Assembly: GCF_005844085.1 (NCBI RefSeq)
Contig: NZ_VCDI01000010.1
Coordinates: 1-64,000, forward strand
Reading direction: 5' to 3'
Origin: Lichenicoccus roseus
GTDB taxonomy: Bacteria; Pseudomonadota; Alphaproteobacteria; Acetobacterales; Acetobacteraceae
DNA: 64,000 bases
The stretch's first letter is position 1, and every line of letters begins with the position of its first letter. The notes below the pieces were generated by a model. It did no database searches, was not told where the DNA came from, and worked only from the letters and a program-made list of their open reading frames with translations. The translations under genes were made by a program, and so were the position numbers. This document shows, in pieces, positions 1 to 64,000 of the stretch.

Positions 1-114
1 CTTTTCGCCAGACCGCCGCGGTGAGCGGGGATTTAGGCCCGTTACCCCACACGGTCAACACGGAAAATGAACCGGCGTGGTTTTCGCCGTGGTCGCGGCC
101 GCCTCCGTGACCCC
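1..114. other. left edge, no assignable gene
   Basis: These bases lie downstream of the stop of the first minus-strand gene and carry no open frame that resembles a protein. A plus-strand frame open from the window edge to a TGA at bases 22-24 could be the tail of a gene outside the window, but it is too short to judge. Confidence 0.3.
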
Positions 115-1092
115 TCAGCCGGCGGTGGCGTAGCTCCGGAACCAGTCGACGAAACGCGGAATGCCGTCCTGCAGCCGGGTGCTGGGTCGCCATCCGGTCA
201 ACGTCTCGACGGCGTCCACCGAGGCCCAGGTTGCCTCGATATCGGTGGCCGGTCGCGGAATCCGGCGGACACGCGCGACGCGGCCGAGCGCCTGCTCCAG
301 CAGGGACACCAGCAGCGCCACCGGCTCCGGCCGGTCGTTGCCGAGGTTGAAGGTCCGCCCCGGGGCGTCGCCCCCGGCCGGCGGATGGTCAAGTACGCGC
401 AACACACCGTCCACCACGTCATCGACGTAGGTGAAGTCGCGCGCGAGCCCCTCCCCCTCGTAGAGGGTGATCTCGGTCCCATCGAGAATCGCCTTCGCGA
501 AGGTGTAGTACGCCATGTCCGGGCGCCCCCACGGGCCATACACGGTGAAGAAGCGCAGACCTGTTTGCGGCAGGCCGAACAGATGCCCGTACGCGTGCGA
601 GATCAGCTCGGCCGAACGCTTGGTTGCCGCATAGAGCGAGCCCGGGCGATCGACCCGCTCGCTCTCTCGAAACGGCAAGTGCTCGTTGAGCCCGTACACC
701 GAGGATGAGGAGGCATAGACGAGGTGGTCGAGGCGACGCAGCCGCCGGGCCGCTTCCAGCAGCGTGACCTGTCCAAGCACGTTGGCCTGCACATAGGCAT
801 ACGGATCGACCAGCGAGTGACGCACTCCGGCCTGGGCCGCCAGATGGACGATCCCGGCAATGTCGGCCTCGCGGTCCAGCAGGCCTGCAAGCGCCTCGCG
901 ATCGGTAAGGTCCAGCCGCTCGAAACGAAACCGGTCGTGCGCGCACAGCCGCTCGAGCCGCGCCTGCTTGAGGCGCACATCGTAATACGGGTCGAGATTA
1001 TCCAGCCCGACGACACGCTCGCCACGGTCGATCAGGGCCTTGGTCACATGCGCGCCGACGAAGCCGGCACAGCCGGTTACCAGGATCGCCAT
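115..1092 (-). CDS. NAD-dependent sugar-nucleotide epimerase (UDP-glucuronate 4-epimerase-like)
   Basis: This 325-residue protein is an extended-SDR sugar-nucleotide epimerase/dehydratase. It opens with the NAD-binding glycine motif GCAGFVG near residue 7. The segment GLDNLDPYYD is typical of the UDP-glucuronate 4-epimerase branch, and the catalytic pair sits in a Y-x3-K motif (YAATK) in the middle. The length is normal for the family. The likely reaction is C4 epimerisation of a UDP-hexuronate to supply galacturonate for cell-surface glycans. The ATG at 1092 is preferred over a GTG one codon upstream because the NAD-binding strand then starts immediately. No other glycan gene is adjacent, so the exact substrate is inferred from the family only. 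Confidence 0.85.
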   Translation of the reverse strand: MAILVTGCAGFVGAHVTKALIDRGERVVGLDNLDPYYDVRLKQARLERLCAHDRFRFERLDLTDREALAGLLDREADIAGIVHLAAQAGVRHSLVDPYAYVQANVLGQVTLLEAARRLRRLDHLVYASSSSVYGLNEHLPFRESERVDRPGSLYAATKRSAELISHAYGHLFGLPQTGLRFFTVYGPWGRPDMAYYTFAKAILDGTEITLYEGEGLARDFTYVDDVVDGVLRVLDHPPAGGDAPGRTFNLGNDRPEPVALLVSLLEQALGRVARVRRIPRPATDIEATWASVDAVETLTGWRPSTRLQDGIPRFVDWFRSYATAG

Positions 1093-1221
1093 CACGCTGC
1101 CGCCTTGATCGTTACGGCCGGCAGGCTACCCACTACGAGGCCAGGCCGGAAGCCGCGAACGCCACGCAACGACGCCCGTGCGATCGCGTTCTGCGACGGC
1201 AACCTCACAAGGACGCCGCTC

Positions 1222-1779
1222 ATGGCCGCCGACGACAAGCCCAAGCTGGTAAAGCCCCGCCTGCATCCGACCCGCAACAACATCGAATCCAACGCCCGCA
1301 ACGTCTCCATCTCGCTGCTGAACCATCGCCTTGCCGACGGTCTCGACCTGGCGCTGATCACCAAGCAGGCACACTGGAACCTGAAGGGACCGCAGTTCAT
1401 CGGCGTCCACGAGATGCTGGATGGCTTCCGCACCGACCAGGATGACTGGAACGACAAGATGGCGGAGCGGATCACCGCACTCGGTGGCACGGCCTACGGC
1501 ACCACGCAGGACATCACCCGGAACAGCAAGCTCGAGGCGTATCCGACGGATATCTACCGGATTGCCGATCACCTCGCGGCGTTGATCGACCGCTACGCCG
1601 CCTTCGGCAACACGATCCGCGAAAGCATCGACGAGACCGACGAGGCCGGCGACGCCGATACTGCCGACCTTTTCACCGAGGTCTCCCGCGGCATCGACAA
1701 GCAGCTCTGGTTCCTGGAAGCGCATGTCCAGGAGCCGACCGGCGAGATCCGTGACGGCGACGGCAAGGGCGCGCGGTAA
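1222..1779 (+). CDS. dps: Dps family ferritin-like DNA-protection protein
   Basis: Dps proteins form dodecamers that oxidise and store ferrous iron using peroxide and shield DNA in stress. The 185-residue product carries the complete intersubunit ferroxidase set: His51 (in HWNLKG), His63, Asp67, Asp78 and Glu82. This numbering is the same as in the E. coli protein. The lysine-rich N-terminal tail (first 20 residues) fits DNA binding. The ATG at 1222 follows an AAGGA ribosome-binding site, and upstream in-frame sequence lacks family resemblance. The gene stands alone, divergent from the epimerase and convergent with the DUF192 gene. OxyR or Fur control would be expected from the family, but I see no clear operator. 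Confidence 0.93.
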   Translation: MAADDKPKLVKPRLHPTRNNIESNARNVSISLLNHRLADGLDLALITKQAHWNLKGPQFIGVHEMLDGFRTDQDDWNDKMAERITALGGTAYGTTQDITRNSKLEAYPTDIYRIADHLAALIDRYAAFGNTIRESIDETDEAGDADTADLFTEVSRGIDKQLWFLEAHVQEPTGEIRDGDGKGAR

Positions 1780-1800
1780 CAAGCCCTCTACGACGTTCGG

Positions 1801-2310
1801 TCAGCCTTTCGAGGCCTGGCCGAACGCCTTGTTCTCGATCCGGTCGCCGACCCGGATACCCAGTTTGGCGGTAATGCCGCCCTGTAGTTCGACCGTCGCG
1901 AGCACCGGACCGTTGCTCGAGATCTGTGCCAGGCTTTCCGGCACCGTGTTCTCGGCGATGGTCCGGATCGTGCCATCTGGATTGACGAACACCATGTCTT
2001 CCGGGACAGGGCAGTTCTCCATCCACATGGCACTCGGTTGCGGCGCCGGCCAGATGAACAGCATGCCGCCGTTCGGCGGGATCGAGGTCCGGTACATCAG
2101 CCCGACCTGCTGCTCGCGCGGCGTGCGCGCCAGCTCGACGGAGAAATCGTGGCGCGCGCCGCCGCGCGAGATGATGGTCAGCGGCTGCTTCTGCAGTTCC
2201 GGCTGCGCCTGGCGCGGTTCGCTGGTGTCGGCATCCTGCGCGTGTGCCCGAGCCTCGACAGCGGCAAGAATGCCAAGCAACAGAAAGGTCAACAAGCCAG
2301 CCCGTCGCAT
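1801..2310 (-). CDS. exported DUF192 family protein
   Basis: The 169-residue product begins with a signal peptide (MRRAGLL, then a hydrophobic stretch ending near ARAHAQ), so it is probably periplasmic. The rest is a DUF192 domain, recognised by the block around GLMYRTSIPPNGGMLF and the following W-x-P motif region, with a C-terminal GVRVGDRIE-like end. The domain is small, beta-rich and of unknown biochemical role. The start codon is four bases from the stop of the deacetylase-like gene at 2314, so the two are probably cotranscribed from the metallo-hydrolase end. The family name carries no established function and I assign none. Confidence 0.85.
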   Translation of the reverse strand: MRRAGLLTFLLLGILAAVEARAHAQDADTSEPRQAQPELQKQPLTIISRGGARHDFSVELARTPREQQVGLMYRTSIPPNGGMLFIWPAPQPSAMWMENCPVPEDMVFVNPDGTIRTIAENTVPESLAQISSNGPVLATVELQGGITAKLGIRVGDRIENKAFGQASKG

Positions 2311-2313
2311 CGA

Positions 2314-3525
2314 TCAGCGTCCCCCGGTCGTCATCACGGCAAGCCCCATTAGTTCCGCAGCTTGTATCTCTAATGCCTGGGCGGCGCAGTCCAGCACCGC
2401 CTCGCGCACAGGACCCTCGCGCGGTGCATCGCGCAAGGTGGTCAGCCAGTGCAGCGGCGGATTGCGCCCTGCCGCGCGCGGATAATGCAGCGCACCCAAG
2501 ACCGACTCCGCGGCCGGCGTCGCCATCCCATGACTGTCTATCCGGTTCAGTGCCGCCCAGACGCAGGCCCAGCAGCGACCGACGCTGTAGGGATTATAGC
2601 CGCCGCCGCCGCTGACGATCAGCGGAATGCCGAGCCCCTCCGCGAGGTCGAGCAGCCGGGTGGCGATCCCGACATGCGCGTTGTTGGACAACGCCAGCCG
2701 TGAGAGCGGATCCTCCTCGAGGGCGTCGGCGCCGCATTGCAGGAAGATCGCCTGGGGCCGATGCGCCTGCACCAGGGGCAGGATTGCCCGATCGAACAGC
2801 GTCCGCATCTCGGTGTCGTTGAGCCCCGCCGGGACCGGGAAATTGCGCGCCGCACCTCCCGCCCGGTCGCCGGCAAGACCGCTGCCACGCAGCTCTCCAC
2901 CATCAGCGATGCGTCGCAGCGGCCAGCGCATTGCCTCGTGAATGCTCAGGGTGAGCACATCGTCGTCATCGTCGAAGGCGTCCTGCACGCCGTCGCCATG
3001 ATGGGCGTCGATGTCGACGTAGGCGATCCGGCGCAGGCCAAGTTCCTGCCAGACCATCAGCGCCAGGACCACGTCGTTCAGGTAGCAGAAGCCCGACGCG
3101 CGGTCCGGACGGCCATGATGGGTGCCGCCACCGAGGCAGTGCGCGACCCCGGTCTCGCCGGTCCCGGTCAGGCGCGCGGCAAGCATGAGGCCGCCGGCTC
3201 CGGTCATCGAACGGCGGTACATTTCCGGATAGACCGGATTGTCGCCGACGCCGATGCGGTAGCGGGCCTGCGTCTCCGGGCTGACCGCCTGGTCGCGCTC
3301 GGCCTGGAACAAGGCCTCGACATAGTCCGCCCGGTGATAACGCAGCACCTGACCGCGCTCGGCAATCGGGGCCGTACGGTAGTGCGCCTCGTCCAGCCAG
3401 CCCATCGCCCGGATCAGGTCGAGGGCGACACTCACCCGTGGCACCGCCAGCGGATGCCGGGGCCCGAACGAGGAGTGCCGGTAGATCTCGCTGCCGATCA
3501 GGATTGGCGGAACTGCATGAAGCAT
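2314..3525 (-). CDS. histone deacetylase family protein (AcuC/HDAC-like amidohydrolase)
   Basis: This 403-residue protein belongs to the arginase/deacetylase fold of zinc amidohydrolases. The metal-binding aspartate motif is clear (DIDAHHGDGVQ), preceded by an active-site histidine pair (GGTHHG) and the ASGFCYLNDV block, and followed by the late GGGGYN loop. Bacterial members remove acetyl groups from acetyl-polyamines or acetyl-lysine; the substrate here cannot be read from sequence. The ATG at 3525 was chosen because homology (IGSEIYRHSSFGPRHPL) begins shortly after it and it leaves a 16-base gap after the upstream gene. An in-frame ATG at 3573 would overlap that gene. Its neighbours suggest an operon with the metallo-hydrolase and DUF192 genes. 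Confidence 0.87.
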   Translation of the reverse strand: MLHAVPPILIGSEIYRHSSFGPRHPLAVPRVSVALDLIRAMGWLDEAHYRTAPIAERGQVLRYHRADYVEALFQAERDQAVSPETQARYRIGVGDNPVYPEMYRRSMTGAGGLMLAARLTGTGETGVAHCLGGGTHHGRPDRASGFCYLNDVVLALMVWQELGLRRIAYVDIDAHHGDGVQDAFDDDDDVLTLSIHEAMRWPLRRIADGGELRGSGLAGDRAGGAARNFPVPAGLNDTEMRTLFDRAILPLVQAHRPQAIFLQCGADALEEDPLSRLALSNNAHVGIATRLLDLAEGLGIPLIVSGGGGYNPYSVGRCWACVWAALNRIDSHGMATPAAESVLGALHYPRAAGRNPPLHWLTTLRDAPREGPVREAVLDCAAQALEIQAAELMGLAVMTTGGR

Positions 3526-3541
3526 CGCCAGGCCGAAGCGC

Positions 3542-4237
3542 TCAGCGCAGGAACGGGTTGCTCCGTCGTTCATCACCGATGCGCGTCGCTGGACCATGGC
3601 CGGGGAATACCCTGACCTCGTCGCCCAGGGGGAACAGCGTGTCGCGGATCGACCGGACCAGCAGCGGGCCGTCGCCCTGCGGCAGGTCGGTGCGCCCGAC
3701 CGAGCCAGCGAACAGGGTATCGCCGGCGATCAGCACCCCTCCGTCGCGGTCGAAGAAGGCGACGTGACCGGGCGTATGGCCGGGAACGAACAGCACCTCG
3801 AGCCTGCGGCCGGCAAGGTCGAGGGTATCGCCGCCCGTCAGCCAGCGGTCCGGGAACGCATCGTGCAGACCGTCTACACCGTAGGCCGCCGCCTGCCGGC
3901 TGATGTTGGAGAGCAGGAACTCGTCCCGGCGGTCCGGACCGACGACCTGAACCGGCTGGCCGTCTGGGGTCGGCGGCAGCGCGCGACGCAATGCCTCGAC
4001 GCCGCCGGCATGGTCCAGGTGCCCATGCGTCAGCAGGATTGCCTCCACGGCGACGCCGAGCGCGCCGAGCCTGTCGACGATGCGCTCGACATCGCCGCCG
4101 GGATCGATCACCACGCCACGCCGGGTTGCGGGATCGAAAAGGATCGAGCAGTTCTGCTGGAACGGCGTCACCGGGAGGATATCGAGACCCTCCGGCAGCG
4201 TGTGGCCGGCGGGGTCGGGCGACGGGTTCGATGCCAT
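3542..4237 (-). CDS. metallo-beta-lactamase fold hydrolase (glyoxalase II-like)
   Basis: The 231-residue protein has the dinuclear metal motif THGHLDHAGG near residue 75, a second histidine in VPGHTPGHV, a bridging aspartate in IAGDTLF, and a C-terminal FPGHGP histidine. The spacing and the GSVGRTDLP block place it with YcbL-type small glyoxalase II relatives, which hydrolyse thioesters such as S-lactoylglutathione or act on persulfides. It is shorter than classical GloB, which has an extra substrate-binding C-terminal domain, so specificity is uncertain. It is the first gene of the minus-strand group that continues with the deacetylase-like and DUF192 genes. Confidence 0.87.
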   Translation of the reverse strand: MASNPSPDPAGHTLPEGLDILPVTPFQQNCSILFDPATRRGVVIDPGGDVERIVDRLGALGVAVEAILLTHGHLDHAGGVEALRRALPPTPDGQPVQVVGPDRRDEFLLSNISRQAAAYGVDGLHDAFPDRWLTGGDTLDLAGRRLEVLFVPGHTPGHVAFFDRDGGVLIAGDTLFAGSVGRTDLPQGDGPLLVRSIRDTLFPLGDEVRVFPGHGPATRIGDERRSNPFLR

Positions 4238-4343
4238 GACAGGTCGATCTCTTTAAGAAGCCTGCATGCTAGCTTAGATCATCGGCCGCGGTGGTCGAGG
4301 CCCGGGGTATCGGCGTGCCCGGCCGCAGGGAGAAAATCGACCC

Positions 4344-4961
4344 ATGCACATCACGGGAGAGCGGCAGGTGCCGGCGCCGCGCGAGCGGGTCTGGAAAGCG
4401 CTGCTGGACGCAGGCGTGCTGCAGGATTGCGTACCGGGTCTCGCCGTCGCGGCGGACGGCGACAACCTTGTTCTTTCAGGACGCGGTGCCGGGCTCGGCG
4501 ACCGGGTATTGCGTGCGCAGCGCACCATCAATCAGCCATTCGATGCCCTGGGATGGCGCCTCGATCCGGGTGCCGCGGCCAGCCAGATGCTGCTGATCCG
4601 GCTCGCCGAGCAGGGCGTGTACACGCGCCTGAGCTACGAGATCTCGCTGGCCGAACCGGACGACGCCGATCCGTCGGCGACGGCGGGCATTCGCGAGCAG
4701 AACCTGCAGGCCCGGGTCCAGCAGGCCCTCGACCGCTTCGTGCAGCAGGCAGCCGGGCCTGCCGAGATCGGCGCCGGCGGGATTGCAAGCGCGGTGCAGG
4801 CGGCTACCGAGCCAGGCACGCAGCCGACCTCCCGCATGACCGCCGAGGCTACGGCGAGTACCGAGGCGGCGAGTGCGGCCTGGGCGGCGATCGCCAACCC
4901 TGCGGCCATCGGCGGCGTTCTGTTCGTCCTGGTGCTGCTCTTCATGGTGGGGGTGTTCTGA
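4344..4961 (+). CDS. coxG: CoxG-like SRPBCC protein with C-terminal membrane anchor
   Basis: The 205-residue product is a START/SRPBCC-fold protein of the CoxG family (MHITGERQVPAPRERVW at the N terminus, then LLDAGVLQDCVPG). In carboxydotrophs CoxG helps anchor CO dehydrogenase at the cytoplasmic membrane. A hydrophobic segment fills the last 25 residues (IGGVLFVLVLLFMVGVF), which fits a membrane tether. Its stop overlaps the next ATG by one base, so it is translationally coupled to the xdhC pair. No molybdenum-hydroxylase structural genes are present in the window, so the partner enzyme is unknown. The symbol is by family resemblance. Confidence 0.82.
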   Translation: MHITGERQVPAPRERVWKALLDAGVLQDCVPGLAVAADGDNLVLSGRGAGLGDRVLRAQRTINQPFDALGWRLDPGAAASQMLLIRLAEQGVYTRLSYEISLAEPDDADPSATAGIREQNLQARVQQALDRFVQQAAGPAEIGAGGIASAVQAATEPGTQPTSRMTAEATASTEAASAAWAAIANPAAIGGVLFVLVLLFMVGVF

Positions 4962-5338
4962 TGTCTTCCGGGATAGAGCCTGCCTTCGCCGCCGGAACCA
5001 GGGCGGCTTCGGCCGCAGCCCCGGATGACGCGCTGGCCTATGCGATGCGCTGGCATGCCGGCGGCGATGCGGTGGCGCTTGCGACGGTGACCGAGACCTG
5101 GGGCAGCGCGCCCTGCCCGGTCGGCAGCATGATGGCGGTCTCCGGCAGCGGCCGGATCGAGGGATCGGTGAGCGGCGGCTGCGTCGAGGCGGCGGTGGTG
5201 CAGGCCGCGCAGGACGCCATCGCAGACGGCGCGCCGCGCCGGCTTTCGTTCGCGGTCAGCGACGGCAGCGCCTGGTCGGTCGGCCTGGCATGCGGCGGAA
5301 CCATCAAGGTGTTCGTGGAAGCACTGCAGCTGGCATGA
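4961..5338 (+). CDS. XdhC/CoxI family maturation factor, N-terminal-type module
   Basis: The 125-residue product equals the N-terminal XdhC_CoxI domain. It contains the conserved VSGGCVE cysteine motif and a second cysteine in LACGGTIKVFVE near the C terminus. XdhC proteins bind molybdenum cofactor, promote its sulfuration and hand it to xanthine-dehydrogenase-type enzymes. Here the usual single protein is split: the Rossmann half is the next gene, which starts within this gene's stop codon region. The ATG at 4961 shares a base with the coxG-like stop. The split form is common in alphaproteobacteria, so I read it as normal organisation and not as a frameshift. Confidence 0.85.
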   Translation: MSSGIEPAFAAGTRAASAAAPDDALAYAMRWHAGGDAVALATVTETWGSAPCPVGSMMAVSGSGRIEGSVSGGCVEAAVVQAAQDAIADGAPRRLSFAVSDGSAWSVGLACGGTIKVFVEALQLA

Positions 5339-6054
5339 CTCCGGCTCTGCTCGGTGCGCTGATCGAGGCCCGCGCGCATCGGCGCCCGGCGGTGCTGGCC
5401 ACGCGGCTCGCCGATGGAAGCCAGCATCTGCTGGTCGAGCCGGTTGGCCGGGGCATGGTCGAGATGGATCCGCGGCTGCTGGACGCGGCGCGAACCGCGG
5501 TCCGCACCGATCGGAGCGGGACCGTCATGCTGGCTGACGAGGAGTGGTTCCTGCAGGTGCATCTGCCGGCGCCACGCCTGCTTCTGGTCGGTGCGGTGCA
5601 TGTGGCGCAGGCGCTGGCGCCATTGGCCGGAGCGGTCGGCCTGGCGGTCTCGGTCATCGATCCGCGCCAGGGTTTCGCCACCGAGGAGCGCTTTCCCGGC
5701 ATCCCGCTGCTGCGGTCATGGCCGGACGAGGCGCTGGCGACGCTCGGTATCGACAGCCGTACCGCGGTGGTGACGCTCAGCCACGAGGCGCGGCTCGACG
5801 ACCCGGCGCTGGATGCGGCGCTGGCGAGCGAGGCCTTCTATGTCGGCGCGCTGGGCTCGCGAAAGACGCAGGCGGCGCGTCGGGAACGGCTGCGCGCGAT
5901 GGGCCACGGGGAGGCTGCGATCGCTCGCCTGCATGGACCGGTAGGCCTCGCCATCGGCGCCGTCGGCCCGCAGGAGATCGCGCTGTCTATCGTGTCGGAG
6001 CTGGTCGCGGTGCGGCGCGGGGCGGCTCTCGGCACGCGGTTGCCGGCACCCTGA
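5335..6054 (+). CDS. XdhC family protein, C-terminal Rossmann module
   Basis: The 239-residue product corresponds to the NAD-type Rossmann half of XdhC. Features are the LLLVGAVHVAQALAPLA nucleotide-fold entry, VIDPRQGFATEERFPG, the LSHEARLDDPAL block, and YVGALGSRKTQAARRERL, followed by a GPVGLAIGA-type end. The ATG at 5335 overlaps the preceding stop by four bases (ATGA), giving direct translational coupling. Together with the preceding gene it should act in cofactor sulfuration and insertion for a molybdenum hydroxylase. The first GxGxxG glycine pattern is less regular than in E. coli-type XdhC, which may reflect the family and not loss of function. Confidence 0.85.
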   Translation: MTPALLGALIEARAHRRPAVLATRLADGSQHLLVEPVGRGMVEMDPRLLDAARTAVRTDRSGTVMLADEEWFLQVHLPAPRLLLVGAVHVAQALAPLAGAVGLAVSVIDPRQGFATEERFPGIPLLRSWPDEALATLGIDSRTAVVTLSHEARLDDPALDAALASEAFYVGALGSRKTQAARRERLRAMGHGEAAIARLHGPVGLAIGAVGPQEIALSIVSELVAVRRGAALGTRLPAP

Positions 6055-6689
6055 CCGGCGATCTGCCGACAGCGGCTATCGTGCTCGCAGCCGGACATGG
6101 CCGCCGGGCATCCAACGACGGTGGCGTCAACAAGCTGCTCGCCCGCAACCGTGACGGCCGCCGGATGATCGACTGCAGCGTGCGGGCGGTGCTGGACAGC
6201 CGGGCGGACACGGTGGTCGTGGTGCTCGGCCACCAGGCCGCGGCCGTCGGCAGCGCGCTCGACGAGGCACGACTGCAGGCCGGCGACCGGCTTCGCATCG
6301 TCCTGTGCGAGGACCACGCCGAAGGCATGGCGGCCAGCCTGCGCACCGGCATCGCCACGATCAGAGAGACATCCGCGGCGGCGGTCGCGGTCTGCCTCGG
6401 CGACATGCCGCTGCTGCGTCCACAGACCCTGGACCGGATGATCACGGCGCTGGCCGATGCGCCGGCTGCGGTGGCGCTGGCGCCGCGCCATGAGGGCAGG
6501 CGCGGCAATCCGGTACTGTGGCGGCGGGTGCTGTTTGCGTCCCTGCTCGGCCTGACCGGCGACCAGGGCGCCCGGTCGCTGCTGCGGAAGCATGCCGCCC
6601 GGCTGATCGAACTGGACGTCGACGATGCCGGCGTGCTGGAGGATTTCGACACCGCCGGAAGGCTGGAGCTGTTCGCGTCACTGGTGTGA
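6051..6689 (+). CDS. MocA-like molybdenum cofactor nucleotidyltransferase, probable CTG start
   Basis: The product (about 212 residues) is a MobA/MocA-type nucleotidyltransferase: AAIVLAAGHGRR at the N terminus, a nucleotide-handling block through VVVVLGHQA, the acidic CLGDMPLL motif, and HEGRRGNPVLWRR. MocA adds CMP to molybdopterin to form the cytosine dinucleotide cofactor used by CO dehydrogenase-type enzymes, which matches the coxG/xdhC neighbours. There is no ATG, GTG or TTG in frame between the preceding stop and the AAIVLAAG strand. The CTG at 6051 overlaps the xdhC stop as CTGA, the same four-base geometry as the ATGA upstream, so it is the best candidate start. Confidence 0.8.
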   Translation: MTGDLPTAAIVLAAGHGRRASNDGGVNKLLARNRDGRRMIDCSVRAVLDSRADTVVVVLGHQAAAVGSALDEARLQAGDRLRIVLCEDHAEGMAASLRTGIATIRETSAAAVAVCLGDMPLLRPQTLDRMITALADAPAAVALAPRHEGRRGNPVLWRRVLFASLLGLTGDQGARSLLRKHAARLIELDVDDAGVLEDFDTAGRLELFASLV

Positions 6690-6766
6690 TCCGCGTTGAC
6701 CACGACCGGCCCCTCTGATCAGACAGCAGCGGGCACCTCCACGGGGCCGACAAGGGAGTTCACGAC

Positions 6767-7117
6767 ATGAGCAAGATCCTACGCACCGGGCCGAACGCCA
6801 TCCTTTCGAAGGTGGTCGAGTATCACGGCTTCATCTTCACGCAGGGCGTGGTCGCACGCGACCTGTCCGGCGACGTCGCGGCGCAGACACGCGATATCCT
6901 GGCGCAGCTCGACGAGATGCTCGAGACGCATGGCACCGACAACACGCGACTGCTGCAGGCCTTGATCTGGCTCAAGGACATCGGCGACCGCGACGTGCTC
7001 AATGAGATCTGGTCGGCATGGCTGCCGCAGGATGGCGCTCCCGCCCGCGCCTGCGTGCAGGCAGTGCTCGCCGACCCGCGCATCCTGGTGGAGATCATGC
7101 TGACGACCACGAAATGA
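6767..7117 (+). CDS. RidA family (YjgF/YER057c/UK114) enamine/imine deaminase
   Basis: The 116-residue product is a full-length RidA-type protein. RidA trimers hydrolyse reactive enamine/imine intermediates such as 2-aminoacrylate released by PLP enzymes. The conserved substrate-binding arginine lies in PARACVQAVLADP near residue 90, followed by the usual VEIMLTT C-terminal strand. The N-terminal HGFIFTQGVV segment matches the family. A good ribosome-binding site (AAGGGAG) precedes the ATG. It is 77 bases after the mocA-like stop and could be read through from that operon or have its own promoter. Subgroup assignment (RidA versus Rid1-7) is not possible by eye. Confidence 0.85.
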   Translation: MSKILRTGPNAILSKVVEYHGFIFTQGVVARDLSGDVAAQTRDILAQLDEMLETHGTDNTRLLQALIWLKDIGDRDVLNEIWSAWLPQDGAPARACVQAVLADPRILVEIMLTTTK

Positions 7118-7412
7118 AGCCGGTCGGAACGTAGCCGACTTGTTGCAACAACCGTTGCAAACCTGCAACAGCCGCGCGCATCTTTTCGATGTCGGCGACG
7201 CCGCGGCTGGAATCGTCGCGGCGTCCTCGGCTATTCGTTGCAATTGCATGAGCACAACGGGCGAGACAGGAACATAGTCCTTGAATCCCGCCTGTTGAGA
7301 CGAGTTTTCTGTTTATTTCGACCGAAGCCGGGACGGACAGGCTTCTTCGTCTTGTCAGGGTTGCATCGCCCTTGCTAGCTGCCCTTCACGGGACAGTGAG
7401 GCTAGGGTGGAA
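7118..7412. promoter_or_regulatory. intergenic region with TTGCAA palindromes and a hairpin
   Basis: No gene is evident. The region has a perfect 12-base palindrome (7140-7151, TTGTTGCAACAA), followed closely by two more TTGCAA/TGCAAC half-elements and another GTTGCAATTGCA at about 7237-7248. A GC-rich inverted repeat lies at 7197-7225. It therefore probably holds the end of the ridA transcript and the promoter/operator region of the CHAP-domain gene. Confidence 0.4.
7197..7225. terminator. terminator-like hairpin after ridA
   Basis: GACGCCGCG and its exact complement CGCGGCGTC form a 9-base-pair stem with an 11-base loop, 80 bases after the ridA stop. No T-run follows, so it may be an imperfect terminator or an mRNA 3'-end stabiliser. 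Confidence 0.4.
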
Positions 7413-8105
7413 ATGCGGCAGTCTGTGCGGCAGATCGGGTTCACGGGGATGCTTGGCTTGATGGTCGCCGTGACCGCCGCCTCCTGCTTCGGTACCTCGG
7501 CGTTGGCGCACGCGCGCCACCATCATGGCGGTGGCCGGCATTATGCCGGCGCAACGCCGCACGTGATCCAGTGTGTCGCCTTCGTGCAGGCAGCCTCCGA
7601 TATCGCCCTGCACGGCAACGCGGTGAACTGGTGGGAGAAGGCCAAGGGCGTCTATGCCCGCGGCACCGCGCCGGAAGTCGGTAGCGTGCTGAACTTCCGC
7701 GCCATCAGCCGCATGAGGCTGGGCCATGTCGCGCTGGTCACCAGCATCGTCGACAGCCGGACGATCCAGATCGACCAGTCGCACTGGAACGCCAACGGCA
7801 TCAGCCGGGACGTGTCGGTGATCGACGTGTCGCCGAGCAACGACTGGAGCGCGGTGCGCGTCGAGATCGGCCATCGCGGGACATTCGGCAGCATCTACCC
7901 GACCTTCGGCTTCATCTATCCGCGGCCCGACAGCAGCGGCGAGATCATCACCGCGCGCAGCGACACGCCGACGCGCGTGGCGTCCGCCTTCCGCCCCGTC
8001 ACGCACGCCTCTGGCACCGAAGTGGCCGAAGCGCCCGCGCTCACGCCGGAATTCTCCACTACCAGCCTGCTCGGCGACGACGCTCCCAACCGCAGCCTGC
8101 GCTGA
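7413..8105 (+). CDS. secreted CHAP-domain protein, putative peptidoglycan amidase/endopeptidase
   Basis: The 230-residue product has a signal peptide (hydrophobic LGLMVAVTAASCFGTSALA) followed by a histidine-rich stretch and a CHAP domain. The putative catalytic cysteine is in VIQCVAFVQ (about residue 52) and the histidine in RLGHVALVTS (about residue 110). CHAP enzymes cleave amide bonds in peptidoglycan stem peptides or cross-bridges. The NWWEKAKGVYARG segment is typical of small alphaproteobacterial CHAP proteins. The C-terminal 55 residues are Ser/Thr/Ala-rich and probably disordered. An in-frame ATG two codons upstream (7407) is equally possible. The catalytic aspartate/asparagine cannot be placed with certainty. 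Confidence 0.8.
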   Translation: MRQSVRQIGFTGMLGLMVAVTAASCFGTSALAHARHHHGGGRHYAGATPHVIQCVAFVQAASDIALHGNAVNWWEKAKGVYARGTAPEVGSVLNFRAISRMRLGHVALVTSIVDSRTIQIDQSHWNANGISRDVSVIDVSPSNDWSAVRVEIGHRGTFGSIYPTFGFIYPRPDSSGEIITARSDTPTRVASAFRPVTHASGTEVAEAPALTPEFSTTSLLGDDAPNRSLR

Positions 8106-8118
8106 GCCTGGCCGGGCC

Positions 8119-8574
8119 TCACGGTCGCCCCGCCCGGTGGTAGGGATGGCCTGCGGCAATCGCGCGGGCACGGTAGAGCTGCTCCGCCAGCATGGCCCGG
8201 GCCAGCATGTGCGGCCAGGTCAGGGTGCCCAGCGACAGGGTGCGGTCGGCGCGCCTGATGACCTCTTCATCCAGCCCCTCGGCACCGCCGATGACGAAGC
8301 AGACCGGGCGTGACAGGCCGAGCCATGACTCCAGCAACGTCGCCAGCCTGAGGCTGTCCGGCTGCTCGCCGGCCTGGTCGAGCGCCACCACCCAGGCATC
8401 GGCCGGCAGGCTGCCCAGCAGGGCCTTCGCCTCGCGTCGCTTGATCTCGGCCGGGGCGCCATGGCCGTCGGCCAGCTCGGTCAGGTCCAGCGCCGGACGC
8501 AGCCGCTTCGCATAGCGCTCGAACAGCTCCTGCTCCGGCCCCTTGCGCGCCCGCCCGATCGCGATCAGCCGCAT
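8119..8574 (-). CDS. rlmH: 23S rRNA (pseudouridine1915-N3)-methyltransferase RlmH
   Basis: The 151-residue product matches RlmH (YbeA), a SPOUT-class methyltransferase that methylates pseudouridine 1915 in helix 69 of 23S rRNA using S-adenosylmethionine. The N terminus [14 protein letters not shown], the [10 protein letters not shown] block, the knotted [13 protein letters not shown] cofactor loop and the C-terminal LAEQLYRA[11 protein letters not shown] region are all present, and the length is standard. It follows rsfS on the same strand, the usual order in proteobacteria, and should be cotranscribed with proA-nadD-rsfS. Confidence 0.95.
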
Positions 8575-8604
8575 GCGGCAGCGAACCCGCGTCGGGCCGC
8601 GCGG

Positions 8605-9168
8605 TCAGACCTGGGTCACCTCGCCCGGATCGCCGTCGCGCTCGTCCAGGTCGGCGCCCCACATGCGCTCCAGCGCATACAATGCGCGGGCCTCGCGCTT
8701 GAACAGATGCACTATGATGTCGCCGGCATCGATCAGCACCCAGTCCGACCCGCCGGCGCCCTCGATCAGCACCCGCTTCAACCCGGCCTCGCCCAGCTTT
8801 TCCTCGAGATGCGTTGCCATCGCGCTGATCTGACGATCGGCGAGCCCGGTCGCGATCACCATGCGATCGGCGAAGGCGGCGCGGCCGGTCAGGTTGAGCA
8901 CCACGATCTCCTCTGCCTTGTCGGCCTCGAGGCTCTCGGTGATGATCCCGGTCCAGCGATCAAGCAGCTCCGGCTCGGCCGGGGCGGTGCGCGCGACATG
9001 ACGCTTCGGTCCGGCCGCGGCCGCCTTCTTGCGCGGCGTGCCGGGCGCGCGCGCCGCCTCCGCAAGCGCAGTCAGGGTCGGGGCGGCCGCTCTCGGACGC
9101 GGCTTGCTGTCGGCACCGGTGGCGCGGGACGGTTTGCCGGGATCGGCGGGGGGCTTCCTGGCGATGAT
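8605..9168 (-). CDS. rsfS: ribosome silencing factor RsfS, start uncertain (possible ATC)
   Basis: RsfS binds ribosomal protein L14 and blocks subunit joining when nutrients are short. The core lies in the C-terminal 110 residues: IITESLEADKAEEIVVLNL, ADRMVIATG, ADRQISAMA, SDWVLIDAGDIIVHLF and YALERMWGAD. A basic Ala/Lys/Pro-rich N-terminal tail precedes it. No ATG in frame lies between the core and the nadD stop. Two starts are possible: GTG at 9231 without a clear ribosome-binding site, or ATC at 9168 placed five bases after a strong AGGAGAG-type site. I use 9168, which gives 187 residues, but the start needs proof. The gene follows nadD and precedes rlmH. Confidence 0.88.
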   Translation of the reverse strand: MIARKPPADPGKPSRATGADSKPRPRAAAPTLTALAEAARAPGTPRKKAAAAGPKRHVARTAPAEPELLDRWTGIITESLEADKAEEIVVLNLTGRAAFADRMVIATGLADRQISAMATHLEEKLGEAGLKRVLIEGAGGSDWVLIDAGDIIVHLFKREARALYALERMWGADLDERDGDPGEVTQV

Positions 9169-9263
9169 GGACTCTCCTGTCGCCCGGCAAGTGCAGGCTG
9201 GGTCGGCGGTGTGGCCGAAGCATGATCGCACTCGACCATGTCCGGTGGTGAGAAGGCGGGCGC

Positions 9264-9905
9264 TCAGGCAGTCGCCCGGCTGCGACCGACGGCGGCGCGC
9301 AGGGCCGTTGCCGATATATCGTTCTGCGGTGCCGGCAGGAAGATCCAGCTTGGCGCCGAACACGCCGGCAGCATGACCGCTTCCCTCGCCGGCCGCCTCG
9401 CGTGTCGCCAGCGCAACGCCGCCTGTCCCGCCAACGCGCGCTGGTTGTACGATGGCCGCGGCAGCACGGCAAACGGCACCGAGCGTCCTAGGCGCGTCCA
9501 GCGCCGCCAGCGCGGCAGTTCTGCGAAGACGTCGGCACCCATCAGCCATACGAACTGCACCAGCGGGAACCGCCGGCGCAGCTTGCGCAGGGTGTCGACG
9601 GTGTAGCGCGTGCCCAGGTGCCGCTCGATGTCGGTGGCGACGATGCGCCGGTCCCGGGTGAGCGCCTGCGCGCCGGCCAGCCGGCGATCGAGCGGCGCCA
9701 TGCCGGTCACCGGCTTGAGCGGATTGCCGGGCGAGACCAGCAGCCAGACCTGGTCCAGCCGCAGCTGCCGCAGGGCGCGCTGTGCCAGCTGCAGGTGCCC
9801 CGCATGGGCCGGGTTGAACGACCCGCCGAGCAGGCCGACGCGCATGCGCCGCTTGTCGCCGCCGGGCGGCAGCCGGACTGCTGGCGGCAGCGTGCGGGAT
9901 GGCAT
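9264..9905 (-). CDS. nadD: nicotinate-nucleotide adenylyltransferase NadD
   Basis: NadD adenylates nicotinate mononucleotide to deamido-NAD in NAD synthesis. The 213-residue product has the nucleotidyltransferase motif GGSFNPAHAGH near residue 26, the WLLVSPGNPLKP substrate loop, [19 protein letters not shown], and the C-terminal ISATALRAAV that corresponds to the ISST(x)IR motif. The ATG at 9905 gives a 20-residue leader before MRVGLLGG. An ATG at 9845 is the alternative and neither has a strong ribosome-binding site. It lies between proA and rsfS as in most alphaproteobacteria. Confidence 0.93.
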   Translation of the reverse strand: MPSRTLPPAVRLPPGGDKRRMRVGLLGGSFNPAHAGHLQLAQRALRQLRLDQVWLLVSPGNPLKPVTGMAPLDRRLAGAQALTRDRRIVATDIERHLGTRYTVDTLRKLRRRFPLVQFVWLMGADVFAELPRWRRWTRLGRSVPFAVLPRPSYNQRALAGQAALRWRHARRPAREAVMLPACSAPSWIFLPAPQNDISATALRAAVGRSRATA

Positions 9906-9948
9906 CGGGAATGTGTGCCGGTCTGCCGGGATGGCCAGCGTGATCCGG

Positions 9949-11223
9949 TCAGTCCGGCCTGGTCTGGCCGGTGCCGATCACCTCGGTGCGGAAGCTGGTG
10001 AGCTGTTCCAGCCCAACCGGCCCGCGCGCATGCAGCCGGCCGGTGGCGACCCCGATCTCGGCGCCGAAGCCGAACTCGCCGCCGTCGCAGAACTGCGTCG
10101 ATGCGTTCCACATCACCACGGCGCTGTCGGTACCGTCCAGGAACCGGCGCGCAACCGCCGCGTCCTCGGCGACGATCGCCTCGGTGTGGGAACTCGAGTG
10201 CCTGGCGATATGGGCGAGCGCTCCCTCCACGCCATCGACCACCGCGACCGATAGCACCGCATCCAGCCACTCGGTATCGAAGCTGTCCGCATCCGCCGGC
10301 GGCAGGTCTGGCACGATGACGCGCGCCGCCGCATCGGCCCGGAAGCCGCAACCGAGGGCACGCAGGCCGTCGATCAGGCCAGGCAACTGGGCGTCGGCGA
10401 TGCTGCGGTCGATCAGCAGCGTCTCGGTGGCGCCGCAGATGCCGGTGCGGCGCATCTTGGCGTTGGCCAGGATGGCGAGCGCCATGGCGGGATCGGCGGA
10501 GCCGTCGACATAGGTGTGGCAAAGGCCTTCGGCGTGCGACAGCACCGGCACCCGCGCCTCGCGCTGCACCCGCTCGACCAGCGATCTGCCACCGCGCGGA
10601 ATGATCAGGTCGATCAGCCCGGCGGCCGACAGCATGGCGGCGACGTGGCGGCGATCGGCGTCCGGCGCCATCTGCACCGCCGCCGCCGGCAGGCCCGCCG
10701 CGCGCAGCCCGTCCTGCATCGCATCCTGGATGGCGCGCGCGCTGTGCAGGCTCTCGGAGCCGCCACGCAGAAGAACCGCGTTGCCCGATTTCAGGCACAG
10801 GCCGGCGGCGTCGGCGCCGACATTCGGACGGCTCTCGTAGATCATGCCGATGACGCCGATCGGGGTGGCCACCCGCCGCAGGCGCAGGCCGTTGGGACGG
10901 TCCCATTCGGCCAGCACCCGTCCGACCGGGTCCGGCAGGTCGGCAACGGTCTCGAGGCCCGCGGCCATCGCCTCGATGCGCTGTGGCGTCAACGTCAGCC
11001 GGTCGCGGAATGCGCTTCCGGCGCTGGAGGCGTCGAGATCGCGGAGGTTGGCTGCAAGGATCGCCTCGGCGGACGCCCGCAGGCTGGCGGCGGCCGCCCG
11101 CAGCGCCGCATCACGCATCGTGCGGCCGGATTGCGCCAGCACACGGGCGGCCTGTCGCGCGCCACGCGCCAGCTCGTGCATCGGCTCCTGCTCGTCAGCC
11201 GCCTGTTGCAACGCTGCGCTCAT
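9949..11223 (-). CDS. proA: gamma-glutamyl phosphate reductase ProA
   Basis: ProA reduces gamma-glutamyl phosphate to glutamate-5-semialdehyde with NADPH, the second step of proline synthesis. The 424-residue protein has normal length. It shows [26 protein letters not shown] (cofactor binding), the catalytic cysteine in [15 protein letters not shown], and the C-terminal [18 protein letters not shown] signature. The usual partner proB is not adjacent; upstream are an ACP and an FkbH-like gene instead. proC is in the window at 27.9 kb. ProA opens the proA-nadD-rsfS-rlmH group. Confidence 0.95.
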
Positions 11224-11259
11224 CCGGTCCCTCTCGCCAATCCGGCTCAGCCATGCCCC

Positions 11260-11520
11260 TCAGCCTTGCAGCGCAAGGGTCTTGATCCTGACCAGTCCTG
11301 CGAGATCGCCTACATTGCGAAGCTTGTCCACCTCGCGCGAACGGAGGCGGATGCCGAACTGCTGCTCGGTGGCGAGAATGATGCTCACCATCCGGATCGA
11401 GTTCCACCCCGACACCGTCTCGGCGGAAGTCTCCGGGCGCAGCACCAGGCTGTCATCGCCGAACACCTCGTGGAACACCGCGGTCAGGCCGGCCTGGATG
11501 TCGGCGTCGGTCATGCTCAT
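11260..11520 (-). CDS. acyl carrier protein-like protein paired with FkbH
   Basis: The 86-residue product is a stand-alone carrier protein. The phosphopantetheine-attachment serine is most likely Ser41 in the motif W-N-S-I, a variant of the usual D-S-L/M. The following VSIILATEQQFGI helix matches carrier proteins. Its ATG overlaps the FkbH stop as ATGA, so the two are made together. In polyketide systems FkbH-type enzymes load a glyceryl unit from 1,3-bisphosphoglycerate onto such a carrier. There is no ketosynthase or other acyl-chain gene nearby, so the acceptor of the loaded group is unknown. Confidence 0.8.
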   Translation of the reverse strand: MSMTDADIQAGLTAVFHEVFGDDSLVLRPETSAETVSGWNSIRMVSIILATEQQFGIRLRSREVDKLRNVGDLAGLVRIKTLALQG

Positions 11521-13427
11521 GCTCCTTCGACGATTGCGATGGCGGCGTCCGGCACCGCAAAGTCGCGCAGATCCAGCATCGCGCGGTGGCCGCCATCCGC
11601 CGCCGGCGTGCCGACGGTAAAGCCGAGCCGGCCATACAGGGTCGAGACCATGGCATTGCGTCCGCTCGGGATGTAGTCGCCCGCCAGCACCTGCGCACCG
11701 GACGCCTTCGCCTGCGCGACGATCACGGCGAGCGTCGCCTGCTCGACATTCCGGCCGAGCACCCGGCACGACATCAGCCAGTTCTCGACCACGGCCACAC
11801 CGTCCCCCTGCAGCCGGCAGATCGCCACCGCGATGATGCCGCACTCGCCGTGCCGGTCGGCGAGCCGGAACTGCAGTCCGAATGCGTGCGGATCGTCGAT
11901 CAGCGCCTGGATCCCGGAAGTCGTCGTGCGCCGGGTGGTCAGGTTGAACTGGTTGGTCTTGTTGACGAGTTGCACGATCCGCTGCAGCCCGACCGGCTCG
12001 AAGCGGCGCCAGGTCAGCGTCATGCCGAGCGAGGCCAGGTAGGCCGGCACGTCGGCGGCGGCGCCCGCCTCGGCGATGCGCGCGCGATCGGCCGAATACT
12101 GCGCAACGCGCGCGCGATCCTCCGCGGTCACCGAGACGGTCTCGAAATACCCCGCATCGGCCAGCACCCCCGGCATCAGGGCGGGCTCGTCGTCCGGCAC
12201 CTCCGGCACTGCGACGTCGGGCAGCGCCGCCCGCACCAGGTCGCGCTCGAAGGCGCTGTCGTCGAGCAGCACCAGGCTGTCGACACCGATGTTCAACGTG
12301 GTCGCGATACGCTGCAGGTTGGTCGCCTTGTCGTCCCAGTTGGCGACGAAGGCGGCGATGTCCGAGCGCCGCAGCAGCATCTCGGGATGATGGTCGAAAA
12401 CCGCACGCGCGACCGTCTCGTCGTTCTTCGAGCAGACTGCCAGGATCACGCCGCGCTCGGCCAGCGCCTTGGCGTAGCACTGCACGGCGAGATGCGCTTC
12501 GCCGGCGGCCGAACCATGGCCGAGCTCGATCCCCTCGATGCCGTCATCGCCGGCCACGCCGCCCCACAGCGTGTTGTCGAGATCGAGCACCAGGCACTTG
12601 GCGGAACGTCCCTGCAGGGCGGCCAGCAGGCGTCCGACCAGATCGCCGTAGACCGGCGTCGCCACCGGGGAGATTTCCTGCCTGGTGCGATGCCACAGCG
12701 CCGGGTCGTGCCACTCGCCGATCCCGTCGCGCGCCGCCGCCTCGTCGATCGCCAGCACCTGCACGCCGTCCGCATCGGCCGCCTCGCGCAGCGCCGCATT
12801 CAGCCGCACGATCATGGCTGCCTTCGATCCCGCCATGCGCTGCTCGTTGTTGCCGGCCACGCCGGGCAGCACCGGCAGGATCGCCTGCTGGATCACCTGC
12901 GCGCCGAGATCCGCCGCCAGGCGCCAGCACGACCGCATGGTCGCGACGATCGCCTGCAGGGCCTGGCGCGCCGAGGCGGCATCCGCGCCGGCGGCGAGGC
13001 CGGCGGTCACGTGCCGTGCATCGAGCGCCAGCAGGACCGTGTCGGGCCCGAATCGATGCAGGGCCGAGTTTACGTCGCCCAGTTCCTGCAGATACTGGCC
13101 ATACTCGCCCTCATGGATGCTGACATGGATGTTGCGACGCAGTCCGGCGACACGGATCGATGCCGGCAGATGCGCGGTCGTCGAGGATCCGAGCAAGGCA
13201 AGCCGCACCTGACGGCTCGGAGAGGGTTGCGGCGGCGCCTGGAACGCGGCCTGCAGCACCACGTCGAGGCGGTCGGTGCGGAGGAAGTCGAGCCGCAGCC
13301 TGGCAAGCGCCACCAATGCCGTCCAGCATTCCGGTCCGGGGATGCCGGCCGCGGCGTCCTGCAGATGTTTCAGGCGCATGTTGAATTCGCCGGCTTGCGG
13401 AAGCCAGGCGAGGCTGGGCTTCGGCAT
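11517..13427 (-). CDS. FkbH-like HAD-IIIC family phosphatase/glyceryl transferase
   Basis: The 636-residue protein has three parts. An N-terminal half (to about residue 280) resembles the SGNH-like region of FkbH proteins. A HAD-IIIC domain carries the nucleophile motif LDLDNTLWGG near residue 290, followed by AVCSKND and LLDDSAFERD. A C-terminal GNAT-like domain starts near residue 470 (ADVPAYLASLGM through CGIIAVAICR). FkbH family enzymes dephosphorylate and transfer a glyceryl group to an acyl carrier protein. The ATG at 13427 follows a strong GGAGG site, better than the GTG at 13454. Only the small ACP gene is coupled to it. The product of this pair is unknown. Confidence 0.85.
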   Translation of the reverse strand: MPKPSLAWLPQAGEFNMRLKHLQDAAAGIPGPECWTALVALARLRLDFLRTDRLDVVLQAAFQAPPQPSPSRQVRLALLGSSTTAHLPASIRVAGLRRNIHVSIHEGEYGQYLQELGDVNSALHRFGPDTVLLALDARHVTAGLAAGADAASARQALQAIVATMRSCWRLAADLGAQVIQQAILPVLPGVAGNNEQRMAGSKAAMIVRLNAALREAADADGVQVLAIDEAAARDGIGEWHDPALWHRTRQEISPVATPVYGDLVGRLLAALQGRSAKCLVLDLDNTLWGGVAGDDGIEGIELGHGSAAGEAHLAVQCYAKALAERGVILAVCSKNDETVARAVFDHHPEMLLRRSDIAAFVANWDDKATNLQRIATTLNIGVDSLVLLDDSAFERDLVRAALPDVAVPEVPDDEPALMPGVLADAGYFETVSVTAEDRARVAQYSADRARIAEAGAAADVPAYLASLGMTLTWRRFEPVGLQRIVQLVNKTNQFNLTTRRTTTSGIQALIDDPHAFGLQFRLADRHGECGIIAVAICRLQGDGVAVVENWLMSCRVLGRNVEQATLAVIVAQAKASGAQVLAGDYIPSGRNAMVSTLYGRLGFTVGTPAADGGHRAMLDLRDFAVPDAAIAIVEGA

Positions 13428-13456
13428 GAAAGCCTCCGCGGCATCGGCCGCCACCG

Positions 13457-14530
13457 GTGAGGAACACCGTTTCGGCTCCGTTGCGCAACCTTGTCGGCGG
13501 CATCGCCTTCGTGCTGCTGGTCAGCGCCGCCGCCATCGCTGCCTACATGCTGCATGGCTGGTCGTTCAGCGACGCGCTCTATTTCACCATCCTGACGGTG
13601 TTCACGGTCGGCTACGGCGAGGTCCGGCCGATCGACACCGAGCAACTGCGCTTCGTCACCATGAGCCTTATCGTGCTCGGCTGCTCGGGCACCATCTTCG
13701 TCACCGGCGCGCTGGTGCAGTTCATTACCTTCAATCAGATCAACGAGATTCTCGGAGGGCGGCGGATGAAATCGCAGATCGACGAGCTGCGCGGCCATGT
13801 CATCGTCTGCGGTTTCGGACGGATCGGCAGCATGCTGGCGAACGAGCTCAAGGCAGGCGGTCAGCGCCTGGTGATCCTGGAGCGCAGCGAGGCCCGCCAT
13901 GCGCAGGCACAGGCGCAGGGCCATCTCAGCCTGGTCGGCGACGCGACCGAGGAGGAGACGCTGCGGCTGGCGGGGATCGATCGCGCGCATGCGCTGGCGA
14001 CCGTGCTGCCCGACGATGCGGCCAACGTGTTCATCACCCTCACCGCGCGCAGCCTGAACGCCAGCCTGGTGATCATCGCGCGCGGCGAGGCGCCGGCCAC
14101 CGAGAGCAAGCTGCTGCAGGCCGGCGCCAACCGGGTGGTGCTGCCTACCGCGATCGGTGCCGAGCGCATCGCCGAGATCATCATGTTTCCGACCCTGAGC
14201 AAGTCGATCCGCAATTCGGAGCGCGAGGCGTCAGCCAGCCTGCGCAAGCTCGGGCTGGAACTGGAGATGGTGATCGCCGAGCCCGGCAGCGCGTTCGCGG
14301 GCCTCACGGTGGCGGAGATCGAGCAGCAGGCCGCGCACGGCTTCCTGGTGCTGGCGGTGCAGGCGCCAGGCTCGGAGCCGGTGGACGAGTTGCGACCCCA
14401 GGTGCGGGTGCGGCCCGGCAGCGGCGTGACCGTCGTCGTGCGCAGCGGCCACGAGGTGGTCCTCGGCGGCTTCCGCGCCTCGGCCGGGCAGCTGGCGCAG
14501 GCCGGGCAGGCGCTGCCGGAACCACGCTGA
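13457..14530 (+). CDS. potassium channel protein with RCK (TrkA-N/TrkA-C) domains
   Basis: The 357-residue protein is a two-helix K+ channel with a cytoplasmic regulatory module. The first membrane helix spans about residues 11-31, the pore loop carries the selectivity filter T-V-G-Y-G-E at residues 50-55, and the second helix runs to about residue 95. A Rossmann RCK domain follows (VIVCGFGRIGSMLANEL, an NAD-binding G-x-G-x-x-G) and then an RCK_C domain from about residue 250 (LELEMVIAEPGSAFAGLTV). This is the MthK-like arrangement. Gating by ligand such as nucleotide or Ca2+ is inferred from the family. The start is GTG at 13457, divergent from the FkbH gene. Confidence 0.9.
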   Translation: MRNTVSAPLRNLVGGIAFVLLVSAAAIAAYMLHGWSFSDALYFTILTVFTVGYGEVRPIDTEQLRFVTMSLIVLGCSGTIFVTGALVQFITFNQINEILGGRRMKSQIDELRGHVIVCGFGRIGSMLANELKAGGQRLVILERSEARHAQAQAQGHLSLVGDATEEETLRLAGIDRAHALATVLPDDAANVFITLTARSLNASLVIIARGEAPATESKLLQAGANRVVLPTAIGAERIAEIIMFPTLSKSIRNSEREASASLRKLGLELEMVIAEPGSAFAGLTVAEIEQQAAHGFLVLAVQAPGSEPVDELRPQVRVRPGSGVTVVVRSGHEVVLGGFRASAGQLAQAGQALPEPR

Positions 14531-14587
14531 GAGCGCCGCCCCGAAACGGCCGCTGGCGGCGGCTCAACCTGGGCCGGTAGGTGATTT

Positions 14588-17500
14588 CTAGGCGGTCCAG
14601 TCCAGCAATGGCGGATCGAACACCATGCGGTCTCGGCCACGATGTTTTGCCTCGTACAGCGCGGCATCCGCCCGGCGGATCATCGAGGTGACGTCGTCTC
14701 CCTCGCGCAGCCAGGTCATGCCGATGCTGCAGGTGAGCGAGATGGCGCCGTTCTCGATCGGGCAAGGCTCCTTGAACACCTCCTTGCGCAGGACCTGCAC
14801 GCGGCCGAAGGCGCCCACCCGCAGGCCGGGCAGCACCACCAGCAGTTCCTCGCCGCCGTAGCGGCCGGCGAAATCGGTCTCGCGTATGCCGACCGCCAGG
14901 CGGTGTCCGATCTCCTTGAGCACGGCATCGCCGGACAGGTGGCCGTAGCGGTCGTTGACCTGCTTAAAATGGTCCAGGTCGATCAGCGCGATGGCGAGCG
15001 GCGAGGCGGTGGTTGCCGCATGCGTCACCGCCTGCCGCAGCCGCTCCAGGCAGGCGACGCGATTGAGCAGCCCGGTGAGGCCGTCATAGGTCGCCTGGTT
15101 GAACAGGATCAGCCTCGCCTGCTCGATCTCGCGGGTGCGCTCGGCGACCACCGCCTCCAGGTGGCGCTGCCGGGCGAGCAGGTAGCTGACCCGCAGGCGC
15201 CACAGCACAGCCAGGGTCAGCAGGGCAAGCAGCATCGTCGACAGGTAGAACGGCCAGCTCCGCCACCATGGCGCGCGAACCCGGAAATGCAGGGCTACCG
15301 GTTCGGAACTCAGGCCATGCAGCGGATCGACGGCGGCGATCTCGAAGGTCAGCTCCCCAGGTGGCAGGTCCGGATAACGGGCCTCGTGCGTGCTGGTCTC
15401 GACCCAGCCGGCATCGACCCCTTCCAGCCGGTAGCGGAAGCGGAGCGAGCGCGAATAGCGGTAGTCCAGCGTCGAGAAGTTGATCACCAGCGGCGCGCGC
15501 GACCAGTTCAGCCGGATGGCCTGTGCCGTGTCCGACTGGTTTATGGCCACGGGCGGGCTGACCACGCGATTGCCGATGGTCGCCTGCGTGATCACCGGAT
15601 GCAGCACCATCGGCCGGAACAGGTCCCTGCTGTCGATGAGGTGCGACAGGCCGGCCGCGGTGCCGAACCATTGCGAGCCGTCGCGATCGGTCATCGTCGC
15701 CATCTCGGCGATGTCGTTGGAGGCCAGCCCGTCATCGGTGTCGATGTGGCGCCAGTGCACACCGTCGGTGACGTCGAGCCCGTGATCGGTGCCGATCCAG
15801 ATCCGTCCTGCGGCATCGCGGGCCAGCAGTTCGACATCAAGCCCGGCCACGTGCTGCCGCGGCAGTGTGTCGGTGCCGATGACGCTGTTGCCCGCGAGAT
15901 GCAGGCGGGTCACGCCGGTGAGGAAGCTGCCAAGCCAGAGCAACCCGTCGGGGCCGAAGGCCATGCAGCGGACCTGGTAGCCGCCGTCCGACTGCGTCGT
16001 CATGACGACGTGCCAGGATCCGTCCGCGTCGCGATGCTGCAGCGCCTGGTCGGTCAGGGTCCACAGCGTTCCGGCGCTGTCGAACACCAGCGAGAATACC
16101 CGTCCGACCGGATGGGCGGCCTGGGAGAAGACCGGCGGTCCCGGCACGTCGGGCTGCGGGATCGACAGCACGCCCTCCGCGGTGCCGATCCAGAGCATGC
16201 CGTCCGGGCCCATCGCCATGGTGCGGATCTGCGGCAGCCTGGCATAGACCTCGCTCCGGCCGGTGGCGGTATCCCGGCGCAGCAGGGTGCCGGAGATGAA
16301 GCCCACGAACAGGTTGCCGCGTGCCGACCGGGCGAGCGCATAGGCACGGCCGGGGTAGCGCTGTTCCGGGACCGGGCCGGTGGGTGGGACGGCGGCGGCC
16401 GTGGCCGGAGCGGAGGTGGCAGGAACGCCTGCGACGGCGTCCGGGCTCGCTGCGGCGATCGCCTGCTGCTGGTTCCTTGCTTTCTCGACCAGGGTGCGCT
16501 CGTTCAGCGCGTCCACCGACAGGTCGTTGGCGACCCACAGCGTGCCGGCACCGTCACGCGCCATGTTCCAGACCAGGTCGTCCTCGAGGCCCTGCTCGCG
16601 GGTCCAGTTCTCGAACATGCCGAAGCCGAGCGCCTGCGCCAGGCCGCGGCCGTGACTGCCCGCCCACAGCGATCCCTCGCGGTCGATGAGCATGCTGATC
16701 GGGGCGCCGTACAGCATGCCCTCGTGGTGGCCATAGATCAGCCAGCGTCCATGCTCGTGCACCAGCAGGCCGGTGGCGCTCTGGGTGATCACGCGCTGCG
16801 CGGAGTCCTGCACGAGTTGCAACCTGCCGGCATCGGTCGTGAATCGGCCTGCCCCGCCGGGGACATCGGTGATCTCGAAGCGGCTGGAGCCCGGGCGCAG
16901 GCTGGCGATACGCAACGGGCTGCGCAGCCACAGGGTCCCCTGGCGGTCGCGCAGCAGACCGGTCCACTGGTCCGGCGGCAGGCCAAGCTGGTCGCCGGTC
17001 AGCGTCAGGGCGCCGTTCTGCAGCCGGCAGACGGTCACGCCGCATTGCAGCCAGACCGCGCCCTGGTCGACATAGACCGACTTGAACCCGGCCGCGATGG
17101 CGGCCTGCAGCACCGACTGGCTGGCTCCTGCCGGCTGGGTGGCCAGAAACGGCTGCACCGTGACGGTGTCGTCCGCATTGCCCCTGGCCCGCAGCAGCTT
17201 GCCGTTGCGGACCAGCAGCACGTCGTCGCCCAGCACCGCCAGATGGTGGTAGATGTCGTCGCTGGTCGAGAGGTCCAGCCCCGCCGACACGAACCTGCCG
17301 CCGTGCGACATGTAGAGCCGGTCCGCGAACAGCACCCAGATGCGGCCATCCGGCATCGCCTGGATGTCGGTGACGGTGCCGACATCCGGCAGTCCGACCT
17401 CGTGGCCAAGCTGGGTGAAGCGGCTGCCATCGTACTGGAACAGTCCGTTCTCGGTGCCGGCATAGATGAAGCCGGCCTGATCCTGGGCAAGGGCATTGAT

Positions 17501-17665
17501 GCCGAGGTTCGACAGTCCGCTGTCCTCGTCGTACAGCCGGAAGCCGAGATGCTGGGCGGCCGCGGATTGCGACGAGAACAGGGCCATCAGCAACGCGAAA
17601 CAGATCGCGACCCACCGTGCGCGGGTGGTGGTTCCAACTCGTTCCCGGTCGCTTACAAGACCCAT
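14588..17665 (-). CDS. periplasmic beta-propeller (Reg_prop/Y_Y_Y) sensor diguanylate cyclase
   Basis: The 1025-residue protein begins with a signal peptide (WVAICFALLMALFSSQSAAAQ). A long periplasmic part has Reg_prop-type propeller repeats (e.g. GLSNLGINALAQDQAG, DLVWNMARDGAGTLWVAND, GRIWIGTDHGL), interrupted by an Ala/Pro-rich linker near residue 400. A Y_Y_Y domain (about 725-790) and a membrane helix (about 800-820) follow, then a coiled linker and a GGDEF domain. The active-site loop reads GGEEL where GGEEF is standard. A product-inhibition I-site RETD sits five residues before it. It should make cyclic di-GMP in response to an unknown periplasmic ligand. No histidine kinase part is present. 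Confidence 0.88.
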   Translation of the reverse strand: MGLVSDRERVGTTTRARWVAICFALLMALFSSQSAAAQHLGFRLYDEDSGLSNLGINALAQDQAGFIYAGTENGLFQYDGSRFTQLGHEVGLPDVGTVTDIQAMPDGRIWVLFADRLYMSHGGRFVSAGLDLSTSDDIYHHLAVLGDDVLLVRNGKLLRARGNADDTVTVQPFLATQPAGASQSVLQAAIAAGFKSVYVDQGAVWLQCGVTVCRLQNGALTLTGDQLGLPPDQWTGLLRDRQGTLWLRSPLRIASLRPGSSRFEITDVPGGAGRFTTDAGRLQLVQDSAQRVITQSATGLLVHEHGRWLIYGHHEGMLYGAPISMLIDREGSLWAGSHGRGLAQALGFGMFENWTREQGLEDDLVWNMARDGAGTLWVANDLSVDALNERTLVEKARNQQQAIAAASPDAVAGVPATSAPATAAAVPPTGPVPEQRYPGRAYALARSARGNLFVGFISGTLLRRDTATGRSEVYARLPQIRTMAMGPDGMLWIGTAEGVLSIPQPDVPGPPVFSQAAHPVGRVFSLVFDSAGTLWTLTDQALQHRDADGSWHVVMTTQSDGGYQVRCMAFGPDGLLWLGSFLTGVTRLHLAGNSVIGTDTLPRQHVAGLDVELLARDAAGRIWIGTDHGLDVTDGVHWRHIDTDDGLASNDIAEMATMTDRDGSQWFGTAAGLSHLIDSRDLFRPMVLHPVITQATIGNRVVSPPVAINQSDTAQAIRLNWSRAPLVINFSTLDYRYSRSLRFRYRLEGVDAGWVETSTHEARYPDLPPGELTFEIAAVDPLHGLSSEPVALHFRVRAPWWRSWPFYLSTMLLALLTLAVLWRLRVSYLLARQRHLEAVVAERTREIEQARLILFNQATYDGLTGLLNRVACLERLRQAVTHAATTASPLAIALIDLDHFKQVNDRYGHLSGDAVLKEIGHRLAVGIRETDFAGRYGGEELLVVLPGLRVGAFGRVQVLRKEVFKEPCPIENGAISLTCSIGMTWLREGDDVTSMIRRADAALYEAKHRGRDRMVFDPPLLDWTA

Positions 17666-17817
17666 CGGCGGTTACGGCTCATCCATCGCCCTCGGGTCCG
17701 TCTTGTAGCGTAAAATCGGCGGGATTTGGTAAATTACATGGCCACTTCGCGGCGGGATGGCCTTCATTGCGAAACTGCAACACTCTGGCCATGCAACGAA
17801 AATCGGTAGCCGGGCGG

Positions 17818-17846
17818 CCAGGCCGGGTCCTGCCGCGTCGGCCTGG
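17818..17846. terminator. terminator-like hairpin after ychF
   Basis: CCAGGCCG and CGGCCTGG form a perfect 8-base-pair stem with a 13-base loop, 11 bases beyond the ychF stop on the minus strand. A short TTTT lies further downstream but not directly at the stem, so it is only a candidate terminator. Confidence 0.45.
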
Positions 17847-17857
17847 AGGACGACGGG

Positions 17858-18949
17858 CTAGACGTTGAACCTGAATAGCAGCACGTCGCCATCCTGAACC
17901 AGGTACTCGCGGCCTTCGACGCGCATGCGGCCGGCTTCCTTGGAGCCATGCTCGCCGCGATATCGGATGTAGTCGTCGTAGGCGATCGTCTCGCAGGCAA
18001 TGAAGCCGCGCTCGAAATCGTTATGGATCACCGCCGCCGCCTGGGGCGCGCGGGTGCCGACGGTGATGGTCCAGGCCCGGGTCTCCTTCGGTCCGCAGGT
18101 GAAATAGGTGGTCAGCCCGAGCAGCCGGTAGCCGGCGGCGATCACCCGGTCCAGGCCGCTGTCGGACAATCCCAGCCCCTCCAGGAACTCGCGCCGGTCG
18201 GCCTCCGGCAGCTGGCTGACCTCTGCCTCGATCGCCGCCGAGACGATCACGATCCCGGCCCCTTCCGCCTGCGCCTTCGCCGCGACTTGGGCAGCGAAGT
18301 GGTTTCCGGTGGCAGCGGATGCCTCCTCGACGTTGCACACGTAGAGCACCGGCTTCGACGTCATCAGCTGCAGCCGCCGGACGGCTTCCTCCTGACCCGC
18401 CGGAATTGCGGTCCGCGCCGGCCGTCCCTCGCGCAGCGCTGCCAGCAGCGGCTCCATCAGCACCACCTGCGCAGCCGCCTCGCGGTCGGTGCGCGCGCGC
18501 TTCTGCGCCGGCAGCAGGCGCTTCTCCAGGCTGTCCAGGTCGGCGAGCATCAGCTCGGTCTCGACCGTCTCGGCGTCGCGCACCGGGTCGATCGAACCCT
18601 CGACGTGCGTCACGTCGTCATCCTCGAAGCAGCGCAGCACGTGGACGATGGCGTCCACCTCGCGGATGTTGGCCAGGAACTGGTTGCCCAGCCCCTCCCC
18701 GCGCGAGGCGCCGCGCACCAGGCCGGCGATGTCGACGAATTCGAGGCTGGTCGGCACGATCTTCTGCGACTTCGCGATCGCGGCGAGGGCGGCCAGGCGC
18801 GGGTCGGGGACCGCGACCCGCCCGACATTCGGCTCGATGGTGCAGAACGGGTAGTTCGCCGCCTGCGCCGCGGCGGTCGCCGTGAGTGCATTGAACAGGG
18901 TGGACTTGCCGACGTTCGGCAGCCCGACGATGCCGCAATTGAAACCCAT
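17858..18949 (-). CDS. ychF: redox-regulated ATPase YchF (Obg-like)
   Basis: YchF is an Obg-family P-loop protein that prefers ATP and associates with ribosomes. The 363-residue product has the P-loop [14 protein letters not shown], the switch region [12 protein letters not shown] (G3), a degenerate G4 in which the usual NKxD is replaced ([10 protein letters not shown]), and the C-terminal TGS-like end with [14 protein letters not shown] and [21 protein letters not shown]. The length equals that of the family. Its ATG shares one base with the pth stop, so the two genes are coupled. They follow rplY in the usual order. Confidence 0.96.
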
Positions 18950-19536
18950 CAGCCGTTCCTCTCCGGGCTTGCGCCCTGCATCGCCATCCTGGTCATGAAG
19001 GCCTCCGGCTCGCCCGCCGCCAGCAGCCCGGCATTGGCCGCCAGATCGTCCAGCATCGGCTGCAGCCAGCCCTGGTCGACTTTCGCGAAGTCGCCGAGCA
19101 CGTGACCCAGCACACGCTCCTTGCTGCCCGGATGACCGATCCCGAGACGTACCCGCCAATAGGCCTGGCTGCCCAGCATCCGGTCCATGCTGCGCAGCCC
19201 GTTATGCCCGGCAGCGCCGCCGCCGAGCTTCACCCGCAGTTTGCCCGGCACCAGGTCGAGCTCGTCATGGAAGGCGGTGATCGAGCCCGGCTCCAGCTTG
19301 TAGAACGAGGCCGCCGCCTGCACCGAGGCGCCACTCTCGTTCATGTAGGTCAGCGGCTTGAGCGCCAGGATCCTGGCGCCGCCGATGCTGCCTTCCGCGA
19401 ACTCGCCCTTGAAGCGCCGTCGCCACGGCGAGAAGCCGTGCCGGCTGGCAATCCGGTCGAGCGCCATGAAGCCGACATTGTGGCGCTGGCGGAGCATGTC
19501 GGGCTCGGGGTTGCCGAGCCCGACCCAGAGCAGCAC
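18949..19536 (-). CDS. pth: peptidyl-tRNA hydrolase Pth
   Basis: Pth cleaves peptidyl-tRNAs that drop off the ribosome and recycles the tRNA. The 195-residue protein has VGLGNPEPDMLRQRHNVGFMALD with the catalytic histidine in RHNVGF, then LKPLTYMNESG, and the HDELDLVPGKLRVKLGGGAAGHNGLRS block, which includes the catalytic aspartate. The start is GTG at 19536, preceded by a GGCAGGA site. It lies 32 bases after rplY and overlaps ychF, giving the conserved rplY-pth-ychF order. Confidence 0.95.
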   Translation of the reverse strand: MLLWVGLGNPEPDMLRQRHNVGFMALDRIASRHGFSPWRRRFKGEFAEGSIGGARILALKPLTYMNESGASVQAAASFYKLEPGSITAFHDELDLVPGKLRVKLGGGAAGHNGLRSMDRMLGSQAYWRVRLGIGHPGSKERVLGHVLGDFAKVDQGWLQPMLDDLAANAGLLAAGEPEAFMTRMAMQGASPERNG

Positions 19537-19568
19537 GGGGTCCTGCCCGATCCTGCCCTATCGCCGGC

Positions 19569-20330
19569 CTACTTCTTCGCGGCAGGCTTCGCCGGAGCCT
19601 TCGCCGCAGCAGCCACGCCGCCCTTGGCAGGCGCCGCGCCCTTTGCCGGAGCTGCCCCCTTGGCCGGCGCCGCACCCTTCGCCGGAGCCGCACCCTTGGC
19701 GGGCACCGCCACCGGAGCCGCCGCGGCGGCATCGGCCTCGGGCTCCTCGACCACCGTCGGCGCCGCCACCGTCGCGATCACGAAGTCACGGTCGGCGATC
19801 ACCGGGATGACGTCGCCGGCGTTCTTGATGTCGGACCAGCGCACGTTGTCGTTGATGTCGAGCTCGGACAGGTCGACCTCGAACCGCTCCGGGATGTGGT
19901 CCGGATCGACGTTCACCTCGACCGTGTGGCGGACCACGTTGAGCACGCCGCCGCGCTTCAGGCCGACCGATGTCTCCTCGCCGGTGAACACCACCTGCAC
20001 CGCCACCTTGATCTTCTCGCCGGGAGCCAGTCGCTGGAAGTCGACATGGATCGGGCGGTCGCTGACCGGGTGCAGCTGCACCTCGCGCATCAGCGCGCGC
20101 GTGGCGGCGCCGGCCTCGGCGCCCTCCGTCCGGATCTCGTAGAGGCGCGAGCGCCAGCCGGTCTTGATGAGCTCGCGCATCACGGTGCGGGGGTCGAGCG
20201 CGATCAGGCTTGCTTCCTGCTTGGCTCCATAGATGACGGCCGGGACCAGACCGTCACGCCTCGTCGCACGCGCTGCCCCCTTACCAGCCTTCGCGCGCGC
20301 CGATGCTTCGATCGTCGTGAAATTCGTCAC
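19569..20330 (-). CDS. rplY: 50S ribosomal protein L25 (CTC family) with Ala/Lys/Pro repeat tail
   Basis: L25 binds 5S rRNA in the large subunit; long members also carry a TL5/CTC C-terminal domain. The 253-residue product opens with the L25 fold ([41 protein letters not shown]). The CTC domain follows ([15 protein letters not shown] through [14 protein letters not shown]). The last 45 or so residues are a low-complexity tail built from five hexapeptide units of the type A-x-P-A-K-G, then Ala/Lys-rich sequence to the end. The start is GTG at 20330, eight bases after an AGGAGA site. The tail is not needed for the ribosomal fold and probably contacts RNA through its lysines. Confidence 0.95.
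19621..19710. repeat. 18-base tandem repeats within rplY
   Basis: Five consecutive 18-base units each begin CCCTT on the plus strand. Units 1, 3 and 5 resemble each other (CCCTTGGC...) and units 2 and 4 form a second type (CCCTT(T/C)GCCGGAGC...), so there is a 36-base higher-order period. They encode the A-x-P-A-K-G repeats of the L25 tail, and copy number may vary between strains. Confidence 0.8.
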
Positions 20331-20434
20331 AAAACTCTCCTGAGGATAGCCTGCGCCAGCCTCCAGGGGTGCCGGCGCGGTGCGGCGGTTTAGCGAAATC
20401 CGTCCACAGGGGCAAGGTTGTTGCCCGGCGGGGT

Positions 20435-21040
20435 TCAGGCGGCCTGGCTGAGATCCGTCAGCGACCACGGAGCATCCGGCGTCGCACCCGGCTCGAGCCA
20501 GAGCGGCACCGCGTTGGGCAGCCGCACGTTGGCCGGCAGGTTCATCGCCGCGCGCAGCGCCCGGAACAGCGCGCCATGCGCCACGATCATGACAACCCCC
20601 TCGCCTGCAGTCGCGCGGTTGACCGCGGCGGCGGCGCGGGCCTTGAGGTCGGCGAACGGCTCGGCGCCCTCGGGGGTGTACTCGCCGGCGATCCAGCTAT
20701 CGTACCATTCCCCCATCGGCTGGCCTTCCTGGACGCCGAAGCAGACCTCCTGCAGCTCGGGATCGACGCGCAGCGTGACCTCCGGATGGCCGGTCTGCAC
20801 CATGTCGCGCGCGGCGATCTCGGCGGTGCGCAGCGCCCGCTGCAGTGGCGAGGACACGATGCGCGCGATGCGGGCGTAGCGGTCGGCATGCTCGGCAAGG
20901 ATGCGCCCGGCACGCTCGCCCTGCGCCAGCCCGGTCTCGTTCAGCGGTATGTCGGAACGGCCCTGCGACAGGCCGCGCGCGTTCCAGTCGGTCTCGCCGT
21001 GCCGGAGGTACCAGTATCTGCGGGGCTCGAGCAGCGCCAT
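20435..21040 (-). CDS. histidine phosphatase (phosphoglycerate mutase-like)
   Basis: The 201-residue protein is a branch-1 histidine phosphatase. The catalytic RHGETDWN motif begins near residue 13. The [12 protein letters not shown] block, the glutamate region [16 protein letters not shown] and the second catalytic histidine in [11 protein letters not shown] follow. Substrates in this family range from phosphoglycerate to nucleotides and cobalamin intermediates, so I assign no specific reaction. The ATG at 21040 lies 14 bases after the prs stop, so it is probably cotranscribed with prs. It sits between prs and rplY, which are neighbours in many bacteria. Confidence 0.85.
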
Positions 21041-21054
21041 CGATTGAAGTCTTC

Positions 21055-21987
<933 letters not shown>

Positions 21988-22019
21988 CTCGGCGGCTCCG
22001 GAACGCCGCGCCTTCTAGC

Positions 22020-22057
22020 AACCCGTCCCACAACTGTCACGCATCAGGGGGCGGGTT
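22020..22057. terminator. hairpin overlapping the lipoprotein stop codon
   Basis: AACCCGTCCC and GGGGCGGGTT form a 10-base-pair stem with one G-T wobble and an 18-base loop. It begins inside the stop codon of the lipoprotein gene and ends before prs. There is no T-run, so function as a terminator between the two genes is only possible. Confidence 0.35.
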
Positions 22058-22991
22058 ACGCCTTCGGCGCCACCTGCGGGCCGCCCGCTCCCTTCGGGGG
22101 CGGAACCGGTTTGTGGGTGCGGCCGGAATTGTTCGTGATCACCTGGCGCACCCCGCCCGCCGCCTCGCGCGCCACCACCACGGCGATGTCGCCCCAGTAG
22201 GTGTCGAGCGTGTGCGCCGGGATGTCGTTCAGCTGCGCCACCTTGCCAGCCTCCGCCCCCGCGGCGGACGTGACCGTCCAGACGATCTCGACATGGTCGG
22301 TCTTTGCGTCGAGATGCTTCACGCCTACCGTGCCGCGCAGGATGAAGTCGGCCTCGCGGGCGGTATTCTGGATGACGTTGCCGCCATCCGGCAGCAGAGC
22401 CGCCATCTGCCGCGCCAGCGAGATGTCGCCGTCGCCCGGCGCTCCGGTCACGCCGGGGAAATACACCCGCGCCGGCCGGTTCATCAGGCTGTGCGGATCC
22501 GATTGCATCTGCGCCGCCTGGATACCGGTCAGCAGGTCGGCGAGCTTCGGCCCGGCCTCGCCGGCCGCCGCCGCCAGCGCCTGATGGTCTCCCGCCGCCC
22601 AGGCGCTCTCCGCGACCGGCGCGCCCTGCACGGTGCCACGCAGATCGTTGCCGGGCCCGAACACGCTGTAGCTCGGCACCACCGCACCCGCTCCGCCGGG
22701 CTGCACGCTGGCCGCGATCTGCAGCCGCCAGTCGCCGGGCCGCGCCGGCTGCTGCACCGCCGGGACCTCCTGCGCCAGCAGGGACTGCGCGACATCCTTG
22801 GCGAACGCCGTGGCGTCGGCTGCAGGCAACAGCGCCCCACCGGGCGTCGGCACCGCCAGGCGGGACGGCGGCGGTGTCGCAAGCCTCGGGCCGATGCCGC
22901 CCGGATCGCCGGCGAACGGGTGCGGCAGGTCACCGCAGGCGGCGAGCAGCAGCAGGCCGGCCATCGTGGCCGCGCGCGCGATCGGCCTCAT
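22056..22991 (-). CDS. uncharacterised lipoprotein
   Basis: The 311-residue product starts with a lipoprotein signal: a hydrophobic MAGLLLLAACG with the lipobox cysteine at about residue 19. The mature part has a Pro-rich linker and then a mixed domain with the motifs DWRLQIAASV, PARVYFPGVTGAPGDGDISLARQMAALLP and TREADFILRGTVGVK. I do not recognise a named family. The segments look like repeated periplasmic binding or assembly modules. Its ATG overlaps the pgeF stop as ATGA, so it is translationally coupled to lgt-midA-pgeF. This matches its dependence on Lgt for acylation, but any shared role is inference. Confidence 0.75.
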   Translation of the reverse strand: MRPIARAATMAGLLLLAACGDLPHPFAGDPGGIGPRLATPPPSRLAVPTPGGALLPAADATAFAKDVAQSLLAQEVPAVQQPARPGDWRLQIAASVQPGGAGAVVPSYSVFGPGNDLRGTVQGAPVAESAWAAGDHQALAAAAGEAGPKLADLLTGIQAAQMQSDPHSLMNRPARVYFPGVTGAPGDGDISLARQMAALLPDGGNVIQNTAREADFILRGTVGVKHLDAKTDHVEIVWTVTSAAGAEAGKVAQLNDIPAHTLDTYWGDIAVVVAREAAGGVRQVITNNSGRTHKPVPPPKGAGGPQVAPKA

Positions 22992-23788
22992 GCGGATGCT
23001 CCGGACACGATGACCGAGATCTGGTGGCCGATCGGGCCGCCGCCGGCGAGCGTGCGTCGCCGGTGGCTGAAGAAGCGTCCGGAATCCGGCAGGGTGTCGC
23101 AGCCGATCCAGCCGGCGGCCTCGATCCCACTGACAAGCAGCCGCGCCACGCAGTAGCCGGGCAGGTCGAACTGCAGGTGACCCGGGCGCCGACCGGGCAA
23201 GAAGAAGCGCGCCGCCTCGAATCCGGCCTGCAGGACAGCCTCATGGAGATCCTCGCCGACCTCGTACGAGGCGACGCCGATGCACGGTCCCACCGAGGCC
23301 GCGATCGACGCACGGCGGGCGCCGAGCTGAAGCATCGCCTGCACCGTCGCCTCCAGCACGCCGGCGGCGGCGCCGCGCCAGCCCGCATGCACCGCGGCCA
23401 CCACGCCGCGGTCGCGGTCCGCCAGAAGCACCGGCGCGCAATCGGCGGTGATGATGCCGAGCGCCAGGCCGGGGGTGGCCGTCGCCATCGCATCGGCGCG
23501 CGGCCCGGCGCCGGGCTGCCACGGCTGCTCGACAGTCACGCACTCGGCGCCGTGCACCTGGGTGAGGCCAAGAAGGCGCTCCGGGGGCATCCCCATGGCC
23601 GCCGCCACGCGAGCGCGGTTCTCGGCCAGCGCCGCCGGGGTGTCACCCGAGTTCATGCTGCAGTTCAGGCTTTCGTATGGCCCCTGCGAGACGCCGCCGG
23701 CGCGGGTGAAGAAGCCGTGCCGGACCCGGTCGAGCTCACGGCCGGCAAGGAAAGGCGGCAGGCCGGAGCGGCGGACATCCACGGTCAT
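22988..23788 (-). CDS. pgeF: PgeF/YfiH family laccase-domain protein (peptidoglycan editing factor)
   Basis: The 266-residue product matches the multicopper-oxidase-unrelated YfiH/PgeF family, also called polyphenol oxidase. E. coli YfiH removes wrongly incorporated serine-containing muropeptide precursors, and other members act as purine-nucleoside phosphorylases. The zinc-site motifs are present: THVHGAEC-type histidine (QVHGAECVTV), ITADCAPVLLAD, and AVHAGWRGAAAGV. The ATG at 23788 overlaps the preceding gene's stop by four bases and its own stop overlaps the lipoprotein start, so it is the third gene of a tightly coupled set. Confidence 0.88.
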   Translation of the reverse strand: MTVDVRRSGLPPFLAGRELDRVRHGFFTRAGGVSQGPYESLNCSMNSGDTPAALAENRARVAAAMGMPPERLLGLTQVHGAECVTVEQPWQPGAGPRADAMATATPGLALGIITADCAPVLLADRDRGVVAAVHAGWRGAAAGVLEATVQAMLQLGARRASIAASVGPCIGVASYEVGEDLHEAVLQAGFEAARFFLPGRRPGHLQFDLPGYCVARLLVSGIEAAGWIGCDTLPDSGRFFSHRRRTLAGGGPIGHQISVIVSGASA

Positions 23789-24810
23789 GACGACACCTCC
23801 TCGAAACCCGGCGGCACCGGCAGCGCCGGATGACAGAACGCGATCGCCTTGAACAGGCTGCCCATGCGCGACGGATCCACCAGCCGGTGCGCCGCCTCGA
23901 CCAGCGCGCCGCCCTGCCCCGGCGGTTGCGCGCGGACCAGCCGCTCGATGCGGGCGAACAGTCCGAGCGCGGTCAGGAAGCGTCCCTGCGGCACCGGACC
24001 ATGCGCCTTCGCGTCGCCGGCCACCGTGCGCAACGCCGGGAAGTCGACATGGGCGGTGAGGTCGGCCTCGCCCGGCGCCTGCAGCGGATCGGCCGGCGCC
24101 CCGCCGCGCAGCGCCTGCAGCGTGTCGCCATGTCCGGCAACCCCGGGGCCGTAATCCAGCAAGAGGGCGGCGCCACCCTGCCGTGACAGCCTGCGGCAGA
24201 GCCCGCCGACCAGCGCCAGCGCCGGCTCGCACAGCTCGATCACGCCACCCTCCGGGACCGGATCGAGGCGGTCGGCGGGCAGGAGCGGCGCATCGCACGC
24301 CAGCAGCTCGAAGCCGCCGGGACCGACGTGACGCTCGCTCCAGCCGGTGCCGCCGCGTACGAACTGCCGGATCGGCAGGGCGTCCAGGAACTCGTTGGCG
24401 AGCAGGATGAGCGGTCCGTCCGGCAACGCCTCGACGCTGTCGTGCCAACGCGGCGCAGCGCTCCGCAGGTGCGGTCCGATGGCGGCCGCCTGCAGCGCCC
24501 GCAGCCTTGGCGATGTTTCGACCAGGTGTAGCGTCAGCGCGGCGGCGAAGTCGGGCGCAAGGCGGGTGGCAAGCCGCAGCGCATCGGCCATCAGGGTGCC
24601 GCGACCCGGACCGGCCTCGGCCAGGATGAACGGCTGCGGACGGCCCATGGACTGCCAGACCACGACCGCCCAGGCGCCGAGGATCTCGCCGAACGCCTGG
24701 CTGATCTCCGGCGCGGTGGTGAAGTCGGCGAACGGGTCGTGGCCTGCGTAGTATGCGGCGTTGGCCCGGCCCATGAAGCGGTCGAGCCGTTCGAGGCCTG
24801 CTCCGCTCAA
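23785..24810 (-). CDS. MidA/NDUFAF7-type class I SAM-dependent methyltransferase
   Basis: The 341-residue product belongs to the DUF185/MidA family, whose eukaryotic member NDUFAF7 dimethylates an arginine of a complex I subunit. Markers are YYAGHDPFADFTTAPEISQAFGE at the N terminus (shown in parts here), the SAM-binding motif LAEAGPGRGTLMADALR, and ILLANEFLDALPIRQFVR. The C-terminal part covers RLVDPSRMGSLFKAIAF. It is coupled by ATGA overlaps to lgt upstream and pgeF downstream. A role in respiratory complex I assembly is a family inference. Confidence 0.88.
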   Translation of the reverse strand: MSGAGLERLDRFMGRANAAYYAGHDPFADFTTAPEISQAFGEILGAWAVVVWQSMGRPQPFILAEAGPGRGTLMADALRLATRLAPDFAAALTLHLVETSPRLRALQAAAIGPHLRSAAPRWHDSVEALPDGPLILLANEFLDALPIRQFVRGGTGWSERHVGPGGFELLACDAPLLPADRLDPVPEGGVIELCEPALALVGGLCRRLSRQGGAALLLDYGPGVAGHGDTLQALRGGAPADPLQAPGEADLTAHVDFPALRTVAGDAKAHGPVPQGRFLTALGLFARIERLVRAQPPGQGGALVEAAHRLVDPSRMGSLFKAIAFCHPALPVPPGFEEVSS

Positions 24811-25619
24811 GCGGTCACCGCCGGCCGAAGGCGGGCATTCAGCATCAGCGCCAGCCCGGCGATCAGCATCGGCACCGACAGCACCTGGCCCATGGTCACG
24901 CCGAACGGCAGGAAGCCGAGGAACGCATCCGGCTGCCGGAACAGCTCCGCCGTCATGCGCGCCACCGCGTAGCCGGCGAGGAAGGCGCCGGACAGGAAGC
25001 CGGGCCGGATGCGCACCGAGCGGCGGCTCGCCAGCGCCAGCAGGATGGCGAACAGCAGCACGCCCTCCAGCAGCGCCTCATACAGCTCGGAAGGATGGCG
25101 GGGGATGTTGTCGACATCCGGGAAGATCATCGCCCAGGGCAGCGAGGGGGGCGCCGGCCGGCCCCACAGCTCGCCGTTGATGAAGTTGGCGACGCGGCCG
25201 AAACCGAGGCCGATCGGCACCACGGTGCAGAGGCGGTCGGCGAACGGCAGCAGCGGGATGCGCTGCCGCCAGGTGAACAGCAGGAGTGCGATGATCACGC
25301 CGAGCGCGCCGCCATGGAAGCTCATTCCACCGTGCCAGAGCTCCAGCATCGAGGCCGGGTGGCTGAAATAAAGGCTGGGCTGGTAGAACAGCACGTAGCC
25401 GAGCCGGCCGCCGAGCACCACGCCCAGCGTTGCCCAGGTCAGGAAGTCGTCGACCTGCAGCGGGGTCGCCGCCACCGGCTCCCACGCCGCCAGCCGCCGC
25501 ATCACCCGCCAGCCGATCACCAGGCTGACGATGTAGGCGAGTGCATACCACCGTATGGCGAACGGCCCGAGATGGACCAGCACCGGGTCGAACTGCGGAA
25601 AGATCAGTACAGGCAGCAT
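24807..25619 (-). CDS. lgt: prolipoprotein diacylglyceryl transferase Lgt
   Basis: Lgt transfers a diacylglyceryl group from phosphatidylglycerol to the lipobox cysteine of prolipoproteins, the first lipoprotein-processing step, in the inner membrane. The 270-residue protein has several membrane helices. Diagnostic motifs are ALAYIVSLVIGWRV, LGVVLGGRLGYVLFY, MSFHGGALGV (the conserved histidine region) and the Lgt signature GRVANFINGELWGRP with its essential arginine. Its stop overlaps the midA start by four bases. A lipoprotein gene lies at the end of the same operon. Confidence 0.96.
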   Translation of the reverse strand: MLPVLIFPQFDPVLVHLGPFAIRWYALAYIVSLVIGWRVMRRLAAWEPVAATPLQVDDFLTWATLGVVLGGRLGYVLFYQPSLYFSHPASMLELWHGGMSFHGGALGVIIALLLFTWRQRIPLLPFADRLCTVVPIGLGFGRVANFINGELWGRPAPPSLPWAMIFPDVDNIPRHPSELYEALLEGVLLFAILLALASRRSVRIRPGFLSGAFLAGYAVARMTAELFRQPDAFLGFLPFGVTMGQVLSVPMLIAGLALMLNARLRPAVTA

Positions 25620-25655
25620 CGCGCAGGATCCGGTCGGTGTCTGGTGAAGCGGTAG

Positions 25656-26636
<981 letters not shown>

Positions 26637-26745
26637 GGCGCGACCTTATAGAGGGTGCCGCCGCCGCAGCAAAACCGCGCGAGAGCGATTGGCAGCGCGG
26701 CCGGTCGACACGATATGCAGGACTTCAAGGCAGGGAAGCCGTGTC

Positions 26746-27135
26746 ATGGTCGAGCGCAGCAAATTCTTCGACGATCTCGCGGGAGTGGCCGGCGGCGCCT
26801 TTTCCGCCATCGCCGGCGTCGGCGAGGAGCTTGGCGCCCTGGTTCGCACCCGGGTCGACGAGGCGCTCGCCTCGCTTTCCCTGGTCCGGCGCGAGGAGTT
26901 CGAGGTTGTCAGCGAACTGGCGGCCCAGGCCCGCGCCGGCCAGGAGGCGGCCGATCTGCGAATCGCAGCGCTGGAGGCGCGGCTCGACACTCATCTCGAG
27001 TCAGTGCGTGCGACTCCCGAGGGTGGCCAGCCGGCACCGGCTCCGCACGGCTCCGGCGAGGACGGCAGCGAGGTCCCCCCGGCCTCGCACGACCCGCATT
27101 CCAACCTCGGCGCGCCCGGCGGGCCGCCGGCCTAG
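26746..27135 (+). CDS. UbiK-like accessory factor (BMFP family)
   Basis: The 129-residue product corresponds to the UbiK/BMFP family. UbiK is a small, trimeric coiled-coil protein that supports ubiquinone biosynthesis under aerobic conditions and can associate with membranes. The N-terminal half (KFFDDLAGVAGGAFSAIAGV, then ELGALVRTRVDEALASL) and the RREEFEVVSELAAQAR coiled coil fit the family. The last 40 residues are a Pro/Gly-rich, probably disordered tail. The gene is divergent from hldD and begins the block ubiK, ybjN, proC, TetR/COQ9-like. Confidence 0.82.
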   Translation: MVERSKFFDDLAGVAGGAFSAIAGVGEELGALVRTRVDEALASLSLVRREEFEVVSELAAQARAGQEAADLRIAALEARLDTHLESVRATPEGGQPAPAPHGSGEDGSEVPPASHDPHSNLGAPGGPPA

Positions 27136-27332
27136 CTGGAGCCGGCCGACGGCCTGGAGGATTCCGGACTGCCACTTGCCGGCGCCCAAGCCTTGCCAAT
27201 ACCGGTAGAGCCTTGATGCGGCTTGCAGTGCGGGCGAGGCATCCATAGGCTGAACCCGGGGGTCATCCTCCCAGGCACGGTAGCGGCGCGAGCGTCGGAG
27301 TCGCTTCCTCACGCCTGATACGCAGACGTAGG

Positions 27333-27352
27333 GGCCCGGATCGCGCCGGGCC
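27333..27352. terminator. hairpin in the leader before ybjN
   Basis: GGCCCGG and CCGGGCC form a perfect 7-base-pair stem with a 6-base loop, ending 24 bases before the ybjN ATG. It could end transcription from ubiK or act as an mRNA 5' structure. The following bases (TTCCTCC) are only weakly T-rich. Confidence 0.4.
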
Positions 27353-27376
27353 TTCCTCCACACTGGGGAGCCCCGC

Positions 27377-27880
27377 ATGCCTGCTCTGACAATCGAGAGC
27401 CAGCCCACCGCCGCCAATCCGCTGGACCTGATGGAACAGATCGTCGGTGGCTACGACTGGAGCTTCGATCGCCGTACGGATACCGAAATGGCCGTGGAGG
27501 CACCCGGCAAATGGTGTGACTACGGGCTGTACTTCTCCTGGTCGCGCGAGATCAGCGCCATGCATTTCACCTGCGCCTTCGACCTGAAGGTGCCTGCCGC
27601 CCAGCGTCGTGCCCTGTTCGAACTGCTGGCGCTGGCCAACGAGCGGCTCTGGATCGGTCATTTCGGCATGGATCCGGATGACGGCATGCCGCTGTTCCGG
27701 CACTCGGTGCTGCTGCGCGGCGCCCCCGGCGCTTCCGCCGAAAGCCTCGAGGACATGGTGGATATCGCCATTACCGAGTGCGAGAGATTCTATCCCGCCT
27801 TCCAGTTCGTGCTCTGGGGTGGCAAGTCGCCGACCGAGGCGCTCGAGGCGGCCATGCTCGAATGCGCCGGCGAAGCCTGA
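27377..27880 (+). CDS. YbjN domain-containing protein
   Basis: The 167-residue product is a YbjN-domain protein (type III secretion chaperone-like alpha/beta fold). Conserved features are GGYDWSFDRRTDTEMAVEAPG, the WCDYGLYFSWSREISAMHF strand pair, and HFGMDPDDGMPLFRHSVLLRG. YbjN affects motility and stress responses in E. coli, but no biochemical activity is established. The region before it has a 7-base-pair hairpin and a GGGGAG ribosome-binding site. It is 27 bases upstream of proC, an order seen in many alphaproteobacteria. Confidence 0.85.
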   Translation: MPALTIESQPTAANPLDLMEQIVGGYDWSFDRRTDTEMAVEAPGKWCDYGLYFSWSREISAMHFTCAFDLKVPAAQRRALFELLALANERLWIGHFGMDPDDGMPLFRHSVLLRGAPGASAESLEDMVDIAITECERFYPAFQFVLWGGKSPTEALEAAMLECAGEA

Positions 27881-27907
27881 GCCGGTAGCCGGCGATCGGG
27901 GCCTGAA

Positions 27908-28714
27908 ATGACCGAGGCTGGGGCAATCCCGCCCGTGCTGCTAGTCGGCTGCGGCCGCATGGGGAGCGCCCTGTGGCGCGGCTGGCAGGCGCAGGGATTA
28001 TCGCCTTCGGTGGTAGTCGACCCCACGCCGGCGGATCTCGCGCCGCCGCACGTCAAGGTCGGCGACGCCGGACAGGTTCCGGCCGGGTTCAGACCCGCGA
28101 TCATCGTGCTCGCCGTGAAGCCGCAGATGGCGGAACGCGTCCTCCCCGCCATCCTGCCCTTCACCAACGACGCGGTGGTGCTGTCGATCATGGCAGGGCG
28201 CACCATCGATGGCCTGGCCGCGCTGCTCGGGAACACCGCCGTGGTGCGGGCGATGCCGAATACGCCGGCGGCGATCGGACGTGGCGTGACCGTCGCCTGT
28301 GCCGGTCCCGGCGTGCAGCTGGCGCAGCGCGAGCTCTGTGACCGGCTGCTGGCTGCCGCCGGAACGACCGCCTGGGTGGATGACGAGGCCCTGCTGGATG
28401 CCGTCACCGCGGTTTCCGGCAGCGGTCCGGCCTATGTCTTCCTGCTCGCCGAGTTGCTGGAGGCGGCGGCCATCGAGCAGGGCCTGCCGGCGCCGCTCGC
28501 CCGCACTCTGGCCCGGCTGACCGTCAGCGGTTCCGGAGCCTTGCTGGACGCCTCCCCCGACGAGGACGCGGGTTCGCTGCGCCGGGCCGTCACCAGCCCC
28601 GGCGGCACCACGGAGAGCGCACTGGGCGTCCTCATGGCGGACGTGGCCTGGCCGGCCTCGATCCGGGCGGCGATCGAGGCCGCCACGCAGCGTTCGCAGG
28701 CACTCGCGCGTTAA
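27908..28714 (+). CDS. proC: pyrroline-5-carboxylate reductase ProC
   Basis: ProC performs the last step of proline synthesis, NADPH-dependent reduction of pyrroline-5-carboxylate. The 268-residue protein has the nucleotide motif VGCGRMGSALWRGW, VLAVKPQM, RAMPNTPAAIGRGVT, and the C-terminal P5C-reductase signature around AVTSPGGTTESALGVL. ProA is about 17 kb away in the same window. It lies between the ybjN and TetR/COQ9-like genes on one strand. Confidence 0.95.
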   Translation: MTEAGAIPPVLLVGCGRMGSALWRGWQAQGLSPSVVVDPTPADLAPPHVKVGDAGQVPAGFRPAIIVLAVKPQMAERVLPAILPFTNDAVVLSIMAGRTIDGLAALLGNTAVVRAMPNTPAAIGRGVTVACAGPGVQLAQRELCDRLLAAAGTTAWVDDEALLDAVTAVSGSGPAYVFLLAELLEAAAIEQGLPAPLARTLARLTVSGSGALLDASPDEDAGSLRRAVTSPGGTTESALGVLMADVAWPASIRAAIEAATQRSQALAR

Positions 28715-28765
28715 CCGTTGTAACAAGGCGTCGCTTTCGCCCGGGGCCAGCATGAGGATGCATTC

Positions 28766-29416
28766 GTGACAGACGAGCAGTTCGATACCGCACTGATCCG
28801 CGCCGCGATGGCGCAGGCGGAACTGCATGGCTGGCGTCGCGTGTCGGTGGTCGAGGCGGCGCGGGAAGCCGGACTGCCGCTCGACCGCGCCCGGCTGCGC
28901 TACCGGTCGTCTGCCTGCATCCTGCTGCGGCTCGGCGTGCTTGCAGACCAGGCCGCGCTGATCGACGATGGCTCGGACGGCACGGCACGCGAGCGGCTGT
29001 TCGACATGCTGATGCGGCGCTTCGATGTGCTGCAGCAATATCGCGAGGGGGTCCGCGCGGTGCTGCGCGCGGCGCCATACGACCCGGCGCTCGCCCTCAT
29101 GCTCGCTGCCGAGACAAGGGACAGCATGGCATGGATGGCGCAGGCTGCCGGGCTGCAGACGCAGGGCCTCAACGGTGCGATCAGCGTCGGCGGCCTGACC
29201 GGGATCTGGCTGCAGGCGGTGCGTGCCTGGGATCGCGACGACAGTCCCGACCTGGCAGGCACGATGGCGGCGCTTGACCGCGCCTTCGACCGCGCCGGGT
29301 GGGCGGCTCGCATGCTCGGTCACGGCGACCGGGCGCCGGAAATGGACGAGGGCGCCGGCATGGAAGCGGGACCGGATGCCGGCTTCAACACCGACGAACC
29401 GCCGGCCCTGCTCTGA
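28766..29416 (+). CDS. TetR/COQ9-like helical protein
   Basis: The 216-residue product has a TetR-type helical fold. The N-terminal HGWRRVSVVEAAREAGLP resembles a helix-turn-helix. The C-terminal WLQAVRAWDRDDSPDLAGTMAALDRAFDRA block resembles both TetR ligand domains and the COQ9 family, which adopts the TetR fold but binds lipids for ubiquinone synthesis. The putative recognition helix (LDRARLRYRSS) is weakly conserved, so DNA binding is uncertain. Its position next to ubiK and downstream of proC favours a quinone- or membrane-related role as an alternative to regulation. The start is GTG at 28766 after GAGGA. Confidence 0.7.
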   Translation: MTDEQFDTALIRAAMAQAELHGWRRVSVVEAAREAGLPLDRARLRYRSSACILLRLGVLADQAALIDDGSDGTARERLFDMLMRRFDVLQQYREGVRAVLRAAPYDPALALMLAAETRDSMAWMAQAAGLQTQGLNGAISVGGLTGIWLQAVRAWDRDDSPDLAGTMAALDRAFDRAGWAARMLGHGDRAPEMDEGAGMEAGPDAGFNTDEPPALL

Positions 29417-29452
29417 CAGCGCGTTTCCGCGTGCAGGGTTTACGAACGGCAT

Positions 29453-29478
29453 GGCGCGGCCCTATCTAGGGCCGCGCC
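29453..29478. terminator. strong palindromic hairpin between the TetR/COQ9-like gene and tRNA-Gln
   Basis: GGCGCGGCCC pairs exactly with GGGCCGCGCC around the loop TATCTA, and the symmetry extends two more bases (12-base arms). It begins 37 bases after the upstream stop and ends 25 bases before the tRNA. The stem is very stable but no T-run follows. It may end the upstream transcript or act as a DNA-level palindromic site. Confidence 0.5.
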
Positions 29479-29503
29479 GGACGCGACAGACGGCATCGAC
29501 CGG

Positions 29504-29578
29504 TGGGGCGTAGCCAAGCGGTAAGGCAGCGGATTTTGATTCCGCCACGCGGAGGTTCGAATCCTCCCGCCCCAGCCA
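29504..29578 (+). tRNA. tRNA-Gln (anticodon TTG)
   Basis: The cloverleaf is complete. The acceptor arms TGGGGCG/CGCCCCA pair over seven bases. The D-arm region is TAGCCAAGCGGTAAGGCA. The anticodon stem GCGGA/TCCGC encloses the loop TTTTGAT with anticodon TTG. The T arm is GGAGG-TTCGAAT-CCTCC. The discriminator base is G and the CCA end is encoded (29576-29578). Confidence 0.97.
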
Positions 29579-29607
29579 GTCCGCGACGACGCCTTCCTGG
29601 AGAGTTG

Positions 29608-29877
29608 TCAGATCGCCTTCTTCAGGTTCGGACTTGCCTTGAAGCGGACGGTCTTGCCGGCCTTCACCTTGACCGGCTCGCCGGTGCGGGGGTTCAGCGC
29701 CTTGCGGGCCTTGGTCTTGCGCACGGTGAATGTCCCGAACGACGGCAGCGTGAAGCCACCCTCCTTCTTCAGCTCACGCACGATCGCGGCGATCAGGTCG
29801 CTGGCCGCCTGGTTGGCCGCGACACCGGTGCAATCGATGGAGTCCTGCAGGACGCCGGCAATGAAGGCCTTGCTCAT
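29608..29877 (-). CDS. HU family DNA-binding protein
   Basis: HU-type proteins are small dimers that bend and compact DNA. The 89-residue product begins MSKAFIAGVLQDSIDCTG. It has the dimer core through LIAAIVRELKKEGGFTLPSFGTF (quoted here in part), and the DNA-arm region KARKALNPRTGEPVKV with the conserved proline at the arm tip. The ATG at 29877 gives the standard HU length; an upstream in-frame ATG adds 18 unrelated residues. It converges on tRNA-Gln and faces the polysaccharide island. Whether it is HU-alpha, HU-beta or IHF-like cannot be decided, but the arm sequence favours HU. Confidence 0.9.
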   Translation of the reverse strand: MSKAFIAGVLQDSIDCTGVAANQAASDLIAAIVRELKKEGGFTLPSFGTFTVRKTKARKALNPRTGEPVKVKAGKTVRFKASPNLKKAI

Positions 29878-30182
29878 GAAATCTGGTAACTCCCCTTCTG
29901 GCGATGGGAAAGGCAGCTTTGCGAGTCGCATGACACGGGCCGCCCATCGCAGGAAGCGGGTCTTACAGCCGCAAGCTCCCGCAAGCCAGATGTAAGTCGG
30001 CCGGCAGGGAAAAAGCTAGACATACACTGCAATGCCGCGGCGGATTGGCAACAGGTCCGGTGCCAGCATGATCCGATCGATCGCGGTCCCGGCACATTCG
30101 ACACGCACGCCGATCGCGGCGAACAGGTCGGGCGAGTTTTCATCCTGCTCCACGCAGCAGGTTCTGGCAGGAGTTGAAACCC
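29878..30182. other. intergenic region between HU and the polysaccharide island
   Basis: No convincing gene is visible. A minus-strand frame ending at 30016 has a protein-like tail but lacks a ribosome-binding site and overlaps the next gene antisense. The region must contain the HU promoter and that of the rgpF-like gene; an AGGAG site at 30169-30173 decides the start of the latter. Confidence 0.4.
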
Positions 30183-31052
30183 TTGGCCTCAGCCGTGTGC
30201 CTGTTCGCAATGCATGCGCCGGACGGTCGCCTGTCCGGAGCGGTCCTGCATTATCTCGGGCAACTTGCCGGATGCGGGCTCGCGGTGCATGTCGCCCTGT
30301 CAGGCATGGCAGCCATGCATTCCCAGGATCAAGCGGCACTGGGAGCAATCGGTGCGACCGGCCATTGCCGCGAGAATGCCGGTCTCGATTTCGGCGCCTG
30401 GCAGCATCTGGCGTCCCTTGGCTGCATCAACAACGCGGAGTTCGTCGTGCTGGCCAACGACAGCGTCTTCGGTCCGCTCCGGCCGCTCTCGCCGATTTTT
30501 TCCCGCATGCAGGAAATCGGCGCCGATGTCTGGGGAATGGTCGAATCGCACGAGGTCGCCTGGCACCTGCAGAGCTGGTTCCTCTGCTTTACCCGGGCCG
30601 CCTGGAACACACCGGCGATCGCGAGGGTCATGGCCCTGCCTTATCGCGACATGACAAAGCGCGAGATCGTCCTGCACGGCGAGGTGGGCCTGGGTGCCGC
30701 GATCCGCGCCGCCGGCCTGGACTGGGCCGCCTGCCAGCCGGATCACCGGCGCGGCCTGCGCAAGCTGATCGCGACCAACCCGATGCATCTCGACTGGCTG
30801 TCGTTTGTCCGGGAAGGCGACGTTCCGTTCATTAAGATGGAACTTCTGCGCGACAACCCGATGCTAATCCCCTGGCTGCATCGCTGGCCGGCCATGGTCG
30901 GGCGCTCCGCGATCTTCCGGCCGGACTGGATACGCGAACGCATCGTCCCGCAGGAGGCAGGCCAGCGCCCCAGCCTGGCGATGCACCTGCTTTACATGAT
31001 GCTGACCCGGGATCGGCCGGCGGCGCTGCGTGCCCTATGGCCGTACCGCTGA
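30183..31052 (+). CDS. RgpF-like rhamnan synthesis F family protein
   Basis: The 289-residue product resembles the rhamnan synthesis protein F family of streptococcal and proteobacterial polysaccharide loci, thought to be glycosyltransferases. Matching segments are RENAGLDFGAWQHL, FVVLANDSVFGPLRPL, ADVWGMVESHE and HLQSWFLCF. It may add or modify a sugar on a rhamnose-containing glycan; the precise reaction is unknown. The TTG at 30183 is nine bases after AGGAG and is preferred over the TTG at 30174, which abuts the site. Its 3' end overlaps the convergent glycosyltransferase gene by 18 bases. It is the first gene of the island. Confidence 0.82.
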   Translation: MASAVCLFAMHAPDGRLSGAVLHYLGQLAGCGLAVHVALSGMAAMHSQDQAALGAIGATGHCRENAGLDFGAWQHLASLGCINNAEFVVLANDSVFGPLRPLSPIFSRMQEIGADVWGMVESHEVAWHLQSWFLCFTRAAWNTPAIARVMALPYRDMTKREIVLHGEVGLGAAIRAAGLDWAACQPDHRRGLRKLIATNPMHLDWLSFVREGDVPFIKMELLRDNPMLIPWLHRWPAMVGRSAIFRPDWIRERIVPQEAGQRPSLAMHLLYMMLTRDRPAALRALWPYR

Positions 31053-33752
31053 AATGGCAGCCTGCAGCAGCACCGCATGAAGCTCCCCGGTCTGGGTGGC
31101 GTAGTCGGCAAGGGTATCGCGAAAGGGATTGATGTGACCGGCGAGGCGATCCGGAGCGACGAGGATCTCCTCGATAGCGGCGATCAGCCGGTGTGGCTGG
31201 CCATCGAGCGGGATGTGACGGCCATTGACGCCATCGATCACCTCCTCGGACTGGCCGCCGGGCGCAGTCGTGATCACCCAGACATCGCGGGCCAGCGCCT
31301 CCCGTACCGTCAGCCCGTAGCTCTCCTTCCATTGCGACGGGAACAGCAGGACGTCGATGCCGTCGAAGAAGTCGTCCAGGCCATCCTGGCGGTAGGCCGG
31401 TACGATGGTGATGCGGCCATGCACCTTCCAGTCGGCAACATCGATTGAACTGAAACCGAGGTTGAGCGTGTTGTCGACCAGGACCAGTTCCCAGTCGGTG
31501 CCGCGCAGGCTCTCGAATGCCTGCCGCACCAGATGGAAGCCCTTGATACGCTCGTTGCCGCCGACGAAGCCGAAGCGTACCGGGCCGCCCGCGGGGCGCC
31601 GTCGCGGCCGCAGCGGAGCATGCAGCCCGTTGCGGTTGACGCTGATGCGGCCGGGCTGGATGCCATTCGCCAGAAAGAGGGCGCGATGCGAGGCGCTCGG
31701 GCTGAGCAGGTGGGCGGCATCGCGCAGCACCTGCTCCATGATGGTGCGGCGCGGCTCGAGATGCCGCGCATGCGGAACGCAGGCCTGGCAGACCCTGAGG
31801 TCGATCCGCGTCTGGAAGCAATAGCGCCCGTCGCCGCGCACCATGAACTGGCGGTCGCACAGGAACCAGGCATCGTGCAGCGACACGACGTAGGGTATCC
31901 CGCGCTCCCGGCACAGCCGGAGGATGGTCGCGCCGAAACCCTGGATGGAATGCGCATGCACGACATCGGGACGAACCGCATCCAGCACCGCGCCGAAGTG
32001 TGCCACCGCACGCGGATTGTCGAAACTCGCCACGTGGTCGTCCGGTGGCGGCAGGGCGGTGGCGAACACCGGAATGCCGTCCCAGTCATAGCGCAGCAGC
32101 GCATCGCCGCGGTCGGAGTCCGAGCCGTGCGATGTGAACACCGATACCTGGACGTCGTCGCGCGCGTGCAGGCGGCGCGCCAGCTCCTCCGCGACGATGG
32201 TGGCGCCGCCGAAGCTGCGCGGCCACAGGAACACGTTGGCCATCAGGACGCGCAACGGGCGGCTGCCGATGGCCGGCAGATCAGCGTCCGGCTCGCCGAA
32301 AAGCGGCAGCACCTGCGTACGGGCGATGGGACCCGGTGCGTAACGCGACAGCACTTCGTCCAGCGCCACGCCACCCATGCGCCGGCGCAACCCGGCATCG
32401 CGGATCAGCGTCTCCAGCGCCTGCTCCCACTGCGCGTCGGTATCCGCGAGCATGCCGTTGCTGCCATGCTCGATCACCTCGGCGAATGCCGCGCGCGGTG
32501 AGCAGACGCAGGGAATGCCGAGGATCGAAGCCTCCTGGAACTTGATGTTGCTCTTGGCATCGTTGAACAGGGTGGCTTCGAGTGGCGCCAGCGCGATGTC
32601 GCCCTCGGCGAGCAGGGCGAGATAGGCGCGATAATCGGTGCCGGGAATTTCCTCGATGCGGCCGGCGTGACCTCGCAGGCTGGCGGGCAGCGTAAGTTCG
32701 CCGACGATGCGCAGCCGGAGTTGCGGGTGGCGCTCCAGCAACCGGCGGAGCGCCGGCTCGACCAGCCTGAAATCCGCATCGTGCGTCCGGGTCCCGGATC
32801 CATAGACGATCGTCACCGGGGCGGTCCCGGAGGCAGGAGCCGGGCCTGCGAGCCTTGCCTCACGCAGACCCTGCGCGATGGCGAGCGTTTCCTCGTCGAG
32901 CGCATTCTCGACGCAGCCCGCCTCCGCCACGCCGGCATCGCGCATCGCCTGCGCCAGTACCGGCGTCGACGCGATGGCGCGGTTGCAATCGAGCATCGCG
33001 CGCCGGTACAGCCGCACGCCGCGGAGCAGTTCCTCGCGCAACGCGGGCTCGAGGTCGGCGAGGTTGCTGTTGCGGCGGTAGAGCGCCTCGTCGAAGATGA
33101 GGTCGTCGACTTCCCAGTAGGGTCGCAAGCCGAGGCGCCGGGCTTCCGCGAACAGCAGCCGCGCCTCGAGGGTGGCGGGTACTCGGTAGAAGATCACCTC
33201 GGTGGCGCAGGTCATCGCCGAGAGCGCGTCGGCGAGCCGGTGCCAATCGATGACCCTGCAAGGCCAGCCCAGCCGCAGCAGATGTTCGCGCTTCTGCCAG
33301 ACGCGGTACTTGGCGCATTGCGGAATGCTCAGCTCCGCCACGATCAGCACCGAGCGTCGCATGATCGCGGGAACCGCCGCCTCCGCATACAGGACCGGCT
33401 CTGCCCCGGCGCCGGGCCGGGCCTGGCCGCGACGGGAACCCAGCCGGCGCCGCACCGCCGCAACGCCGTCCTGCCGCAGGATCTCCCGGACGCGCCGCGC
33501 CGCGACAGCGATCGGCATGCCGTTCGGCAGACGCCCGGTGGAAAGCGCGCTGGCCAGCCGCAGCGGCGCGGTCAGGCGCCACGACATCGACCGCTCCAGG
33601 CCAACTACCCGGGCCCGGCGCTCGTCGAGCGAGCCCTGCAGGGCCGCGATCCGCATCTGCTGCAAGCGCACGCTGTCTCGATAGCTCTCGAGCAGGACAT
33701 CCTCGTCCCGACCCGGTTGACGCTGCCCGACATCTGTCATGCCAAGGGTCAT
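31035..33752 (-). CDS. tandem family-4-like glycosyltransferase
   Basis: The 905-residue protein has an N-terminal helical segment ending in the motif S-M-SWRLTAPLR (about residues 55-66). A first glycosyltransferase-like unit (about 130-480) includes YWEVDDLIFDEALYRRNSN, VTIVYGSGTRTHDADF and FNDAKSNIKFQEAS. A second GT4 unit (about 495-890) contains PDVVHAHSIQGFG, VRFGFVGGNERIKGFHL and the sugar-nucleotide-binding PSQWKESYGLTVREALA. The same SWRLT-type motif occurs in the fusion protein at 35.5 kb. It probably extends an exopolysaccharide or O-antigen-like chain. The ATG at 33752 is chosen over a TTG at 33791; neither has a clear ribosome-binding site. Confidence 0.85.
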   Translation of the reverse strand: MTLGMTDVGQRQPGRDEDVLLESYRDSVRLQQMRIAALQGSLDERRARVVGLERSMSWRLTAPLRLASALSTGRLPNGMPIAVAARRVREILRQDGVAAVRRRLGSRRGQARPGAGAEPVLYAEAAVPAIMRRSVLIVAELSIPQCAKYRVWQKREHLLRLGWPCRVIDWHRLADALSAMTCATEVIFYRVPATLEARLLFAEARRLGLRPYWEVDDLIFDEALYRRNSNLADLEPALREELLRGVRLYRRAMLDCNRAIASTPVLAQAMRDAGVAEAGCVENALDEETLAIAQGLREARLAGPAPASGTAPVTIVYGSGTRTHDADFRLVEPALRRLLERHPQLRLRIVGELTLPASLRGHAGRIEEIPGTDYRAYLALLAEGDIALAPLEATLFNDAKSNIKFQEASILGIPCVCSPRAAFAEVIEHGSNGMLADTDAQWEQALETLIRDAGLRRRMGGVALDEVLSRYAPGPIARTQVLPLFGEPDADLPAIGSRPLRVLMANVFLWPRSFGGATIVAEELARRLHARDDVQVSVFTSHGSDSDRGDALLRYDWDGIPVFATALPPPDDHVASFDNPRAVAHFGAVLDAVRPDVVHAHSIQGFGATILRLCRERGIPYVVSLHDAWFLCDRQFMVRGDGRYCFQTRIDLRVCQACVPHARHLEPRRTIMEQVLRDAAHLLSPSASHRALFLANGIQPGRISVNRNGLHAPLRPRRRPAGGPVRFGFVGGNERIKGFHLVRQAFESLRGTDWELVLVDNTLNLGFSSIDVADWKVHGRITIVPAYRQDGLDDFFDGIDVLLFPSQWKESYGLTVREALARDVWVITTAPGGQSEEVIDGVNGRHIPLDGQPHRLIAAIEEILVAPDRLAGHINPFRDTLADYATQTGELHAVLLQAAISAVRP

Positions 33753-33826
33753 ACAGGCTGGCCCCGACGTCTGACCAGCCGGCGCATCCAACCCGCCGGG
33801 CGCGCCGCCCGGCCGGCCGGTGGGCC

Positions 33827-35185
33827 TTAGACTGAGAAGATCTGGCTCGCGTGTGTCTGCAGCTGGGCAGCGGTCAGGTTGTTGAAGGTGATGACCGTGT
33901 TGTCCGACAGCGTGATGCTCGAGCCGCCGTTGCCGTTATCGATCGCCGCCGCCAGCGCGCTCTTCGCCTGGGCCGCGCCGTAGTTGTACAGGCCCAGCAG
34001 GTTGCCGGCCGAGCTGCCGAAGTCGCTGATCACGCTGCTGCCGCCGGCGGCGCCGTCGGAGAACACGAACAGGTTGTTGCCCTGGCCGCCGGTGAGGGTG
34101 TTGTTGCCGGTGCCGGCGACCAGCGTGTCGTTGCCGAAGCCGCCTTCGAGCTGGCTTGCGGCGCCGTTGCCGAACATCACCAGGACGTTGGAGGCCTGCG
34201 AGCCGTCCAGCGTCTCGTTGCCGGTGCCGGCGATCAGGAAGGCGCCCCCCGTCGTGCCGTCATAGGTGACGACGGCGTTGCTGGCGCCGAAGATCGCGGC
34301 GGTGCCGCCGCCATTGATGGTCGACGCGCTGCCGGGGGTGGCGATGAATGTGAGCGTCGCGCTGCCGTTCTCGTCGAACACCGTATTGGTGCCGGCGAAA
34401 ACGGTGGCGTTGCCGGATGCGCTGATGGTGTCGCTGACGCCGCCGACCACCATGCTTGGCCCGTCGAGATAGTATTGTCCGCTGGTGCCGCCGAAGACCG
34501 TGCTGGGGCCGGTGCCCCCGGCAAGCAGGTTGCCGGTGCCGGTATCGACCAGCGTCAGGCCGCCGGTGCTGCCGAACAGGGTACTGGCAGTTCCGGCCAG
34601 TACGACGGCATTGTCGCCCGTACCGGAAATGATGCTGTCGGTGCCGCCGGAATAGATCGTGTCGTTTCCGGTGCCGGTGAAGATAAGGTTATGGCCGGGC
34701 GCCGTGAAGACCACGTCGTTGCCGCTGTTCGAGAAGACGCTGTCATTGCCGTCGCTCATGGCGATCGTGTAGTTGCCGCCACCAGTGCTCAGGCCCTCAA
34801 AGACATTGGTGCCGCCGCCGGCGATGAAGAGGCCGCCGCCGGAGCCGCCGATCAGCGTGGTGCCACCGGTGCCGGCCAGCACGCTCATCGGATTGGTGAC
34901 CGCCTGGCCTTCGATCACCACGCCGCCGACCGCGTTGCTGGTCACGTAGCTGTAGCCGCCGGGGAAGGTATAAGTACCGGTCGAGGTGATGACGCCCTCG
35001 CCGGTCTGCCCGCCGGGCACCGAGGCCGGAGCCACGCCGGGTCGCAGGTTCTGCGCAAACAGGCTGCCGGCGAGCTTGGTGACGGCGTCCTGGTAGTGCT
35101 GCGCCAGAGCAAAGGCTACGCTACCGGTGACCGTCACCGGGACCTGCTGCTGGGCCGCGCCCATTACCGTTACCACGTTGGCCAT
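33827..35185 (-). CDS. calcium-binding repeat (RTX-like) surface protein
   Basis: The 452-residue product lacks an N-terminal signal peptide. Its first 60 residues are unique (MANVVTVMGAAQQQVPV). The rest is made of Gly/Asn/Asp/Thr-rich beta-roll-like repeats, clearest as GTGNDTIYSGG, GGFGNDTLVAGTGNNTL and TGGQGNNLFVF. A DFGSSAGNLLGL segment near residue 400 resembles the C-terminal region of type I-secreted proteins. Such proteins fold after export on binding Ca2+. The gene lies between glycosyltransferase genes, so a surface or matrix role, or being a glycosylation target, is plausible. No secretion genes are in the window. Confidence 0.8.
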   Translation of the reverse strand: MANVVTVMGAAQQQVPVTVTGSVAFALAQHYQDAVTKLAGSLFAQNLRPGVAPASVPGGQTGEGVITSTGTYTFPGGYSYVTSNAVGGVVIEGQAVTNPMSVLAGTGGTTLIGGSGGGLFIAGGGTNVFEGLSTGGGNYTIAMSDGNDSVFSNSGNDVVFTAPGHNLIFTGTGNDTIYSGGTDSIISGTGDNAVVLAGTASTLFGSTGGLTLVDTGTGNLLAGGTGPSTVFGGTSGQYYLDGPSMVVGGVSDTISASGNATVFAGTNTVFDENGSATLTFIATPGSASTINGGGTAAIFGASNAVVTYDGTTGGAFLIAGTGNETLDGSQASNVLVMFGNGAASQLEGGFGNDTLVAGTGNNTLTGGQGNNLFVFSDGAAGGSSVISDFGSSAGNLLGLYNYGAAQAKSALAAAIDNGNGGSSITLSDNTVITFNNLTAAQLQTHASQIFSV

Positions 35186-35468
35186 GATGCAACCTCACCT
35201 GTTAGGCAATAGTCATGCGGAAGACTACTACCGAACTCCGATCAGACCGGAGCCAGAACGACAACTATCAGGGACCCTTCTCGTCAAGCAATGAAAAACC
35301 ATCCCCTTACAATGGTTGCATATGCTGAGACTATTATTGGTTTATATATATACGGACGTAAAGCACGACGGAAGTTAAGGCGATGATCGCTCGGATATAT
35401 CGAATTCAAGGCTGCTTACTTATCCACCGTCCCGGCGGCGATCCTGGCGCCCGCGACGGGGAGCCTGC
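35186..35468. promoter_or_regulatory. AT-rich divergent promoter region
   Basis: This stretch separates the divergent calcium-binding-protein gene and the fusion glycosyltransferase gene. It is far richer in A and T than the rest of the window (TTTATATATATAC at about 35341-35353). It contains an inverted repeat at 35297-35317. No gene is seen. It probably contains two promoters and possibly binding sites for a nucleoid protein. Confidence 0.5.
35297..35317. promoter_or_regulatory. inverted repeat, possible operator or attenuator
   Basis: AACCAT and ATGGTT are exact complements separated by nine bases. On the minus strand, in the direction of the calcium-binding-protein gene, the second arm runs into TTTTT, so a weak attenuator in its leader is possible. 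An operator is the alternative. Confidence 0.3.
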
Positions 35469-38400
35469 ATGACGTCGCCTGATCCCGGCCGGCTGCCGGA
35501 CCTTCTCTCTCCCGGTCTGGAGCCCTGGTTCCGGCGGCCGAGCCGGCTCGGGGTCGACAGTGCATGGTATGGTCATCTGCCGTTCGCCCAGTGGATCGTG
35601 CGGGCAGCGCAGCCGGGGCTGCTGGTCGAACTCGGCACCCACGCCGGCGTCTCCTATGCGGGTTTCTGCGATGCGGTGCTTGCGGAGGGCCTGCCGACGC
35701 GCTGCTTCGCCATCGACAGCTGGACCGGCGACGAGCATGCCGGCTTCTACGGCGAGGACATCTATGCCGACCTCGCCCGCTACCACGCCCGGCATTACGG
35801 AGGCTTCTCGCGCCTGCTGCGTTGCCGGTTCGACGAGGCGCGCGACGATTTCCCGGACGGCAGCATCGATCTGCTGCATATCGACGGCCGGCACCGGCTG
35901 GAGGATGTCGGCCACGACTTCACGCACTGGCTGCCGAAGCTGTCGGAGCGCGCGATCGTGCTGCTGCACGACACCAATGTCCGGGAAGGCGATTTCGGCG
36001 TCTGGCGCTTCTGGGAACAGCAGCGCCGCAGCTATCCGTCCTTCGAGTTCCTGCATGCGCATGGCCTGGGCGTACTGGCGGTGGGACCGCAGGCGCCGGC
36101 GTCGGTCCTGCAGCTCTGCGCCACTTCAGGCAGCCGGGACGCGGCGCTGTTGCGAGAGCGCTTCGCGCTGCTCGGCGAGCGCTGGGAGGTCGACGCCGCC
36201 CTGTCATCAGGCCAACAGCATGCAAAGGTAATCGCTCTCGGCGAGCAAGTGCAGCAGGCCGACCAGTACATCAGGTATCAGGCGATCGAGTTCGGGTTGC
36301 TGCGGAGCGCGCTGGCCAACGAGAAGGTTGCCCGGCACCAGGCGGAGCTGGACCGGGACCGGCAGCTCGAGACGGCGGCGAAGCAGATCGAAGCGGTGCG
36401 CCAGTCGCTGACGACGCAGTGCAACGATGCGCAGGAGCAGGCCCGCCTGGCGGAGGCGGAACGCGATGCGCTGCGCGACGCGCTGCACGACGTGCACGAA
36501 CTCGTGGAGGCTGGCCGGCTGCGGGCGCAGGCCGATCTTGCGGCGGCGCGCGCCAGTTACAATAGGGCGCTGGCCGCCGTCGAGCAGCATCGCCTGGAGG
36601 CCGGGATCATCCGCAGCTCGCTCTCCTGGAGATTGACCGGCCCGCTGCGGCGGATCGTCGACACGCTGCGGCCGCGCCCGGCACCGCTGGCGATCTCCCC
36701 GGTCGCGCCGGCCATGGCGCACGACGCGGATGCCGGCGCGGCGTGGGAACAAGCCGACGCCGGGCCCCTGGAGGAGGTCGGGGCGATGCCGGCGGAAGCG
36801 GCATTCGCGGAGCCGCCTTCGACGGAGCCCCGTTCAGACGAGACCGTGCCCGGCGAACCCGAACTGGTGGAAGCGGAGTGTGGCGAAACGCCGGATGCGT
36901 CGGTCGTCGTGCGGCCACGCCGGGCCATCGCGCACATCCTGTTCGTCATCGGTGAACCCGGCACGCCGGGCGCCACCTATCGCTGCCGGCGCAACGCCGC
37001 CGCATGCCGCGCGGCTGGCTACACCACCGAGACGGTCGATCTGTACGACGTCAATCCGGAGAACCTCGCCCGCGCCGACCTGCTGGTGGTGTGGCGCGCG
37101 GCCATGAGCCCGCACATCGAGACAATGTTCCGGCTGGCACGCGAGGCCGGCACGCGGATCGCCTTCGATATCGACGACCTGATGACGCGTCCGGATCTGG
37201 CGCGCATCGAGATCATCGACGGGATACGCACCATCGGCACCACCGAGAGTGCCACCCGCGGCTATTTCGAGGGCATGCTGCGCACCCTGCACGGGGCGGA
37301 TTTCTGCGTCACCACGACGGCAGAGCTCGCCACCGAGCTGCGCCTGCAATGCGACGTCGCGCACGTGTTGCCGAACGTGTTCGAGGAGGAGACGCTGCGT
37401 CGCGCGCGCTACGCGTTGCGCCGCCGTCAGGAGACAGGCGACGATGGCGTGCTGCGGCTCGGCTATGCCGGCGGCACGCGCACCCACCAGCGCGACTTCG
37501 CGGCTGCGGCTCCGGCGCTGGCGCGCGTGTTGCGCTCTCGCCCGCAGGCCATGCTGGTGCTGTTCCGGGAGGCCGGCAACAAGAACGGCCTGCTGCAGAT
37601 GGACGAGTTTCTCGAGTTCGAGGGCCTGGAGGAGCGGATCGAGTGGCGCGACATGGTGCCGCTCGACACGCTTCCGGAGGAGCTGGCGCGCTTTGATATC
37701 TCGCTCTGCCCGCTCGAGGTCGGCAACGTATTCTGCGAGGCGAAAAGCGAGCTGAAGTATTTCGAGGCAGCGCTGGCGGGCGTCTGCACGGTGGCCAGCC
37801 CGACCGGGTCGTATCGCCGCGCCATCCGCGACGGCATCACCGGCTTCCTCGCCGCCGACGACGCGACGTGGGAGGCGGCGCTGCTGCGCCTGATCGACGA
37901 ACCTGGACTGCGGCGCACGATCGCCACCAGTGCCTACCACGACGTGTTGTGGCGTTTCGGCCCGTGGCGGCAGGCGGAACTGGCAGCAATCCTGGTCGGT
38001 GGCCTCGCGCCATCGCGGGCGGGCGATGCCCAGGTTGCCCGCTGCATCGAGCTCGGTTTGCGCCGCGGCGACTATCTGGCCCGTGGCGTTCCGGAAATTC
38101 CGCCCAGCGAGCTCCTGTTCTCGCATGACGCGCTGGGCGAGGCGGACGTCACGGTGGTGATGACCTCGTACAACTATGCGGCGCACATCCTGGAGGCGCT
38201 GGATTCCGTGCGCGCGCAGACCCTCGAGACGATCGACCTGGCCATCGTCGACGACGGATCGTCCGACGAATCCGTGCCGCTGGTGCTGGAGTGGGCGAAG
38301 CTGCATCGCAACCGGTTCAACCGCATCCGTATCCTGCGCACGCTCGGCAATGCCGGGCTCGGCGGCGCTCGCAACGTGGTGTTCGATGCCGCGGAAACTC

Positions 38401-38879
38401 AGTGGCTGATGGCGCTCGATTCCGACAACCGGCTGCTGCCGGAGGCCTGCGAGACGTTGCTGCGGGCGGTGCGGGAGCAGCCGCGTGCCGCCTTCGCATA
38501 CCCGCGCCTGCGCCAGTTCGGCGACAGCGACGCCATCATGGGGGAACACCCGTTCGAGCCATGGCGGCTGCAGGTCGGCAACTACATCGACGCCATGGCG
38601 ATGATCGCGAAATGGGCATGGGCGGCGGCGGGCGGCTACTATGTCCGGCGCAACGCCATGGGCTGGGAGGATTTCGATCTCTGGCTCAACCTGGTCGAAC
38701 TCGGGCAATTCGGCGTCGCGGTCCCGGAGGTACTCGCCGAATACCGGGTGCATGCGAGCTCGATGGTCAACGCGATCACCGAGCAGGCGGCCAACAAGCA
38801 GGAGATGGTGGCGTTCGTCGAGGAGCGGCATTCCTGGTTGCGGCTACGTACCCGCACGGCGCGCCAGCGGGTCACTTGA
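35469..38879 (+). CDS. methyltransferase / coiled-coil / double glycosyltransferase fusion protein
   Basis: The 1136-residue protein has four parts. Residues 1-230 form a class I methyltransferase domain (LVELGTHAGVSYAGF, IDLLHIDGRH, VLLHDTNVREGDFG). Residues 240-380 are a long coiled coil. They end in S-L-SWRLTGPLRR (about 382-392), followed by a Glu/Pro-rich linker. Residues 485-845 form a GT4-like unit (RIAFDIDDLMTRPDL, LRLGYAGGTRTHQRDF, EAKSELKYFEAALAG). Residues 893-1110 form a GT2 domain (VVMTSYNYAAHI, DDGSSDES, LDSDNRLLPEACE). The combination suggests an enzyme that builds and methyl-caps or modifies a glycan on a scaffold. The next gene overlaps by four bases. Confidence 0.87.
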   Translation: MTSPDPGRLPDLLSPGLEPWFRRPSRLGVDSAWYGHLPFAQWIVRAAQPGLLVELGTHAGVSYAGFCDAVLAEGLPTRCFAIDSWTGDEHAGFYGEDIYADLARYHARHYGGFSRLLRCRFDEARDDFPDGSIDLLHIDGRHRLEDVGHDFTHWLPKLSERAIVLLHDTNVREGDFGVWRFWEQQRRSYPSFEFLHAHGLGVLAVGPQAPASVLQLCATSGSRDAALLRERFALLGERWEVDAALSSGQQHAKVIALGEQVQQADQYIRYQAIEFGLLRSALANEKVARHQAELDRDRQLETAAKQIEAVRQSLTTQCNDAQEQARLAEAERDALRDALHDVHELVEAGRLRAQADLAAARASYNRALAAVEQHRLEAGIIRSSLSWRLTGPLRRIVDTLRPRPAPLAISPVAPAMAHDADAGAAWEQADAGPLEEVGAMPAEAAFAEPPSTEPRSDETVPGEPELVEAECGETPDASVVVRPRRAIAHILFVIGEPGTPGATYRCRRNAAACRAAGYTTETVDLYDVNPENLARADLLVVWRAAMSPHIETMFRLAREAGTRIAFDIDDLMTRPDLARIEIIDGIRTIGTTESATRGYFEGMLRTLHGADFCVTTTAELATELRLQCDVAHVLPNVFEEETLRRARYALRRRQETGDDGVLRLGYAGGTRTHQRDFAAAAPALARVLRSRPQAMLVLFREAGNKNGLLQMDEFLEFEGLEERIEWRDMVPLDTLPEELARFDISLCPLEVGNVFCEAKSELKYFEAALAGVCTVASPTGSYRRAIRDGITGFLAADDATWEAALLRLIDEPGLRRTIATSAYHDVLWRFGPWRQAELAAILVGGLAPSRAGDAQVARCIELGLRRGDYLARGVPEIPPSELLFSHDALGEADVTVVMTSYNYAAHILEALDSVRAQTLETIDLAIVDDGSSDESVPLVLEWAKLHRNRFNRIRILRTLGNAGLGGARNVVFDAAETQWLMALDSDNRLLPEACETLLRAVREQPRAAFAYPRLRQFGDSDAIMGEHPFEPWRLQVGNYIDAMAMIAKWAWAAAGGYYVRRNAMGWEDFDLWLNLVELGQFGVAVPEVLAEYRVHASSMVNAITEQAANKQEMVAFVEERHSWLRLRTRTARQRVT

Positions 38880-39826
38880 GCGCCTACGCCGACTTCCCGA
38901 CGTCGGATCGCTGCCTCGTCCTGGGTGCCGGCGGCTTCATCGGCACCAACCTCTGCCTCGCCCTGCGGGCGCGTGGCGTGCCGGTGACCGGCTTTGGACG
39001 CAGCGCCAGGCCAGCCGTGCTCGATGATATCGACTGGGTTCGTGGCTCGCTCGATGCGACGCCCTGGGACCGGCGGCTCGAGCGGCTGGTCGGTGGCCAT
39101 GCCCATGTCTTCGACCTGATCGGCGCCGGGCTGCCGAACAGCTCGAACGACAACCCGGCGCAGATCGTCGCCGATGCGGTGCCCGCGAAGGTGAGGCTGC
39201 TGGAAGCGTGCCGCGTCGCCGGCGTCCGTCGCTACCTCTTCGCCTCTTCCGGCGGAACCGTCTACGGCGTCACCGGCACGCAGCCGGTGGCCGAGGACAC
39301 CCCCACCGAGCCGATCTCCGCCTATGGCATCGGCAAGCTGGTGGTGGAGAAGTATCTCTCGCTGTACCGGCACCTGTATGGCCTGGAATCCCGCACCCTG
39401 CGGATCGCCAATGCATACGGGCCGTTCCAGGAATCGCGTAACGGGCAGGGACTGGTGGCGGCGCTGCTGCGTCGCCTGCTGGCCGACCAGCCGGTCGAGA
39501 TCTGGGGCGACGGCCGGATCGTCCGCGACTACATCCACATAGACGACGTGGTGGACGCCATGCTCGCCTGCCTCGTGCATGAGGGGCCCGGCAGGGTGTT
39601 CAATGTCGGCAGCGGCACAGGACGCAGCGTCGCCGAGGTGATCGCCGATGCCGCCCGCGTCACCGGACGTAGCCCCCGCCTGATCCGGCGCGAACCCCGC
39701 GGCGCCGACGTGCCGGTCAACATCCTCGACAGCTCTCGCCTGATGCGCGAGGCGCAATGGGCGCCGAGGACATCCTGGGAAGCCGGACTTGCCTCGACAG
39801 CCGAGTGGATCGCGCGCTCAGGCTGA
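38876..39826 (+). CDS. NAD-dependent epimerase/dehydratase of the polysaccharide island
   Basis: The 316-residue extended-SDR protein has the NAD motif LGAGGFIGTNL near residue 18, a serine-rich FASSGGTVYG, the catalytic Y-G-I-G-K, and RDYIHIDDVVDAML followed by FNVGSGTGRSV. These are typical of UDP-glucose 4-epimerase-like or WcaG-type enzymes, which supply modified sugar nucleotides. The start is TTG at 38876, overlapping the upstream stop as TTGA, so translation is coupled to the fusion glycosyltransferase. No other start lies near the NAD-binding strand. The substrate cannot be specified. Confidence 0.83.
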   Translation: MSAYADFPTSDRCLVLGAGGFIGTNLCLALRARGVPVTGFGRSARPAVLDDIDWVRGSLDATPWDRRLERLVGGHAHVFDLIGAGLPNSSNDNPAQIVADAVPAKVRLLEACRVAGVRRYLFASSGGTVYGVTGTQPVAEDTPTEPISAYGIGKLVVEKYLSLYRHLYGLESRTLRIANAYGPFQESRNGQGLVAALLRRLLADQPVEIWGDGRIVRDYIHIDDVVDAMLACLVHEGPGRVFNVGSGTGRSVAEVIADAARVTGRSPRLIRREPRGADVPVNILDSSRLMREAQWAPRTSWEAGLASTAEWIARSG

Positions 39827-39929
39827 CCAGACGACGCGCCGCGATCAACAGGGTGCGGGCTGGCCGCAAGCGCTGCAGAAGGTCGCGACCACGAGCATTC
39901 AAAAGAAAGTCAGTATTCCAGCTTTCACG

Positions 39930-39954
39930 ACTATGATATTATTATGAACATAGT
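39930..39954. promoter_or_regulatory. inverted repeat in AT-rich DNA, possible operator
   Basis: ACTATG and CATAGT are perfect complements separated by 13 AT-rich bases (ATATTATTATGAA). It lies about 70 bases upstream of the small open frame at 40023. An operator or promoter element is more likely than a terminator because the stem is weak. Confidence 0.3.
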
Positions 39955-40022
39955 TGAGAACTTGCGAGTTAATAGGTCGTGAGACGGGATTGAGCAGTTG
40001 AACCGCATCCCGGAGAAGGTCA

Positions 40023-40250
40023 TTGACGGGTCTGCGAACCCTCCGACCTCGGCAAGAACCCATGCTGCTGAAATTCTTTCGATGCCCCCGTCTGCACTTC
40101 GACGGCATGGCCTGGACGATCCGGGTCGGCTTCCGGATCGTTTCTGGCCCGTTCCGCTACGGCGTCGATGCCGAGCGCATGCTGATGGTCCATGAGCGGC
40201 TGATCGCGGTTCGTGCCGCGAGGCGTGCCACCCGCCTCGTGGCCGCCTGA
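40023..40250 (+). CDS. small hypothetical protein
   Basis: A 75-codon frame starts with TTG at 40023, seven bases after GGAG, or with ATG at 40062 without a ribosome-binding site. The product is basic and has a central hydrophobic patch (MAWTIRVGFRIVSGPFRYG) and Arg/Ala-rich C terminus. I do not recognise a family. Its position after AT-rich DNA and the good start context make it a plausible small gene, but the frame could also be accidental in GC-rich DNA. Confidence 0.35.
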   Translation: MTGLRTLRPRQEPMLLKFFRCPRLHFDGMAWTIRVGFRIVSGPFRYGVDAERMLMVHERLIAVRAARRATRLVAA

Positions 40251-40289
40251 CAGCGCAGCATCCCCGGGGAGAGCCGGCCCGGACTTCGT

Positions 40290-41720
40290 CTAGGCTGACA
40301 GCACCTCGGCGACCTCTTCCAGCGACTTGCCTTCCGCATCGATTCCGAGGGTAAACTCAGCCAGCGCGCCGCAGCCCATCAGGAAGGCCGCGATCAGGTA
40401 GCCTATGCTGACCGACCAGGCTTCGCCGGTTCCGATCAGTCGGCCCAGCACGTAGGGCGCACCAAGACCGCCCATCCCCGTGCCGATCGCATAGAATACT
40501 GCGATCGCCATCGCCCTGGTCTCCAGGGGAAATATCTCGCTCGCGGTGAGATAGGCGCCACAGGCTGCCGACGACGAGACGAAGAAGATCGCCATCCAGA
40601 GCAAGGTCTGGGTCAGGGCGTCCAGCATCCCGAGGCCGAACAGCACCGCCGTCACCACCAGCAGGACGGAAGAGGCGGCAAACGTGCCACCGATCATCCG
40701 CCGGCGGCCGACGCTGTCGAACAGCGGCCCGAGGATGAACGGACCGAACAGGTTGCCCGCCGCCAGCGGCAGGATATGCAGGCCGATCCGGTCCACCGGC
40801 ACGGCATAGAATTTGGTCAGCACCAGCCCGTAGGTGAAGAAGATCGCATTGAACAGGAAGGCCTGCGACAGCATCAGCACCATCACCAGGAAGCTGCGCT
40901 TGCGGTGGGTGACCAGCATCGCATGCAGCACGACGCCGAGGCCGAAGCTCCGGCGCGGTCGGATCGACAGCGTGCCGCGCGGTGGTGGCAGCGTGTGGCC
41001 GAGACTGCGCACCGCGTGCTCGATCCTCGCCGTCGCAACCTCGGCCTCCGGCAGATAACCATGCGTGACCAGCCAGCGCGGGCTCTCCGGCACGAACCGG
41101 CGCAGCCAGATCACCGGCAGGCCGAGGATGCCGCCGACCGCAAAGCCCAGCCGCCAGCCGAGATTGGGCGGAATGAAGTCATGGTTGGTGACCAGCAAAG
41201 AGGCTACCGCGCCGAGTGCCGCCCCGGCCCAGTAGCTGGCATTGACCGCAAGGTTGACGCGGCCGCGCATGTGGGCCGGGGTCATTTCGTCCACGGCGGA
41301 GTTGATCGCGGCGTATTCGCCACCGATGCCGATCCCGGTCAACATGCGCGACAGGTCGAAGCTGATCACGTCGAACGAGCAGGCCGAGCCAAGCACGCCC
41401 AGCACATAGACGCCAAGGGTGACGGCGAAGACCGACCGTCGCCCGACCCGGTCGGTCAGCCAGCCGAACAGCAGGGCGCCGCCGACCGCTCCCGCGATGT
41501 AGGCGGAAGCCGCGCCACCGACTTCGCCCGAGCTCAGGTTGAGGGCGCCATGTCCCTGCAGAGCCGGCCCGATCGAGCCGACGATGGTGACCTCGAGCCC
41601 GTCCAGGATCCATGTCACGCCAAGCGCGATGATCACCATCAGGTGGAAGCGGCTCCAGGGCAGCCGGTCGAGCCTGGCCGGAATATCGGTCTCGATGCGC
41701 TGCGTTGGCATTGACGCCAT
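40290..41720 (-). CDS. MFS transporter
   Basis: The 476-residue membrane protein belongs to the major facilitator superfamily, with about 12 helices. Signatures are IALGVTWILDGLEVTIVG in the first helix, the loop 2-3 motif GWLTDRVGRRSVF, the PESPRWLVTHGYLPEAE motif of sugar/aromatic-acid:H+ symporter branches, and the mirrored DSVGRRRMIGG after helix 8. The substrate is probably an organic acid or sugar-related compound but cannot be read. The ATG at 41720 follows GGAGAGG, which is better than an earlier frame start at 41810. It stands alone on this strand. Confidence 0.87.
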   Translation of the reverse strand: MASMPTQRIETDIPARLDRLPWSRFHLMVIIALGVTWILDGLEVTIVGSIGPALQGHGALNLSSGEVGGAASAYIAGAVGGALLFGWLTDRVGRRSVFAVTLGVYVLGVLGSACSFDVISFDLSRMLTGIGIGGEYAAINSAVDEMTPAHMRGRVNLAVNASYWAGAALGAVASLLVTNHDFIPPNLGWRLGFAVGGILGLPVIWLRRFVPESPRWLVTHGYLPEAEVATARIEHAVRSLGHTLPPPRGTLSIRPRRSFGLGVVLHAMLVTHRKRSFLVMVLMLSQAFLFNAIFFTYGLVLTKFYAVPVDRIGLHILPLAAGNLFGPFILGPLFDSVGRRRMIGGTFAASSVLLVVTAVLFGLGMLDALTQTLLWMAIFFVSSSAACGAYLTASEIFPLETRAMAIAVFYAIGTGMGGLGAPYVLGRLIGTGEAWSVSIGYLIAAFLMGCGALAEFTLGIDAEGKSLEEVAEVLSA

Positions 41721-41868
41721 GGGCCGTTCCTCTCCGACGCGTGCCTTATGCGGCACCTGACCGGCTGGAACGTCGCAAGCCCGGCTTTGTTCGGTGCAGT
41801 ACGGAACCACGGCCGGCCTGTGCTAAGTCAGGCGCACGGGCGTCCCTTCTGCCTGAGAGGATTTCACC

Positions 41869-42315
41869 ATGACCCGGATTTCGATCGGTGACCGTGTCTC
41901 CGACCTTGCCGGCTCGCATGCCGGGAAGCTCGTCGATATCGACGGCACGACCGGCTACGTCATGCAGGAGAATGGCGTCGAGCTGGAATTTCCACTTGAC
42001 CGCCTGAAACCCTACGAAGCGCCCAAGGCAACGGAGCACCGCACCCTGTCCGGCCCGCTGCGGGACCGGACCCTGAGCCCGGCGCAGAAAACGCTGCTGG
42101 CCTCCGTTCCGGCCGAGCTGGTTGCAGCCATCGCGAAAAGCTACGAGTCCGATCCGGAGACCGCCGGCTCGCGACCGAAATTCGCCGAGCTTCCCGATCA
42201 GAAGAAGCTCGAGGTCATCCGCATCCATCTGCCATCGTTGCCGCAGCGGGTGCTGGCGCCGCATGTGAAGCTGGTGGTGGCAATGCGCGACCTGGCCAAG
42301 GCTGGGCGGTCGTGA
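41869..42315 (+). CDS. conserved-looking hypothetical protein
   Basis: The 148-residue soluble protein begins MTRISIGDRVSDLAGSHAG and looks like a small beta-barrel domain in its first 50 residues (GKLVDIDGTTGYVMQENG, ELEFPLDRLKPYE). A helical part follows from about residue 70 (LSPAQKTLLASVPAELVAAIAKSY). A GAGAGG-type ribosome-binding site precedes the ATG. I do not recognise a family. It lies between the divergent MFS gene and a secreted hydrolase. Codon use matches the neighbouring genes, so it is probably a native gene. Confidence 0.65.
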   Translation: MTRISIGDRVSDLAGSHAGKLVDIDGTTGYVMQENGVELEFPLDRLKPYEAPKATEHRTLSGPLRDRTLSPAQKTLLASVPAELVAAIAKSYESDPETAGSRPKFAELPDQKKLEVIRIHLPSLPQRVLAPHVKLVVAMRDLAKAGRS

Positions 42316-42483
42316 AACTCGTTCCGGATGCGGACATGGCCTGCGCGGGTCTTCAAGATCCGGGGAGCTTGCTTACGCTTCACGATCGGTTGTCGCGAAT
42401 TTTCTGATCAAATCTGAAACCCGCTTCATCTGTTGCGTCGGCTGCGGGCGCCCGACGATCGTCGCCCAACCGGGAGACCGACC

Positions 42484-43404
42484 ATGAAGCGCCTTGCTTT
42501 TGCCCTGTCATCGCTGCTGGGCGTCGCGCCGTTCGCAACGGCACTCGCGCAATCCGCAGCACCGCCGACCCAGCAGCAGGCCCAGGCCGCGGACACCCGC
42601 CAGGGTGGTACGTTCAACGCCTACGGGTCGCAGATCTTCTATCAGGTCAGCGGGAGCGGCACGCCGCTGGTGCTGATCCATGGCTATCCGCTGAACGGCG
42701 GGTTGTTCGCCTACCAGCAGGCCGGACTGGCCTCGCGGTTCCAGGTGATCACCCTCGATTTGCCGGGCTTCGGCAAGTCGTCGCCGATTGTCGGCGGTGT
42801 CGGCTCGACCGCGATCTATGCCCGATACGTGATCGCCCTGCTCGACCATCTCGGCATCCAGAAGGCCGTCATCGGCGGCCACTCGATGGGGGGCATCATC
42901 ACGCAGGAAGTCTATCGGGAGGCCTCCAACCGCTTTGCCGGCATGATCCTGATCGACACCATCTCGCAGCCGGCCTCGATCATCGAGCAGTCCGAATGGG
43001 CGGGCTTCGGGGTCCAGGCGACCCGCCAGGGCGTGCCGTCCGTGCTCCCCAACCTGGTGCCGATGCTGCTCACCGGCAACACGCTGCTCAACATCCCGGC
43101 GGTCGGCACGGCGATCGAAAACATCATCGACGAGGCCTCGGTCTCCGGCATGCAGACCGGCGCGGAGACCCTGGCCCTGCGTCCGGACTACCGCCCGGTG
43201 CTGCCGACGATCAGCGTGCCCACCCTGGTGCTGGAGGGCGTGGATGACGGTGTCTATGCATTTCCCATCGCACAGTCGATCCAGGCCGCCATCCCGGGCG
43301 CCACGCTGTCGCTGATCCCGGACGCCGGCCATGTCAGCATCTTCGAACAGCCCGCCGCAGCCAACCAGGCCATCACCGCCTGGGCCGACGCCGCGAAGCT
43401 TTAG
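42484..43404 (+). CDS. secreted alpha/beta hydrolase
   Basis: The 306-residue product starts with a signal peptide (MKRLAFALSSLLGVAPFATALAQ), so it is exported. The alpha/beta hydrolase core shows the oxyanion segment LIHGYPLNGG, the nucleophile elbow GGHSMGGI with the catalytic serine, an acidic loop LEGVDDGVYAF and the catalytic histidine in DAGHVSIFEQP. The substrate is unknown; close folds include haloperoxidase-like and ester hydrolases. The ATG at 42484 is the start that keeps the signal peptide. It is a single gene convergent with the SDR gene. Confidence 0.88.
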   Translation: MKRLAFALSSLLGVAPFATALAQSAAPPTQQQAQAADTRQGGTFNAYGSQIFYQVSGSGTPLVLIHGYPLNGGLFAYQQAGLASRFQVITLDLPGFGKSSPIVGGVGSTAIYARYVIALLDHLGIQKAVIGGHSMGGIITQEVYREASNRFAGMILIDTISQPASIIEQSEWAGFGVQATRQGVPSVLPNLVPMLLTGNTLLNIPAVGTAIENIIDEASVSGMQTGAETLALRPDYRPVLPTISVPTLVLEGVDDGVYAFPIAQSIQAAIPGATLSLIPDAGHVSIFEQPAAANQAITAWADAAKL

Positions 43405-43425
43405 CCGGGGCTCTGGGGGCGCCGC

Positions 43426-44301
43426 TCAGGCGCTCCCGTTGGCGCTGTCCCCTGCCGTGACCGAATAGGTCGCGCCGCTCGCCATCCGTGCCGCGTCGGA
43501 TGCGAGGAACACCACCATCGGCGCCACATCCTCGGCCGAGATCCAAGGCACGCCGAGCGGCGACTTAGCCGTGAGCGCCTCGCGGGCCGCCGCCTCGTCC
43601 TTCGCCACATCGCCGCTGGGCTGCTTGCCGGCGGTCTGCAGCGCCTGCGCATACCGATCCTCGTGGCGCGTCAGCACGGTATCGATCAACCCGGGGATCA
43701 GGGCGTTGACGGTGATCCCATGTTCGCCGAGTTCCATAGCGGCGGACTTCATCAAGCCGATGATCCCCCATTTGGACGCCGAGTAGGCAGAGCCGTTCTT
43801 GGTGCCGTGCTGCCCCTGGGTGGAGGAAGTGACGATGATCCGCCCACCGCCACGCTCGACCAGCAGCGGCGCAAAGGCGCGCACCGCATTCATGGTGCCG
43901 GTCAGGTTGATGTCGATCTGGTCGTCCCAGTCCGGATCCTCCATCTCCAGGATCGGCTTGAAAGCCTGGATGCCGCCGTTGGCAAACAGGATATCGACCC
44001 CACCCAGCTCCGCCTTGACCGCCGCGGCGGCGGCACGCAACGCCGGGCGATCGCGCTGGTCCAGGGTGATCGCCTTCCAGCGCCGACCTGCTGCCTCAAC
44101 CTGACGACCGGTTTCTGCGAGATCCTCGACGCTGGCGGAGGCAAAGTCGACATGCACGCTGGCGGACCCGGCGATGTCGATCCCCACCACGTCGGCGCCG
44201 GCGCGCGCCATCGCCACCGCGGCGGCCCGGCCGATCCCGCGCGCGGCGCCGGTGACGACGGCGATCTTGTCGGCAAGGCTGAACAGGTTGCTCTCGGTCA
44301 T
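43426..44301 (-). CDS. short-chain dehydrogenase/reductase
   Basis: The 291-residue protein is a classical SDR. It has the cofactor motif VTGAARGIGRA near residue 16 and an Asp (VVGIDIAGS) that favours NAD over NADP. FANGGIQAF, the active-site serine in VTSSTQG, YSASK (Y-x3-K) and PGLIDT follow. The substrate is unknown. A 20-residue insertion-like segment (GKQPSGDVAKDEAAARE) precedes the C-terminal end. The ATG at 44301 follows CCGGAGA. It lies 90 bases downstream of ackA and may be read with the phosphoketolase operon, but an own promoter is possible. Confidence 0.87.
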   Translation of the reverse strand: MTESNLFSLADKIAVVTGAARGIGRAAAVAMARAGADVVGIDIAGSASVHVDFASASVEDLAETGRQVEAAGRRWKAITLDQRDRPALRAAAAAVKAELGGVDILFANGGIQAFKPILEMEDPDWDDQIDINLTGTMNAVRAFAPLLVERGGGRIIVTSSTQGQHGTKNGSAYSASKWGIIGLMKSAAMELGEHGITVNALIPGLIDTVLTRHEDRYAQALQTAGKQPSGDVAKDEAAAREALTAKSPLGVPWISAEDVAPMVVFLASDAARMASGATYSVTAGDSANGSA

Positions 44302-44391
44302 GCTGGATCTCCGGAAACCAACGATCGTGAACGACAAGGTCCGGCTGCGTTTGCGCGCATCCCGGGAATGTGTCCGTCGCCCACCAGGCGA

Positions 44392-45582
44392 TCAGTGCCT
44401 GGACTGCAGCATGGCGATGGTGTGCTGCGCGATCATCGCCTCCTCGTCGGTCGGGATCACCCAGACCGCAACCCGGCTCCCGGCGGCGCTGATCCGCCCG
44501 TTGCCTGCGTGGTTCAGGCGCTGGTCGAGAGCGATGCCAAGCCAGTCGAGCTTCGCACAGGCCGCCGCGCGGATCGCCGGCGCGTGCTCGCCGATGCCGG
44601 CGGTGAACACCAGCCCGTCCAGGCCGCCGAGCGTTGCGACCAGGCCACCCGCGAGCTGCACGAAGCGATAGATGAACAGCGCCACCGCCTCGGCGGCGGC
44701 CGGCTCGGAGCTCTCCAGCAGGGCGCGCATATCGCTGTCGAGGCCCGACACGCCGAGCAGGCCGGACCGCCGGTAGAGCAGGTCCTCGAGCTGGCTTGCC
44801 GACAGGCCGCCAGATTGCTGCAGGTAGAGCAACGCACCGGGATCGATGCTGCCGCAGCGTGTGCCCATCACCAGCCCGTCCAGCGCGGTGAAGCCCATGG
44901 TGGTGTCCTGGCTGGCGCCGCCGTGCATGGCGCACAGGCTGGCGCCGTTGCCGAGATGCGCCACGATGACGCGGCCCTCCGCCAGCGCCGGTGCCACCGT
45001 CGCCAGCCGCCCGGCGATATATTCGTAGCTCAGGCCGTGGAAGCCGTAGCGGCGCACGCCGTCGCTCTCGTAGCGGCGCGGCAGCGCCAGGCGGGTGGCG
45101 ACGGCGGGCATGGTGCGGTGGAAGGCGGTGTCGAAGCAGGCCACCTGCGCCAGGTCCGGCCGCGCCCGGGCGATGGCGCGGATCGGCGACAGGCTATGCG
45201 GCTGGTGCAGCGGCGCCAGCGGAGTGAGACGGTCGAGATCGTCCAGCAGCGCGTCCGTGACCCGCTCCGGCGCCCCGTGCGCGGCGCCGCCATGCACGAC
45301 GCGATGGCCGACGCCGACCAGCCGGTCGGACCCGAGATGGTGGTCGACCCAGTCGAGCAGGGTGCCGAGCAGCGCTTCATGGTCCGGCGCCTCGCCATGC
45401 GTCCAGCGCTGCTCCGACAGCATCGCCCCGGACGGATCGCGCGCGGTGAAATGCGGCTTCCCGCCAAGTCCCTCGATCTGCCCGTGCAAGAGCGGTTTCG
45501 CCGCGTGGCCGGCCGCGATCTCGTAGAGCGCGAACTTGATCGAGGAGGATCCGGCATTCAGCGCCAGGACGGCATCGTTCAT
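44392..45582 (-). CDS. ackA: acetate kinase AckA
   Basis: AckA converts acetyl phosphate and ADP to acetate and ATP. The 396-residue protein has the N-terminal [16 protein letters not shown] motif, [31 protein letters not shown], the [10 protein letters not shown] region, and [13 protein letters not shown]; near the C terminus are [16 protein letters not shown] and [11 protein letters not shown]. All are standard family positions. It begins 3 bases after the glucan phosphorylase stop, so it is the third gene of the xfp-glgP-ackA operon, where it would harvest the acetyl phosphate made by phosphoketolase. Confidence 0.95.
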
Positions 45583-45585
45583 CGT

Positions 45586-47316
45586 TCAGCCGGTGAGCAT
45601 GCTGCCGAGATAGGCCTCGGCGGCGTAGCGACGCATCATGCGATGGCTGGTGAATACCGCCCCGGACTTCGAGATCGCGCCCATCATCAGGCGCGCCCAG
45701 GCCTCGCGGTCGCGGAACAACGGCAGCACCGTGTGTTCCAGCTTGTCGAGCAGGATGCCGGCATGGGTGTCGGGCGCCGCCGGATCGCCGATCGCCCAGC
45801 CGGTGACCCCCTCGATGCAGGCCTCCAGCCACCAGCCATCGAGCACGCTCAGGCTCGGCACCCCGTTCAGCGCCGCCTTCATGCCGCTGGTGCCGGATGC
45901 TTCCAGCGGCGGCAGCGGGGTGTTCAGCCAGACGTCGGCGCCGGCCACCAGCAGCTTGGCCAACGCGAAGTCGTAGCCGGGCACGAACACGATCGGCAGG
46001 TCGTGCGACAGCCGTCGCGAGGCTTCCTGGATGCGGCCGATCAGTGAGCGGCCCTCGCCGTCCTGCGGATGCGCCTTGCCAGCATACAGCACCTGGAACG
46101 GCGCGTCCCTGGCGATGCGCGCGAGGCGCTCCGGATCGGCGAGCAGCAGGTCGGCGCGCTTGTAGCCGGTCATCCGGCGCGCGAATACGATGGTCGGCAA
46201 GTCGGGCGACAAGGTCCGGCCGGTGGCGCGATACACCGCATCCAGCAGCGCGCCTTTCGCCTCCGCATGCGCCGCCAATACCGCCTGGGCGGGCAGCGTA
46301 TCGGCGCGCACCAGGATCTCCGGCTCGGTGGTCCATTGCGGATCGAGCGTTGCATACAGCCGGGCGAGCGCCGGCTGCACCCAGGTCTCGGGATGCACGC
46401 CGTTGGTGATGGAGCGGATAAGGTGGCCGGGGAACATCGCCGCCGCGGTCTGCTGGTGCCGCTTGGCAACGCCGTTGACGCTGCCGCTCAGACTGATCGC
46501 CAGCCTGGTCATGTTCAGCGCGTCGTCACCCGCCAGCCGGCGCAGCGCGGAGAGATCGAAGAAGTCGCCCAGCAGCCGCACCACGAGGTCGTAGCCGAAG
46601 CGGTCGTGGCCGGCGGCGATCGGCGTGTGGGTGGTGAACACGCAACGCTCGACCACGCGATCGACATCGTATGGCACCGCATCCTCGACATGCCCGGTGC
46701 GCAGCGGATGGCGCCGCAACAAGGCGAGCGGCAGCAGGGCAGCGTGGCCCTCGTTGAGATGGAAGGTGGCGATCTCGAAGCCCAGCGCCGACAGCACCAT
46801 CTCGCCGCCGATGCCGAGCACGATCTCCTGGCGCAGCCGCATCGCCACGTCGCCGCCGTAGAGCCGGCCGCTGATGCCGCGGTCGGCCGGATCGTTCTCG
46901 CGGCAGTCGGTGTCGAGCAGCAGCACCGGCACCGAGCGGCCGGCGGGACGGTTGAGTATGTACAGCCAGGGCCGCACCCAGACCTGGCGGTGCTCGATCT
47001 CGACCGCCACCATCGCCGGCAGGGCGGTCGCATGATCGGCAGGATCCCAATGGTCCGGCGTGTCCAGCTGGCCGCCCTGGGCGTCGAGTTCCTGGCGCAG
47101 GTAGCCATCGCGGCTGGCCAGCGTCACGAACACCATCGGCAGTCCGAGATCGGCGGCGCTGCGGGCGGCGTCGCCGGCGAGGATGCCGAGGCCGCCGCTG
47201 TAGGTCGGGATGTCCGGCTCGAGCGCGATCTCCATGCTGAGATAGGCGATGCGCGTATGCGGCAGGTAGCGCTCAAGCTCGTTCCCGGCGGCGACCGGCG
47301 CGCGGGCGTCGTTCAT
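45586..47316 (-). CDS. alpha-glucan phosphorylase (short GT35 type)
   Basis: The 576-residue protein is a short glycogen/alpha-glucan phosphorylase, the form lacking the N-terminal extensions of E. coli GlgP. It releases glucose 1-phosphate from alpha-1,4-glucans using phosphate and pyridoxal phosphate. The N terminus shows [27 protein letters not shown], with [10 protein letters not shown]-like ([10 protein letters not shown]) and [11 protein letters not shown] following. The C-terminal [20 protein letters not shown] carries the cofactor lysine region. Its ATG overlaps the phosphoketolase stop as ATGA. Linkage to xfp and ackA suggests that storage glucan feeds the phosphoketolase pathway. 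Confidence 0.93.
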
Positions 47317-49730
47317 GACGATGGCTCGCCGGCCGAAACTTCATCCGCAGGCCAGCGCCAGTCCAGGATCTCCGGCATGTCGATGCCGTGCCGGGTGATG
47401 TACTGCTCGTGCTGCACCAGCTTGTCGCGTATCGCCTGCTTGGCGTACGCGGCACGGGCGCCGAGGCCCGGCACGAAGCTGATCACGTCGCCAACCAGAT
47501 GGAACCGGTCGAGCCGGTTGCGCACCACCATGTCGAACGGTGTGGTGGTGGAGCCTTCCTCCTGGTAGCCGCGCACATGGAAATTGTCGTGGTTGGCACG
47601 GCGATAGACCAGGCGATGGATCAGCCACGGATAGCCGTGATAGGCGAAGATCACCGGCTTGTCGGTGGTGAACATGGTGTCGAAATCGGCGTCGCTCAGC
47701 CCGTGCGGATGCGCCGATTTCGGTTGCAGCGTCATCAGGTCCACGACGTTCACCACGCGCACCTTGAGTTCCGGCATCTGCCGCCGCAGCAGATCGACCG
47801 CCGCGAGCGTCTCCAGTGTCGGCACGTCGCCTGCGCAGGCCATCACCACGTCCGGCTCGCCGTCGCGATCGTTGCTGGCCCAGCCCCAGATCCCGACGCC
47901 CTGGCTGCAATGCGCGATCGCCGCATCCATGTCGAGCCACTGCGCCTCCGGCTGCTTGCCGGCGACGATGACGTTGATGCGGTCCCAGCTGCGCAGGCAA
48001 TGATCCGCCACCCACAGCAGCGTGTTGGCGTCCGGCGGCAGATACACCCGCACGGTGTCGGCCTTCTTGTTGGCGACGTGGTCGATGAAACCGGGATCCT
48101 GGTGGCTGAAGCCGTTATGGTCCTGGCGCCAGACATGCGAGGTCAGCAGGTAGTTCAGCGACGCGATCGGCTGCCGCCACGGCACCGCGCGCGACGTCTT
48201 CAACCATTTCGCATGCTGGTTGAACATCGAATCGATGATGTGGATGAACGCCTCGTAGCAGGAAAACAGGCCGTGCCGGCCGGTAAGCAGGTAGCCTTCG
48301 AGCCAGCCCTGGCAGGTATGCTCGCTCAGCATCTCCATCACCCGCCCGTCCGGCGCCAGATGGTCGTCGCCGTCGCGCGTCTCCGCATCCCAGGCGCGGT
48401 CGGTGGCTTCCAGCACCGCCCCCAGCCGGTTCGAGGCGGTCTCGTCCGGGCCGACGATGCGGAAATTGCGGGTGCTCTCGTTGGCCCTGAGGATATCGCG
48501 CAGGAAGCCGCCGAGCACACGCGTCGCCTCCGCCTCGACCTGACCGGGGGCCGGCACCGCGACCGCGTACTCACGAAAATCCGGCATGCGCAGCGGCCGG
48601 CGTATCACGCCGCCGTTGGCGTGCGGATTGGCGCTCATGCGGGCGCGGCCGGCCGGGGCCAGCGAGGCGAACTGTGGCCGCAGCCTGCCGTCGGCGTCGA
48701 ACAGTTCCTCCGGCCGGTAGCTGCGCATCCATTGCTCGAGCAGCGCCACGTGCGCCGGTGTCGTGGTCTCCGGGATCGGCACCTGGTGCGACCGCCAGGT
48801 GCCCTCGGTGCGCAGCCCGTCGACGAATTCCGGGCAGGTCCAGCCCTTCGGCGAGCGCAGCACGATCATCGGCCAAGCCGCCGCCGTGGAGGTGGGGCCA
48901 CCCTCGCCGCGGGCTGCGTGACGAATTGCCTCGATGGCGGCGATGGCGGCATCCATGGCGGCTGCCATCGCCTGGTGCATCTTCATCGGATCGTCACCTT
49001 CGACGAAGATCGGCGCGTAGCCGTAGCCGCGCAGCAGGTCGTCGAGCGCCTCGTGCGGGATGCGCGCAAGGACCGTCGGGTTGGCGATCTTCCAGCCGTT
49101 CAGGTGCAGGATCGGCAGCACCGCGCCGTCGGTCACCGGGTTGAGGAACTTGTTGCAGTGCCAGGAAGTCGCCAGCGCACCGGTCTCGGCCTCGCCGTCG
49201 CCAACCACGCAGGCGACGATCAGCTCCGGGTTGTCGAGGGCCGCGCCATAGGCGTGCGACAGCGAATAGCCGAGTTCGCCACCCTCGTGTATCGAGCCCG
49301 GGGTTTCCGGCGCCGCGTGGCTGGGAATGCCGCCCGGAAACGAGAACTGCCGGAACAGCCGGCGCATGCCTTCCTCGTCGCGCGAGATGTCCGGGTAGAG
49401 CTCGCTGTAGGTGCCCTCCAGCCAGGTGCAGGCGACCACCCCGGGCGCGCCGTGGCCGGGACCGGCGATGAACAGGATGTCGAGGCCATACGCCTTGATG
49501 ACGCGGTTCAGGTGCAGGTAGATGAAATTCAACCCGGGCGTGGTGCCGAAATGGCCGAGCAGCCGCGGCTTGACATGCGCGCGTGTCAGGGGTTCGCGCA
49601 GCAGCGGATTGTCGAGCAGGTAGATCTGGCCGACGGCGAGATAATTGGCTGCCCGCCACCAGCCCTGCATGAGGTCGAGTTGCTCGGCGGTAAGCGGTGC
49701 GTCCGTGTCGGACGGGCTGATGATGTCCAT
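47313..49730 (-). CDS. xfp: xylulose-5-phosphate/fructose-6-phosphate phosphoketolase
   Basis: Phosphoketolase cleaves xylulose 5-phosphate or fructose 6-phosphate with phosphate to acetyl phosphate plus glyceraldehyde 3-phosphate or erythrose 4-phosphate, using thiamine diphosphate. The 805-residue protein shows [21 protein letters not shown] (quoted to 20), [13 protein letters not shown], the GPGHGAPG active-site loop, the diphosphate-binding VGDGEAETG and the C-terminal VVNVVDLM. The ATG at 49730 follows GGAG closely; an earlier frame start adds unrelated residues. It heads the xfp-glgP-ackA operon. Confidence 0.95.
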
Positions 49731-50021
49731 GCTGGGCTCCCTCGGTGCATCCCCGGCATGGCGCGACGGCCCTCGACGCACGGGCGGGCTGTCGGCAGGC
49801 ACGGGCCGTCGATAGTGCAGACAGCGTCGTTTCGGCAGCGAGGCTGGCGGGACGGCGAGATCGACGTCCCGACATGGATCAAGGTCCGTGACGGCACGAT
49901 AGACCCTCCCGTTGCAAAGACGAAATGCTCTCGCGGCCGGGACCAGGGCAGCACGGCGGACTTTAAGTTCCGGCCTGGGCGTGTAACGTTCCGCCGGATC
50001 GACCCGACCGAAAGGCCTGCC
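49731..50021. promoter_or_regulatory. divergent promoter region between xfp and GH5 genes
   Basis: No gene is seen. The region must contain the promoter of the xfp operon (minus) and that of the GH5 gene (plus). A short inverted repeat GGGACG/CGTCCC occurs at about 49850-49871. I see no confident -35/-10 or regulator site. Confidence 0.3.
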
Positions 50022-51170
50022 GTGACGTCACTCTCCTCGCCTCCCCGCCGCCCCCTGGCCCGGCTGCTCAAGGAAGCCCTTCTGGCGACTGCAATTGTCC
50101 TCGGCACGCTGCTGCCGGCCTGTGCGGAGGCGCCGGCGCCCCGGATGGCGGCCCTCGCGCGTGGCCTGAACGTGGCGCACTGGCTGCGCTTCCCGCCCAG
50201 CAGCGACGATACCGCGCTCGCTGGTTATCTCAGCGACGCAGATATCGCCGCAATCAGGCGCGCCGGCTTCACCTACGTGCGGCTCTCGGTCGGCGTCGAA
50301 GTGGTGATGCAGGGTCGTCACATCGCGCCCGACAAGCTGGCGGTGATCGTGCGCGTGATCCGCCGCCTGCAGAAGGCTGGCCTCGCGGTGATGACCGAGC
50401 CTTACACGCAGAACGCGCAGAACTGGCAGTACGACAAGAACCCGGAGGCGCAGCAGATCCTGCTAGGATATTGGCACGACCTGGCGCCGGCTCTACGCGG
50501 CCTGCCGGTCGGGTTGACCTTTCCGGAAGTCGTCAACGAGCCGTCCTCGGATCCGGCGCACTGGACCGACCTGCAGGGCCGCATCCTGAACGTGATCCGG
50601 GGCGCGTTACCCGACAACACGATCGTGCTGACCGGCACCGACTGGAGCAGCCTGGACGGGCTGCTGAAGATCCAGCCGGTGCAGGACCGCAACGTCATCT
50701 ACAGCTTCCACACCTACGAGCCCACGCTGCTGACGCTGCTTGGCTTCTGGGACCAGGGCATCGACAAGAACGCGCTCGCCGCGCACATCCCGTTCCCTAC
50801 GACGCCGTCGGCATGCAAGGCCGCGCAGGCCGCCACCGGACAGGATCATACGCGCGCGGTGATCCAGTACTGGTGCTCCAACCCGCAGAACGAGGGCAGC
50901 ATCGAGGCCGGGCTGCGTCGCGCCACCGACTGGGGCCATGCGCACGATGTCAGCGTCATGATGACCGAGTTCGGGGCGATGGGCATCCTCAACCGGCCGG
51001 CGCGGGACGCCTATTTCAGCGCCATGCATCAGGCCGCTACCGATCTGCGATTGCCCTGGGCACTCTGGGCGCTGGACGACCAGATGGGCTTCGACCGTCC
51101 GGTCGGCGGTTCTGCCCGTGGCTTCGGCTATCCGCCCGACGTCGTTTCCGCTCTGCATCTGCACCCCTGA
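50022..51170 (+). CDS. secreted glycoside hydrolase family 5-like protein
   Basis: The 382-residue product has a signal peptide ([19 protein letters not shown]; the cysteine could also be a lipobox). A TIM-barrel GH5-like domain follows: [23 protein letters not shown], the acid/base glutamate in FPEVVNEPS (about residue 172), and the nucleophile glutamate in MMTEFGAMG (about residue 316). Such enzymes cleave beta-glucans, cellulose or mannan. The start is GTG at 50022, six bases after AAAGG; no ATG fits the signal peptide. It precedes a helical protein and lies near wecB/wecG, so glycan trimming for a surface polymer is a reasonable guess. Confidence 0.85.
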
Positions 51171-51196
51171 GCAGCGTCGCGCCGGTGTCCGCACTG

Positions 51197-52312
51197 ATGA
51201 ACCCGATCACCTCCACCGAAACCCTGGATGCGGCGCTGCACCGGCTGGACGCGTGGCTGCTGTCCAGCCCGGTCCTGCGCTCGGGCGTCGTGAACTATCT
51301 CTCGCCGGACGGCGAATGGAACGGCCTCTATCCGGAGATCTGCGGCTACTACCTGCAGTTCCTGGTCGATGCGGCGCCGCCGGGTGCGGACGACCAACGC
51401 TACCGGAATGCGGCCCTCCAGGTCGCGGCCTGGCTTGGATCCGCCGGCGGCCCCGACGCCGAACCGCTGACGCTGTATTTCCGCGACCCCGCGGACAGCG
51501 ACTGGCGCAACGACTGCCTGTTCGCGTTCGACCTCGCCATCATCCTTCGCGGTCTGCGCTGCGTGCAGCGGCGCTGGCCCGGCCTGGTTCCGGACGCGCT
51601 GGTGGATAGCTACGCCGCATCGATCGCGCGCATCGCGAGCGGCGGTCGCCTTGCCTCGCACCTGCTGCGTCCGGGCGCCGACGCGCACGCCATCCCGGTG
51701 AAATGGTCCACCACCCAGGGCGTGCATCACGTCAAGGCGGTGGCGGCGCTCGGCGATCTGGAGGCGCGGACGCTCGACCCCAGCGGGCTCGGCGACATCG
51801 TCGAGGCGACGCTTCGCGACGAGGAGCGGCTGCTCGCGCAACAGGGCGAGACGCGCATGCGGGATATGCATCCGTTCCTGTACTCGATCGAGGGCTGGCT
51901 GACGGTCTGGGCACGCGCGCAGGACACGCGGGCGCTCGGAAACGCCGCGCGCTCGTTCGCGATGGCAATCTGCCAGTGCGATCCGCTGACCGGAGCGGTA
52001 CCGCCGATCGCGGGCCAGCCGGACGCGACGGTGCGGGCCGACGTGCTGGGCCAGCTGCTGCGCGCCGGGCTGGTGCTCGACGCGGCAGGAGGTCTCGATG
52101 CCGGCACGCGCGCGCTCTGGCGGGAAAGGCGGCCGGCCCTGGAGGCCAACCTGCTCGCCCGGCTCAGCCCGGAGGGCGGCATCATGTTCGATGCCGTCGG
52201 ACTGCATCGCAACTCCTGGGCCAGCATGTTCGGCTGGCAGGCGCTGCGCTTCGCGCGTGACGATCAGGCCGGGACGATGGACCCGGTCAAGGCCGCCGCT
52301 TCGATCATCTGA
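51197..52312 (+). CDS. uncharacterised alpha-helical toroid-like protein
   Basis: The 371-residue product is rich in helix with repeated aromatic/Gly motifs: GVVNYLSPDGEWNGLYPEICGYYLQ (part), WRNDCLFAFDLAIILRGL, KWSTTQGVHHVKAVAAL and LHRNSWASMFGWQAL. The pattern resembles the alpha/alpha-toroid folds of polysaccharide lyases and epimerases, but I cannot name a family. It starts 26 bases after the GH5 gene, so the two are probably one operon. The start is ATG at 51197, with a GTG at 51185 as the alternative. Its 3' end overlaps the convergent wecB gene by 49 bases. Confidence 0.7.
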   Translation: MNPITSTETLDAALHRLDAWLLSSPVLRSGVVNYLSPDGEWNGLYPEICGYYLQFLVDAAPPGADDQRYRNAALQVAAWLGSAGGPDAEPLTLYFRDPADSDWRNDCLFAFDLAIILRGLRCVQRRWPGLVPDALVDSYAASIARIASGGRLASHLLRPGADAHAIPVKWSTTQGVHHVKAVAALGDLEARTLDPSGLGDIVEATLRDEERLLAQQGETRMRDMHPFLYSIEGWLTVWARAQDTRALGNAARSFAMAICQCDPLTGAVPPIAGQPDATVRADVLGQLLRAGLVLDAAGGLDAGTRALWRERRPALEANLLARLSPEGGIMFDAVGLHRNSWASMFGWQALRFARDDQAGTMDPVKAAASII

Positions 52313-53490
52313 GCGGCTCGGCCGGGCACCTGGCGTCCCCCGCCGGGGGCGCGGGCATCCTTCCAGCGCGCCGCGATCGCCGCGGCGATCCGTTCCGCAG
52401 CAAAGCCGTCGCCGTACTGCGTGCAGGGAATACGCATTGCGGCGAGTGTCGCGGGATGGTCGAGCAGCGCCTGCACGGACGCCACGATGACCTCCTCGTC
52501 GGTGCCGATCAGCCGCGCGGTGCCGGCCTCCACTCCCTCCGGACGCTCGGTGGTGTCGCGCAGGATGAGCAGCGGCGTACCGAGGGCGGCCGCCTCCTCC
52601 TGCACGCCACCGGAATCTGTGAGCACCAGCGTGGCTCGCCGGACCATGTGCATGAAGTCGGGATAGCCGAGCGGTGGCACCAGCCGCACGCGCGGGCAAT
52701 CCGACAACAGGTCGCGGGCGACCTGCGCCAGTTCCGGGTTCGGGTGCACCACGAAGACGATCTCGCAATCGTTGCGAGATGCCAGCCGCCGTGCCGCCGC
52801 GCAGACGGCGCGATAGGGCGCGCCCCAGCTTTCGCGGCGATGACAGGTGAGCAGGATCAGCGGACAGCCGAGCTCGGAGACCGGATCGTTCGCCGGCGTC
52901 AGCGGCGCGATCAGCCTCAGCGCATCGATGACGGTATTGCCGCTCTCCAGGATCTCGCCGGGAGCAAAGCCTTCCGCAAGCAACGCGTCCGCCGCCTTGA
53001 GGGTGGGCGCGCAATGCAGGGCGGTGAACTGCGCGATCGCGCGCCGGTGCGCCTCTTCCGGGAACGGCATTCGGCGGTCGCTGCTGCGCAGGCCGGCCTC
53101 GACATGCACGACCGGAACACCCGCGTAGGCGGCCGCCAGCGCGCCGGCGAACGCGGTGGCGGTATCGCCCTGCACCACCACCACGTCCGGCCGGAGATCC
53201 TCGATCGCCGCCTGCATCCCTGACAGCATCAGGCTGGCGAGTTGCGCGAGGCCGGTCGAGCGTGGCGGAAGGTCCAGCAACAGGTCCGGCTGCAGGTCGA
53301 AATAGGCCAGCATCTCGCTGGCCCAGGCGGGGTGCTGCCCGCTGCACCAGATCCAGGCCTCGACGCCGGGACGGGCCCGCAGGGCAAGCGCCACCGGCGC
53401 CAGCTTGATTGCCTCGGGCCGGGTGCCGACGATGATGGCGACGGCGAGCGCCGTCTTGCCGGAAGGCTTCGGCGTCTCAGGCGGCGACAT
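52264..53490 (-). CDS. wecB: UDP-N-acetylglucosamine 2-epimerase (non-hydrolysing)
   Basis: WecB interconverts UDP-GlcNAc and UDP-ManNAc. The 408-residue protein begins with VAIIVGTRPEAIKLAPVALAL. It has VVVQGDTATAFAGALAA, HVEAGLRSSDRRMPFPEE, LLTCHRRESWG with the catalytic region, and LVLTDSGGVQEEAAALGTP with the LRDTTERPEGVEAGTARLIG tail (quoted to 20). All are standard. Its start overlaps the flavoprotein stop by 14 bases. With wecG it suggests a ManNAc-containing glycan. A wecC dehydrogenase is not in the window. Confidence 0.93.
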   Translation of the reverse strand: MSPPETPKPSGKTALAVAIIVGTRPEAIKLAPVALALRARPGVEAWIWCSGQHPAWASEMLAYFDLQPDLLLDLPPRSTGLAQLASLMLSGMQAAIEDLRPDVVVVQGDTATAFAGALAAAYAGVPVVHVEAGLRSSDRRMPFPEEAHRRAIAQFTALHCAPTLKAADALLAEGFAPGEILESGNTVIDALRLIAPLTPANDPVSELGCPLILLTCHRRESWGAPYRAVCAAARRLASRNDCEIVFVVHPNPELAQVARDLLSDCPRVRLVPPLGYPDFMHMVRRATLVLTDSGGVQEEAAALGTPLLILRDTTERPEGVEAGTARLIGTDEEVIVASVQALLDHPATLAAMRIPCTQYGDGFAAERIAAAIAARWKDARAPGGGRQVPGRAAQMIEAAALTGSIVPA

Positions 53491-54835
53491 CGTGCACCGA
53501 CTCCTTCCGGTCCGCGAGAAGGGCGTCGACGATCATGGCGCCGACGCCGTGCTGCCAGAGCCAGATCCCGTTGGTCTGGCCGCGGAAGCTGGGCTCGCCG
53601 CCGAGCGGGCCATGCGGCACGAAGCCCGCACCCAGCCCGATCGCATGGACGTTGGGCACCGGCTCGCCCGCCACGTCGAGCACGCGGCAGGCGCGATCGA
53701 CCATCGGCGCCGCCCCTGCCTCGATTTCGCCGCCGACGCCGGTGCCGCCGAGCAGGATGCGGCCGCCTTCGCGGTCGAATAGTGCGAGGGCGTTCGGCTG
53801 GTAGCCGAGTGCTGCGATCACGAGGTCGGCGCGGTCCAGGATGTCGCGTGCCCCCGCTTCCGCCGCTGCGGGTTGCAGCCGGTGCAGTCGCAGCCGTGGC
53901 TCCGGGGCGAGGCCGCCGATGCCGAGTGCGCGCATGACCAGGGTGCGCGCCTCCAGGCGGAAGCCGGCGAGGCGAAACAGCCGTTGCGAGACCGGGCAGA
54001 TATCGTCATCACAGAAATCGTCGTAGCCGGCTTCTCGAGCCGCTGCGGCGGTCGGATAGAACACCCGCAGCTTCCGGCGGTGCAGCACCGTCAACGCGTC
54101 CGGTGCGAGGTCCAGCCGCGGGCAGTTCAGCAGCAGGTTCGCGGCGGCCAGCGCACTGTGCGAGCCGCCGACGATGGCGATGCGCGGCGAGGCCCGTCCG
54201 GCGAGACGCCCGCAGGCCGCTTCGAGACCGCCGGCCGCGAGCAGGTCGCCGGACAGCATGACGGAGTGTTCGAGACGCGGCAGCAGCGGCGCCCCGGCGA
54301 CGACCACGCTCCGCAGCGAGCGGATGTCCTGCCGTGCGCCGGTCGCCAGCACCAGCTCGCGCGAGACGATGGTTTCGGTGCCGGCGGCGGATCGCAGGAC
54401 GGTCTGCCAGCCCCGATCGGCCAGGCGGCGGCTCGATACCGCTTCCCGCCCGGTGCGGACCTCGCCCCCCGCTGCGAGGATGGCGGCATGCATCGCCGCA
54501 CCGAGGGTGTCGAGGAACGCCGCCGCCAGCCGCAGCGGCACCGATCCACCGGCACAGGCCCGGACCGCGAGGCTCGCCGGATGATCCCGCAGGGCGCCGA
54601 TGCGCGGGTCCGCGCTGCCCTCGAGGCACTCCAGGAAGGTCTCGGCCAGCGTGTCCGATCCGATCGCATAGCCGCCCAGCGCACCGGCCCCGATGGACGA
54701 ACCACGCTCGACCACGACCAGTCCCTGCGCGGCAAGCTGCGGCAGCAGGCCCTGGCGGGCCGCCCAGACGAGGGGCGCCAGGCCGGCCGGGCCGCCACCG
54801 ACGAACAGGCTGCCGATCCTTGCGTGGGATGTCAT
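53477..54835 (-). CDS. FAD-dependent oxidoreductase (ornithine/lysine monooxygenase-like)
   Basis: The 452-residue protein has an FAD-binding motif at the N terminus (LFVGGGPAGLAPL) and a second nucleotide fold near residue 220 (IAIVGGSHSALAAANLL). The order resembles the L-lysine/L-ornithine N-monooxygenase group. The C-terminal ADLVIAALGYQPNAL and the following region are typical of flavin monooxygenases. The substrate is unknown; the absence of siderophore genes nearby argues against a hydroxamate role. Overlap with wecB suggests coexpression, possibly in modification of an amino sugar. It is divergent from wecG. Confidence 0.8.
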   Translation of the reverse strand: MTSHARIGSLFVGGGPAGLAPLVWAARQGLLPQLAAQGLVVVERGSSIGAGALGGYAIGSDTLAETFLECLEGSADPRIGALRDHPASLAVRACAGGSVPLRLAAAFLDTLGAAMHAAILAAGGEVRTGREAVSSRRLADRGWQTVLRSAAGTETIVSRELVLATGARQDIRSLRSVVVAGAPLLPRLEHSVMLSGDLLAAGGLEAACGRLAGRASPRIAIVGGSHSALAAANLLLNCPRLDLAPDALTVLHRRKLRVFYPTAAAAREAGYDDFCDDDICPVSQRLFRLAGFRLEARTLVMRALGIGGLAPEPRLRLHRLQPAAAEAGARDILDRADLVIAALGYQPNALALFDREGGRILLGGTGVGGEIEAGAAPMVDRACRVLDVAGEPVPNVHAIGLGAGFVPHGPLGGEPSFRGQTNGIWLWQHGVGAMIVDALLADRKESVHDVAA

Positions 54836-54938
54836 CGAACGCCTCCGGACGCTTGCCGTGCTTGACGGCTCATTAGCAGTCCGGAACGCTGCCGAAAGCT
54901 TCTTGACCTTCGAATCAGGCGTTTAACGGATTACTTTC

Positions 54939-55697
54939 ATGTCGGGACTCCTCTCCGCCTACCCCACCGTCAGGTTGCTCGGCCTCGCCCTCGCCGCGGC
55001 GCAGACCGGCAACGTCGCCGCGGCTCTCGCCGCGCGCGATCCGCGGGCACAGTTCGACTACGTGGTCACGCCCAACGCGGATCATTTCGTGCGCCTGCAG
55101 CATGGTGGTCCGGCCTTGCGGACGCTCTACGACGCCGCCGGCGCGTTGCTGCTCGACAGCCGCGTGATGCGCATGGCGGGCCGGCTGCTGGGTCTCGCGA
55201 TGCCGCCGGTCGTTACCGGCAGCGACCTCACCTTCGACCTGTTCGAGCGCCACATCTCGGGCTCGGACGCGCTGACGATCGTCGGCACCACCCCCGAGGC
55301 GGTCGCCGCGCTGCGCGCGCGTTACGGCCTCTCGGGAATTGCGCATCACTGTCCCCCGTTCGGCTTCGAGCGCGACCCGGCGCTGGTCGAGCAATGTGCG
55401 GAGTTCGTCGAGCGTCATCCGGCGCGCTTCGTGTTCCTGGCCTGTGGCGCCCCCAGGCAGGAAATTCTCGCGCATCGCATCGTCGAGCGCGGCCGCGCCA
55501 CCGGCATCGGGTTGTGCATCGGCGCCGCCATCGACCAGATCGGCGGCCACGAGCGCCGCGCTCCGGCCTTGATCAGGAACGGCGGGCTGGAATGGTGCTG
55601 GCGTATCGTACGCGAGCCGCGGCGGCTGGGAAGCCGCTACCTGACCGATACGAGGATCTTCGCGCTGCTGCTCGCGGAAGCGTTCCGCCCACGGTAG
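54939..55697 (+). CDS. WecG/TagA/CpsF family glycosyltransferase (GT26)
   Basis: The 252-residue product is a GT26 transferase, the family that adds a ManNAc(A)-type sugar to an undecaprenyl-linked acceptor. The conserved parts are YVVTPNADHFVRL, SRVMRMAGRLLG, GSDLTFDLFE, VGTTPEAVAALRARYGL, VFLACGAPRQEILA and the C-terminal NGGLEWCWRIVREPRRLGSRYL (quoted to 20), all expected for a full-length member. It lies opposite wecB and the flavoprotein, so UDP-ManNAc from WecB may be its donor. It ends 23 bases before the sigma-54 site of the urea transporter. Confidence 0.88.
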   Translation: MSGLLSAYPTVRLLGLALAAAQTGNVAAALAARDPRAQFDYVVTPNADHFVRLQHGGPALRTLYDAAGALLLDSRVMRMAGRLLGLAMPPVVTGSDLTFDLFERHISGSDALTIVGTTPEAVAALRARYGLSGIAHHCPPFGFERDPALVEQCAEFVERHPARFVFLACGAPRQEILAHRIVERGRATGIGLCIGAAIDQIGGHERRAPALIRNGGLEWCWRIVREPRRLGSRYLTDTRIFALLLAEAFRPR

Positions 55698-55720
55698 CCA
55701 GCCCTGAACTTGCCTGCCGG

Positions 55721-55736
55721 TGGCGCGGCCATTGCA
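55721..55736 (+). promoter_or_regulatory. sigma-54 (-24/-12) promoter of the urt operon
   Basis: TGGCGCGGCCATTGCA matches the RpoN consensus TGGCACG-N4-TTGCA with one substitution in the -24 element. The invariant GG and GC dinucleotides are at the correct distance. It ends 34 bases before the urtA ATG, which leaves room for a start of transcription near 55747 and a short leader. Confidence 0.75.
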
Positions 55737-55770
55737 TACCTCAAATCAACCGGATTGAGGAACTCCAGCA

Positions 55771-57105
55771 ATGACCCGTGACAGTTCAGGCCTGACCCGT
55801 CGTGCCTTCGGCCATCTCGGGCTGGCCGCCGGCTCCACCGCCCTGATGGCGCCGATGATTTCCGGCGGGCGCGCGGCCGCCGCTCCGTCCGGCGAGCCGA
55901 TCAAGGTCGGCATCCTGCACTCGCTGTCGGGCACCATGGCGATCAGCGAGACCACGCTGAAGGACGTCATGCTGATGCTGATCGCAGAGCAGAACGCCAA
56001 GGGTGGCCTGCTCGGACGCCCGCTGGTGCCGGTGGTGGTCGATCCGGCCTCGAACTGGCCGTTGTTCGCGGAAAAGGCGCGCCAGCTGCTCAGCGTCGAC
56101 AAGGTGTCCGCGGTGTTCGGCTGCTGGACCAGCGTGTCGCGGAAATCGGTGCTGCCGGTGTTCGAGGAACTGAACGGGATATTGTTCTATCCGGTGCAGT
56201 ACGAAGGTCAGGAATGCAGCCGCAACGTGTTCTACACCGGGGCCGCGCCCAACCAGCAGGCAATTCCCGCCGTCGACTACCTGATGAGCGAGGAGAAGGT
56301 GCAGCGCTGGGTGCTGGCCGGCACCGACTACGTGTATCCGCGCACCACCAACCAGATCCTGCAGGCCTACCTCGCGACCAAGGGCGTCGCACCCGCCGAC
56401 ATCATGGTGAACTACACGCCGTTCGGCCAGTCCGACTGGCAGAACATCGTCGCCAGCATCAAGAACTTCGGCTCATCGGGCAAGAAGACCGCGGTGGTGT
56501 CCACCATCAACGGCGACGCCAACGTTCCGTTCTACAAGGAGCTCGGCAACCAGGGCATCAAGGCGACCGACATTCCGGTGGTGGCCTTCAGCGTCGGCGA
56601 GGAGGAGCTTGCCGGCATGGATACGCATCCCCTGGTCGGGCAGCTCGCCGCCTGGAATTATTTCGAGAGCATCGACACGCCGGCGAACAAGGCGTTCATC
56701 GAATCCTGGCACAAATTCACCGGCAATTCGAAGCGCACCACCAACGACCCGATGGAGGCGCACTATATCGGCTTCAACATGTGGGTGCAGGCGGTCGAGA
56801 AGACGAAGTCCGTCGACCACGACACCATCATCGACGCGATGATCGGGATAAGGCAGCCGAACCTCACCGGCAGCATCGCCACCCTGCTCCCGAACCACCA
56901 TCTCACCAAGCCGGTTTTCATCGGCGAGATCCAGGACGACGGCCAGTTCAACGTGGTGTGGAACTCGCCGGCGCCGATTCCCGCGCAGGCCTGGTCGCCC
57001 TATGTCGCCGAGACACGCAACCTGATCGGCGACTGGAGCAAGCCGATCTCGTGCGGCAACTTCAACACCGTCACCAAGAGCTGCGTCGGCCAGCGGCATG
57101 CCTGA
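55771..57105 (+). CDS. urtA: urea ABC transporter substrate-binding protein UrtA
   Basis: UrtA is the periplasmic urea/short-chain-amide-binding protein. The 444-residue product begins with a Tat-type signal (LTRRAFGHLGLAAGSTALM), so it is exported folded. The mature domain is a Peripla_BP branched-chain-type protein: IKVGILHSLSGTMAISETTLKD, ENGGxxG-like region AKGGLLGRPLVPVVVDPASNW (each quoted in part), AVFGCWTSVSRKSVLPVFEE and FYPVQYEGQE, which are typical of UrtA. It is the first gene of urtABCDE, behind a sigma-54 promoter, so nitrogen limitation via NtrC is the likely signal. Confidence 0.94.
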   Translation: MTRDSSGLTRRAFGHLGLAAGSTALMAPMISGGRAAAAPSGEPIKVGILHSLSGTMAISETTLKDVMLMLIAEQNAKGGLLGRPLVPVVVDPASNWPLFAEKARQLLSVDKVSAVFGCWTSVSRKSVLPVFEELNGILFYPVQYEGQECSRNVFYTGAAPNQQAIPAVDYLMSEEKVQRWVLAGTDYVYPRTTNQILQAYLATKGVAPADIMVNYTPFGQSDWQNIVASIKNFGSSGKKTAVVSTINGDANVPFYKELGNQGIKATDIPVVAFSVGEEELAGMDTHPLVGQLAAWNYFESIDTPANKAFIESWHKFTGNSKRTTNDPMEAHYIGFNMWVQAVEKTKSVDHDTIIDAMIGIRQPNLTGSIATLLPNHHLTKPVFIGEIQDDGQFNVVWNSPAPIPAQAWSPYVAETRNLIGDWSKPISCGNFNTVTKSCVGQRHA

Positions 57106-58726
57106 CATCCCGGCATGGCTGCGTCGGGTGGCAGCCGGTCTGGTAGTGGCCTGCTGCCTGCTGGGAGCAAGCGCTTCGGCGCAGGTTCCGGATCCCTTCG
57201 CCGGCCTGTCGCAGACCAGCTTCAATGCGGTGGCGGCTTCGGTCACCACGCTTGCCGCCTCCGGTGCGCCGCGTGCGCAGGCGGTGATCACCGCACTCGG
57301 CGAACGGCGCCTCTACGCCGCGCGCACCGGCGACGCGCTGTATATCCGCAACGGCAGCGATTACGTCGATGCGCGCAGCGGCGCGCCCGCCAGGCCCGAT
57401 CCGGATACGATCCGCTCCGTGCGGGTCAACAACCGCATCCGGGAGGCCGTCGCCGGGGCGCTCGCCCTGTTCGGCCTGACCTCGTCCGATCCGGCGATAC
57501 GTCTTCGATCCGCCGATGCCGCCTACGATTCGCACGATCCCGCCGCCCTGCCGGTGCTCGACCGCGCGCTGGCGCACGAGGCGGATGCAGGCGTCGTCCA
57601 CCGCTTGCGCGAGGCACGCGCGGCGGCCCTGCTGTCGGCTCCGGGGCAGGCTGGCAAGCCCGGCGATGCCGGCGCGGTGCAGGAGCGGATCGATGCCGTC
57701 CGCATTCTTGCCGCCAGTGGCGGCCTCCCGGCGCGCGCCATCCTCGCCGGCCTGCACGACCAGCCCGCCGCGGTGCAGGCCGCGGTGGCGCAGGCACTGT
57801 CCTCGATCGACCTGCGGCTGCGTCTGTGGAGCGTCGCGCAGGACCTGTTCTACGGCCTCAGCCTGGGCTCGGTCCTGCTGCTCGCGGCCATGGGCCTCGC
57901 CATCACCTTCGGCGTCATGGGCGTCATCAACATGGCGCATGGCGAGGTCATGATGATCGGCGCCTACACCACCTGGATGGTGCAGCAGGCGGTCGCCGCC
58001 GCCATGCCCGCGCTGGCTCCGGTCAGTATCCTGCTCGCCATACCGGCCGCCTTTCTCGTGTGCGGCGCCATCGGGGTGGCCATCGAGCGCGGCCTGATCC
58101 GCTTCCTGTACGGCCGCCCGCTGGAGACCCTGCTCGCCACCTGGGGCCTGTCGCTGGTGCTGCAGCAGGCGATCCGCTCGCTGTTCGGTCCGACCAACAT
58201 CTCCGTCGTCACCCCCGGCTGGCTCTCCGGCTCGCTGCACTGGGGCGGGCTGGTGATCACGCTGAACCGGCTCGCCATCATGATCTTCGCGGTGCTGGTG
58301 ATGGGTGCGTTGAGCCTGGTGCTGCGCCGCACGTCGCTGGGCCTGGAGATGCGCGCAGTGACGCAGAACCGGCGCATGGCGGCGCTGATGGGCATACGCA
58401 CGCCACGCGTGGATGCGCTCACCTTCGGGCTCGGCTCGGGTGTTGCCGGCCTGGCCGGTGTTGCGATCAGCCAGATCGACAATGTCAGTCCCAATCTCGG
58501 CCAGGGCTACATCATCGACAGCTTCATGGTGGTGGTGTTCGGCGGCGTCGGCAACCTGTGGGGGACGCTGGCGGGCGCCACCACCCTGGGGATCGCCAAC
58601 AAGATCCTGGAGCCGGTGGCGGGCGCCGTGCTCGGCAAGATCGTGGTGCTGGTGCTGCTGATCCTGTTCATCCAGCGACGGCCGCGCGGCATGTTCCCGC
58701 TCAAGGGCCGCGGGGTGGAGTCTTGA
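57098..58726 (+). CDS. urtB: urea ABC transporter permease UrtB with N-terminal extension
   Basis: UrtB is a membrane permease of the branched-chain amino acid/urea type. The 542-residue product has a signal-peptide-like N terminus (VAAGLVVACCLLGASASAQ) and a non-membrane extension of about 230 residues with HEAT-like helices. The permease domain begins near residue 240 (DLFYGLSLGSVLLLAAMGLAITFGVMG in part), contains NMAHGEVMMIGAYTTW and FGGVGNLWGTLAGATTLG, and has about eight helices. The extended form is typical of UrtB. The ATG at 57098 overlaps the urtA stop by eight bases. Confidence 0.93.
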   Translation: MPDIPAWLRRVAAGLVVACCLLGASASAQVPDPFAGLSQTSFNAVAASVTTLAASGAPRAQAVITALGERRLYAARTGDALYIRNGSDYVDARSGAPARPDPDTIRSVRVNNRIREAVAGALALFGLTSSDPAIRLRSADAAYDSHDPAALPVLDRALAHEADAGVVHRLREARAAALLSAPGQAGKPGDAGAVQERIDAVRILAASGGLPARAILAGLHDQPAAVQAAVAQALSSIDLRLRLWSVAQDLFYGLSLGSVLLLAAMGLAITFGVMGVINMAHGEVMMIGAYTTWMVQQAVAAAMPALAPVSILLAIPAAFLVCGAIGVAIERGLIRFLYGRPLETLLATWGLSLVLQQAIRSLFGPTNISVVTPGWLSGSLHWGGLVITLNRLAIMIFAVLVMGALSLVLRRTSLGLEMRAVTQNRRMAALMGIRTPRVDALTFGLGSGVAGLAGVAISQIDNVSPNLGQGYIIDSFMVVVFGGVGNLWGTLAGATTLGIANKILEPVAGAVLGKIVVLVLLILFIQRRPRGMFPLKGRGVES

Positions 58727-59856
58727 GGCTCCCGGCCTACCTGCCCGGCACCGTCGTCACCGCGGCGATCGTCGTGGCCGGCGCGCTGCTGATGGCGCTG
58801 CTGAACCTGCTGCCGGCCTCGTTCCCGCTGCACGTGCCCGATTTCGCCGTCTCGCTCACCGCGAAATACCTGTCCTACGCGCTGCTCGCGCTGGCGGTCG
58901 ATCTGGTCTGGGGATTTGCCGGCATCCTGACGCTCGGCCACGCCGCCTTCTTCGCGCTCGGCGGCTACGCGATGGGCATGTACCTGATGCGCGAGATCGG
59001 CACCCGCGGCGTGTATGCCAATGCCGACCTGCCGGACTTCATGGTGTTCCTGTCCTGGACCCACCTGCCCTGGTACTGGTACGGGTTCTCGTTCTTCCCC
59101 TTCGCGCTGCTGATGGCCCTGCTCGTGCCTGGCGCGCTGGCCGCCGGGTTCGGCGCGCTGACCTTCCGCTCGCGCGTATCGGGCGTGTATCTCTCGATCA
59201 TCACCCAGGCGCTGACCTACGCGCTGATGCTGGCGTTCTTCCGCAACGACATGGGCTTCGGCGGCAATAACGGCCTCACCGACTTCAAGGACATCCTCGG
59301 CGCCGACCTGCACGCACCGCTCACCCACGCGGTGCTGCTGCTGGTCACCGCGCTCAGCGTCGCCGGCGCCCTGCTGCTGACACGCGCGGTACTGGCGGGC
59401 CGGTTCGGGCGGCTGCTTACGGCCGTGCGCGACGCCGAGAACCGCACCCGGTTCCTCGGCTACCGGCCGGAACATGCCAAGCTGCTGGTCTGGGTGCTGT
59501 CGGCGCTGATCGCAGGGCTCGGCGGCGCGCTCTATGTCATCCAGGTCGGCATCATCAATCCGGGCGAGTTCGCGCCCGGCAACTCCATCGAGGCGGTGAT
59601 CTGGGTCGCCGTCGGCGGTCGCGGCACGCTGTCCGGGGCGGTGCTTGGCGCGGTGCTGGTCAATCTCGGCAAGACGCTGTTCACCGGGCTGCTGCCCGAG
59701 CTCTGGCTGTATGCCCTCGGCGCGCTGTTCATCCTGACCACGCTGTTCCTGCCGCGCGGCCTGATGGGCCTGAGGCGCGCGCCGGAGGCCGCCGCCATCG
59801 CCGGCGAGCCGGCACCGGTGACACCCGAGATGGCGGTGCCGGAAGACGCCTCATGA
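58723..59856 (+). CDS. urtC: urea ABC transporter permease UrtC
   Basis: UrtC is the second permease. The 377-residue product has about ten helices; the N-terminal LALAVDLVWGFAGILTLGHAAFFALGGYA (shown in part) and the loop FGGNNGLTDFK are typical of UrtC, as is the ABC-coupling EAVIWVAVGGRGTLSGAVLGA near the C terminus. The start is TTG at 58723, overlapping the urtB stop as TTGA. No ATG lies near the expected N terminus. It forms the heterodimeric channel with UrtB and is energised by UrtD and UrtE. Confidence 0.93.
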   Translation: MRLPAYLPGTVVTAAIVVAGALLMALLNLLPASFPLHVPDFAVSLTAKYLSYALLALAVDLVWGFAGILTLGHAAFFALGGYAMGMYLMREIGTRGVYANADLPDFMVFLSWTHLPWYWYGFSFFPFALLMALLVPGALAAGFGALTFRSRVSGVYLSIITQALTYALMLAFFRNDMGFGGNNGLTDFKDILGADLHAPLTHAVLLLVTALSVAGALLLTRAVLAGRFGRLLTAVRDAENRTRFLGYRPEHAKLLVWVLSALIAGLGGALYVIQVGIINPGEFAPGNSIEAVIWVAVGGRGTLSGAVLGAVLVNLGKTLFTGLLPELWLYALGALFILTTLFLPRGLMGLRRAPEAAAIAGEPAPVTPEMAVPEDAS

Positions 59857-60596
59857 GCACGCCGAGCCTGCTCTATCTCGACAACGTCACCGTCAGCTTC
59901 GACGGCTTCCGGGCCCTGAACGAGTTGTCGCTGCTGCTGGTGCCAGGAGAGATGCGCGCCATCATCGGCCCGAACGGCGCCGGCAAGACCACCATGATGG
60001 ACGTCATCACCGGCAAGACCCGCCCGGACAAGGGCGACGTGCTGTTCCACAACACCATCGACCTGACCAGACTGGACGAGCCGTCGATCGCCCGCCTCGG
60101 CATCGGCCGCAAGTTCCAGAAACCGACGGTGTTCGAGCAGCTCAGCGTCCGCGACAACCTGCTGCTCTCGCTTGCCGGCCACCGCCGCCCGTTCGGCGTG
60201 CTGTTCGCGCGCCAGACCGGCGAGGAACGCGACCGCATCGAGGGTATCCTGCGCACCACACGCCTCGGGCAGCATGCCGACCGCCTGGCCGGAGCGCTCA
60301 GCCACGGCCAGAAGCAGTGGCTGGAAATCGGCATGCTGCTCGGCCAGGAGCCGGAACTGCTGCTGGTGGACGAGCCGGTGGCCGGCATGACCGATGCCGA
60401 GACCGCGCAGACCGCCGACCTGCTGCGCGACATCAACCGCACCCGCAGCGTGGTGGTGGTCGAGCACGACATGGAATTCGTGCGGGCACTCGGCGTCGGG
60501 GTGACGGTGCTGCACGAGGGCAGCGTGCTGGCCGAGGGCAGCCTCGACGATGTCAGCCGCGACCCGAGCGTGATCGAGGTCTATCTCGGCCGGTGA
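59853..60596 (+). CDS. urtD: urea ABC transporter ATP-binding protein UrtD
   Basis: UrtD is one of two ATPases of the transporter. The 247-residue protein has the Walker A motif GPNGAGKTT near residue 43 and the LSHGQKQWLEIGMLL signature. Walker B is LLLVDEPVAGMT, and an H-loop histidine sits in VVVEHDMEFV. The FQKPTVFEQLSVRDNLLL segment is characteristic of LivG-type subunits. The ATG at 59853 overlaps the urtC stop by four bases. Confidence 0.95.
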   Translation: MSTPSLLYLDNVTVSFDGFRALNELSLLLVPGEMRAIIGPNGAGKTTMMDVITGKTRPDKGDVLFHNTIDLTRLDEPSIARLGIGRKFQKPTVFEQLSVRDNLLLSLAGHRRPFGVLFARQTGEERDRIEGILRTTRLGQHADRLAGALSHGQKQWLEIGMLLGQEPELLLVDEPVAGMTDAETAQTADLLRDINRTRSVVVVEHDMEFVRALGVGVTVLHEGSVLAEGSLDDVSRDPSVIEVYLGR

Positions 60597-60606
60597 GGAC
60601 ATAGCC

Positions 60607-61302
60607 ATGCTCGATGTCGAGACCATCGACCTGCACTACGGCGCCGCCATCGCGTTGCGCGGGGTGTCGATCAATGCGCGCGCCGGCGACGTGACCTGCC
60701 TGCTCGGGCGCAACGGCGTCGGCAAGACCAGCCTGCTGCGCGCGGTGACCGGCGTGCATCCGGTGACGCGCGGCACGATACGCTGGAACGGCGACGACAT
60801 CACCCGGCTGCCGGCCTACGAGCGGGCGCGGCGCGGCATCGCCTCGGTGCCGCAGGGGCGCGACATCTTCCCGCTGCTGACCGTGCGCGACAACCTGGAA
60901 ACCGGCTTCGGGCTCCTGCCACGACGGCAGCGCCGCATCCCGGACGAGATCTTCGAGCTGTTCCCGATCCTGGGCAGCATGCTCAGGCGCCGCGGCGGCG
61001 ACCTGTCCGGCGGCCAGCAGCAGCAGCTCGCGATCGGGCGCGCCCTGGTCACGCGGCCGAAGCTGCTGGTGCTGGACGAGCCGACCGAGGGCATCCAGCC
61101 CAGCATCATCAAGGATATCGGCCGCGTGATCGAGTTGCTGCGCAGCCGCGGCGAGATGGCGATCCTGCTGGTCGAGCAGTACTACGAGTTCGCCCGCTCG
61201 CTCGCCCAGCAGATCACCGTGCTCGATCGCGGCCAGGTGGTGATGGCGGGCGCTGCCGAGACGCTGGACGAAACCGTCCTGCGCGGACACGTCACGATCT
61301 GA
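60607..61302 (+). CDS. urtE: urea ABC transporter ATP-binding protein UrtE
   Basis: UrtE is the LivF-type ATPase partner. The 231-residue protein has Walker A GRNGVGKTS near residue 36, the signature LSGGQQQQLAIGRAL, Walker B LLVLDEPTEGIQPS, and the switch histidine position replaced by glutamine-rich VEQYYEFA, as is usual in LivF-type proteins. It starts 10 bases after urtD. It ends the operon, with a hairpin at 61314. No urease or amidase genes are in the window, so the fate of the imported urea is not shown here. Confidence 0.95.
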   Translation: MLDVETIDLHYGAAIALRGVSINARAGDVTCLLGRNGVGKTSLLRAVTGVHPVTRGTIRWNGDDITRLPAYERARRGIASVPQGRDIFPLLTVRDNLETGFGLLPRRQRRIPDEIFELFPILGSMLRRRGGDLSGGQQQQLAIGRALVTRPKLLVLDEPTEGIQPSIIKDIGRVIELLRSRGEMAILLVEQYYEFARSLAQQITVLDRGQVVMAGAAETLDETVLRGHVTI

Positions 61303-61313
61303 CGGACCCGCCA

Positions 61314-61343
61314 GCCGGTCACAAGCCATAGGCTGCGACCGGC
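61314..61343 (+). terminator. hairpin terminator candidate of urtABCDE
   Basis: GCCGGTC and GACCGGC form a 7-base-pair stem. Inside it AGCC and GGCT pair around ATA, giving a nested, stable hairpin 11 bases after the urtE stop. No T-run follows, so a factor-assisted terminator is possible. Confidence 0.5.
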
Positions 61344-61378
61344 AGAGACCGCTGCGCGTCCGGCAGCGCCGTGCCCGA

Positions 61379-62299
61379 TCAGGCAATATGGCGGCCGAAG
61401 CGGCGTGCGACCGCTTCCCTTGACAGTCCGCCGATAGCAGACTTCAGCGCATCACGCCGGAGCCGGGTGCCGGGTGCCGACGGCACGACCCCGAGCCGGC
61501 GCAGGTGCCGGTTGACCCTGCAGATCCGGGCGCGCCTGGCTACCGACTTGAGGTCGAAGTTCAGGCTGAGGGCGATCGAGACCTCGCTGCCATTCTCCGC
61601 CCAGTGCGGCGCGAAGCAGGGGACGTGGATGCCCTGGCCCGGCTTGAACGCATGCACCGTCGCCCTGTCGTAGAACTCCGGCTTGTGGCGCATCGCGCTC
61701 GGCTCCCCGGCCAGCAGGTGCTCGATCTCGGTTTCCGGAACCACGTCGCGGTCGGTCTGGCCAAGAACGCCGAACCGCTTGTCGCCGGCGATCTGCATCA
61801 GGAAGTTGGTGTCGAGGTCGGCGTGATAAGGCGTCAGCCGCCCGGGCGACGCGATCAGGATGGTGGCCCGCGCTTCCAGCATATCGTCGCGCAGCGGAGC
61901 CCCGCATAGTGCCACGATCTGCCGAACGACGCCGCTGAACAGGGACCCGAACAGCGGGTCGTGAATGACGTTCCTAAGCATGATGAGGGAACTGCTCCCG
62001 GCGATCGACGCGACCGCGTCGGCGAGGCCACGATGGCGGGAGCGGCCCGCTCCCCACCCATCGCCGATCGCTGCGGCATCTTCCGACCAGTAGTAGCTGC
62101 CGAGCGGCTCGAGCCGCTCGGCCAGCGCAGCCAGGCTCGGCAGCGACAGCAATGGCTCGCGGTCAAGGTCGTGCGCGAACAGGAAGCTCTGCTGGTTGTA
62201 GCTAAGCTTGAACACCTCGTCGCAACTGTGACCGACATGCTCGAACGCGGTTACGTTTTGTGAACTTTGCTTCAGTAACGCAATGCTGGACATGGTCAT
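61379..62299 (-). CDS. cupin/JmjC-like putative 2-oxoglutarate oxygenase
   Basis: The 306-residue product has the metal-binding pattern of cupin_8/JmjC proteins. H-A-D in TPYHADLDTNFLMQI (about residues 159-161) forms the H-x-D pair, and the later histidine is in IHVPCFAPHW (about 225 or 232). Related enzymes hydroxylate amino-acid side chains or small metabolites using Fe(II) and 2-oxoglutarate. The N-terminal 100 residues contain the ELHRD-like SLPSLAALAERL segment and are less clear. The ATG at 62299 is chosen; another lies at 62293. The gene is downstream of the AraC regulator gene, 102 bases away, on the same strand. Confidence 0.75.
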   Translation of the reverse strand: MTMSSIALLKQSSQNVTAFEHVGHSCDEVFKLSYNQQSFLFAHDLDREPLLSLPSLAALAERLEPLGSYYWSEDAAAIGDGWGAGRSRHRGLADAVASIAGSSSLIMLRNVIHDPLFGSLFSGVVRQIVALCGAPLRDDMLEARATILIASPGRLTPYHADLDTNFLMQIAGDKRFGVLGQTDRDVVPETEIEHLLAGEPSAMRHKPEFYDRATVHAFKPGQGIHVPCFAPHWAENGSEVSIALSLNFDLKSVARRARICRVNRHLRRLGVVPSAPGTRLRRDALKSAIGGLSREAVARRFGRHIA

Positions 62300-62401
62300 G
62301 CCGCTTTGTTCTGAGCCCGGCGCTGATACAAATCCCGTTGTCGGCAACACGCAAGTGCACGTCTGTGTGTTGTCGATCCACCTCCGTCGGGAGGACGCCG
62401 A

Positions 62402-63271
62402 TCAGGGTGCCGACACGCGCCCGGATCGATCCGGGCGCGTTGCGCGCCGGTAGCGATGCGGGGAAACACCGAAACGCCGGCGGAACGCCTCATGAAAACG
62501 CGATACCGAGCCGAAGCCCGACTCGAAGGCGATCGAAGCGACATCGCGCGTGCCGCCCAGCAGCATGGATTGCGCGAGATGCAGCCGGTAGCGCGTCAGG
62601 TAGTCTCCGAGCGTCATGCCAAGAGCGTTCTTGAACAGCGACATGGCGTAGTTCGGATGCAGTCCCACCGCACCGGCGACCTGGCCGGCGCTGACCCGCC
62701 CGGTGGCGTTCGAGGTCAGGAACTGGGCCATGGCGCACACCTTGGCATGCCGCCCGGCGCCACCCGGCGGCACTGCCTGGGATGCGGCGCGGTTTATCCA
62801 GCCGGTCACGTCCAGGCGGCGCAGGCGGAGCTCGATCTCCAGACGGTCAAGCTCCGCCAGCCCAGGGTCGCCGGACATCAACTCCCGGTGCAGCCGCATC
62901 GGCCAATCCAGCTCGATAGGGTCGCGCGCCGCGATCATGCCGCCGCCGAGCACGGTCTCGCGCAGGGCGGCAGAGAGCGGCAGGGCGAGGAACATCTCGA
63001 TCGGGACGTAAAGGCAAACGAAATTTGTCGCCGGCGCCACCTCCATGGTGCGGTGCGGCACAGCACCCCAGAACAGCAGGAACTCGCCCGCCCGGGCCTC
63101 GATCTCCAGCCCGCCGAACGAATAGATGGCGGCCCCCTCCAGCATCAGGTTGAGCTCGACCTGGCTGTGCGCATGCACCGCCGCCATCGGCAGCATCGTG
63201 GTGCTGCGTCCCGCCCAGAAGACGTGGAGCGGCGGCTCGGACGCACCCTGGGTAATCAAGCTCTGGGTCAT
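62402..63271 (-). CDS. AraC family transcriptional regulator
   Basis: The 289-residue protein has an N-terminal cupin-like sensor (HAHSQVELNLMLEGAAIYSFGG region, in part) and a C-terminal double helix-turn-helix. The first HTH is SAGQVAGAVGLHPNYAMSLF; the second, with its linker, is RDVASIAFESGFGSVSRFHEAF ending in RRFGVSPHRYRR (each shown in part). The family controls carbon uptake or stress genes. It is divergent from the sugar-binding-protein gene, so it probably controls that transporter and perhaps the oxygenase gene downstream of it. The ligand is unknown, but a sugar is likely. Confidence 0.9.
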   Translation of the reverse strand: MTQSLITQGASEPPLHVFWAGRSTTMLPMAAVHAHSQVELNLMLEGAAIYSFGGLEIEARAGEFLLFWGAVPHRTMEVAPATNFVCLYVPIEMFLALPLSAALRETVLGGGMIAARDPIELDWPMRLHRELMSGDPGLAELDRLEIELRLRRLDVTGWINRAASQAVPPGGAGRHAKVCAMAQFLTSNATGRVSAGQVAGAVGLHPNYAMSLFKNALGMTLGDYLTRYRLHLAQSMLLGGTRDVASIAFESGFGSVSRFHEAFRRRFGVSPHRYRRATRPDRSGRVSAP

Positions 63272-63430
63272 GAAGCCTTCGGCACTCGTTCCTGCTCGCC
63301 GATCTTAGGATCCAGGAGATTGCTATCGTCAAACCGGACGACAGGCCAGCCCGGCGGGGCCATAGTCGCCTGCAACGGCCTCGACACCATGAAGGCCAGG
63401 CGAACGTTCGGGAGTGATCGAGGAATGTCC

Positions 63431-64000
63431 ATGTCAGCCAGGCTCGGCAGCCTGTCGTCGACGGTTGCGGTTGCGGCTGCATCTGCCCTACTGGCGGCCA
63501 TGCTGGCCACCGCCGGGCCGGCGAAGGCCGACAGCATCACGGTCAACTCCGACCAGTCCGACCCGCAACCGAAGGCCGCGATCCAGGAGGCGGTGCATCG
63601 CTTCGAGGCCGCGAACCCCGGCACCCAGGTGACGCTGAACACCTACGACCACGAGAGCTACAAGCAGTCGATCCGCAACTGGCTGACCTCCGAGCCGCCG
63701 GACGTGGTGCTCTGGTATACCGGCACCCGGCTGCGCCAGTTCGTGCAGCCCGGACTGCTCGCCGATGTCAGCGCGATCTGGACGGCGCCAATGAAGCAGG
63801 CGTTCGGCACCACCGCGGTCGACCTGGTCACCGATGGCGGCAAGCAATACGCGGTGCCGTATACCCAGTACCAGTGGGGCCTCTACCTCCGCAGCGACAT
63901 CCTGCGGAAGGCCGGGGTCGGCCCGGTCAAGACCTTCGACGACCTGCTCGGCGCCTGCGACAAGCTGAACGCGGCAGGCGTGGCGCCGATCGCGCTGGGT
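63431..64000 (+). CDS. carbohydrate ABC transporter substrate-binding protein (partial)
   Basis: At least 190 residues are visible before the window edge cuts the gene. It has a signal peptide (STVAVAAASALLAAMLATAG, then AKA). The mature part matches sugar-binding SBP_bac-type proteins: VNSDQSDPQPKAAIQEAVHRFEAANPGTQV (in part), SEPPDVVLWYTGTRLRQFV, and VPYTQYQWGLYLRSDILRKAG. ATG at 63431 is preferred to the ATG at 63425 because the GAGGA site is at a better distance. It is divergent from an AraC gene. The permease and ATPase genes are expected beyond the window. Confidence 0.88.
   Translation, partial: MSARLGSLSSTVAVAAASALLAAMLATAGPAKADSITVNSDQSDPQPKAAIQEAVHRFEAANPGTQVTLNTYDHESYKQSIRNWLTSEPPDVVLWYTGTRLRQFVQPGLLADVSAIWTAPMKQAFGTTAVDLVTDGGKQYAVPYTQYQWGLYLRSDILRKAGVGPVKTFDDLLGACDKLNAAGVAPIALG

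Follow-up and report, generated by a model that had tools for sequence, protein, structure and literature searches.

The FkbH-carrier gene pair and its position

The window analysed here is a stretch of 64,000 nt of Lichenicoccus roseus DNA. On its minus strand, the gene for an FkbH-type protein of 636 aa (11517..13427) and the gene for a stand-alone carrier protein of 86 aa (11260..11520, also on the minus strand) overlap by 4 bases (11517-11520). The gene proA (9949..11223, minus strand; PRK00197, 539.6 bits) lies 36 bases downstream of the pair and is followed on this strand by nadD, rsfS and rlmH; the other neighbour encodes a K+ channel protein. The initial annotation had given coordinates, strand, overlap and gap exactly, and both the order of the four downstream genes and the identities of the two proteins hold. 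A scan for promoters and terminators gave no match. Elsewhere in the window, positions 14588-17665 encode a 1025-aa sensor diguanylate cyclase with Reg_prop, Y_Y_Y and GGDEF domains.

The FkbH-type protein matches NCBIfam TIGR01686 with an E value of 1.4e-77 and 261 bits, above the curated cut-off of 146.65, and Pfam FkbH_N with an E value of 4e-8 and 33.8 bits. According to an AlphaFold model (19 relatives as input, pLDDT 86.9), it has a three-domain SGNH-HAD-GNAT fold. The N-terminal SGNH-like domain (aa 72-274; 12606..13214, minus strand) is matched by SGNH hydrolase structures with Z about 15, the HAD-IIIC domain (aa 273-432 in the fold, aa 277-432 as delimited at 12132..12599, minus strand) by MDP-1 with Z 15.8, and the C-terminal GNAT domain (aa 468-622; 11562..12026, minus strand) by GNAT acetyltransferase structures with Z of about 14-15. 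The best match in the PDB is the uncharacterised protein BF1531 of Bacteroides fragilis (3slr), the SGNH-HAD part of which superposes with our model with Z 39.7 at 33% identity; the fragment solved does not include a GNAT domain.

An alignment of 88 FkbH sequences, all of them uncharacterised, was used for residue conservation. The HAD set of DxD, Ser, Lys and DD (D282, D284, S333, K367, D389 and D390) is intact in the window protein, and these positions are 99-100% conserved. Cys554 in the M-S-C-R motif (11766..11768, minus strand) is invariant (88/88), and judging from this pattern we consider it the likely glyceryl-thioester cysteine. The substrate of the enzyme cannot be read from its sequence.

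The carrier matches Pfam PP-binding above the cut-off (E value 7.1e-6, 26.6 bits). Its motif reads G-W-N40-S41-I (N40-S41 at 11398..11403, minus strand), and the phosphopantetheine serine of the (D)SL-type motif is therefore present as S41, with its codon at 11398-11400. By sequence, the closest solved carrier is 2lml (E value 2.3e-14), which we take to be GmACP3 of Geobacter metallireducens, presumably encoded among LPS genes. The residue preceding the serine is unusual. Among 63 other FkbH-linked carriers it is mostly Asp, in five cases Thr, and in a few second carriers another residue, while Asn was found at this position in none of the 63 and thus in the window carrier only. In the E. coli ACP, the same Asp to Asn change (D35N) abolishes binding of IscS (PMC13343975), which implies that the position before the serine matters for at least one partner; on the other hand, the presence of Thr in relatives means that Asp is not essential there. 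Asn could weaken phosphopantetheinylation of the carrier.

The initial annotation pointed out the location of the pair beside proA, at a position that in many alphaproteobacteria is occupied by obg and proB. A functional meaning of this location is not supported by the genome comparison. Both proB and obg are intact and lie together on contig C12, after two 50S protein genes, which rules out that the pair has replaced either of them. In 29 relatives from the same family with a fetched proA locus, an FkbH-carrier pair was never found upstream of proA (0/29), proB was directly before proA within the examined flank in 13, and no FkbH gene was near proA among the gene-called FkbH loci of relatives. 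The relatives searched all belong to other genera. A conserved link to proA is thus ruled out, and the placement is a quirk of this genome that gives no functional hint; we claim no functional connection with proA. A recent foreign origin of the pair also found no sign in base composition, GC3 being normal (0.87 for FkbH, 0.85 for the carrier and 0.85 as the window mean).

Comparison with polyketide pathways

FkbH is known from textbooks as a feeder of antibiotic pathways. Glyceryl loading is an established activity of OzmB/FkbH enzymes, OzmB being a further example of an FkbH-like glyceryl transferase/phosphatase. FkbH-like proteins with stand-alone ACPs are represented by Mad7/Mad8 and Mad14/Mad12 (PMC7489565), and BafAIV is an FkbH/ACP-type component in the group of tetronate and methoxymalonyl-ACP pathways (PMC3679948). 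By family and gene context, and not by direct sequence comparison, the window pair shares with these pathways the FkbH domain family and a separate, adjoining carrier. It differs from them in that neither of the hallmarks of a glycerate-utilising polyketide pathway, adjacent dehydrogenases with an O-methyltransferase or a FabH-like enzyme, adjoins it, and in that its relatives are found in glycan loci.

The earlier statement that there is no polyketide synthase is correct inside the window. However, a hybrid NRPS-PKS is encoded just outside it, at C2:73190-93135, on the same contig and strand and about 61 kb from the pair. Its domains are arranged as A-T / KS-AT-T-aminotransferase-C-A-T / C-A-T-TE, with its own carriers and AT, and the cluster also encodes a PPTase, two cupin-like genes and a flippase-like gene. 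The shared contig and strand, and the possibility that the PPTase of the cluster modifies the unusual carrier, raise the question of whether glyceryl-ACP from the pair feeds this assembly line. We regard this as very unlikely. The PKS module comes with an AT and a carrier, the NRPS modules are likewise equipped with carriers, some 60 kb filled with other genes lie in between, and the FkbH relatives in the same branch adjoin glycan genes. Moreover, no enzyme using glyceryl-ACP was recognised among the translated genes of C2:73-93 kb, none of which resembles a methoxymalonate dehydrogenase or methyltransferase or a tetronate FabH. A ketosynthase that clearly uses the carrier would have argued against the use outside polyketides proposed in the initial annotation; the one found here is self-contained, and nothing links it to the pair.

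Glycan loci, CEFG proteins and a second pair

A phylogenetic tree of FkbH proteins places the window protein together with one from Acetobacteraceae (support 93/95) within a 24-row set (support 100/99). As the initial annotation had proposed, we surveyed the neighbourhoods of such pairs and found that relatives adjoin envelope and exopolysaccharide genes. Among the branch relatives, GT2/GT9 proteins are encoded at L139 and L140, an exosortase/polysaccharide cluster at L142 and a WsaF-like glycosyltransferase at L025. At L210, genes for a WsaF-like glycosyltransferase, a TPR-CEFG protein, FkbH, ACP and a MaoC-SDR fusion follow each other on one strand. Most loci of the 24-row set lack an MBOAT gene, and beside the window pair there is no glycan, MBOAT or CEFG gene.

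The CEFG proteins are characterised by a motif like F-E-S-L-G-D-N-C-E-F-G or FESIGDNCEFG with an invariant Cys (alignment A1), which occurs alone or after TPR repeats. A CEFG gene lies at most five genes from FkbH in nine independent loci and in L210, giving ten loci with CEFG near an FkbH-ACP pair (L003, L005, L014, L015, L021, L025, L033, L035, L042 and L210). By a rough count among the genomes searched, CEFG is more common in genomes with FkbH (8/12) than in genomes of the same family without it (7/24). The genome studied here contains three copies (C21:344574, C6:18202 and C1:756392). The gene on C6 overlaps a stand-alone ACP gene by 4 bases and is located beside GT61 and AMP-ligase genes, and the copy on C1 is near UDP-sugar genes, named by inspection. 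The family matched no named Pfam family, and profile comparison gave no relationship to two neighbouring proteins, which from their motifs we take to be WcbI-like and DUF1796-like. A structure search returned only 2g6t, with Z 7.2, which may reflect a common arrangement. Among the 88 fetched FkbH loci, none has both MBOAT and CEFG nearby; at these numbers, this may be due to chance or ancestry. As a side observation, the FkbH proteins of L003 and L004 are nearly identical although the MAGs are labelled as a betaproteobacterium (Nitrosovibrio) and an alphaproteobacterium (Asaia), respectively, and the Nitrosovibrio contig is probably misbinned.

MaoC-SDR fusion proteins are encoded beside FkbH-ACP in L033, L210, L016 and L032, which points to further processing of the C3 unit, by dehydration and reduction, in some members. 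Dehydration would presumably be chemically reasonable, because glyceryl-ACP is itself a 3-hydroxyacyl thioester. Accordingly, the unit carried by the window pair could be other than glyceryl, or could be changed by MaoC dehydration and SDR reduction to pyruvyl- and then lactyl-ACP for glycan acylation. For L. roseus this seems unlikely: a MaoC-SDR partner is absent from the genome, which gave only partial SDR matches, and no such gene was seen in the inspected neighbourhoods of other branch members such as L005, L014 and L139.

Adjacency of FkbH and ACP genes recurs across phyla, and the genome itself harbours a second pair (C5:14334-19092, corresponding to L086:8335-13093), in which the genes for FkbH and ACP are followed by those for a 521-aa MBOAT and a 346-aa SGNH protein. 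The FkbH encoded there is 54% identical to that of the window. The MBOAT scores above the Pfam cut-off and matches the DltB model TIGR04091 with an E value of 4.7e-48, yet below the cut-off of that model. It has kept the W-H-G histidine and ends with FLYFQF, corresponding to FxYxxF, the acyl-shuttle motif of MBOAT/SGNH systems (PMC12148441). The SGNH protein has a GDS motif and a hydrophobic N-terminal stretch. In the fetched loci, a sample skewed by related species, MBOAT is encoded at most three genes from FkbH in 20 of 88 cases, and most of the whole MBOATs fetched carry FxYxxF at the C-terminus. Thus, a Dlt-like combination of FkbH, ACP and MBOAT genes, in many cases together with an SGNH-like gene, is found repeatedly.

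By analogy, the C5 cassette looks like a Dlt system in which FkbH substitutes for DltA. In teichoic-acid D-alanylation by DltA, DltC, DltB/DltX and DltD (PMC12148441), as in the C5 set and its relatives, there are a carrier as donor, an MBOAT working with FxYxxF and an SGNH partner. The differences are that the loading enzyme is FkbH here and the adenylation enzyme DltA there, and that in the FkbH sets the MBOAT carries the shuttle motif as a fused part of the same protein, as PatA does. MBOAT/SGNH systems other than Dlt have no carrier protein according to PMC12148441, in which Dlt is the only carrier-dependent example named. The window pair has in common with Dlt that a carrier and a predicted loading enzyme are encoded together, but the MBOAT with FxYxxF and the SGNH gene, which are present at C5, do not adjoin it. 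For this reason we describe it as Dlt-like in its presumed working and do not file it as a Dlt-type locus. A lone MBOAT ending with FIYFQF is encoded at C22:31364-32740 (L131), with no SGNH protein recognised beside it, and is a candidate partner acting in trans.

The existence of a complete FkbH-ACP-MBOAT-SGNH set elsewhere in the genome could also mean that the window pair is a displaced, redundant copy heading for loss, separated from its partner genes and with the carrier motif altered to W-N-S. In line with this, its orphan position is unique to this genome (0/29 relatives), as is Asn before the serine among the carriers compared. Nevertheless, we consider decay rather doubtful, since both frames are open, the catalytic and invariant residues of FkbH as well as the 4-base overlap are kept, GC3 matches that of the neighbouring genes, and the position preceding the serine also varies to Thr in relatives.

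Proposed role in envelope acylation

Since related pairs adjoin genes for sugar polymers and membrane acyl transfer, the C3 unit made by the window pair is probably used to modify the cell surface and not as the starter of an antibiotic; this view relies on gene neighbourhoods. It agrees with the initial annotation, which had proposed a carrier-bound C3 unit for another use: relatives are located beside envelope and exopolysaccharide genes and not beside polyketide synthases, and the second pair in the genome is followed by genes for a DltB-like MBOAT and an SGNH protein. At roughly even odds (about 0.5), we propose that the pair makes glyceryl-S-ACP as a donor for acylation of an envelope glycan by a transferase acting in trans; genes, catalytic residues, fold and gene contexts are observed, while glyceryl loading, acceptor and transferase are inferred. 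FkbH would take glyceryl from 1,3-bisphosphoglycerate, bind it to a cysteine (probably C554), remove the phosphate and hand over a C3 hydroxyacyl unit, most likely D-glyceryl, to the phosphopantetheine of the carrier encoded by the overlapping gene. Once loaded, the carrier would act in the cytoplasm as acyl donor in the modification of an envelope glycan or an exopolysaccharide, with FkbH and ACP in place of DltA and DltC in the style of the Dlt pathway. For the C5 copy, the receiving MBOAT and SGNH proteins would be those of the adjoining genes. Candidates for acting in trans with the window copy would be the MBOAT of C5 or C22, or any of the three CEFG proteins.

It is tempting to speculate, although we hold this wider idea only tentatively and as less probable than the role of the pair itself, that FkbH-ACP represents a widespread second class of carrier-dependent envelope acylation in Gram-negative bacteria, with FkbH instead of DltA. 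Glycerate or a derived C3 unit would be exported via MBOAT-SGNH or, in the branch of the window protein, by CEFG taking the acyl group from the carrier to the glycan. In a literature search covering only a minority of subscription papers, no paper joining FkbH, LPS and glycosyltransferase was found, which is weak evidence, and the sole paper joining FkbH and MBOAT was a review on aeruginosin peptides.

The associations of FkbH with MBOAT and with CEFG are more interesting than the window pair itself, and CEFG is a concrete, unannotated protein family for testing. If it is true that such pairs load envelope glycans, a large proportion of the genes annotated as 'FkbH' have been misread, and a carrier protein would be supplying glycerate as an acyl group of the cell surface.
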